From Mycobacteriales bacterium (GTDB taxonomy: Bacteria; Actinomycetota; Actinomycetes; DATLTS01), in contig DATLTS010000052.1 of assembly GCA_035533475.1 (NCBI GenBank), positions 1 to 32,177 of the forward strand: a stretch of 32,177 bases of DNA. Reading direction: 5' to 3'. Position 1 is the first letter of the stretch. Every line of letters begins with the position of its first letter. Under the pieces are notes generated by a model. It searched no databases, was not told the DNA's origin, and worked only from the letters and a program-made list of their open reading frames with translations. Position numbers and translations under genes: made by a program. Of this stretch, positions 1-32,177 are shown piece by piece.

Positions 1-279
1 AGCAAGGCCGTGCTGCCCGCCTACGCACGGGTGTGGGTGTCCGAGCTGAGAGACAGGAAGATCCGGGTGAACGTGCTGACCCCCGGCCAGGTCGCCACGC
101 CGATTCTGGACGCGGTGATGGACGCGGAGATGAAAGCGCAGTTCGAGTCCGTGATCCCGCGGCGAGAGATGGGCCGCCCTGAAGAGATCGCGTCGGTCGC
201 GTTGTTCCTCGCCTCGGACGACTCGAGCTACGTCAATGGCATGGAGCTGGTTGTCGACGGCGGCACCACAGTGATCTGA
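1..279 (+). CDS. SDR-family oxidoreductase, C-terminal part (cut by window edge)
   Basis: C-terminal 92 residues of a short-chain dehydrogenase/reductase. The first residues, SKAVL, match the stretch just after the catalytic Tyr of the YxxxK motif (the Tyr lies outside; the K is residue 2). Then come the IRVNVLTPGQVATPI strand and loop typical after the active site, GRPEEIASVALFLASDDSSYVNG, and the usual ending VVDGGTTVI. SDR enzymes are NAD(P)-dependent cytosolic Rossmann-fold oxidoreductases; the substrate cannot be told from this part. The stop TGA is at 277-279. The 217 bp that follow contain no gene I can support. Confidence 0.93.
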   Translation, partial: SKAVLPAYARVWVSELRDRKIRVNVLTPGQVATPILDAVMDAEMKAQFESVIPRREMGRPEEIASVALFLASDDSSYVNGMELVVDGGTTVI

Positions 280-496
280 GCGCGTCGCCGCACCGGCAGG
301 TACCCGAGCTGCGGTGCCCTGATCCGCGGCGGCACCCGGCTCCACCACGAGGCCGGCCAGCCCGAACCCGTCGACCAGGTCGTCAGCGGGCCGATCTGAC
401 ACCTGGGCGCCGGCGAACCTTCGACACCCCGGCCCAGCACGCCAGCAAGACCCCCACGACCAACCGATCCACACACAACAAAAAGGAACACACGTC

Positions 497-1114
497 ATGA
501 CCACCATCAGCATCATCGGCTCGGGCAACATGGCCACCGCCATCGGCACCCGGGCAGCCAAGCACGGCCACACCATCGAGCTCATGAGCCGCGACGTCAC
601 CAAGGCTAAGTCGCTCGCGGACAAGATCGGCGACGGAGTCACTGTCGGCACATTCGGCGCCCCACCGGCGGGTGACATCGTCATCATGGCCGTCCTCTAC
701 CAGGGCGCTGTCGACGTAGTCGCGCACTACGGCGACGCGCTCGCCGGCAAGACCATCGTCGATATCACCAACCCCTTCAACGCCGACGCGAGTGGACTCG
801 TGGCTCCCGCAGGCCACTCGATGTCCGAGCAGATCGCCGCCGCGGCCCCCGAGAGTGCACACGTCGTCAAGGCTTTCAACACGATATTCGGCGGCGTCCT
901 TGCGGGAGACCGGCCCCTGGACGTCTTCTTCGCGGGCGACAGCGCCGAGGCCAAGGCAACGGTCGCGGCGTTCCTGGACAGCTTGGGCCTGCGGCCCCGC
1001 GACGCTGGAGGGCTGCATATGGCCCACGCCCTCGAGTGGGCCGGCCTGCTTCTGGTGGGCCTGGCAGGCAACGGCGCCGGATTCGACATCGCCTTGCGCG
1101 CCGACATCGGCTGA
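497..1114 (+). CDS. F420-dependent NADP reductase-like (NADPH-binding Rossmann) protein
   Basis: A 205-residue protein with an N-terminal dinucleotide-binding motif (ISIIGSGNMATAIG, residues 4-17), the DIVIMAV strand near residue 60, and TIVDITNPFN near 85-94. These are hallmarks of the F420_oxidored / coenzyme F420-dependent NADP oxidoreductase family, and the length is typical. Family members move hydride between NADP(H) and F420 or serve as NADP-binding reductases; which acceptor is used here is not visible. The start is supported by the purine-rich AAAAAGGAA ribosome site about 10 nt upstream. It may be transcribed on its own; the next gene is 455 bp downstream. Function beyond the family is inference. 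Confidence 0.85.
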   Translation: MTTISIIGSGNMATAIGTRAAKHGHTIELMSRDVTKAKSLADKIGDGVTVGTFGAPPAGDIVIMAVLYQGAVDVVAHYGDALAGKTIVDITNPFNADASGLVAPAGHSMSEQIAAAAPESAHVVKAFNTIFGGVLAGDRPLDVFFAGDSAEAKATVAAFLDSLGLRPRDAGGLHMAHALEWAGLLLVGLAGNGAGFDIALRADIG

Positions 1115-1568
1115 CGTCCCCATCCCGGGGCCGTGGTCATGGTCGACGGGGCGCGATCGACCGGGTCGGCGCCGGCTCTGCGGTGAGGCGGCAGAGGTGA
1201 GGAGGGGCGCGGTCTGTTCCTGGCTCGGGGTGTTAGATGACGACTCCCGGGTCCGCAGAACGGATGACGTCCCGCCGATGCGCGCATATCGGCATGAACG
1301 AGAACCCGTCCTGCACCGATCATTCAGTCTTCTGCATGAGCACTCGTCCTCATCGCCTCCCGTCCCCGTCTCCAAGGGCATCACCGGCTGCCTGGGTTAC
1401 ATCGAAGAAGCGTCGTTACCCATAGTCGGAACATCCGCTTCTGCCGCCATGCGCACACCAGTCGGGACGTTCGGCGCGGGCCTGGGCGCGTTCCGCGTCA
1501 GCCGCTGACGGGTAGGTTTCGACAGGGTATGCCGCGAGGGGGCGTGGCCGTCGAGGAGGGACTATCGC
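1115..1568. other. Intergenic stretch without a supported gene
   Basis: About 450 bp. Open frames exist on both strands but have no recognisable motif, no ribosome site and arginine/proline-rich translations typical of antisense reading in high-GC DNA. The last 20 bp hold the ribosome site of the following gene. I see no RNA gene or clear repeat. Confidence 0.5.
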
Positions 1569-2093
1569 ATGAAGAGCGTCAACCTTGGCGAAGCGGACGG
1601 ACTCCCGGTGCTGGACTGGGGCGAGGTAGCCGGAAAGCTGGAGTCCGCGTCGACCCCCGACCCGGCGTCGCCGAACGCCCGCACGACCTGGTTGGTGACG
1701 CTCAACAAGGACGGCACGCCGCACGTGACCGCCGTCGGTGCGATCTGGATCGACGGGGCGTTCTGGTTCCAGACCGGCGATGGCACTCGCAAGTGCCACA
1801 ACGTGGAACGCAACCCGCGGTGCTCCGTGGCGGTGTCCATCCGGGACGCGGACGTCGTCCTCGACGGAACCGCGGTGAGGGTGACCGAGCCGGACGCCGT
1901 GGCTCGCGCGGCCAAGGCCTGGGCGGACCAGGGCTGGCCCGCGGAGCCCGACGAGACCGGCACGGGTATCACCGCGCCTTTCAACGCACCTGCGCAAGGC
2001 CCGCCGCCCTGGCACGTCTACCGAGTCGAACCGCGCTCTGCGCTCGTAGTCAGCGCGGCCGAGCCGGGAGGCCTAACCCGGTTCCGCTTCTGA
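1569..2093 (+). CDS. Pyridoxamine 5'-phosphate oxidase-like (FMN/F420 split-barrel) protein
   Basis: A 174-residue protein. Residues about 35-100 form the split-barrel core: TTWLVTLNKDGTPHVTAVGAIWIDGAFWF, then TRKCHNVERNPRCSVAV, a pattern (read strand, change of direction, then K-x-x-N-ver-NPR) shared by PPOX-type proteins and actinobacterial F420H2-dependent reductases. These bind FMN or F420 and reduce or oxidise small molecules in the cytosol. The start ATG follows GAGGAGGGA by about 8 nt, a strong ribosome site. Together with the F420-NADP reductase-like gene upstream it may belong to F420-linked redox metabolism; that link is inference from proximity. Confidence 0.85.
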   Translation: MKSVNLGEADGLPVLDWGEVAGKLESASTPDPASPNARTTWLVTLNKDGTPHVTAVGAIWIDGAFWFQTGDGTRKCHNVERNPRCSVAVSIRDADVVLDGTAVRVTEPDAVARAAKAWADQGWPAEPDETGTGITAPFNAPAQGPPPWHVYRVEPRSALVVSAAEPGGLTRFRF

Positions 2094-2277
2094 CCGGGTG
2101 GAGGTGGTCATCCCCGTACATCCGCTCTATGCCGCGGACAGTCTCGATGAGCCGTGTTTGCCCCGCGTCGTACCGACGCATTTCGGGTTCAGCGTGAGCC
2201 GATGGCATGTCGTCGCGGGTGATGCGGAGCGGCTCCCCTGCTGGCACGGAAGCTACGCCTGGGTCAAGTACATCCTC

Positions 2278-2315
2278 TTGCGCATATATATGAAGGGCCG
2301 TATGTTAAGGCGGTG
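2278..2315 (+). promoter_or_regulatory. Promoter of the ArsR operon, leaderless
   Basis: TTGCGC at 2278-2283, a 17-bp spacer, and TATGTT at 2301-2306, followed 6 nt later by the GTG start at 2313. The spacing makes the first base of the start codon the probable transcription start. The spacer begins with the self-complementary CATATATATG (2283-2292), a candidate binding site for the repressor encoded by the first gene. Confidence 0.6.
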
Positions 2316-2657
2316 CCAAGCCAGCTTGCAGTCCTCGAGGTGATCGCCGACCCGACCCGACGACGGATCCTCGACGCCGTACGGGGCGGCGAGCGTTCGG
2401 TGGCCGAGCTCGTCGACACCGTCGGCATGCACCAGCCCGGGGTGTCCCGGCATCTGAAGGTGCTGCGCGACGCCGGCCTCGTCGAGGTCCGCCGCGATGC
2501 CCAGCGCCGCCTCTACCGTCTGCGCGCCGAGCCGCTGCGGGAGGTCGACGAGTGGCTCGAGCCCTACCGCGCGGAGCTGGCTGGGCGCCTGGACTCCCTC
2601 GAACGCCACCTCGAGCGCACCGCCCGTGCCATTCCCATAAAGGAGCGATCCACGTGA
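2313..2657 (+). CDS. ArsR-type winged-helix transcriptional repressor
   Basis: A 114-residue protein of the ArsR/SmtB superfamily. ADPTRRRILDAV near residues 11-22 is the classical first helix, ERSVAELVDTVGMHQPGVSRHLKVLRDAGLV (about 26-56) is the helix-turn-helix, and RRDAQRRLYRLRAEPLREVDEWL is the wing and dimer helix. No metal-binding CxC motif is present, so it belongs with the non-metal members often placed before SRPBCC (AHSA1) proteins. The GTG start is chosen because it is 6 nt after the -10 box. It overlaps the next gene by 4 bp (GTGA). It probably represses its own operon; the ligand is unknown. Confidence 0.9.
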   Translation: MPSQLAVLEVIADPTRRRILDAVRGGERSVAELVDTVGMHQPGVSRHLKVLRDAGLVEVRRDAQRRLYRLRAEPLREVDEWLEPYRAELAGRLDSLERHLERTARAIPIKERST

Positions 2658-3193
2658 CCGACGACCTGACCACCCGCTACGACGGGGTGCTCGAGCGCAC
2701 CGCCGACGGCGGCGTCATCCGCTTCGAGCGACACCTAGCCTACGACGTGCGTGACGTGTGGGACGCCATCACCACCCCTGCGCGGTTGGCCGACTGGTGG
2801 CTCCCGTTCGAAGCCGACATCACGGTCGACCTCCGCGAGGGCGGCGAGATCGTCTTCGCGGGGACGCCCGACGGCGAGCCGGTCACCATGACCTGCACGA
2901 TCCTGCGTCTCGAGCCGCCGGTGCTCCTCGAACACACCCATCCCGCGCCCGGGTCGACTTTGCGTTGGGAGCTTGAGGCCGCCGACACCGGTTGCATCCT
3001 GCGGCTGAGCCATGTCGTCCCCGTCGTCCAGGATGCGATCGACGGCTGCTACCTCGTCGGGCTCCAGACGTCCCTGGACCGGCTCGAGCCGAGCCTCGCC
3101 GGTCGGCCGGGGCCCTGGGACTGGAACGCCTTCGCCGTCAACCAGGTCCACTATGCTGGCCTCGGCCTTGCCGCCCCGGTGGATCCGTCGTGA
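2654..3193 (+). CDS. SRPBCC (AHSA1/START-like) domain protein
   Basis: A 179-residue START-like fold protein. It shows the family signature FERHLAYDVRDVWDAITTPARLADWW, followed by EADITVDLREGGEIVF and the C-terminal helix DGCYLVGLQTSLDRLEPSL. AHSA1-like proteins bind hydrophobic ligands in a deep cavity and are often cotranscribed with an ArsR regulator, as here. The GTG start at 2654 overlaps the ArsR stop as GTGA, with AAAGGAG eight bases upstream; a longer reading to 2552 would run through the regulator in another frame and is rejected. The end again overlaps the next gene by 4 bp. The ligand is not predictable. Confidence 0.9.
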   Translation: MTDDLTTRYDGVLERTADGGVIRFERHLAYDVRDVWDAITTPARLADWWLPFEADITVDLREGGEIVFAGTPDGEPVTMTCTILRLEPPVLLEHTHPAPGSTLRWELEAADTGCILRLSHVVPVVQDAIDGCYLVGLQTSLDRLEPSLAGRPGPWDWNAFAVNQVHYAGLGLAAPVDPS

Positions 3194-3846
3194 GCACCCC
3201 CCGCGCGCAGCTCCTGCGGGTTCAGAACTTCATACTCTCGATGGACGGGTACGGCACCGGTGAGGGCCAGAGCATCGAGCGGCCCTTCGGCCACGCCGAC
3301 CCGGCCCAGCTGTTCGCCTGGGCGGGTGCGACGGCGAGCTGGCCCAACCGCACCGATCCCGGTGGCAGCCGCGGCCTCGACGATTATTTCACCCGCGACT
3401 TCTCCAACAACATCGGCGCCGAGCTCATGGGACGCGGAAAGTTCGGTCCACAGAAGGGGCCGTGGCAGGACCTGGACTGGGAGGGCTGGTGGGGTGACAC
3501 CCCGCCGTTCCGCACCCCGGTCTTCGTGCTGACCCACCACGTCAGACCCAGCTTGTCGCTGTCGGATACGACCTTCCACTTCATCGACGCCGAGCCGCAG
3601 GAGGCCCTGCGGCAGGCGAAGGCCGCCGCGGACGGCAAGGACGTGCGCCTCGGCGGCGGCGTCTCGACCGTTCGTGCGTTCCTTGAGGCGGACCTCGTCG
3701 ACACCATGCACGTCGCCGTCGCACCCGTCCAGATCGGCCGCGGTGGCAAGCTCTGGGACTCGCCCGACGAGCTACTCGACCGCTTCCACCTCGAGCGGAT
3801 CCCCAGCCCAAGCGGAGTCACACACCACCTCTTCTGGCGCCGCTGA
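3190..3846 (+). CDS. RibD C-terminal / dihydrofolate reductase-like protein
   Basis: A 218-residue member of the RibD_C/DHFR-like family. Visible are LRVQNFILSMDGYGTG at the N-terminus (first strand and the SMDG loop), ELMGRGKF near residue 78, VFVLTHH, TFHFID, DVRLGGGVSTVRAFLEADLVDTMHVAVAPVQIGRGGKLW (the NADPH-binding GG segment and final strands) and a hydrophobic C-terminus. The family reduces pterin- or pyrimidine-type substrates with NADPH, but stand-alone members like this mostly lack assigned substrates. Start GTG at 3190 overlaps the SRPBCC stop (GTGA), so all three genes of this operon appear translationally coupled. Confidence 0.9.
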   Translation: MSTPRAQLLRVQNFILSMDGYGTGEGQSIERPFGHADPAQLFAWAGATASWPNRTDPGGSRGLDDYFTRDFSNNIGAELMGRGKFGPQKGPWQDLDWEGWWGDTPPFRTPVFVLTHHVRPSLSLSDTTFHFIDAEPQEALRQAKAAADGKDVRLGGGVSTVRAFLEADLVDTMHVAVAPVQIGRGGKLWDSPDELLDRFHLERIPSPSGVTHHLFWRR

Positions 3847-4201
3847 CACACTCAAGACGGCTTGGGCGAGCATAGGTCACGAGGGCTCACGAAGGCACGG
3901 CCAGACTTGCTCCTGCAGGTTCCTCCACGCCGACGCAGCGGATGCGAAACGTCCGCTTCTGCCGCGACGCGGTCGCTCACCGAAGTCCACGTGCGACCGC
4001 TGATCGCATAGGTATGCAGCTCGGGACGTCCATCCAGGTCCAGCCCGGCCGTGGAATCACCAAACAGAGTGCCAGCTCTCGTGCGTCCCCCTGGGACGAC
4101 TGCTCGAGTTGCCGGTAGCGCCGGTCGCCGGCCCTCGACGGAAACCACTCGGGTCGGCGGCTCCTGTCCTTACGTAGAGGCGCATCCGGTCGCTCCGGTG
4201 G
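3847..4201. other. Intergenic stretch, left repeat of the VapBC module
   Basis: About 355 bp with no supported gene on either strand. Near its right end, at 4105-4125, it holds one copy of a 21-bp sequence that recurs after the toxin-antitoxin pair at 4873-4893. Confidence 0.5.
4105..4125 (+). repeat. Direct repeat, left copy, flanking VapBC-like module
   Basis: CGAGTTGCCGGTAGCGCCGG plus one T. The copy at 4873-4893 differs at one base only (CGAG versus CGAC). The two copies lie about 90 bp before the antitoxin and about 30 bp after the toxin, in direct orientation, and the flanking bases diverge at once on the right. Confidence 0.7.
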
Positions 4202-4222
4202 TATGATGAATTGTATGACAAT
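4202..4222 (+). promoter_or_regulatory. -10 box and inverted repeat at antitoxin start
   Basis: TATGAT at 4202-4207 is a near-consensus -10 box, 7 nt before the ATG at 4215, so the transcript should be leaderless. The ATG is the centre of an inverted repeat, ATTGT-ATG-ACAAT (4210-4222), a plausible operator for the ribbon-helix-helix product. No convincing -35 box is seen. Confidence 0.5.
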
Positions 4223-4466
4223 GGCCAAGATCGCGGTTACCCTGCCGGAAGAGCAGGTCGAAGAAGCCAAGCGTGCTGTCGCCGAGGGACGGGCTCGCTC
4301 GGTGTCGGCCTACGTGGCCGAGGCACTCACCTCCCATGGTGAACGCCTCGGCCTGCGGGCCTATGTCGACGCCCTGATCGCCGAGCACGGCAAGCCGTCA
4401 AAGCAGGACTACGCCTGGGCCGACGAACAGCTGACCCGGACCAAGCGACGCCGACGGGCCGAATGA
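4215..4466 (+). CDS. Ribbon-helix-helix antitoxin, VapB-like
   Basis: An 83-residue protein. AKIAVTLPEEQVEEAKRAV followed by GRARSVSAYVAEAL is a ribbon-helix-helix DNA-binding domain (short beta strand, helix, turn, helix with SVSAYV). The charged C-terminal half, ending TKRRRRAE, would wrap the toxin. In-frame ATGs also lie at 4203 and 4206, but they overlap the -10 box, so 4215 (or 4221) is preferred. The stop overlaps the toxin ATG as ATGA, the classic coupled TA arrangement. It likely neutralises the PIN toxin and represses its own promoter with it. Confidence 0.87.
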   Translation: MTMAKIAVTLPEEQVEEAKRAVAEGRARSVSAYVAEALTSHGERLGLRAYVDALIAEHGKPSKQDYAWADEQLTRTKRRRRAE

Positions 4467-4840
4467 GCGGCTTCACCCTCGACACCGGCGCGTTGATCGC
4501 AGCCGAACGCGGTGACAAGCGGATCATCGCCCTACTGGATCGCTCTGCACGCCGTGGAATCGAGATCGCGATCCCGGCTGGCGTCCTGGCGCAAGTCTGG
4601 CGAGCCGATCCACGACAGCACCGGCTGCATCTCCTGCTGGCTGACGACAACGTCGAGGTGCCTCCGCTCGATCGCGATGAAGCGCTCGCCGTCGGCACTC
4701 TTTGCGCGAGCAGCGGCGTAGGTGACGTCACAGACGCTTCGGTTGTCTCCTGCGCTCGGCTACGTCAACATGCCGTCCTCACCTCGGATCCTGACGACCT
4801 GCAACGCATCGATCGCAGCCTGGTGCTCGTTCCCGTGTAG
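4463..4840 (+). CDS. PIN-domain ribonuclease toxin, VapC-like
   Basis: A 125-residue PIN domain. FTLDTGALIAAERGD carries the first catalytic Asp (D7); DVTDASVVSCA carries D88 and D91; LTSDPDDL carries D109. PIN toxins cleave RNA using Mg2+ held by these acidic residues. The second acidic position, usually Glu near residue 40, falls in IPAGVLAQVWR where Gln/Arg are seen; that is a feature of an actinobacterial subgroup or a sign of changed activity. Coupled by a 4-bp overlap to the antitoxin and enclosed by the 21-bp direct repeats at 4105 and 4873. Confidence 0.88.
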   Translation: MSGFTLDTGALIAAERGDKRIIALLDRSARRGIEIAIPAGVLAQVWRADPRQHRLHLLLADDNVEVPPLDRDEALAVGTLCASSGVGDVTDASVVSCARLRQHAVLTSDPDDLQRIDRSLVLVPV

Positions 4841-4872
4841 GGCCTTGAGGGGGAGGAAGGGAGACGTTGCAG

Positions 4873-4893
4873 CGACTTGCCGGTAGCGCCGGT
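4873..4893 (+). repeat. Direct repeat, right copy, flanking VapBC-like module
   Basis: 20 of 21 bases match the copy at 4105-4125. It lies between the PIN toxin and the AbiEi-like gene. It could be the scar of insertion of the TA pair as a unit, or a shared binding site. Confidence 0.65.
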
Positions 4894-5064
4894 GACCATC
4901 CCGTCAAGAGCGGCGCTTTTCGTGGCAGCGCGCGGGGAGGGTCGCGGCTGACAGCGAGAGGCCAAATACTCTCTGTATAAGCTGAACTAGTGGCTTCAGC
5001 GTGTCAGTCACGGTGATACTATTCAGCCGGTAGTTCTATCCTGAGCATAAGTACGGGATCAACA

Positions 5065-5877
5065 ATGTCACTCAGCTTTGGTATCAGCACCAAGGGACGG
5101 GCTGAGCTGACGGCTGCTCTGGCGGGTAGTCGTCGATTCTTGACGCCCGCTTCCGTAGCGGCGGATCTCGGGATCGACAGGGCTGCCGCCGCGAGAAAGC
5201 TTGCCGCCTGGGCCAGTCAAGGTTGGGTGCGACGGGTGCGCCGTGGGCTGTACATCGGGGTACCGGTGGATGCGACGAACCCGGCGGCCTGGTCCGAGGA
5301 CGCGCTGGTCGTGGCGACGGAGGTGTGGTCGCCGTGCTATTTCACTGGCTGGACCGCGGCCAACCATTGGGGGCTGACCGAGCAAACCTTTCGCACCACG
5401 GTGCTCAAGACGACGATGCGCGTCCGGTCCGACCGCGCGCGGTTGCTCGATCACGACTACCTGCTGGCGCACGCTCCGGAAGGCTCGATGAGTTGGGGGG
5501 TCAAGAGCCAGTGGTCGGCGGAGATACGGCTGCCGTTCGCCGACCCGGCTCGAACGGTCATCGACGCTCTCGATACACCGAAGCTGGCCGGCGGCATCCG
5601 GCACGTCAGCGAGATCCTCGATGCCTTTCTCGACGAGCACGACTCGATGCAGCTGGTGGATTACGGGGATCGACTCGGTAATGGGGCGGTCTTCAAGCGC
5701 TTGGGATATTTACTCGACGCGCTGGTTCGGGATCTGCCTGCGGTGACCAGCGCCTGCCAGGAACGGATCACGGCAGGGGTCTCACCGCTGGATCCCGACG
5801 GCCCTTCCGCCGGGCGTCGGGTGATGCGCTGGGGCTTGCGGATTAACGTCACGATCAGCCCGGTGGAGCCGTCGTGA
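5065..5877 (+). CDS. AbiEi-type antitoxin / winged-helix regulator, without AbiEii partner
   Basis: A 270-residue protein. Residues about 24-67 form a winged helix (RFLTPASVAADLGIDRAAAARKL, then VRRVRRGLYIGVP), followed by the AbiEi core: EVWSPCYFTGWTAANHWGLTEQTF, LPFADPARTVIDALD, and the end VMRWGLRINVTISP. AbiEi proteins are antitoxins of type IV TA systems: they repress the operon and counter the AbiEii nucleotidyltransferase, an abortive-infection factor. The toxin normally follows at once, but here no nucleotidyltransferase is present; a truncated ATPase is next. The gene seems intact. The 170 bp upstream are AT-richer than their surroundings and may hold the promoter. Confidence 0.85.
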   Translation: MSLSFGISTKGRAELTAALAGSRRFLTPASVAADLGIDRAAAARKLAAWASQGWVRRVRRGLYIGVPVDATNPAAWSEDALVVATEVWSPCYFTGWTAANHWGLTEQTFRTTVLKTTMRVRSDRARLLDHDYLLAHAPEGSMSWGVKSQWSAEIRLPFADPARTVIDALDTPKLAGGIRHVSEILDAFLDEHDSMQLVDYGDRLGNGAVFKRLGYLLDALVRDLPAVTSACQERITAGVSPLDPDGPSAGRRVMRWGLRINVTISPVEPS

Positions 5878-5955
5878 TTCCCCGCCGCGAGTAAGGACCA
5901 GGCGCGGGACGCAGCGGCAGGCGTCCGGAAACCTGCGCGCTCCGTCTCGCGCAAC

Positions 5956-7185
5956 GTGTCTTCACTGCAGCAGGAGACGGTCACCGCTCAGGAGGCAGAG
6001 GCGACCGCCCTACGAGGTCGTGAAATGGGAGAGGCGCATGTTCGCCAGGCCGAGGAATATCTCATCGCCACGATGCGTGCCGCCGAGGCGGCACAGAGGG
6101 CGGCGGACGCTGCAGCTGCGTTTCGCGAGTTCGCTGCGCATGCCGCCACGGCGCTCGATGGACGCCTCAAGGCCGTCGCTGGAGATCCTCACCTGTTGCT
6201 GCAGAGTTTGTCCGACCTGGCGGCATTCACGGCGAGTCAGGTCGACGAAAACAGGCAACGAATCGCGTCCCTCACCGGCCGGCTCGAGGGCGTCACCGCA
6301 TCGGCCCGTCAGCTTGAAACAGCCGGAGCCACTTGTCCGGTGTGCCGGCGCACTATGTCCGAGGAGGTGGCCGCTCGCGCCGAGCACGCGCATGCCCAAG
6401 AAACCTCGGCGTTGGACGTCGAGTGTGCTGGCGTCGAAGCCTCGTTGGCGGAGATACATCAATTCCTGGCTGCTGTCAGAGGCCTGCGGGCGTCCGCCCC
6501 GCCCTTGCCGCCGCCGACTCCGGAACGCGCGCTCAGCAAGAGCGACCTCGACGCGGCTCGCGGCGCGCATGAGGCAGCTCGCAACGAGCTAATGGTGTCC
6601 GTTGAAGAACTTGGTGTCGCAAGAGCGACGCGGACACAGCTCACCGGACTTCTTGCCGATGCCAAAGAGCAGGAAGTCGATGCGGCTGCCTCACTCAAGG
6701 CGCATCGGCGCGAAGCCGCAGCCGCCATCGCCGTCGACTCCATGCGCGCGACCGCGAACGCCATCTTGCAGGAGCGAATCGACCCTCTGGTTGCAGAGGT
6801 TCGCAGTCGCTGGAAGAAGGTCCACGCCGATCGTGGGTCTTTGACGCTGCTTCCAGATGGGCGAATGGTTCTTGTCCGCGGCGAGCACACGATCGAATTC
6901 GCACAATTCTCAAGCGGTGAGAAGGTCATCGCGCTTCTCGAAGCCCGCATGATCGTCCTCGCGGCCTCTACCCGTGCATCGTTTCTCTGGCTCGACGAGC
7001 CAATGGAGCACCTCGATCCGATCAGCAGGCGTGCAGTGGCTTCGTTACTGGCGACAGGGACAGCTAGCCAAGGCATTCGAAAGATTGTGGTCACCACATA
7101 CGAGGAGGAACTCGCGAGAACCTTCGCGGCGTCCGAGGACGCACAGCTCACCTGGGTCGACGCAGCGGCGGCTGCCAGCGAATAG
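5956..7185 (+). CDS. C-terminal part of an SbcC/Rad50-like zinc-hook ATPase; N-terminal Walker A lobe missing
   Basis: A 409-residue reading frame with the C-terminal part of an SMC/Rad50/SbcC ATPase. There is an Ala-rich coiled coil (about 1-125), a zinc-hook CPVC motif at C127-C130, a returning coiled coil (about 135-280), then the ABC signature FSSGEK (318-323), Walker B FLWLDEP (343-349), and D-loop EHLD (351-354). The expected N-terminal lobe with GxxGxGKS and Q-loop is absent, and the complete AbiEi gene occupies that place, so an ATPase from this frame alone should not work. The frame continues open upstream to the AbiEi stop at 5875. The GTG start is nominal. Probably a truncated relic of a defence or repair ATPase. 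Confidence 0.7.
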   Translation: MSSLQQETVTAQEAEATALRGREMGEAHVRQAEEYLIATMRAAEAAQRAADAAAAFREFAAHAATALDGRLKAVAGDPHLLLQSLSDLAAFTASQVDENRQRIASLTGRLEGVTASARQLETAGATCPVCRRTMSEEVAARAEHAHAQETSALDVECAGVEASLAEIHQFLAAVRGLRASAPPLPPPTPERALSKSDLDAARGAHEAARNELMVSVEELGVARATRTQLTGLLADAKEQEVDAAASLKAHRREAAAAIAVDSMRATANAILQERIDPLVAEVRSRWKKVHADRGSLTLLPDGRMVLVRGEHTIEFAQFSSGEKVIALLEARMIVLAASTRASFLWLDEPMEHLDPISRRAVASLLATGTASQGIRKIVVTTYEEELARTFAASEDAQLTWVDAAAAASE

Positions 7186-7221
7186 TCGGTCGTGGCAACC
7201 CGTGACGTCGAGGACTGGTGA

Positions 7222-7743
7222 TCAGAGTGCCTCAAGCGTCGCTGCGATGGTGCTAGTCAGCAGGAACAAATCGAAGTTTCCAGCGTCGCCGGGATCGAAC
7301 GGGACAAAGCCGAGACGGTCGCGCCACCACCGGCGCGCGACGTCGTTCAGGGCCGTCAGCACGACCGCCCTGAGAGCGGCGGATTCGTTGAGCTCCACGG
7401 CGGTGGCCAGGATGTGTTTGACGAGCTCCGTCCCAAGGCCCACACCCTCGTGCCGCTCATCCACCGCGAGCCGACCAATGAGCAGCGCTGGAATGGGGTC
7501 CGGCGCCCGCTTCGCGAGAGCTGCTGGAGCTTCCGAAACACCGATACCGGTCATCGATAGCGTCGCGTACGCGACGACCTTGTAACTCGGGTCAGCAATA
7601 ACCCAAGTTGCGGCTGTGTCTGCTCGGCGGCTCTGGCCGGCGAATTTCCGCAACCAGTCGGCGTAAGCAGGCTCAGCGCAGACGAAGTCGCGGCGGTCGT
7701 GTAGAGCGGGATCAAGGAGGCAGGGGCGGCGGTACTCAGTCAA
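7222..7743 (-). CDS. GNAT acetyltransferase toxin, TacT/AtaT-like
   Basis: A 173-residue GNAT-fold protein. The acetyl-CoA-binding region is IGRLAVDERHEGVGLGTELVKHIL (about 90-113), and the final motif is NDVARRWWRDRLGFVPF. Such toxins acetylate charged tRNAs and block translation; the paired DUF1778 antitoxin lies directly upstream and overlaps this start by 8 bp. In characterised TacT/AtaT toxins a Tyr before xxxGF is catalytic; here that position reads Trp-Trp, so activity or mechanism may differ. It ends 36 bp from the convergent ATPase fragment. Confidence 0.87.
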   Translation of the reverse strand: MTEYRRPCLLDPALHDRRDFVCAEPAYADWLRKFAGQSRRADTAATWVIADPSYKVVAYATLSMTGIGVSEAPAALAKRAPDPIPALLIGRLAVDERHEGVGLGTELVKHILATAVELNESAALRAVVLTALNDVARRWWRDRLGFVPFDPGDAGNFDLFLLTSTIAATLEAL

Positions 7744-8011
7744 GCCAGCTGAACTTCCGCGGGCGGCTCAGCGCGGATGCTAGCCGTGCGTTCACCGTCG
7801 CTGGCTCGGCGAGGGCACGCGCGAAGGCAGCCGCAGCCGCCGGCTGCAATGCGATCATGGTTCGCTCGGCGAGGATCTCCTCGGCCCTGATCTGTGCAGC
7901 CTGGAGAACGAAGGCCGACAGGTTGAGGTGCGCAGCAGCCGCCGCCTGCTCCAGGGCACGCTTTGACGCCGGGTCGACTCGAACCTGCAGCCGCTCGTCC
8001 TTCATATTCAT
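7736..8011 (-). CDS. DUF1778 (TacA-like) ribbon-helix-helix antitoxin
   Basis: A 91-residue protein. KDERLQVRVDPASKRALEQAA begins a ribbon-helix-helix fold with LNLSAFVLQAAQIRAEEIL as the second helix, matching DUF1778 antitoxins that accompany GNAT toxins. The C-terminal tail (PRKFSWLD) is the expected toxin-binding segment. ATG at 8011 is preferred over far longer upstream readings because TTGACA and an inverted repeat sit just before it. It should repress its own promoter together with the toxin. Confidence 0.87.
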   Translation of the reverse strand: MNMKDERLQVRVDPASKRALEQAAAAAHLNLSAFVLQAAQIRAEEILAERTMIALQPAAAAAFARALAEPATVNARLASALSRPRKFSWLD

Positions 8012-8046
8012 GTACTCACATTGGCAGTACAGGGGCACTTTGTCAA
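8012..8046 (-). promoter_or_regulatory. Promoter and operator of the DUF1778/GNAT module
   Basis: On the minus strand, TTGACA (8046-8041), a 17-bp spacer, and CAATGT (8023-8018) as a weak -10, then 6 nt to the ATG. The last part is an inverted repeat, GTACT-N9-AGTAC (8012-8016 / 8026-8030), which covers the -10 and the presumed transcription start, as expected for autoregulation by a ribbon-helix-helix antitoxin. Confidence 0.65.
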
Positions 8047-8150
8047 GCCCCTCGCGCTCCGGCCCGGACCGGTGCTTTCGTCGGCGCCCTGGCTTACGAC
8101 ATCCCGGGTGAGCGGCCTTTCCCCACGCGAGACTCAGGAGGGAGTCAGAC

Positions 8151-8399
8151 ATGGCAGACGTAGTGGACATCAACAGAGACATCAGCTTCACGATCGACGG
8201 CGAGCCGTTCTCGACGCGAGACCGTCGCCAGACGGCAGCCGCCCTCCTTGGCTTGGCTGGGCTTTCGCCGTCCATGTACGACCTGGGAGAGCTCCACGGG
8301 CACAGCCCACAGCCCTGCCGGTTCAAGGACTCAGACGAGGTGGAGATCCACCCAGGAGGCAGATTCGCCTCGATCCGGCAGAAGGCCGACGTCGCCTAA
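8151..8399 (+). CDS. Ubiquitin-like beta-grasp protein of the multiubiquitin type
   Basis: An 82-residue protein. ISFTIDGEPFSTRDRRQTAAALLGLAGLSP, then YDLGELHG and FKDSDEVEIHPGGRFASIR, follow the beta-grasp pattern of bacterial multiubiquitin domains (fxIDgxxf, LLxLAGlxPxxydL, Vdlxxxgxexf). These ubiquitin-like modifiers occur in operons with E1-, E2- and JAB-like proteins. Only one domain is present, with no C-terminal Gly-Gly. GGAGGGA 8 nt upstream supports the ATG. The partner gene starts at once (TAATG overlap) but is broken, and no E1 or JAB gene is in the window. Family assignment is from memory of the pattern, not a search. Confidence 0.72.
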   Translation: MADVVDINRDISFTIDGEPFSTRDRRQTAAALLGLAGLSPSMYDLGELHGHSPQPCRFKDSDEVEIHPGGRFASIRQKADVA

Positions 8400-8519
8400 T
8401 GGCGGGTCCGGTCGAGACGCTCCTCGCCGATGTAGCTGCTGCCGGATCGCCCGGGCGTGGTGCGGCAGCAGTTAGTCGTATACGAGGTGGAACCCGTCAC
8501 AGGCGGCAGGGTCGGGTAG
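8399..8519 (+). pseudogene. Broken partner gene of the ubiquitin-like protein (frameshifted, truncated)
   Basis: ATG at 8399 overlaps the previous stop. The frame reads MAGPVETLLADVAAAGSPG, then a +1 frameshift after 8455 in a CCCGGGCG run restores VVRQQLVVYEVEPVTGGRVG before a stop at 8517. The restored peptide reads like the start of the protein that commonly follows multiubiquitin genes in actinobacteria (E2-like), but this is inference. The same restored frame stays open beyond the stop to 8801 (including WQTVPTTVQPGTVVIDDGFG and WALSDDAVALQTCDRAGAY) without a motif I recognise. The gene is almost surely inactive unless there is a sequencing error. Confidence 0.5.
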
Positions 8520-8807
8520 TCCCAACCGCAGTGGCAGACCGTACCGACCACCGTCCAGCCGGGGACCGTCGTTATAGACGACGGATTCGGCGAGGGGCGA
8601 GTGATCGCGAACGGCATCTCGGTTCGATCCTGGGCGCTCTCGGACGACGCGGTCGCCCTTCAGACGTGCGATCGGGCGGGGGCTTATCGGCCGATAGTGG
8701 TGGTGGTCGTGTCGGTGCTGAGGGAGGTCCCCCCACGCGTGGCGGGGGGATCCGGGGGGCCTGTCTGCGCCGCCCTTGCTCCACTCCGTCGCACACAGTA
8801 GGAAGGA

Positions 8808-8978
8808 ATGATGGGAAAACAGGCAGCCGTCGCGCTTTACGTGGTAGCGCTGGTAGCCGTCGTGGTCGGCGTGGACGTCCTGTTCTTCCGGCATCACTTC
8901 TGGGAGCGGCTGATGGTAAACGTCGGGGTTGTCCTGGTGTTTGCCGCGTTCTATTTGAGGTTCCTGAAGCGTCCATGA
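8808..8978 (+). CDS. Small two-helix membrane protein, unknown function
   Basis: A 56-residue protein beginning MMGKQAAV. Two hydrophobic segments (about residues 6-26 and 37-51) are separated by the polar FRHHFWERL turn, and the end is basic (LRFLKRP), so both termini may face the cytoplasm. AGGAAGGA stands directly before the two ATGs; the second ATG (8811) is equally possible. It lies just after the broken ubiquitin-associated gene. The sense and clean hydrophobic pattern argue for a real gene; I know no function. Confidence 0.65.
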   Translation: MMGKQAAVALYVVALVAVVVGVDVLFFRHHFWERLMVNVGVVLVFAAFYLRFLKRP

Positions 8979-9050
8979 GCGCAGCTGCCGCAATGCGCTC
9001 ACCCAGCTCCACGGTGATCGCCAGTGAGGCGATCGAGAACGCCAGCTTGG

Positions 9051-9920
9051 TTACACGGGCCCGGCCGGCGCCCCGAAGTCGGCCAGCGCGTCGTCGTCGA
9101 GCGAGATCGAGCCGGTCGCCAGGTTCTCGGCCAGGTGCACGAGGGAGCGGGTGCCCGGGATGAGCAGGACGTTCGGGGCGCTCGCGAGCAGCCAGGCGAG
9201 CGCGACCTGGGACGCGGTCGCCCCGAGCCGGGCCGCGACGGCGGTTACCACCGGGTCGGTGAGCACCCGGTTCTGCCCGCCGAACGCAGACCCGAGCGGG
9301 AAGAACGGCACGAATGCTATCGAGCGCTCCCGGCACGCCTCGAGCACCGGCCAGGAGGCCCGGTCCACGACGTTGAGCGGGTTCTGCACGCAGGCGATCT
9401 CCGTCCGGGCGAGCACGTGCTCGAACTGCTCGAGGGAGACGTTGCTCACCCCGACGCCGCCGATGAGCCCCTCGTCCCGCATCGCCGCCATCGCGTCGAG
9501 CCGCTCGTCGAGCTCCGGGGTGACCGGGCCGGGCTCGTGCAGCCGGAGGTTGACCGCGGCGAGGGTGTCGACCCCGAGGCTGCGCAGGTTCGCCTCGACA
9601 CCGGCGCGCAGCTCGGCCGGGCTGTTCGCCGGCAGCCAGGCGCCCTTCTCGTCCCGGCGGGCGCCCACCTTGCTCACCAGGGCCAGGCCCTCCGGATAGG
9701 GGTGCAGGGCGGCCCGGATGAGCTCGTTGGCGACGTCCGGCCCGTAGTACTGGGCGGTGTCGATGTGGTCCACCCCGGCGTCCACGGCCGCGCGGAGCAC
9801 GGCGATCGCCTCGTCCCGGTCCACCGGCGGGCCGAACACTCCGGGCCCCGGCAGCTGCATGGCGCCGAACCCCATCCGGTGCACGGTCCGGCTGCCGAGC
9901 GGGAAGGTCGAGGCCGCCAC
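9051..9920 (-). CDS. Aldo/keto reductase family oxidoreductase
   Basis: A 289-residue NADPH-dependent aldo/keto reductase with a TIM-barrel layout. The tetrad is visible: D54 (DHIDTAQYYG), Y59, K84 (LVSKVG) and H128 (NLRLHEPG). Further family marks are IGGVGVSNVSLEQFE, VQNPLNVVD, and the C-terminal cofactor segment LLIPGTRSLVHLAENL. It reduces aldehydes or ketones in the cytosol; the substrate is unknown. It is flanked by the small membrane protein gene (tail to tail) and, upstream, by a 91-bp repeat that carries the end of a relE gene, so it may occupy a site of past rearrangement. Confidence 0.93.
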   Translation of the reverse strand: MAASTFPLGSRTVHRMGFGAMQLPGPGVFGPPVDRDEAIAVLRAAVDAGVDHIDTAQYYGPDVANELIRAALHPYPEGLALVSKVGARRDEKGAWLPANSPAELRAGVEANLRSLGVDTLAAVNLRLHEPGPVTPELDERLDAMAAMRDEGLIGGVGVSNVSLEQFEHVLARTEIACVQNPLNVVDRASWPVLEACRERSIAFVPFFPLGSAFGGQNRVLTDPVVTAVAARLGATASQVALAWLLASAPNVLLIPGTRSLVHLAENLATGSISLDDDALADFGAPAGPV

Positions 9921-9976
9921 ACCCGCGAATCTACGCGACGGTCCGGGTGTTCACCGGGCCGCGACCGAGCCACGTC

Positions 9977-10067
9977 TCAACCATCGTGCCGACGTCTACA
10001 GGCGTGGCAAGCGGTAGCAGCGATTCCCGGGTGCTCCTCGGCCTGGCCAGAGGAGCGAAGGACCCGG
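9977..10067 (+). repeat. 91-bp direct repeat, copy A: relE 3' end and hairpin
   Basis: 89 of 91 bases match 14521-14611. The first 42 bp encode NHRADVYRRGKR-stop, the last residues of the RelE toxin found intact at 14280-14561, and the rest is its downstream hairpin region (GCTCCTC 10033-10039 with GAGGAGC 10050-10056). No other part of relE precedes it here; the identity stops sharply at both ends. Confidence 0.88.
10033..10056 (+). terminator. Hairpin, possible terminator (copy A)
   Basis: GCTCCTC pairs with GAGGAGC, and the 10-nt interval contains GGCC-T-GGCC, so the stem may be longer. No U-run follows, so a terminator role is only plausible. The same hairpin follows the intact relE. Confidence 0.4.
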
Positions 10068-10132
10068 TGTTGGCGCGCGGCGACCTTCGGGAGCGGCAGG
10101 TTGCGGAGTCGGTGGCCTTACGCTTCTAGCCC

Positions 10133-10492
10133 ATGGGTATTGAATGGGAGCAGACGATCATCGACTCCGATGACCCGGTTGCACTTGGGCAATGGTGGAG
10201 AAACGCGCTGGGCTGGGAGGTGGTCAATGACGCCTCCGACGAGTTCGAAATTCGGCCGAGTGTGGACCATCTCCCCGGACTGCTGTTTGCAGCCGTCCCC
10301 GAAGGCAAGTCCGTGAAGAATCGCTTGCATCTCGATTTCCGACCGGACGATCAGGATGCCGAGGTCAAGCGACTGCTCGAGCTGGGCGCAGTCCTGACTG
10401 ATGTCGGGCAACGCGAACAGTCGTGGGTTGTGCTGGCGGATCCCGAGGGCAACGAGTTCTGCATTCTCCGGTCAAAGGATCCAGGCACCTAG
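10133..10492 (+). CDS. VOC (glyoxalase/bleomycin-resistance-like) protein
   Basis: A 119-residue protein with one vicinal-oxygen-chelate domain: DSDDPVALGQWWRNALGWEV, then KNRLHLDFRPDDQDAEVKRLLELGA, and VVLADPEGNEFCIL. These match the two beta-alpha-beta-beta-beta halves of actinobacterial glyoxalase-like proteins, in which the His of LHLDF and the Glu of GNEFC often bind a metal. Substrate unknown. TACGCT eight nt before the ATG may be a leaderless -10 box. It follows directly after repeat copy A. Confidence 0.88.
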   Translation: MGIEWEQTIIDSDDPVALGQWWRNALGWEVVNDASDEFEIRPSVDHLPGLLFAAVPEGKSVKNRLHLDFRPDDQDAEVKRLLELGAVLTDVGQREQSWVVLADPEGNEFCILRSKDPGT

Positions 10493-10624
10493 CCGGCGTC
10501 GTCGGTGGGTCGACCAAAGCGCCGGAGGGCGATTATCGGGCGCTCCGAGTGGCGGGGTAGACGCACCGCTAGCCAGCGATAGAGGTCGGGTCACCCGTGC
10601 CAGTGGAGCTGCATCCCAACCTGG

Positions 10625-10650
10625 TACCGTCACCTGCTGTGAGCACACAG
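10625..10650 (+). promoter_or_regulatory. -10 box and inverted repeat at RHH antitoxin start
   Basis: TACCGT (10625-10630) lies 8 nt before the GTG at 10639. An inverted repeat, CTGTG-AGCA-CACAG (10637-10650), begins at the start codon. Both suit a leaderless autoregulated TA promoter; no clear -35 box is seen. Confidence 0.45.
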
Positions 10651-10878
10651 ATCGCCGTCCGCTTGCCCGATGAGCTTGTGGCCTACGTCGATGAGGCGGT
10701 GGCGTCCGGTCGGGTCAAGAGCCGCGCCGAATTGGTCACCCGACTCATCGAACGTGACGCTCGCCGGCAGCGGGCTGAAGAGGATCTGCAACGGCTGGCC
10801 GAGCAAGGGGCGCTCGACGATGACGAGCTGCTGGCCATCGTCAAATCCGCGTCGGCGACCGCGCTTCCGATTGATTGA
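10639..10878 (+). CDS. Ribbon-helix-helix antitoxin paired with MazF
   Basis: A 79-residue protein. STQIAVRLPDELVAYVDEAV then VKSRAELVTRLIERDARR is a ribbon-helix-helix domain; the tail LAEQGALDDDELLAIVKSA is acidic, as in antitoxins that block MazF. The frame is open upstream to 10597, but GTG at 10639 is preferred for its distance from the -10 box and because the RHH strand then begins at residue 3. The stop overlaps the toxin ATG by one base (TGATG). Confidence 0.88.
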   Translation: MSTQIAVRLPDELVAYVDEAVASGRVKSRAELVTRLIERDARRQRAEEDLQRLAEQGALDDDELLAIVKSASATALPID

Positions 10879-11177
10879 TGCGACCCATCCATTGGGCCAT
10901 GCTGGACAAGCGTCGGCCGGTGCTCGTCCTCACGCGCGAGATCATGGTCGGGCGGATGTCCACGGTCGCCGTGGCTCCCATAACGTCCACGGTTCATGAG
11001 ATCGCGACCGAGATCCTCGTCGGCAGGCCCAACGGGTTGGCTCAGGACTCGGCCATCAAGTGTGATCAGATCGTCAGCATCCCCGTTGATCAGCTCCATG
11101 AGCGCTGCGGGTGGCTGTTGGATGCGCAGGAACTGGCCCTGCACGACGCCATCCAAGCCGCCTTCGACCTCGTGTGA
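10878..11177 (+). CDS. MazF/PemK-like endoribonuclease toxin
   Basis: A 99-residue MazF-fold protein. KRRPVLVLTREIMVG, VAVAPITSTVHEI, NGLAQDSAIKCDQIVSIPVDQL and LHDAIQAAFDL follow the family order, including the conserved Pro after RR and the S/T-x-I-x-C-D-Q strand. MazF toxins cut single-stranded mRNA at short sequences. A TTG three bases before the ATG at 10878 gives a one-residue-longer form. It is coupled to the RHH antitoxin rather than to an AbrB-fold MazE, which is common in actinobacteria. Confidence 0.92.
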   Translation: MRPIHWAMLDKRRPVLVLTREIMVGRMSTVAVAPITSTVHEIATEILVGRPNGLAQDSAIKCDQIVSIPVDQLHERCGWLLDAQELALHDAIQAAFDLV

Positions 11178-11347
11178 CCGCCGCGCCTATCTGCGTTCCC
11201 GGGCGATCTGGGGGAGTGAGCGGAGAGCGCTCAGTCCGGCGATAGTGCGCGGCCTCGCGGCTGCTCGGTGCGCTTTGAACGGTCGGTTACCCACCCCGTT
11301 CGGGGAGGGCGATCTTGACGGGAGCGTTCGCAGAGCGCCCAGCGTCC

Positions 11348-11965
11348 TTACGGAATCACAGAGCCTTGCCGGGATAGCGGCAGGTTCGGCATCTCGCTCA
11401 GCGCTTTCTTGTGGATCACTTTCGCGAAATATCCTGCGCCGAACTCGAGGCACAGCAGCACATACCAGAACTGCCCGGCGTCCGTCATACGATCAAGCCG
11501 CACGTCACTCATGGCCTTCTTCATGGACAGCTTGGCGAAGTATCCGGCTCCGAAGTAGACACACAGCAAGACATACCAGGACTGCTCGGCGTTTGTCTGC
11601 TGCCCGAAGCCGGCCTCGCTCAGTGCCTTCTTGACGGGCACTTTCGCCAGGTACCCGGATCCGAAGGCGATGCATTCGACCACATACCAGATTCGTTCCC
11701 ACTCGGTCATCTCGGCCAGCCCGACATCGCTGAGCGCCTTCTTGGTGGGGATCTTCGCGAAGTATCCGACTCCGAAGTCGATGCACTGGAGGACATACCA
11801 GAACTGCTCGGCGCCCGTAAGTGGAAACGCGCGCTGGCGCGGAACGGGAGCCACAGGCTGGGAGTGGGCGGGCGCAATCGGCGCCGGGGGGCTGGGTTGA
11901 GCGCCTTCCGGGATTGGGGATCCTGCCCGCTCCGCCGGAAGTCCAGAACTGTCTCCGGACGTCAC
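11348..11965 (-). CDS. Four-repeat WYVL..KKALS protein, unknown function
   Basis: A 205-residue protein. A Pro-rich N-terminal region (about 1-50) precedes four tandem units of 37 residues (about 53-89, 90-126, 127-163, 164-196) with the consensus E-Q-x-W-Y-V-L-x-C-I-x-F-G-x-G-Y-F-A-K, then K-K-A-L-S. Each unit has one Cys, an invariant WYV and a KKA turn; units are as hydrophobic as a re-entrant or amphipathic helix but are broken by Gly and Lys. I recall this repeat in other actinobacterial hypothetical proteins but know no function. GTG start with AGGAGGAG 2 to 9 nt upstream is well supported. The repeat is visible in DNA with a 111-bp period. Confidence 0.82.
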   Translation of the reverse strand: MTSGDSSGLPAERAGSPIPEGAQPSPPAPIAPAHSQPVAPVPRQRAFPLTGAEQFWYVLQCIDFGVGYFAKIPTKKALSDVGLAEMTEWERIWYVVECIAFGSGYLAKVPVKKALSEAGFGQQTNAEQSWYVLLCVYFGAGYFAKLSMKKAMSDVRLDRMTDAGQFWYVLLCLEFGAGYFAKVIHKKALSEMPNLPLSRQGSVIP

Positions 11966-12435
11966 ATCTCCTCCTGGGGTTATCGGGCTGGGTGCGCGAG
12001 GCCATCATCGCCCCAAAAGCCTGGTTTGTCCTCAGCCAAGATCGAGACAGCGCCGATCCATAGCCACGGATGTTCTGACCGGCAGCTGCTGATACCGCCC
12101 TCATCGAGGGCAATGGCCAGCGTGAGCGTGTCCGCCACCGTGGCCGGCTGGACGATAGCGGCCTTGCTGGTCGAGCGCGAGCGGCCGCTTGCCCGTTTCT
12201 CGGCCGCCGACGCGATCCAGCGCGCTCACCTGCGCGCCGCCTGATCAGCTCGGTGCGGCAATTCCCCAGGTTCGGTCGGCGCGCGGCACAGGACCGCCCA
12301 TCCCGGACGCTCTTGACATCGCTGGGTCGCGCCCTGGTGCCGGCGATCCGCGGACGGAGCCTTGCCGTAGTCCCCTGTCGGTTAGGCCGGCTCACGGCCC
12401 GCGCCGGCGACTCAGGCTGACCGACTTTGGTTCGC
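11966..12435. other. Intergenic stretch without a supported gene
   Basis: About 470 bp between the divergent WYVL-repeat gene and the second ArsR operon. Reading frames at 12115-12244 (plus) and others exist, but none has a ribosome site, promoter or known motif. Confidence 0.45.
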
Positions 12436-12482
12436 TTGCGCTCGACCAACGTGGCTGCTAACGTACAACCCAATGGTTGTAC
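12436..12482 (+). promoter_or_regulatory. Promoter and perfect palindromic operator of the second ArsR operon
   Basis: TTGCGC (12436-12441), a 17-bp spacer, TAACGT (12459-12464), then 8 nt to ATG at 12473. An 8-bp perfect inverted repeat, GTACAACC-CAAT-GGTTGTAC (12463-12482), starts in the -10 box and runs past the start codon, so bound repressor would cover both the promoter and the initiation codon. The -35 box and spacing equal those of the operon at 2278. Confidence 0.75.
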
Positions 12483-12820
12483 ATAGTCGGATGGCCAGCG
12501 ACGCGGATGGCATCTTCCGCGCACTGGCGGACGCCACCCGGCGCGACATCCTGGTGAAGGCGATCCAGCGTGAGCAATCCGTCTCGGCCCTCGCCCGACG
12601 CTACGACATGAGTTTTGCAGCCGTCCAGAAGCACGTGGCGGTGCTCGAGCGAGCCCGACTCGTCACGAAGCAGCGGCGCGGCCGAGAACAGATCGTGCAT
12701 GCCAACACGGCGCCGCTGCGCCAAGTCGCCGAGCTCCTCAGCAGCTACGAGGAGTTATGGATCCAACGCGCCACTCGGATTGCCGACATCTTGGTCGGCG
12801 AGGAAGGAAGCCCCCGATGA
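12473..12820 (+). CDS. ArsR-type winged-helix repressor
   Basis: A 115-residue protein with FRALADATRRDILVKAI (first helix), QSVSALARRYDMSFAAVQKHVAVLERARLV (helix-turn-helix) and KQRRGREQIVHANTAPLRQVAELL (wing and dimer helix). No CxC metal site. ATG at 12473 is inside the palindrome and fits a leaderless transcript; ATG at 12491 is the alternative (109 residues). The end overlaps the SRPBCC gene by 4 bp (ATGA). The family, gene order and promoter repeat the arrangement at 2.3-3.2 kb. Confidence 0.9.
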   Translation: MVVHSRMASDADGIFRALADATRRDILVKAIQREQSVSALARRYDMSFAAVQKHVAVLERARLVTKQRRGREQIVHANTAPLRQVAELLSSYEELWIQRATRIADILVGEEGSPR

Positions 12821-13311
12821 CAGTCATCCGCACCACCAAGGACGTCGCCACCCTTACCCTCACCCTCGTCGCCGAGTTCGACGCGCCCCCCGAGCGGGTT
12901 TGGCAGGTGTGGGAAGACCCGCGAAAGCTTGAGCGCTGGTGGGGACCGCCGACCTTCCCCGCCACCTTCACGCGACACGACTTCGTTGTCGGCGGGCAGT
13001 CCCGCTACTCCATGACCGGTCCGGACGGCGAGGCCCCCCGCGGTTGGTGGCGGATCGACGCCATCGACAGACCACACCGACTTGACTTTGCCAATGGACT
13101 GGCCGGTGACGACGGCGAACCTATGCCGGGCATCCCACCGATGGCGGGCTACGTCACCTTCGAATCCACCGACGCGGGAACTCGGATGACCGCCATCACC
13201 CACTTCACTGACGCCCAGCAAATGGAGACGATGCTTGGCATGGGCATGCACGAAGGCATGACTCAGGCAATCGGCCAAATCGACGAGCTGCTGGCCTCCG
13301 CGCCAGTCTGA
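12817..13311 (+). CDS. SRPBCC (AHSA1-like) domain protein
   Basis: A 164-residue AHSA1-type START-like protein. LTLTLVAEFDAPPERVWQVWEDPRKLERWWGPPTFPATF is the family signature; further marks are GGWW-like PRGWWRIDAID, GYVTFESTDAGTRMTAITHF and the closing helix GMHEGMTQAIGQIDELL. It binds an unknown hydrophobic ligand, probably relevant to the signal sensed by the coupled ArsR repressor. Unlike the first operon, no third gene follows. Confidence 0.9.
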   Translation: MTVIRTTKDVATLTLTLVAEFDAPPERVWQVWEDPRKLERWWGPPTFPATFTRHDFVVGGQSRYSMTGPDGEAPRGWWRIDAIDRPHRLDFANGLAGDDGEPMPGIPPMAGYVTFESTDAGTRMTAITHFTDAQQMETMLGMGMHEGMTQAIGQIDELLASAPV

Positions 13312-13440
13312 CCGCATCCCCCACACCACTGGCTCAGCAGCGGACCGCCCGGGTGCAGCCGAAACAGGGCGCCCGGAGCACCACCAGCCTGCCCCCCCAG
13401 GCGCTCTCGGCGCGGGTGCCTTGACCGCCCGATTAGATGA

Positions 13441-13851
13441 ATGCACATTCCAGGGGTGAGCCGGTCCTGCCTCGGCACCACTGTCACGGTGATCGTGATC
13501 GCCATGGCCATGGCCACCGCCTGCTCGAACGGCGGGGGCCCGTCCGCCACTGCGGACGGAGTACTGACCGGCACTGTGACCGGAGAAGGTGGGCCGCTGA
13601 TCGTTCAAGGGACCTCGACTCACGAGGCCGTTCCACCCGGTACACCGCAGCGCGGCACGCCGGTGAGCGCTACGAGCACCGGCGGACAGAGGTTCTCGAC
13701 GACAACCGACGCGAAGGGAAGCTACCGGCTTCGATTGCCGCCAGGCAGCTACGCGATCGACACCGGCTGCGGCCCAGGCGGCAGCCAGTCGCCTGTCGTC
13801 GTCCAGGCGGGCGACACGGTCACCCGCAACATCAGCTGCCCGATTCCGTGA
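13441..13851 (+). CDS. Putative lipoprotein with carboxypeptidase-regulatory-like fold
   Basis: A 136-residue protein. The N-terminal hydrophobic segment TTVTVIVIAMAMATAC ends in a lipobox-like MATAC (C28), which predicts export and lipid attachment. After it, a beta-rich region contains TGTVTGEGGPL and STGGQRFSTTTDAKGSYRLRLPPGSYAID, the G-x-Y-x-L-x-L-P-P-G-x-Y pattern of carboxypeptidase-regulatory-like / prealbumin-type domains, with a Cys pair (C115-ish, C133-ish) possibly bridged. Function unknown. No clear ribosome site precedes the ATG, so the start is uncertain. Confidence 0.72.
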   Translation: MHIPGVSRSCLGTTVTVIVIAMAMATACSNGGGPSATADGVLTGTVTGEGGPLIVQGTSTHEAVPPGTPQRGTPVSATSTGGQRFSTTTDAKGSYRLRLPPGSYAIDTGCGPGGSQSPVVVQAGDTVTRNISCPIP

Positions 13852-13962
13852 AACCCCAGAGCGGAGGGGCTCGTCACCACCCAACGGGATTCGCCGATCT
13901 CGGACGCTCTGGGACCGAGGCGAGACGTTCCGCAAGCCGGCGATCTCGCTCGGTTCGTGAGC

Positions 13963-14001
13963 TTGCCGGATCGAGGCAATCTGGCTATAGTTATGGCTAT
14001 G
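13963..14001 (+). promoter_or_regulatory. Promoter of the Phd/RelE module, leaderless
   Basis: TTGCCG (13963-13968), a 17-bp spacer, TATAGT (13986-13991), then 7 nt to ATG at 13999. The self-complementary CTATAG (13985-13990) and the repeated GGCTAT beside it may serve as operator half-sites. Confidence 0.65.
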
Positions 14002-14283
14002 ACTGAGGCGGAACATTTGCCCCTTGCCGATGTGAAGAATCGGCTGTCCGAGGTCGTCGAACGCCTAGAACGCGAACACGGCCGGGTGGTCATCACCAAG
14101 CACGGCAAGCCGGCTGCGGTAGTGCTTAGCGTTGAGGATCTTGAGAGCCTCGAGGAGACCCTCGAGATCTTGTCCGACCCACGATTGATGCGGCGCATCC
14201 GCAAGGCTGACGCCGAGATCGAGGCCGGCCAGTCCGAGCAGCTAACTAAAGAACGGGCCTTGGCCCTGGCCCGCCGGAAGTGA
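13999..14283 (+). CDS. Phd/YefM-family antitoxin
   Basis: A 94-residue protein. LPLADVKNRLSEVVERLEREHGRVVITKHGKPAAVVLSVEDLESLEETLEIL matches the Phd/YefM N-terminal DNA-binding and dimerisation domain; the C-terminal helix (RIRKADAEIEAGQSEQL) binds the toxin. ATG at 13999 is chosen by distance from the -10 box; 13993 (two residues longer) and 13957 are in-frame alternatives. The stop overlaps the toxin GTG as GTGA. Confidence 0.92.
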   Translation: MTEAEHLPLADVKNRLSEVVERLEREHGRVVITKHGKPAAVVLSVEDLESLEETLEILSDPRLMRRIRKADAEIEAGQSEQLTKERALALARRK

Positions 14284-14561
14284 CCAGCCTGCCCTACGGC
14301 GTCGCCTGGACGCCCTCGGCGCAACGCGCCCTGGCCAGGCTTCCGGAGAAGATCGCCACGGCTGCCATCGAGTTCGCTTACGGATCACTGGCAGCCAACC
14401 CACGACGACTCGGCCGGGAACTGCATCTGGGGCTGTCCGGGCACCACTCGGCTCGGCGAGGCGACTACCGGCTGATCTACCGCATCGACGAGGACCAGCA
14501 CCGGATCCACATCGTCGCGGTCAACCATCGTGCCGACGTCTACAGGCGCGGCAAGCGGTAG
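14280..14561 (+). CDS. RelE/ParE-family toxin
   Basis: A 93-residue RelE-type protein. VAWTPSAQRALARLPEKIATAAIEF is the N-terminal strand and helix; SARRGDYRLIYRIDEDQHRIHIVAVNHRADVYR holds the basic core and C-terminal strand with the conserved Arg and Tyr residues. RelE cuts mRNA in the ribosomal A site. GTG start overlaps the Phd stop. The last 12 codons and the next 49 bp are repeated at 9977-10067. Confidence 0.93.
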   Translation: MTSLPYGVAWTPSAQRALARLPEKIATAAIEFAYGSLAANPRRLGRELHLGLSGHHSARRGDYRLIYRIDEDQHRIHIVAVNHRADVYRRGKR

Positions 14562-14611
14562 CAGCGATTCCCGGGTGCTCCTCGGCCTGGCCAGAGGAGC
14601 GACGGACCCGG
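14521..14611 (+). repeat. 91-bp direct repeat, copy B: relE 3' end and hairpin
   Basis: This is the parental-looking copy: it spans the last codons of the intact relE and its downstream hairpin. Two substitutions separate it from copy A (9977-10067), one in the relE codons (silent, GGC preceded by CGC versus CGT) and one after the hairpin. Confidence 0.88.
14577..14600 (+). terminator. Hairpin after relE, possible terminator
   Basis: GCTCCTC (14577-14583) pairs with GAGGAGC (14594-14600) around GGCCTGGCCA, 15 bp after the relE stop. No U-tract follows, as is frequent in actinobacteria. Confidence 0.5.
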
Positions 14612-14702
14612 CGAAAGGGCCCGCATGATGGCGCCGCAAGATACCCATCCCTCCACATGCCGGCGGTAAGGAACGGACGAACGCCTACGGCGTCTCGCTA
14701 GC

Positions 14703-15248
14703 ATGCAAGGGGTGCGAGGTGCCCCGTTCGGGACAGTGATGCTCGGCATCGTGGCGATGTTCGGTTGCAGCGCTAGCCATCCCTCGAATCGGCACATCGC
14801 AGCCGGGTTCGTGCTCGGGGGGCAGACCCGCTTCTCGCTTTCGGTGCGGCCGGTGGCCGGCAACTCGGGTGCGACCGTCAGCCGCTCGAGCGCCGCACTG
14901 ACGGTCGAGGCAGCAAACGGCGAGGTCGGAGGCGTCCAAGCCAAGCTGGTCGATTTCCTCTTGGCCGATGTCACCGTGCCCGGCGTCTCCTGTGAGGTGA
15001 CGACGCAGCAGCCTGCCTGTCCGCGATTCGCGAATACGCTCGCCTGGGTCGGGGTCTACGACCTCGGCGACGACGTCGGTGCGCACTCGTGTTCCATGCA
15101 GCCCATCGGGGTCGTCGCCTCCTTGCCGCCCGTGCTCAGGCACTACTACTGGGCCGTCCTGATAGACGCGCACACTGACCGGAAGGGCACTTGGGCCGAA
15201 GACGAAAGCGGTCTCATCGAGCGCCAATGCGGGGCCCGGCTCAAGTGA
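14703..15248 (+). CDS. Putative lipoprotein, unknown function
   Basis: A 181-residue protein. The N-terminus GTVMLGIVAMFGCSAS is a short hydrophobic signal with a lipobox-like MFGC (C22). The mature part is beta-rich with several Cys (SCEVTTQQPACPRF, HSCSMQP, RQCGARLK), which suggests disulphides outside the cell. No domain recognised. The start lacks a visible ribosome site. It lies alone between two TA modules. Confidence 0.65.
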   Translation: MQGVRGAPFGTVMLGIVAMFGCSASHPSNRHIAAGFVLGGQTRFSLSVRPVAGNSGATVSRSSAALTVEAANGEVGGVQAKLVDFLLADVTVPGVSCEVTTQQPACPRFANTLAWVGVYDLGDDVGAHSCSMQPIGVVASLPPVLRHYYWAVLIDAHTDRKGTWAEDESGLIERQCGARLK

Positions 15249-15351
15249 CTCGCCACGCTTCGTTGATGTGCCGATAGCGGGCGCACGGTGAACGTCAGCG
15301 CCGCACTCGGGGGCGATCGCGGGCGGGTCCGGACTGGCTGTGGATCGGCGA

Positions 15352-15389
15352 TTGGCTCGACGGTATGACCGAGTTATACTATAGCCGTG
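15352..15389 (+). promoter_or_regulatory. Promoter of the second RHH/MazF module, leaderless
   Basis: TTGGCT (15352-15357), a 17-bp spacer, TATACT (15375-15380), then 6 nt to GTG at 15387. TATA-C-TATA (15375-15383) is a small palindrome over the -10 box. Confidence 0.68.
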
Positions 15390-15632
15390 AAGACTGCTAT
15401 CTCGGTTCCCGATGAGACGTTTCGACGTGCGTCAGAACGGGCCTCCGAACTGGGCATGAGCCGCTCGGAGTTCTTCACCCGGGCGGCCCAGAACTACCTG
15501 GAGAGGCTCGACGAAGCCTCCGTGACGGAGAAGATCAACGCCGCGCTCGAACTCGACCTCGGCGACGATTCCGCCGCGGCCGTCGTGGCAGCTGGTCGGC
15601 GGCGACTCGCCGTCGGCGACGACGAGTGGTGA
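15387..15632 (+). CDS. Ribbon-helix-helix (CopG-like) antitoxin
   Basis: An 81-residue protein. MKTAISVPDETFRRASERASELGMSRSEFFTRAAQNYLERL is a clear ribbon-helix-helix domain; the acidic tail ALELDLGDDSAAAV would occupy the MazF active site. GTG start fixed by the -10 box. Overlaps the toxin start by a few bases. It likely represses the module promoter. Confidence 0.92.
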   Translation: MKTAISVPDETFRRASERASELGMSRSEFFTRAAQNYLERLDEASVTEKINAALELDLGDDSAAAVVAAGRRRLAVGDDEW

Positions 15633-15988
15633 TCTCCCGAGGCGACCTGTGCTGGGTTGATCTCGGCCCGCCGGTTCGAAGTCGGCCGGCGAAGCGTCGA
15701 CCCGTGCTGGTCATCCAGGCCGACTCGTACAACCGAAGCCAGCTGGCCACCGTCGTCACCGCCGTCATCACGTCGAACACCAGGCTGGCCGCCATGCCGG
15801 GCAACGTGTTTCTCCCGGCCGCCGCGACCGGGCTGCCAATTGACTCGGTCGTCAACGTCACCGCTGTTGTCACCCTGGACGAGAAAGACCTCGACCAGCC
15901 CATTGGCCACGTTCCGGACGCCTTGATGGACGCGGTCGACGCGGGGCTCCGGCGGGTCCTGAGCCTCTCGACGGCCAAGGGCGCATAG
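15626..15988 (+). CDS. MazF-like endoribonuclease toxin
   Basis: A 120-residue MazF protein beginning MVISRGDLCWVDLG, with the conserved RSRPAKRRPVLVIQADSYNRS loop, TVVTAVITSN, PGNVFLPAAATGLPIDSVVNVTAVVTLDEKDL and a C-terminal helix. The full family length and core residues (R of KRRPV, T/S of VIT-S, D-S-V-V-N) are present, so it should be an active mRNA interferase. GTG at 15626 gives the usual MVxSRG start; GTG at 15629 (GTGA overlap with the antitoxin) is equally possible. Confidence 0.94.
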   Translation: MVISRGDLCWVDLGPPVRSRPAKRRPVLVIQADSYNRSQLATVVTAVITSNTRLAAMPGNVFLPAAATGLPIDSVVNVTAVVTLDEKDLDQPIGHVPDALMDAVDAGLRRVLSLSTAKGA

Positions 15989-16288
15989 CACAGCCAATAC
16001 CAGGCTGCCCCCTCTCCCAGACCGCCGCGCACCTCAGCCGGCGTTCCCGGGTGGCGGCCTCGGGGCGGCCGGCTTGCGAGATGATCACCCTGTGGCGCTC
16101 GGCGGGAATGACGCAGGACGCTACGGACCTGACCCCGGACCTCAGCTGGTGCGGTTGTTCGGCTTCTTGTTGCAGCGTCTTCGATGCGACCTCTGCCGGA
16201 TCTCGTTAATCTCGCCGCTCGCTCACGCCGTCGGCTCGTGCAGTCCCGCGAACACGCCTGCCATCGTCGCTGACGTGAGTACCGATGC
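15989..16288. other. Intergenic stretch without a supported gene
   Basis: 300 bp between the MazF stop and the end of the convergent membrane-protein gene. I see no motif-bearing frame, RNA gene or convincing terminator hairpin. Confidence 0.45.
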
Positions 16289-16777
16289 TCACGGCACGGG
16301 CGTGGGCGGCGCCGGCGTCGGTACTGGTGACGGGGTGAGGGTGCCCGTGTGGGGGTGGACGTTCAACGCCAGCGCGAAGCAAAGGCCGACGACGTCGATG
16401 ACGAACGCCAGTGCGCCCACCACGATGGCGCCGCGTGCCACCCCGCCCGCCCACGCCGCCTCCTCGACATCCCACTCCTCGCGGACGACGTAGAGGCCGA
16501 GGCCGACCGCGAGGGCGGCCACGCCGGCCTGGATGCCGTCGATGATCGCCAGGCTGTGCACCGGTGAGTGACCGCTCTCGGCGAAGGCGCTGGCGATCTC
16601 GTGGCCAGCCCCGATATCGAACAGGCTGATCGCGGCCAGGACGAGGGCGGCGACAGCCAGGCCGCGCGGATCGGCCAACGAGGCGAACGACCACCAGCGC
16701 AACTCATCGTCCTCATTACCGTCGCCGAGAACATCGACAGCGTCGGGCTCTGCCGCGTGGCCCTCGCCCTCGATCAT
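16289..16777 (-). CDS. Putative multi-pass membrane protein
   Basis: A 162-residue protein starting MIEGEGHAAEP. An acidic N-terminal stretch and WWSFASL precede hydrophobic segments at about 39-55 (GLAVAALVLAAISLFDI), 75-97 (SLAIIDGIQAGVAALAVGLGLYV) and 113-138 (GAIVVGALAFVIDVVGLCFALAL), then a Pro/Thr-rich tail (TPSPVPTPAPPTPVP). The longer frame to 16951 is Arg-rich and unlikely; ATG at 16777 has TACGAT 6 nt upstream (16789-16784), a leaderless -10 box. Function unknown. Confidence 0.72.
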   Translation of the reverse strand: MIEGEGHAAEPDAVDVLGDGNEDDELRWWSFASLADPRGLAVAALVLAAISLFDIGAGHEIASAFAESGHSPVHSLAIIDGIQAGVAALAVGLGLYVVREEWDVEEAAWAGGVARGAIVVGALAFVIDVVGLCFALALNVHPHTGTLTPSPVPTPAPPTPVP

Positions 16778-17041
16778 CCCGTGATCGTAGAGCCACCGAC
16801 ACTGCAGCCCGCGAACCGCCGCGCTGCGTCGCCGAGGCCAGTCGCCGACGCCGTCGACCGGCCGAAGACGCGCTCCATCGCGGCGTCGTGGACTCCGGAC
16901 CTTCCGTCCGGGTGCGGCGGTTAGAGGGCGCCCGGGCACCCGGACCAGCACTCTCCTCCCGGCGATCCAGGTCGACCATCGGGGTCTGCGGCGTCCGCTC
17001 CAAGTTCGCGACCCGGAAGAGACCGGCCGTAACGTGGCCCA

Positions 17042-17836
17042 GTGCGCACCGTCGGGATCGACCTCGCGACGACGCCGAAGAACACCGGCGTTTGCGTGCT
17101 GGACTGGACGCCGCGTGCAGCCACGGCCTCATTCCCCTCGGCTGGCGACAACGACGACCTGGTCGAACTCGCGGCTGTCGCGGACAAGGTCGGTGTCGAC
17201 TGCCCGTTCGGCTGGCCGATCCCGTTCGTTACGGCCATCGACGCCTGGTCCCGGGGTGAGACCTTCCCCGCCACCGCAGTCGGCGAGCTGCGTAACCGTC
17301 GGACCGACGTCGCCACCCACGGGTACCTGCTGGCCCGTTGGCAGGTCAGCCGGTACCCGCTGAGCGTGTCCACGGACCGCATTGGGGTAACGGCGATGCG
17401 CTGCGCCCGGCTGCTGGACCGGATCGCGGCGGTCACCGGGGAGCCGGTGGACCGGGCCGGCGGCGGCCGGCTAGTCGAGGTCTACCCCGCCGCCGCCACC
17501 GTCTGCTGGAACCTGCTCCCGACCGATCGCCCACTTCCAGCGGCCGAGGAGCGGACCGGGATCCTTCTGGGAAGGCTGTTCCACGGGGCCCCGTGGCTCT
17601 GCACGCCAAGCGAGATCCGAGCGGTGTGTTTGGCCAGCGAACACCGCCGCGACGCCCTGCTGGCGGCCTTGGTCGCGGCAGCCGCGCTGGCCAGACAGAC
17701 CGCTCCGCCCGAGACGGCGGAGGACCGTCGGGCCGCTGGCATCGAGGGCTGGATCCACCTCCCCACGGGCGCGGTCGGAACCCTGCTGGACTCGGTCAAC
17801 GCAGTCGCGAACCCTGCCGCCGGATCGGCCGATTAG
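17042..17836 (+). CDS. DUF429 family protein (RNase H-like fold)
   Basis: A 264-residue protein. TVGIDLATTPKNTGVCVLDW with D7, then VGVDCPFGWPIPF with D53, LVEVYPAA, and EHRRDALLAALVAAAA with D204 follow the DUF429 layout, a family with a ribonuclease H-like fold and predicted nuclease residues. Substrate unknown; members are often scattered accessory genes. GTG start has TAACGT (17030-17035) 6 nt upstream, so it is probably leaderless. Confidence 0.88.
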   Translation: MRTVGIDLATTPKNTGVCVLDWTPRAATASFPSAGDNDDLVELAAVADKVGVDCPFGWPIPFVTAIDAWSRGETFPATAVGELRNRRTDVATHGYLLARWQVSRYPLSVSTDRIGVTAMRCARLLDRIAAVTGEPVDRAGGGRLVEVYPAAATVCWNLLPTDRPLPAAEERTGILLGRLFHGAPWLCTPSEIRAVCLASEHRRDALLAALVAAAALARQTAPPETAEDRRAAGIEGWIHLPTGAVGTLLDSVNAVANPAAGSAD

Positions 17837-18003
17837 GCGCTCGAGCCAGTGTCGCTCACAACCTCATCCGCCTCCGACGGGGCCGGGCCGGTAACCGCGG
17901 CGGTTCTCGGGTGACCGTGCCCCTGCTTGGTCCGTGCTCGGCACCCGGCGATCTCGCGTTCACCCGACGAGTTCACGGCGGTCACGTCAGAGAGAATCAG
18001 CCG

Positions 18004-18387
18004 ATGAGCAGGCAGCGGATCGGTGCAGGGTCCCGGTACGAATCCGCGATCGGGTTCAGCCGGGCGTTCCGGGTGGGCAAGCGAGTCCTCGTGTCCGGGA
18101 CGGCGCCGGTCTGGCCCGACGGCTCGTGCCCGGACGATGCGGCGCTCCAAACGAGACGATGTTTCGAGATCATCGGGGACGCCCTGACCGAGGCTGGGGC
18201 TGGCCTGCACGAGGTCGTGCGCACGCGCATGTTCGTGACCTCGCGATCGGATGCCGACGCGATCGGGGCGATCCACGGCGAGGTTTTCGGTGCCGTCCGC
18301 CCCGCGGCGACCATGGTGGTTGTCGCGGGTCTGCTTGACCCCCGCTGGAAGGTGGAGATCGAGGCCGAGGCAATCCTCGACGCCTGA
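18004..18387 (+). CDS. RidA/YjgF/YER057c/UK114 family protein
   Basis: A 127-residue protein. ESAIGFSRAFRVGKRVLVSGTAPV, then TRRCFEIIGDALTEAGAGLHEVVRTRMFVTS, and RPAATMVVVAGLLDPRWKVEIEAEAIL match the RidA trimer family, including the Arg of VRTRMF and the Glu of VEIEAEA. RidA enzymes hydrolyse reactive enamine/imine intermediates; this subgroup (with WKVEIEAEA) is broader and not always a deaminase. ATG at 18004 is preceded by GAGAGA. A longer frame upstream is a different-frame overlap of the DUF429 gene and is rejected. Confidence 0.93.
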   Translation: MSRQRIGAGSRYESAIGFSRAFRVGKRVLVSGTAPVWPDGSCPDDAALQTRRCFEIIGDALTEAGAGLHEVVRTRMFVTSRSDADAIGAIHGEVFGAVRPAATMVVVAGLLDPRWKVEIEAEAILDA

Positions 18388-18537
18388 GGATCGCCAGGCC
18401 CGGCGGTTCAATCCGGCCGAACGATGATGCCGCTCGCGGGGCGCCCCGGTGCGGCTGATGCCGCTCGCCGAAACATCCTTGGACCCAGCACGCTCACGCC
18501 GGCGTTCGCGACTGCGCCGCCCGGCCGCTGCCTGGTG

Positions 18538-18792
18538 TCAGTAGTGGTAGCGGGCTTGCAGAATGACGAGGTCCTCACCGTCGACGAGGTACACCAGGCG
18601 GTGCTCTTCGCCGATGCGTCTGGACCAGGCGCCGGCGAGGGCGTACCGGAGCTGTTCGGGTTTGCCGATGCCGCTGAAGGGGTCGCGGAGGGTGTCGTCG
18701 ATGAGCCTGTTGATTCGCTTCAACGTCGCCCGATCCGCATCCAGCCAGTGCGTGTAGTCCTCCCAGCCGTTCGGGGTGAAGACCAGCCTCAT
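18538..18792 (-). CDS. YoeB-family mRNA interferase toxin
   Basis: An 84-residue protein of exactly the E. coli YoeB length. The catalytic residues known there, E46, R65, H83 and Y84, fall at the same numbers here (KPEQL, EEHRLVY, RYHY at the C-terminus). YoeB binds the ribosome and cuts mRNA in the A site. ATG at 18792 overlaps the antitoxin stop by 4 bp. Confidence 0.96.
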   Translation of the reverse strand: MRLVFTPNGWEDYTHWLDADRATLKRINRLIDDTLRDPFSGIGKPEQLRYALAGAWSRRIGEEHRLVYLVDGEDLVILQARYHY

Positions 18793-19034
18793 CTGACGAG
18801 CTCGTGCTCCTCACGGCTTCCCTTGGCCGCCTGGTCGAGGCTTTCCAGCAGTCGGCGGGCGTTGCGTGGGGCACGTAGTAGATGCGCAGTTTCCTGCAGC
18901 GCGTCATAGTCGGCGCGGGAGATCAGGACCGCGTCACCGCGCCGAGAGGTGATCTCGATGGGGGTGCGGTCCGCATTGACCTGCTCGATGAGGGGGAAGA
19001 GGTTCTTGCGAGCCTCACTCGCCGTGACGGCCAT
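18789..19034 (-). CDS. Phd/YefM-family antitoxin (YoeB partner)
   Basis: An 81-residue protein. MAVTASEARKNLFPLIEQVNADRTPIEITSRRGDAVLISRADYDALQETAHLL is the canonical YefM N-terminal domain; the C-terminal half binds YoeB. The frame is open 13 codons further upstream, but ATG at 19034 has GGAGGT five nt before it and starts as YefM proteins do. Unlike the other TA operons here it keeps a leader with a ribosome site. Confidence 0.94.
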   Translation of the reverse strand: MAVTASEARKNLFPLIEQVNADRTPIEITSRRGDAVLISRADYDALQETAHLLRAPRNARRLLESLDQAAKGSREEHELVR

Positions 19035-19049
19035 CTGGCACCTCCAGTA

Positions 19050-19071
19050 GTGGTACGAGATATGGTACCAC
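19050..19071 (-). promoter_or_regulatory. Inverted repeat upstream of Phd/YoeB, probable operator
   Basis: GTGGTAC (19050-19056) and GTACCAC (19065-19071) form a perfect 7-bp inverted repeat with an 8-bp AT-rich centre, 16 bp before the antitoxin ATG. YefM-YoeB pairs bind such palindromes containing TGTACA-like cores. The -10/-35 assignment is uncertain. Confidence 0.6.
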
Positions 19072-19083
19072 AACGGAGCGGTC

Positions 19084-19275
19084 AGGAGGCGCTTGTTTGG
19101 TGATACGGCGCATGACGTGCGCGGGCTCGCCTCGGGTGAAGTGGTCGGGTCCGAGTTCGTTGTAGTCGACGTTGTTGTTGAGCATGTGCCAGATCGCGGT
19201 GAGCAGTGAGTGCTCGATCGCGACGATGGCCCGCTGTTTGCCGTGAGCCGCGAACCAGCGCGTCAACCAAACGTT
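19084..19275 (-). pseudogene. Fragment of an IS110-type transposase C-terminus
   Basis: On the minus strand the frame gives WLTRWFAAHGKQRAIVAIEHS, then LLTAIWHMLNNNVDYNELGPDHFTR, then MRRITKQA. This resembles the last 60-70 residues of IS110-family transposases (K-x-A-x-V-A-x-x-H-x-x-L, then Y-x-E-L-G-x-D-Y-F). The N-terminal catalytic DEDD domain and serine domain are missing, and the end is cut where the phd/yoeB region begins. A dead remnant; no IS ends recognised. Confidence 0.6.
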
Positions 19276-19428
19276 GACACCGTCGTGCTCTGCCACTACG
19301 CCGACGACCCGGCCCGGCGGAAGCACTGCACGCTCACCGCCGCCGTCCGCTTCGGCGGCGCCGCCCCGTTGTGCGCCACCTGCCGGCAGGCCCGGTCCAC
19401 CCTCGGCAAGGGCCAGCCGCCTCCGTGA
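19273..19428 (+). pseudogene. C-terminal fragment of a Cys-rich (zinc-ribbon-like) protein
   Basis: The frame reads VDTVVLCHYADDPARRKHC, then TLTAAVRFGGAAPLCATCRQ, ending STLGKGQPPP. The C-x-H ... C ... CxxC spacing suggests a zinc-binding ribbon. There is no start codon; the upstream side is interrupted by the transposase fragment on the other strand. Probably the tail of a disrupted small actinobacterial gene. Confidence 0.45.
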
Positions 19429-19453
19429 CCCGCGCCCGACAAGCCGGGCATAC

Positions 19454-19528
19454 GCGCAGCCAGGCGATGTGTTGCGCGTCTTTCTTACCTGGTGCACCGC
19501 CGGCTTTGATCTCGATGGCGAGAATCGC
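19454..19528 (-). pseudogene. Short fragment resembling a DUF4143 ATPase C-terminus
   Basis: Minus-strand AILAIEIKAGGAPGKKDAQH followed by IAWLR resembles the VEIKAxxxPtxxDaxHLxWLR segment near the end of AAA-type ATPases with DUF4143. Only about 25 residues remain, and both flanks lose the similarity. A relic at best. Confidence 0.35.
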
Positions 19529-19718
19529 TTCACCGGCCCCGGCACCACCGGCCACTCATCAGGCAGCACCGGCTCAGTCACGGCGCGCAGGGCAGCATCC
19601 GTAGCGCTCGGCCGGGCGCTACGCGCGGTTCGCGATCGGGAACCTCGACTGTGCCGCCGAACGCGACCCTGGGGCCCCCGCCCGCGCCCCCCTCCCGCGG
19701 GTCGCGACCCCCCGCGGT

Positions 19719-19790
19719 CGCGAGTGTGCAATTTCCGACACGGGCCAAGCGTGGAGAGACCGGAATTCCGTCGGAAATTGCACACTCGCG
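19719..19790. repeat. 21-bp perfect inverted repeat with 30-bp loop
   Basis: The arm at 19719-19739 (CGCGAGTGTGCAATTTCCGA plus C) is the exact reverse complement of 19770-19790. The loop contains GAATTCC. The stem would be very stable as RNA or cruciform. It sits in extremely C/G-rich DNA with no gene; it may be an interspersed palindromic repeat or MITE-like unit, or a bidirectional terminator. The AT-containing arms contrast strongly with the flanks. Confidence 0.85.
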
Positions 19791-19870
19791 CCCCCCGCGG
19801 GGCCCCCGCGCGGCGGACCGTTCCGCGTCGCGCCCCCCCACGGGGCCCCAGCGCAGCGGACCGTTCCGCG
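19786..19870 (+). repeat. Two tandem copies of a 42-43-bp GC-rich unit
   Basis: Units 19786-19827 and 19828-19870 both run from TCGCGCCCCCC to GCGGACCGTTCCGCG with a few substitutions and one length difference. The first overlaps the right arm of the inverted repeat. Each contains CGGACCGTTCCG, a partly self-complementary stretch. Non-coding. Confidence 0.7.
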
Positions 19871-19874
19871 CGGG

Positions 19875-20231
19875 TCAGTACACGAGCGCCCGGGCCCCCT
19901 CGGCGAGGACTTCCTCGACGAACGCCGCGGCGCCGGCGATCCGAACCCCGGGCAGCAGGTCGGCCGGCTCGATGTCGCGTCGGGCGGCGCACTGGGTGCA
20001 CACGGTCAGCGTGCCGCCGGCGAGCACGGCGTCGCGCAGCTCGGCGAGCGGGGCGGAGTGCGCCAGCACGAACTGCTCGGCCCGGCCGGGCATCGCCAGC
20101 CAGGACGCCTCACCGGTGAGCCACAGCGACACCGGGACCCCGGCGGCGAGCCCGACCGACGCCACGGTGAAGGCCTGCGCGCATCGCTCCGGCGCGTCCG
20201 AGCCGACGGTCACTTTCACGACGAGCGTCAT
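19875..20231 (-). CDS. DsrE-family-like protein with CxxC motif
   Basis: A 118-residue protein: MTLVVKVTVGSDAPERCAQAFTVASVGLAAGVPVSLWLTGEA is the Rossmann-like first half of DsrE/DsrF/peroxiredoxin-like proteins, and LTVCTQCAARRDI places a CxxC pair (C78, C81) where many members have a catalytic or sulphur-carrying Cys. The end GAAAFVEEVLAEGARALVY fits the last helix and strand. Likely cytosolic, thiol or sulphur related; exact role unknown. GGGAGGG directly before the ATG supports the start. Confidence 0.83.
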   Translation of the reverse strand: MTLVVKVTVGSDAPERCAQAFTVASVGLAAGVPVSLWLTGEASWLAMPGRAEQFVLAHSAPLAELRDAVLAGGTLTVCTQCAARRDIEPADLLPGVRIAGAAAFVEEVLAEGARALVY

Positions 20232-20328
20232 GGCCCTCCCAACAGCGGGACCCGATCGGGCCGGGACGGTTCATCCTGCCAGTCCCGGCCCATACCCGGA
20301 CGGTCGGATCAGGGCGTAACCTCCCGTT

Positions 20329-20886
20329 ATGCACACCGAACCCGCGGCTGACCCGAGCTATCGGGCGGCCTGCGGCCTGGTCGTCTGCGCCGGCCGGCTG
20401 ATGCGCCTCGCCCAGGGCGACCCGGCCGCCGGGCCGGTCCGCCAGGCGGCCGGATCGCTGGCCGCCGCCGCCGGGCGGCTGCTCGCCGGGTCCCACTTCG
20501 GCCCGGCCGGTGCCGGCCGTCGCCACCCGGAGGTGGGTGTGAACGCGGCCGCCCCGGATCCAGACGAGGCCTGGCGCGCCGGCGCCCGGGGGTTGGTCGC
20601 CGCGACGATGGAATGCCTGGCGGCGGTCGAGCCGGCCCGGGCGTTGAACCCGGAAGCCGCGGCGGTGCTGACCCGCGCCCTGGCGCTGCTCGACGAGCTG
20701 GCCGGCACCCTGCGCCGACCCGAGCGCGCGGTCACCCCGCCGCCGGCGCCGGCGCCGGCGGAGGCGGAGGCGGAGGCGGAGCCGCCGATCGTGGAGACCC
20801 CCGTCGACCTGACCCGCCACGAGCGGCGCCGGCCCTGGTGGCGACCGGCGGACCCGGCGATCCTGGCCGGCCCGGGCCGGCGCTGA
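20329..20886 (+). CDS. Hypothetical Ala-rich protein
   Basis: A 185-residue protein with no known domain. The first two thirds are Ala-rich and likely helical, with segments such as YRAACGLVVCAGRLMRLAQG and NPEAAAVLTRALALLDELAGTL. Then a low-complexity hinge (PPPAPAPAEAEAEAEPP) and a short basic tail (RHERRRPWWRPADP). TAACCT (20317-20322) lies 6 nt before the ATG, so it is probably leaderless. It precedes the acyl-CoA dehydrogenase by 48 bp and may be cotranscribed. Confidence 0.75.
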   Translation: MHTEPAADPSYRAACGLVVCAGRLMRLAQGDPAAGPVRQAAGSLAAAAGRLLAGSHFGPAGAGRRHPEVGVNAAAPDPDEAWRAGARGLVAATMECLAAVEPARALNPEAAAVLTRALALLDELAGTLRRPERAVTPPPAPAPAEAEAEAEPPIVETPVDLTRHERRRPWWRPADPAILAGPGRR

Positions 20887-20934
20887 GCCGCCCGCCCCGT
20901 AGTCTCGTCCGGACCGGCGACCGGAGAGGCTGAC

Positions 20935-22074
20935 ATGGACTTCTCGATCACCGAGGACCAGCAGGCGTTCCGGGACAGTGTCCGCAAGCTCGCCGCGGAC
21001 GTCGTCGCGCCGGGGGCGGCCGACCGTGACCGGGAGGGCCGCTTCGACCCGGCGGTGTGGAAGGCGCTGGCCGGGGCCGGCCTGATCGGGCTGCCGATCC
21101 CGGTCGAGCACGGCGGGTCCGGCGCCTCGATCATCGACTGCTGCCTGGCGAACGAGGCCCTGGCCGAGGGCGGGCACGACGCCGGGCTGAACCTGTCCCT
21201 CGGCGCGCACTGGGTGATCGGCGCGGTGCCGATCTGGCTGCACGGCAGCCCGGCGCAGCAGCAGCGCTGGCTGCCGGGCCTGTGCGACGGCAGCATCGTC
21301 GGTGCCTGGGCCTCCACCGAGCCGGAGGCCGGCAGCGACTCGGCGGCGCTGCGCACCACCGCGGTCCGCGACGGGGACGGCTGGATCCTCAACGGCAACA
21401 AGATCTTCATCACGAACGGGCCGATCGCCGGGGTGTGCAACGTGCTGGCCCGGACCGGCGACGGCGCGGTCACCGCGTTCGTCGTCGACACCGCCACCCC
21501 CGGGTTCGTGGTAGGCCGCGAGCTGGACAAGCTCGGCTGCCGCTCCTCCCCGACCTCGGAGATCGCCCTCGTCGACTGCCGGGTGCCGGCCGACGCGGTG
21601 CTCGGCGTCGAGGGCGAGGCGCTGTGGCGGGTCGCGTTCGAGTGCTTCGACTGGGAGCGCACGGTCATGATGGCCGCCTCGATCGGCGGGATGCAGGCCG
21701 GCTTGAACGGGGCGATCCGCTACGCGAAGGAGCGCCACCAGTTCGGCCGGCCGATCGCGCACTTCCAGGTGATCGCGCACAAGCTCGCCGACATGAAGAT
21801 CAACCTGGAGGTGTGCCGGACCGCGGTGTACCGGGCGGCCTACCTCAAGCAGATCGGCGCCCCGCACATGGTTGAGGCCTCGATCGCGAAGGCGCTGGTC
21901 GGCAAGCTGTCGGTCGAAAACGCGCTGGAGGGGATCCAGATCCACGGCGGCTACGGCTACCTCCGCGACTTCCCGGCCGAACGGGCGCTGCGCGACGCGA
22001 AGCTGACCTCGATCGGCGGGGGAACCACCGAGATCCAGAAGCTGATCATCAGCCGGTCCCTGCTCGGCGAGTAG
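20935..22074 (+). CDS. Acyl-CoA dehydrogenase
   Basis: A 379-residue flavoenzyme of usual length. Visible are the N-terminal helical domain (FSITEDQQAFRDSVRKLA), the FAD-binding ASTEPEAGSDSAALRT (126-141) and WILNGNKIFITNG (150-162), RHQFGRPIAHFQ (267-278), QIHGGYGY (335-342) and GGGTTEIQKLI (361-371). The place of the common catalytic Glu (EGT) reads GGT, as in isovaleryl-CoA/long-chain types where the base lies in an earlier helix; E241 in FDWERTVM is the candidate. It oxidises an acyl-CoA at C2-C3; the chain is unknown. GGAGAGG precedes the ATG. Confidence 0.95.
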   Translation: MDFSITEDQQAFRDSVRKLAADVVAPGAADRDREGRFDPAVWKALAGAGLIGLPIPVEHGGSGASIIDCCLANEALAEGGHDAGLNLSLGAHWVIGAVPIWLHGSPAQQQRWLPGLCDGSIVGAWASTEPEAGSDSAALRTTAVRDGDGWILNGNKIFITNGPIAGVCNVLARTGDGAVTAFVVDTATPGFVVGRELDKLGCRSSPTSEIALVDCRVPADAVLGVEGEALWRVAFECFDWERTVMMAASIGGMQAGLNGAIRYAKERHQFGRPIAHFQVIAHKLADMKINLEVCRTAVYRAAYLKQIGAPHMVEASIAKALVGKLSVENALEGIQIHGGYGYLRDFPAERALRDAKLTSIGGGTTEIQKLIISRSLLGE

Positions 22075-22076
22075 GG

Positions 22077-23849
22077 GTGTCCCACGGGCCGGGCGCTGCC
22101 AGCCGCGCGCCGCGCCGGCGACTCGCGTTCGGGCTGGGCGCGCTCGTCGTCATCCTCGCCGGCATCGGCTGGCTGGCCGTGCGCGGACTCGCCGCCGAAC
22201 ACCGGCTCACCGTCGCGAAGGCCGCGATCCTCGCGCTACGCGCCGACCTGCTCGCCGGCCGGTCCGCCGCGGTGCACACCGACCTGGTCGCCGCCCAGTC
22301 CGCCGCCGCGGCGGCCGATGCGGACACCCACGATCCGGTGTGGTTCGCGGTGAGCTTCCTGCCCCCGGTGCAGACGGTGCGCGGCCTCACCGAGGTGACC
22401 GACACGTTGGCCCGGCGGGTGCTGCCGGAGCTGGCCGAGGTGGGTCCGACGGTCACCCCGGCCCGGCTGCGGGTCGGCCCGCACACGATCGCGCTCGCGC
22501 CGCTGGAGGCGGCCGCCGCACCGCTGGCCGCCGCCGACGCCGCGGTCGCCGTCGCGGACGCCCGGGCGCACCGGCTGCCCGGCGGCTGGGTCGGCCCGAT
22601 CGGCGCGGCCCGGGCCAGCTTCCTGCGCCAGCTCGACGGTCTGGCCGGCTCGCTCGACACGGCCGCCCGGTTCGCCCGGATCGGCCCGGCGATGCTCGGC
22701 GCGGACGGGCCCCGGACCTATTTCGTCGGGGTGCAGAACAACGCCGAGTCCCGTGGCACCGGCGGCATCGTCGGCGCTTTCGCGGTTCTCTCCGCCGACC
22801 ATGGGACGCTGCGGATCACCGCCCGCGGCACCGACCACGACCTGCGCAGCCCGCCCGCCCCGGTCGCGGACCTGGGTCCGGACTTCGCCGCCGCCTACGG
22901 GCAGAACGACGCCACCGACTTCTGGCTGTCGACGAACCTGTCGATGAACTTCCCCTACGCCGGTCAGCTGTGGACCTCCATGTACGAGGCCCAGTCCGGA
23001 CAGCGCATCGACGGGGCGATCGGCCTCGACCCGGTCGCGCTCGCCGACCTGCTGGCGGCCACCGGGCCGGTCCGGGTGCCCTCCACCGGGGACCTGCTCA
23101 CTCCGGCCAACGTGGTCGCGCTCACTGAGCAGGAGGCGTACGTGCGGTATGCCTCGTTTAGCGATCAAAGCGCTCGTAAGGCATTCCTCAACGCGGTCGC
23201 CGCCGCGGTCACCAGCCGCCTGCTGTCCGGCTCCGGCAGCGCCCGCGCGCTCGCGAGCGCACTCGGCCACGCCGCCGGCACCGGGCATCTCGAGCTGTAC
23301 TCGGCGCACCCGGACGAGCAGGCGGTGATCGCCGGTACCCCGCTCGGCGGCCAGATCCCCGACGACCACCGCCCGTTCGCCGCGTTCGCGGTGGACAACG
23401 CCTACGGCGACAAGCTCGACTACTACCTCGAGCGCTCCCTCAGCTACACCGCGGGCGGCTGCGCCGGACCGACCCGGACCTCGACGATCACCATCCGGCT
23501 GACCAACACCGCCCCGCTCGGCGGGCTGCCGCCCTACGTCCGGATCCGATCCGACCTGCACCCGGTCCGGGCGGATGCCAGCCCCGTCGACGGCCTGCTG
23601 ATGTTCGTCTACGCGAGCAGCGGCGCGGGCTTCCTGCGGGCCACCCTCGACGGCACCCCGATCGACCTGATGCCGCTGGCCGAGCGGGGCCACCCGATGT
23701 TCGAGACGCAGCTGGCCGTCGAACCGGGCCGCACGGCCACCCTCACGATCACCGTCCGCGAACCGACCTGGCCCGGGGCGCCCGAAACGTTCGTGCAGCC
23801 GCTGGTCAACCCGGAGGCCGTGACCTTCGCGGTGCCGCGCTGCCCCTGA
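22077..23849 (+). CDS. DUF4012 membrane-anchored protein
   Basis: A 590-residue protein. A single N-terminal transmembrane anchor (FGLGALVVILAGIGWLAVRGL, about 18-38) is followed by a helical part and the DUF4012 core: ARIGPAMLGADGPRTYFVGVQNNAESRGTGGIVGAFAVL (about 200-238), the conserved NNAE-RgtGG signature, then INYP-like SMNFPYAGQLWTSMYE and DGAIGLDPVALADLLAATGPV. DUF4012 proteins are extracytoplasmic and common in actinobacterial and deinococcal polysaccharide loci. GTG start lies 2 bp after the dehydrogenase stop. The convergent neighbour is a Wzz/BY-kinase, which supports a role in surface polysaccharide, by context only. Confidence 0.9.
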   Translation: MSHGPGAASRAPRRRLAFGLGALVVILAGIGWLAVRGLAAEHRLTVAKAAILALRADLLAGRSAAVHTDLVAAQSAAAAADADTHDPVWFAVSFLPPVQTVRGLTEVTDTLARRVLPELAEVGPTVTPARLRVGPHTIALAPLEAAAAPLAAADAAVAVADARAHRLPGGWVGPIGAARASFLRQLDGLAGSLDTAARFARIGPAMLGADGPRTYFVGVQNNAESRGTGGIVGAFAVLSADHGTLRITARGTDHDLRSPPAPVADLGPDFAAAYGQNDATDFWLSTNLSMNFPYAGQLWTSMYEAQSGQRIDGAIGLDPVALADLLAATGPVRVPSTGDLLTPANVVALTEQEAYVRYASFSDQSARKAFLNAVAAAVTSRLLSGSGSARALASALGHAAGTGHLELYSAHPDEQAVIAGTPLGGQIPDDHRPFAAFAVDNAYGDKLDYYLERSLSYTAGGCAGPTRTSTITIRLTNTAPLGGLPPYVRIRSDLHPVRADASPVDGLLMFVYASSGAGFLRATLDGTPIDLMPLAERGHPMFETQLAVEPGRTATLTITVREPTWPGAPETFVQPLVNPEAVTFAVPRCP

Positions 23850-23876
23850 GCCGTCCGGTCGGGTGCCGCCGCTCGC

Positions 23877-25496
23877 CTACGGCCAGGGATCGACGGCCTG
23901 CGGGCTCTCGACCGGTTCCGCCGGACCCTGGGCCGGCTCCGCCGGCCAGGCCTCCGCTGGACCCTGGGCCGGCTCCGCCGGCCAGGCCTCCGCCGGACCC
24001 TGGGCCGGCTCCGCCGGCCAGGCCGCCGCCTCATGGGCGCCATTCGGGCTCGGTCCGATCGGGGTGACGTGCGAGGCCTGGAGGGAGTTGCGCCGACGCT
24101 GCGCCCCGTCGCTCGGGCTGGCCGTTCGCCGGCCCCGCTCGCCGGGCGGGGAGTACCGGTAGGCGTAGGTGTAGGCGTAGGCGTCCGGCCCCTTCGTCGG
24201 CATCATGTTGAGCACGATCCCGAGCGCGCTGGCGTCGACCGCGGCCAGGCTGGCGATGGCGCGATGCAGCTGCTCGCGCCTCACGTGGCCGTGCCGGGCG
24301 ACGAGGATCGTCCCGTCGCTGATCGCCGCCATCACCGCCGCGTCGGTGACCGGCAGCAGCGGCGGCGCGTCGAGGAGCACCACGTCGTAGCGGCCGGCCA
24401 GATCGACGACCAGGTCCCGCATCCCCTGCGAGGCGAGCACCTCACTCGGGTTCGGCGGGCGGCGGCCGCCGGGCAGCACGTCGAGCAGCCCGTCCGCCCA
24501 GCTCTGGATCGCGTCGTCCACCGCCACCCGGCCGATCAGGACGTCGGTGACCCCGACCGTGCTGTCCAGCCCCAGGTACTGGCCGATCCGCGGGCGGCGG
24601 AGGTCCGCCTCGACGAGCAGGACCCGGACCCCGGCCTCGGCGAGGGTGGTCGCCAGGTTGCAGGCGGTGGTGGTCTTCCCTTCCTCCGGGATCGCGCTGG
24701 TCACCACGATGGACCGGGGTGCGGCGTCGACGTTGACGAACTGGAGGTTGGTCCGCAACTGCCGGAACGCCTCGGCGCGGGCCGAATGCTCCTCCCCCTG
24801 CACCACCAGGGGCTGTTTCGCCGCGGCCGGGTCGAAGCCGATCACCCCGAGCATCGGCAGGCCGGTCAGCTCCTCGATGTCGGCGGGCAGCTTCACGGTC
24901 GTGTCGAGGGTCTCGCGGAGCACGGCCGCGCCGACCCCGACGGCCAGCCCGACGAGCAGGCCCAGCGCCAGGTCCAGTTTCTTCTTCGGCGAGGTCGGGG
25001 CGGTCGGCACGTCGGCGGACTTCACCACGCTCACCTTGACCAGCGGGCTCCCGCCGCCGGCGGGCCGTTCGATCTGGCTGACCAGGCCGATGACCTGTTG
25101 GCTGACCGCGTTCGCGATCGCCGCCGCCCGGGTGGGGGAGGCATCGGTCACCGACAGGTCGATCAGAACGGTGTTCAGCGGGACGCTGGCGCTGATCTCC
25201 CCGCCGAGCTGGGTCGGGGTGTAGGGGAGGCCGAGCGCGGCGATGACCGGCCGGGTCACCTGGGGGCTGGTCACGATGTCGGCGTAGCTGGTGACCTGGG
25301 CCTGGGCGAACTGGCCGCCGGCCACGGCCTGGTTCAGGTCGGCGTTCTGGGTGGAGACGAACAGCTGCGCGGTCGCGGTGTAGGTGGGCGTCGTGCTCAA
25401 GATCACCGCCGCGGCGGCCGCGAGCGCGAGGGCAGCGCACGCGGTGATGAGCTGCCACCGCTTGCGCAGCACGCGGAGGTAATCCTGCAGGTCCAC
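23877..25496 (-). CDS. Fused Wzz chain-length regulator / BY-type tyrosine kinase
   Basis: About 539 residues. Order: Wzz domain starting VDLQDYLRVLRKRW with TM1 (about 15-34), an extracytoplasmic part, TM2 (about 173-193), then a CpsD/CapB-like kinase with Walker A SAIPEEGKTTT (267-277), Walker A' VLLVEADLRRPR (292-303) and Walker B VVLLDAPP (372-379). The Tyr cluster YAYTYAYRY (Tyr 440, 442, 444, 446, 448) is the autophosphorylation tail, followed by a Pro/Ala/Trp-rich tail with three AWPAEPAQGPAE repeats. It should control export and length of an exopolysaccharide. A GTG at 25553 gives 19 more residues; 25496 starts at the Wzz motif and has AAGG upstream. Confidence 0.92.
   Translation of the reverse strand: MDLQDYLRVLRKRWQLITACAALALAAAAAVILSTTPTYTATAQLFVSTQNADLNQAVAGGQFAQAQVTSYADIVTSPQVTRPVIAALGLPYTPTQLGGEISASVPLNTVLIDLSVTDASPTRAAAIANAVSQQVIGLVSQIERPAGGGSPLVKVSVVKSADVPTAPTSPKKKLDLALGLLVGLAVGVGAAVLRETLDTTVKLPADIEELTGLPMLGVIGFDPAAAKQPLVVQGEEHSARAEAFRQLRTNLQFVNVDAAPRSIVVTSAIPEEGKTTTACNLATTLAEAGVRVLLVEADLRRPRIGQYLGLDSTVGVTDVLIGRVAVDDAIQSWADGLLDVLPGGRRPPNPSEVLASQGMRDLVVDLAGRYDVVLLDAPPLLPVTDAAVMAAISDGTILVARHGHVRREQLHRAIASLAAVDASALGIVLNMMPTKGPDAYAYTYAYRYSPPGERGRRTASPSDGAQRRRNSLQASHVTPIGPSPNGAHEAAAWPAEPAQGPAEAWPAEPAQGPAEAWPAEPAQGPAEPVESPQAVDPWP
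23923..24024 (-). repeat. 36-bp tandem repeat encoding the AWPAEPAQGPAE tail
   Basis: Units at 23923-23958, 23959-23994 and 23995-24024 (last incomplete), nearly identical in DNA. The 36-bp period keeps the frame and encodes 12-residue repeats at the C-terminus of the BY-kinase. The near identity at DNA level suggests recent slippage expansion. Confidence 0.9.
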
Positions 25497-25623
25497 GGGA
25501 CGCCTTCGTCGCTCGAGGTCGGGGGAGGTAAGTCTCGCAGATACCCGGCCCACCCGCGCGCACCCTCCGTGCCGCGTCGTTCGGTGACCACGTCAACCAT
25601 GTTTCGGCAAGGACATCTTTCGG

Positions 25624-25890
25624 TTACTCGGCGGGTTCCCACAACCCGCCGCCGCACATCTCGGTCCGCGTTCCCCGGGCGGATGTCGGGAACCTCGAAC
25701 TGAACGCTGCGGCCGGCCCGAACTCGAACGGCGCGCCGAGCGCGTCACCGACCGCGGAGCCGACCAGCGCCCTGATGACCCGCTGATCGCGGTCCGCGCG
25801 TCGGCGCCCCGGGATGGCCAGTCCGCCGACTGCCGGGATCGGCCCTGCTTCGATCAACATGCCAAGGCCGTAGGCCGTCAGTCGGTCCAT
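25624..25890 (-). pseudogene. N-terminal fragment of an ADP-ribosylglycohydrolase
   Basis: An 88-residue frame (MDRLTAYGLGM...) in which DQRVIRALVGSAVGDALGAP, then FEFGPAAAFSSRFP, match the first helix and GaavGDALGa motif of ADP-ribosylglycohydrolases (DraG/ARH-like). It ends at GGGLWEPAE-stop, just where the conserved WTDDTQM metal-binding motif should begin, and no continuation follows in any frame toward the BY-kinase. Metal-binding and catalytic residues are missing, so it is a truncated relic. The start is uncertain. Confidence 0.6.
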
Positions 25891-26201
25891 GGCGTCAGGC
25901 GCGCGCCGGCGCTCTTTGCTCCGCCGATTCCTTACTGGACGCGCCGGATCCGGAACCATCCATGTGGCCGCGGTTCGACCCGACGCCGCGGTCCGGCGTT
26001 CGGTCCCGTCCAGCCGGTCCCCGCAGTGGTCCCGCACCTCGATAGGGTCGCCGCGGCGGCGAGCGGGGTGTCCGTGAGGTGTACAGAGTTACCTCGCGAA
26101 CGAGGATGAAACCGGCGGGCGCGCAACGTCAGAAGGTTGGGCATCAAGATGGGGGCGGGTACCGGCCGTTCGATCGCGTGCGTTCGGGGGAGTCGAGCAG
26201 G

Positions 26202-29200
26202 GTGATCGTCCTTCACGGCTGGTGGTCGGTCGAGCGCGATCCGCCCGGTGAGCTGACCCTCTGGGCCGAGGACTCCGGGTCGCCGCCCCAACCCCCTGCG
26301 CGTCGAGGTCGCCGGCCGGCGCGGCAGCCCCACCCGTTCGCGCTTGCCGCCGACGCGCTTGCGGCCGCCGTCGGGGCGGATGGCAAGGCCGGGACCGCCG
26401 TCCTGGTCCTGCCGACCGAGGCGCGGGGTCCGCAGGCTTCGGCTGAGCTGCTCCGCGCCCGGGCCGCGCCGGCGGCCCCGGGATCCACGGTGGAGGGGCG
26501 GTGGGAGGTTCCGACCCTGGGGCTGGATCCCGCGGCGGCCCTGGACCGCCTGCTCGAGCGGGGGGCGGATCCCGAGGCGGACGTCGTCCGGCCGACCGCC
26601 GGTGCGGATCTGCGGGTGCTCCAGGCGTTGGCCGAGTTCTCCGTGGACCTGGTCGGGCGCGGGCGGGTGCTTCCGGCCGTGCGCGACGCCGGGGACGGTC
26701 GGGGCGCGGCGGTGTGGTCGGCGGTGGTGACCGGGGCCGACGCGGTGTGGTTGCGGGCGGTGGCCGCGGGTCTGCCGGGTTGTTTCCTCGCGGCCCTGCC
26801 GGCCGACGTCGATCGCGGCGCGGCGGCGCTGGCGGTGGTGGGCGCCGCGACCGACGCCCTGGTCGACGCCGCCGTGCGTTCGCGTCTGGGGCCGGTGCCG
26901 CGCCGGCGGCCGGCGGCGACGTTCCGCTCGGCCCTCGCCGGTCCCGACCCGTATTTCGCCAGCACCCCGGTCGCCCTCGCCGCCCTGGACGAGGCCCTGG
27001 CTGCCTGGCAGCGGGAGGTCACCGAAGGCGGTGCGGTCCGGGCCTGCTTCCGGCTGGTCGAACCGGAGGGATCCGGTGCGGCGGCGGCCGGGGAGGCTGC
27101 CGCTGAGGAGGTGTCGGCGGCGGGCTGGCGGGTGGACTTCGCGTTGCAGTCGACGGAGGAGCCGAGCCTGGTCGTGGATGCCGGGCAGGTGTGGCGCGCC
27201 CAAGGGGGGATGCGGGCGCTGGCCCGCCACGTCGCCGCGCCGCAGGAGACGCTGCTCGGCGAGCTCGGCCGCGCGGTGCGGCTCTACCCGGAGATCGACG
27301 GCGCGCTGCGCACGGCCAGGCCGTCGTCGCTCAGCCTGGACGTCGAGGGTGCGCACCTGTTCCTGTCGGAGGTCGCGCCGATCCTGCTGGCCGCCGGCTT
27401 CGGGGTGCTGCTCCCGGGATGGTGGACCAACCCCGCCATGCGGGTGGGCGCGAAGCTGTCGGTGTCGACCCCCGCGCAGCCGGGCTCGGCCGAGGCGAAG
27501 GCGGTCATCGGCCGGGACGGGCTGGTCGAGTTCCGCTGGGATCTGGCGGTCGGTGAGCACACGCTGACCGAGCAGGAGATCGCCGACCTCGTCGAGGCGC
27601 AGCAGCCGCTGGTGCGGGTACGCGGCCAGTGGATGTACGTCGACGCCGACCGGCTGGCCCGGGCCCGGGCGTTCCTGGCCAAGCGGTCGCACGGCTCCGG
27701 GCGGATGAGCGTCGGCGGGGTGCTCGCGGCCATCGGGTCCGTCGATGACGGACCGGGCGGCCTGCCGGTCGTCGACGTCGAGGCGCAGGGCTGGCTCGCC
27801 GACCTCCTCTCCGGCCAGGTCGATCACCGGATCGCGCCGATGGCCGCGTCGGAGGGCTTCACCGGTGTGTTGCGGCCCTACCAGGAACGCGGGCTGGCCT
27901 GGCTGTCGTTCCTGGAGTCGGTCGGGTTGGGCGGGGTGCTCGCCGACGACATGGGGCTGGGCAAGACGGTGCAGCTGCTCGCCCTGGTCTGCGGTGACCC
28001 GGTCGCGGACTCCGGTCCGACGCTGCTGGTCTGCCCGATGTCGCTGGTCGGGAACTGGCAGCGCGAGGCCGCCCGGTTCGCCCCCGGGCTGCGGGTGCAC
28101 CTGCACCACGGGGCGGAGCGTCCCAAGGGCAAGGCGTTCCACGCGGCGGTGGCCGGATCCGATCTGGTCGTGACCACCTACGGGCTCGTCATCCGCGACA
28201 TCGACACGCTGCGGGAGATGAGCTGGCGTCGCGTCGTGCTCGACGAAGCGCAGGCGGTGAAGAACGCGGCCACCCGGGGGGCGATCGCGGTGCGCTCGCT
28301 CCCGCCGTCGCACCGGTTCGCGGTGACCGGGACCCCGGTGGAGAACCGGCTGGGCGACCTGTGGTCGCTGATGGAGTTCGCCAACCCCGGGCTGCTCGGC
28401 CAGCCCTCTTCGTTCAAGCAGCGCTTCGCCACCCCGATCGAGCGCCACGGCGACGCCGAGGCGGCGACCCGGCTGCGGACGCTGACCCAACCTTTCGTGC
28501 TGCGCCGCCTCAAGACCGACACGTCGATCATCACCGACCTGCCGGCCAAGATCGAGATGGAGGTTGTCTGCTCGCTGACCCGCGAGCAGGCCTCGCTCTA
28601 CCAGGCGGTTGTCGCGGACATGATGGAGCGCATCGAGAGCAGCGACGGCATCGAGCGGCGCGGACTCGTTCTGGCGACCATGACCAAGCTCAAGCAGGTC
28701 TGCAACCATCCGGCGCAGTTCCTCAAGGACGGCAGCCGGCTCGGCGGGCGGTCGGGCAAGCTGGCCCGGGTGGAGGAGACCCTCGACGAGGTGCTCGCCT
28801 CGGGGGAGAAGGCGTTGCTGTTCACCCAGTACGCCGAGTTCGGGGAGATGCTGCGCACCCACCTCGGTGCCCGGTTCGGCCGTGAGGTCGCGTTCTTGCA
28901 CGGCGGACTGGGCAAGGCCCAGCGCGACGCGCTGGTGGCCCGCTTCCAGGATCCGGCGGGCGGCGGGCCGGGTCTGTTCGTGCTGTCGTTGAAAGCGGGC
29001 GGGACGGGGCTCACCCTCACCGCTGCGAACCACGTCATCCACGTCGACCGATGGTGGAACCCCGCGGTGGAGGACCAGGCCACCGACCGGGCGTTCCGGA
29101 TCGGGCAGACGCGTGCGGTCCAGGTCCGCAAGCTGGTGTGCGCGGGCACGCTGGAGGAGAAGATCGCGACGATGATCAAAGACAAGCGGGGGCTGGCCGC

Positions 29201-29297
29201 CCGCGTCGTCGGAACCGGCGAGGGCTGGCTCACCGAGCTGTCCACGGCGGCGCTGCGCGAGCTGTTCAAGCTCGAAGCCGGGTCGGTGCCGGAGTGA
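26202..29297 (+). CDS. SNF2/RapA-family DEAD-like helicase
   Basis: About 1031 residues. The N-terminal half includes the bacterial SNF2-associated region (DUF3670-like, VEFRWDLAVGEHTLTEQEIADL and EAQQPLVRVRGQWMYVD). The motor shows motif I GVLADDMGLGKT (about 577-588), Ia LLVCPMSLVGNW, II DEAQ (about 680), III TGTPVENRLGDLWSL, IV/V LFVLSLKAGGTGLTLTAA and VI WWNPAVEDQATDRAFRIGQTR (about 951). It is an ATP-driven double-strand translocase that would remodel nucleoprotein or RNA polymerase complexes. GTG at 26202 follows GGGGGAG by 9 nt; the frame is open to 26079 but without family sequence. Overlaps the next gene by 4 bp. Confidence 0.95.
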   Translation: MIVLHGWWSVERDPPGELTLWAEDSGSPPQPPARRGRRPARQPHPFALAADALAAAVGADGKAGTAVLVLPTEARGPQASAELLRARAAPAAPGSTVEGRWEVPTLGLDPAAALDRLLERGADPEADVVRPTAGADLRVLQALAEFSVDLVGRGRVLPAVRDAGDGRGAAVWSAVVTGADAVWLRAVAAGLPGCFLAALPADVDRGAAALAVVGAATDALVDAAVRSRLGPVPRRRPAATFRSALAGPDPYFASTPVALAALDEALAAWQREVTEGGAVRACFRLVEPEGSGAAAAGEAAAEEVSAAGWRVDFALQSTEEPSLVVDAGQVWRAQGGMRALARHVAAPQETLLGELGRAVRLYPEIDGALRTARPSSLSLDVEGAHLFLSEVAPILLAAGFGVLLPGWWTNPAMRVGAKLSVSTPAQPGSAEAKAVIGRDGLVEFRWDLAVGEHTLTEQEIADLVEAQQPLVRVRGQWMYVDADRLARARAFLAKRSHGSGRMSVGGVLAAIGSVDDGPGGLPVVDVEAQGWLADLLSGQVDHRIAPMAASEGFTGVLRPYQERGLAWLSFLESVGLGGVLADDMGLGKTVQLLALVCGDPVADSGPTLLVCPMSLVGNWQREAARFAPGLRVHLHHGAERPKGKAFHAAVAGSDLVVTTYGLVIRDIDTLREMSWRRVVLDEAQAVKNAATRGAIAVRSLPPSHRFAVTGTPVENRLGDLWSLMEFANPGLLGQPSSFKQRFATPIERHGDAEAATRLRTLTQPFVLRRLKTDTSIITDLPAKIEMEVVCSLTREQASLYQAVVADMMERIESSDGIERRGLVLATMTKLKQVCNHPAQFLKDGSRLGGRSGKLARVEETLDEVLASGEKALLFTQYAEFGEMLRTHLGARFGREVAFLHGGLGKAQRDALVARFQDPAGGGPGLFVLSLKAGGTGLTLTAANHVIHVDRWWNPAVEDQATDRAFRIGQTRAVQVRKLVCAGTLEEKIATMIKDKRGLAARVVGTGEGWLTELSTAALRELFKLEAGSVPE

Positions 29298-30181
29298 GCC
29301 CGCCGCCCCGGCGGGGTCGCGGGTCGAGCTGGTCGGGTGGCTTCCCGCCCCCGTCCAAGCCGCGCCCGGTGGACGGCGGTCTGGTCGCCCGCAGCGCGCG
29401 GGGGGCCATCGGGGAGCAGTGGTGGTCCCGGCGCTTTCTGGAGGTGCTGGAGTCGTTTGCGCTCGGGTCCCGGCTGACCCGCGGGAAGAACTACGCCCGG
29501 CGCGGTCAGGTGCTGTCCCTGAAGGTGTCCCCGGGGGTGGTCACCGCGTCGGTGCAGGGCTCGCGAAAGACCCCGTACAAAGTGTCGATCGCGCTGCCCG
29601 CGTTCCCCGAGCTGGTGTGGGCGAAGGTCGAGGTGACCCTGGCCGAGCAGGCGATCCACAGCGCCCGGCTACTCGCCGGGGAGATGCCCCCCGACCTCGA
29701 GGCGGTCTTCGCCGCGGCCGGCGCGCCGCTGTTCCCGCAGCGGGCGACCGACCTGACCCTGAACTGTTCCTGCCCCGACTGGGAGGTGCCGTGCAAGCAC
29801 CTCGCGGCCGTGTTCTACCTGCTCGCGGAGAGCTTCGACGACGATCCGTTCGCGATCCTGCTGTGGCGCGGCCGGCGGCGCGATGCGCTGCTCGGCCGGC
29901 TGCGCGAGCTACGCGGCGGCGACCCGGTGTCCGCGGTGGATCCCACGCCCGAGCCGCTCGACGGTCCCCGGGTAGGGGCGATGATGGCGCTGGCCGATCT
30001 TGCCTTCGCCCACGACGACTTCTGGACCGCAGCACCGGTGCCGCCGCTACCCGTGCAGGCTGAGCTGCCCGCCGACCTGCTGCTGCGCCAGCTCCCGGTG
30101 CCCGGGGCGCCGCTCGGCGGTCCCGATCTCGTGAGCTACCTCACGCCGCTCTACGCCCGGCTCGGGGAGCCGCGCGACTGA
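29294..30181 (+). CDS. SWIM zinc-finger protein
   Basis: A 295-residue protein. After a Pro/Gly-rich start come WWSRRFLEVLESFALGSRLTRGKNYARRGQV and VTASVQGSRKTPYKVSI, typical of bacterial SWIM proteins, then the finger LNCSCPDWEVPCKHLAAVFYLLAE (CxC...CxH). SWIM domains bind DNA or protein and in bacteria are frequently encoded next to SNF2 helicases, as here, with a GTGA overlap. The pair probably forms one complex; the process served is not known. The C-terminal region (APLGGPDLVSYLTPLYARL) has no recognised motif. Confidence 0.93.
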   Translation: MSPPPRRGRGSSWSGGFPPPSKPRPVDGGLVARSARGAIGEQWWSRRFLEVLESFALGSRLTRGKNYARRGQVLSLKVSPGVVTASVQGSRKTPYKVSIALPAFPELVWAKVEVTLAEQAIHSARLLAGEMPPDLEAVFAAAGAPLFPQRATDLTLNCSCPDWEVPCKHLAAVFYLLAESFDDDPFAILLWRGRRRDALLGRLRELRGGDPVSAVDPTPEPLDGPRVGAMMALADLAFAHDDFWTAAPVPPLPVQAELPADLLLRQLPVPGAPLGGPDLVSYLTPLYARLGEPRD

Positions 30182-30375
30182 CGTAGGTCCAGAGGCGACG
30201 TCCTCGAGCGGCACCTCGCCGACGGGGAGGATTCCACTCAGGACCGGTCATGTGAGGGGCACTCGGTACGGGACTGGACGCTCCCCCGGGTCGATAACGG
30301 GGCGCGCTCTCGCGTACCGCTAGCTTGATCCACTCTGAGCGGCCAGCGTGAGTATCCGGCGCTATCGTTCCCGAC

Positions 30376-30777
30376 GTGGCAGCCCCCGGGAGCGCCGATG
30401 CTGGGCCTGCCGACTTCTTCGCAGCCACAGCTGAGCAGGCACGCCGAGTCCTTGAGGCTGACGAAGGCTGGCCGACGTACCACGCGGGTATCGCGTTCCA
30501 GGGCCTCGCAATGAGCCTGGCAGCGTCGCAGGACGGACCTCGCCAGTATCCGAACGAAGAGCCGATGGCGCTGTATCTGATCTGGGGGGCGTGGACCGAC
30601 CGGATGGACGCATCCGGACGCGGGTCGCCTGAGCAGGATGCCACCGCCGTGCGCCACATGAAGCGGGCGGCCACCGAATGGTTGACCGTAGTGGACCTGC
30701 CGGGGGACCGGGCGGCGTACTGGGACCGATGGGTGCACGAGGAGTGCGGCTACGAGCGGAAGCGACCCACCGAATAG
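30376..30777 (+). CDS. Hypothetical protein
   Basis: A 133-residue acidic, probably cytosolic protein: PADFFAATAEQARRVLEADE, YHAGIAFQGLAMSLAASQDG, MALYLIWGAWTDRMD, WDRWVHEECGYERK. No family recognised; rich in Trp and likely all-helical. TATCGT (30363-30368) is 7 nt before the GTG, the leaderless pattern seen elsewhere in the window, which supports both gene and start. Single gene, with 194 bp of empty DNA before it. Confidence 0.72.
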   Translation: MAAPGSADAGPADFFAATAEQARRVLEADEGWPTYHAGIAFQGLAMSLAASQDGPRQYPNEEPMALYLIWGAWTDRMDASGRGSPEQDATAVRHMKRAATEWLTVVDLPGDRAAYWDRWVHEECGYERKRPTE

Positions 30778-30869
30778 GTGCGAGTGCGCGTTACCGAGCG
30801 GGCTGGGTTCGCTGACCTGGGTTCGCTGAGCCGCCCGCATCCGATCCGGCGCTTCCGCACGCTGATCTC

Positions 30870-31232
30870 GTGCGGGACCTCACATCGCCGGACCTAGGCT
30901 GCTGGCGTGTCCACGTTCCTCCACGTCACCTCGACTTGAATCGTGAGTCGATCAAGGTGAACGGCCTCGACTGGTACTGGATGGGGGCAGCTCGGGGAAT
31001 CGCCGGGAGCAGAGAACCGGAGGAGCCCGGCTGCTTTCTCTGCCGGGACGAACGAGAGGTCGAGTGGTTCGTAGGCATGAACAACACCGATGGTCCGGTC
31101 GGCGTGTGGGCGGTTGACGATGTCGACGAAACGGCTCTCGTCGAGGTCAACGGCCACTCGTACCTTCCGGGCTCGGTTTCGCCCGCCAAGCTTCGCCTGC
31201 TTCGTCAAGGCATCGCAAGACCCGAGTTGTAA
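30870..31232 (+). CDS. Hypothetical protein with CxxC
   Basis: A 120-residue frame whose clear protein-like part starts near residue 30 (VNGLDWYWMGAARG), followed by PGCFLCRDEREVEWFVGMNN and VDETALVEVNGHSYLPGSVS. The CFLC pair may bind metal. No family known. The start is weak: GTG at 30870 has no ribosome site, while a TAGGCT box 6 nt before GTG at 30907 points to a start in another frame (STFLHVTST, then stop), so a frameshift near 30935 or a later GTG at 30957 are possible. Confidence 0.55.
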   Translation: MRDLTSPDLGCWRVHVPPRHLDLNRESIKVNGLDWYWMGAARGIAGSREPEEPGCFLCRDEREVEWFVGMNNTDGPVGVWAVDDVDETALVEVNGHSYLPGSVSPAKLRLLRQGIARPEL

Positions 31233-31299
31233 CAGCAACTCTGTCGCGCAGCCCGGCGGCGACGACCCGACCGGAGCCGGCGCTATCGAGCGATCTGTC

Positions 31300-31315
31300 A
31301 AGAATTCTTTACTTG
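31300..31315 (+). promoter_or_regulatory. Palindrome upstream of the HicAB module
   Basis: AAGAATTCTT (31300-31309) is self-complementary and is framed by CAAG and CTTG (31299-31315), in unusually AT-rich DNA about 30 bp before the HicA start. A candidate operator for the HicB helix-turn-helix; the core promoter is not clear. Confidence 0.4.
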
Positions 31316-31339
31316 ATCCGTCCAGCGCTCTAGACGACG

Positions 31340-31558
31340 ATGATGAAGCGGCGCGACCTGCTCAAACACATCCGTGCGGCGGCCCAAGCCCGTCAGCTGG
31401 AACTGGCACAGCTGCGCGAAGGAGCCAACCACACGGTGTACACGCTAGGCCGGCGCCAGTTCACGGTGCCGCGGCACTCCGAGATCAACGAATACACGGC
31501 CGAGGGGATCATGAAAGACCTCGAAGACGAGCTGGGAAAGGACTTGTGGCGCAGGTGA
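31340..31558 (+). CDS. HicA-like mRNA interferase toxin
   Basis: A 72-residue double-stranded RNA-binding-fold toxin: KRRDLLKHIRAAAQ, then LREGANHTVYTLGRRQFTVPRH, then SEINEYTAEGIMKDLEDELG. H31 in GANH is the expected catalytic His, and VPRHSEIN is the usual closing strand. HicA cuts mRNA independently of ribosomes. A second ATG at 31343 is equally possible. It overlaps the HicB start. Confidence 0.92.
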   Translation: MMKRRDLLKHIRAAAQARQLELAQLREGANHTVYTLGRRQFTVPRHSEINEYTAEGIMKDLEDELGKDLWRR

Positions 31559-31998
31559 GCCGCCCGGGCTACACGGCGCGGTGCCGCCGGATCGGCGACT
31601 GGTGGGCGATCGAGGTGCCGCAGCTGCGAGGGGTGCACAGTCAGGCCCGCCGCCTCGACCAGGTGGAGGCCATGGCGCGGGAGGCGATCGCCCTCTTGCG
31701 GGACGTGCCAGCCGACAGCTTCGACGTGCGCGTGGAACCGCACCTCGACCCCGACGCAGAAGCCACCGTGGCAGCGGCCACCACGGCATCGCAGAAGGCG
31801 CGCGGTGCGGCCGAGGACGCCAGCCGGCTGCAGCGCGAGGCAGCCCGCGCGCTCGTGGGCAAATACAGGCTCACGGTTCGCGACGCCGGCACGTTACTCA
31901 GGCTGTCCCCGCAGCGGGTCAGCCAGCTCACGGCCGAGCGACCTCGCACCACCGTCAAGGTCGCGCCGTCGAGGGCCGCCCGGCGCAAGAGCGCATAG
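31546..31998 (+). CDS. HicB-like antitoxin with C-terminal helix-turn-helix
   Basis: About 150 residues. YTARCRRIGDWWAIEVPQLRGVHSQARRLDQVEAMAREAIALL is the partial RNase H-like HicB fold that caps HicA. A helical linker rich in Ala follows, and KYRLTVRDAGTLLRLSPQRVSQLTAERP near the end reads as a helix-turn-helix for operator binding. GTG at 31546 has GGGAAAG five nt upstream; GTG at 31555 (GTGA overlap) is the alternative. The basic tail ends RAARRKSA. Confidence 0.88.
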   Translation: MAQVSRPGYTARCRRIGDWWAIEVPQLRGVHSQARRLDQVEAMAREAIALLRDVPADSFDVRVEPHLDPDAEATVAAATTASQKARGAAEDASRLQREAARALVGKYRLTVRDAGTLLRLSPQRVSQLTAERPRTTVKVAPSRAARRKSA

Positions 31999-32103
31999 CA
32001 GCCGTTCTCGCTCGTCCGAGGCCATGGGCGGAACGCAGCCGAGCCGGCGTTCTGTATCGCACATCGGGCGGGCAGCCGTTGTCCGGCGCCGGCGATTCCG
32101 TAG

Positions 32104-32119
32104 TACGATTCACCGGGTG
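32104..32119 (+). promoter_or_regulatory. -10 box of the gene at the right edge
   Basis: TACGAT (32104-32109) stands 7 nt before GTG at 32117, the leaderless spacing found throughout the window. TTGTCC at 32079-32084 is a possible -35 with a long 19-bp spacer. Confidence 0.4.
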
Positions 32120-32177
32120 GAGGTGCTCCCGTCAGCGCTCCGGCATGGCATCGACGTTGAGGACATCCAGCACGGCG
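32117..32177 (+). CDS. N-terminus of a possible toxin gene (cut by window edge)
   Basis: Twenty codons are visible: MEVLPSALRHGIDVEDIQHA. The pattern S-A-x-x-H-G-(I/V)-x-x-E-D-I-x-H-A opens small actinobacterial BrnT/DUF4258-like toxin proteins, to which I tentatively compare it. The start is supported by the -10 box 7 nt upstream. The assignment rests on very little sequence. Confidence 0.5.
   Translation, partial: MEVLPSALRHGIDVEDIQHG

Follow-up and report, generated by a model that had tools for sequence, protein, structure and literature searches.

The locus described here raises the question of whether a ubiquitin-like (Ubl) gene with a decaying partner is the remnant of a dismantled conjugation system or a modifier that now uses enzymes encoded elsewhere, both of which were offered in the original prediction. 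It lies at 8151-8978 of the window, by which is meant the whole 32,177-nucleotide stretch of DNA analysed. The Ubl encoded there belongs to the multi-ubiquitin family, bubB is broken and bubCD is absent. The first of the two readings was favoured, with a probability of about 0.87: a degenerate Bub (row 6e) operon whose enzymes have been lost and whose remainder is most likely an inert relic.

The bubA-like gene (8151..8399, forward strand) starts with ATG at 8151, runs for 82 codons to a TAA at 8397-8399 and is apparently intact, encoding one Ubl domain with the C-terminus -ADVA. A Shine-Dalgarno-like AGGAGGG (8136..8142, forward strand) was read directly 5' of the ATG; no sigma-70-type promoter was found upstream, which means little at such GC content. 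The sole Pfam match of the 82-aa protein was Multi_ubiq (PF14452), at 17.4 bits (E 0.0051) and below the curated cut-off of 24.5 bits, and no unrelated family was found in this profile search. The two closest relatives likewise fell slightly below the cut-off (23.2 and 22.3 bits). Identity between the closest relatives and the window protein was 54-61%, too divergent, even for the nearest, for useful dN/dS. Genome searches located Ubl relatives in G010 (58%) and G300 (the same locus as L026; 54%), with weaker matches in G081 and G146; a contig scan with the window Ubl alone as query gave no matches. A Ubl family profile that included the window protein matched it with E 2.3e-32, and the protein keeps all nine of the columns that do not vary among 21 relatives.

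Against the PDB, a 19-member Ubl family profile matched the multi-ubiquitin structures 8u38 and 9d5b (E 0.0025-0.0028). The AlphaFold model of the window Ubl (pLDDT 81.6) was searched against the PDB with Foldseek, and its best nine matches were all bacterial multi-ubiquitin or BubA chains, although the depositors of 8u38 label it Ubl-BilA. Among the fold matches were 8u38, 9ea8 (BubA bound to BubCD), 9d5b and 9cd2, and the model aligned with BubA domain 155-229. Profile and predicted fold together thus identify the protein as a BubA-type beta-grasp member of the multi-ubiquitin family, in keeping with the expectation of an intact, multiubiquitin-type ORF. The family profile detected one Ubl domain in nine of the 21 relatives and two in the other 12, and the single domain of the window protein is therefore not a truncation.

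The stop codon of the Ubl gene overlaps the ATG of its partner (8399) in a TAATG at 8397-8401. The partner ORF from this ATG reads MAGPVETLLADVAAAGSP; a one-base change of frame within 8448-8460 is needed for the register of the family, and the partner then reads GVVRQQLVVYEVEPVTGGRVG, meeting a TAG at 8517-8519 after ...VEPVTGGRVG. Overlap, one-base shift and stop are all present as originally described. A frameshift-tolerant alignment of 8400-8810 with the partner profile scored 84, compared with 36 ± 5 (maximum 49) for 100 shuffles, and its secure portion spans 8402-8516. Because this score lies far above the shuffles, the frame shift is not a reading artefact. Full-length homologues of the partner have 116-126 aa and extend about 80 aa past the window stop, so the possibility that they end where it does was dismissed, and in the profile alignment of 8400-8810 no partner sequence was recognisable 3' of the stop. 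The feature was accordingly recorded as a putative bubB-like (E2-like) pseudogene (8399..8519, forward strand) with only the first 39 or so of some 120 codons recognisable. The remnant may extend to 8555 (QTVPTTV against QTVETGV), but this stretch is insecure and was left out. Programmed frameshifting was also considered and rejected, as no slippery run was seen and the product would still end at 39 residues.

The nature of the missing genes was indicated by the relatives. In all 22 independent relative loci, the genes follow the same order, Ubl, E2-like protein and JAB-E1 fusion; the set comprises 19 named loci obtained by a contig search with the partner alignment (L021-L039, including G146 and G300), together with G010, G081 and the divergent G012. 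In the intact relatives, bubA, bubB (about 120 aa) and bubCD (about 490 aa) overlap or nearly adjoin. As the window Ubl and the start of bubB keep this conserved order and also overlap, the arrangement points to common descent with the intact operons. In the E2-like partner of the relatives no cysteine is invariant; a PHW.H motif is, except that the divergent G012 copy lacks it. No Pfam family was found for this partner, and the model of the L026 protein (pLDDT 88.5) gave frequent, weak fold matches to TSG101 UEV and UFC1 (E > 0.5, TM ≤ 0.52). The one JAB-E1 fusion tested matched Citrobacter BubCD with E 8.9e-16 over residues 13-346. The claim that no E1, E2 or JAB gene remains needs one correction: the JAB-E1 gene is absent from both window and genome, but the decaying partner is itself, judging by its sequence, the E2-like gene.

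Decay of bub operons is not confined to the window. In G081 (L012 5976-7274) a transposase gene has inserted in bubCD and splits the JAB-E1, which makes it a second, independent case of bub operon decay, here still in progress. Of the 19 named loci, 15 have an ORF with an HExxH motif close to the operon; those read resemble peptidases of the ImmA/IrrE type, in some cases accompanied by an HTH domain. When viral contigs were searched with the partner alignment, no relative was found. A more divergent actinobacterial operon was observed at L052 1480-2084 and G012:C22:8107-9525, in which the Ubl ends in PVS, the partner lacks PPHW.H and the JAB-E1 shares 43% identity with the Protofrankia protein.

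The sequence beyond the stop had been described as remaining open in the restored frame for another 280 bp. This is literally true, but the open frame (8520..8798, forward strand) is not part of the partner and was not considered a gene. Reads of 285 nt in the GC-rich window are stop-free in 35% of cases on the forward strand and 33% on the reverse, so the open frame is uninformative; its translation had no relative in 98 genomes, it holds no recognisable bubB or bubCD sequence, and the continuation is due to chance. Its candidacy as an E1/JAB remnant, raised by some similar words (VIDDG), was rejected: the bubCD profile did not score above the shuffled control in this region, a six-frame search of the window for bubCD gave no match, and the 98 genomes were likewise negative. 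The adjacent gene for a 56-aa two-helix membrane protein (8808..8978, forward strand) was initially regarded as a possible member of the system. Its homologues occur in G053 (62% identical) and G035 (51%), both genomes without a Ubl match or BubCD; it is therefore an independent gene, and a role as a subunit of the Ubl system was ruled out.

In an intact operon, as the literature on Bub and other ubiquitin-like cascades suggests, BubCD would activate the C-terminus of BubA and BubB would aid its transfer to targets, with maturation or removal of BubA being the task of the JAB domain. In the source genome, bubA has survived as an intact ORF, with bubB truncated by frame shift and early stop and bubCD lost. 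Without these partners, BubA is most likely neither activated nor conjugated and would be a relic on its way out. We infer that the loss of the enzymes was recent; an intact Ubl with a good ribosome-binding site could, however, reflect either recent loss or retained function.

The genome (a draft of 68 contigs, 98.7% complete) was searched for bubB, BubCD and other E1 and JAB genes. The partner alignment found no intact bubB homologue in the whole genome, a search that misses the window remnant and thus excludes only an intact second copy. BubCD was found in neither the window nor the whole genome, whereas the same partner and BubCD queries recovered the real genes in control genomes with E values from 1e-40 to 1e-167. 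In this genome the BubCD query matched best to a MoeZ-like E1-rhodanese, in its generic ThiF core (E 4.5e-6), a level also met in genomes without Bub. E1 and JAB genes elsewhere are confined to this MoeZ-type E1 (MoeB-rhodanese) at C15:52408, with a ThiF E value of 1.9e-84, a second ThiF match on C15, at C15:81582, to a divergent protein, and a Mec JAB (C20:50130, E 5.2e-31). The last adjoins its own Ubl, which ends in AVAGG, and a cysteine synthase, an arrangement that assigns it to the CysO/Mec/CysM set. An intact Ubl ORF in a genome that has an E1-rhodanese, a divergent ThiF and a JAB is what would be expected if BubA were a working modifier borrowing, for instance, the MoeZ-type E1 or the Mec JAB. 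However, the E1 is of the MoeB-rhodanese type, the JAB is already matched with a Ubl of its own, nothing resembles BubCD beyond the generic ThiF core, and the window Ubl terminates in ADVA, not GG. The second reading in the original prediction thus gained no positive support and is quite improbable.

It was also conceivable that the Ubl is kept for a role independent of conjugation, for example binding, oligomerising or serving as a decoy against a different system. The ORF and all its invariant residues are present, and related multi-ubiquitin proteins form filaments, according to the titles of structures 9d5b and 9d59. The filament-forming relatives are multi-domain, however, whereas the window Ubl has one domain, and every relative in the sampled class that has bubA also has an adjoining bubCD, though one bubCD is interrupted; such a role is very unlikely. 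More broadly, it is unlikely that selection keeps a single-domain BubA without its cascade, whether standing alone or conjugated by a sulphur-pathway E1. Finally, the break might be an assembly error in an operon that is really intact, given that the genome is a draft and that, of the two lesions, one amounts to a shift of a single base at a GC-rich spot. The frame shift alone could indeed have arisen in this way, but the stop, the loss of two-thirds of bubB and that of all of bubCD could not: the remaining 80 bubB codons and the whole of bubCD are missing, and the contig continues unbroken into the gene for the unrelated membrane protein and, downstream of it, one for an aldo-keto reductase. 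An intact operon here is scarcely credible, and a bubCD contig missing from the draft is possible though unlikely. The degenerate operon, with a partner profile score well above the shuffles and neither an intact bubB nor bubCD in the genome, remains the best explanation, as the idea of a dismantled conjugation system had proposed.

The class of intact operon to which the locus is related is already known, and the window holds a degraded member of it, not a new system. The 'polyUbl' operons of row 6e in Iyer et al. 2006 (PMC1779556) combine a polyUbl, an inactive E2/RWD-like protein and a JAB-E1 fusion; they are listed for Frankia sp. among actinobacteria, with a solo Ubl domain in one species, and the standalone domain at the operon position of the partner is described there as E2/RWD-like without the catalytic cysteine. 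In comparison, the window keeps the Ubl but has lost the JAB-E1 and all except the first third of the E2-like gene; no treble-clef metal-binding gene was seen. Among the Bub (bacterial ubiquitination-like) structures that PMC13373217 cites (Gong 2025, Ye 2026) are Citrobacter BubCD (9ea4) and BubA in 9ea8. The same source reports CapH and CapP regulators beside Bub operons and states that phage protection by these operons has not been demonstrated so far. Likeness to Bub lies in the match of the relatives' JAB-E1 to BubCD, in that of the window Ubl model to BubA, and in the HExxH genes, and in some cases HTH genes, near many relatives, reminiscent of CapH and CapP. Unlike Bub, the window lacks both BubCD and an adjoining regulator pair, and its bubB is broken. 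The Ubl/E2/E1/JAB logic is shared with the bacterial Bil and type II CBASS systems. The E2 and E1 families of those systems differ, and the locus has no CD-NTase.

The locus is a clear case of the loss of a bacterial ubiquitin-like operon, which fits sporadic, mobile systems (the Ubl was present in six of 394 genomes of the class), and it cautions that a lone Multi_ubiq gene need not signal that a conjugation system still works. The single-domain actinobacterial branch, with its Ubl, Cys-less E2-like protein bearing a conserved PPHW.H and JAB-E1, provides a sequence-diverse set that would be useful for testing the mode of action of such Cys-less proteins in Bub.

The surroundings of the locus look like a variable region, a setting that would suit the loss of a mobile system. 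Further downstream, genes for an RHH antitoxin and a PemK/MazF toxin overlap each other at 10597-11177 (forward strand), and a 205-aa ORF at 11348-11965 (reverse strand) has four repeats of about 43 aa (WYVL.C..FG.GYFAK...KKA.S) but matches nothing meaningful in Pfam. Immediately upstream of the Ubl gene, 7222-8011 (reverse strand) encodes a TacA1-like (TacA-type) antitoxin and then a GNAT acetyltransferase, likely a toxin-antitoxin pair. At 5065-7185 (forward strand), an AbiEi-like antitoxin gene is followed by that for a 409-aa Rad50/SMC-like protein, which carries a zinc-hook motif and looks like a C-terminal fragment.
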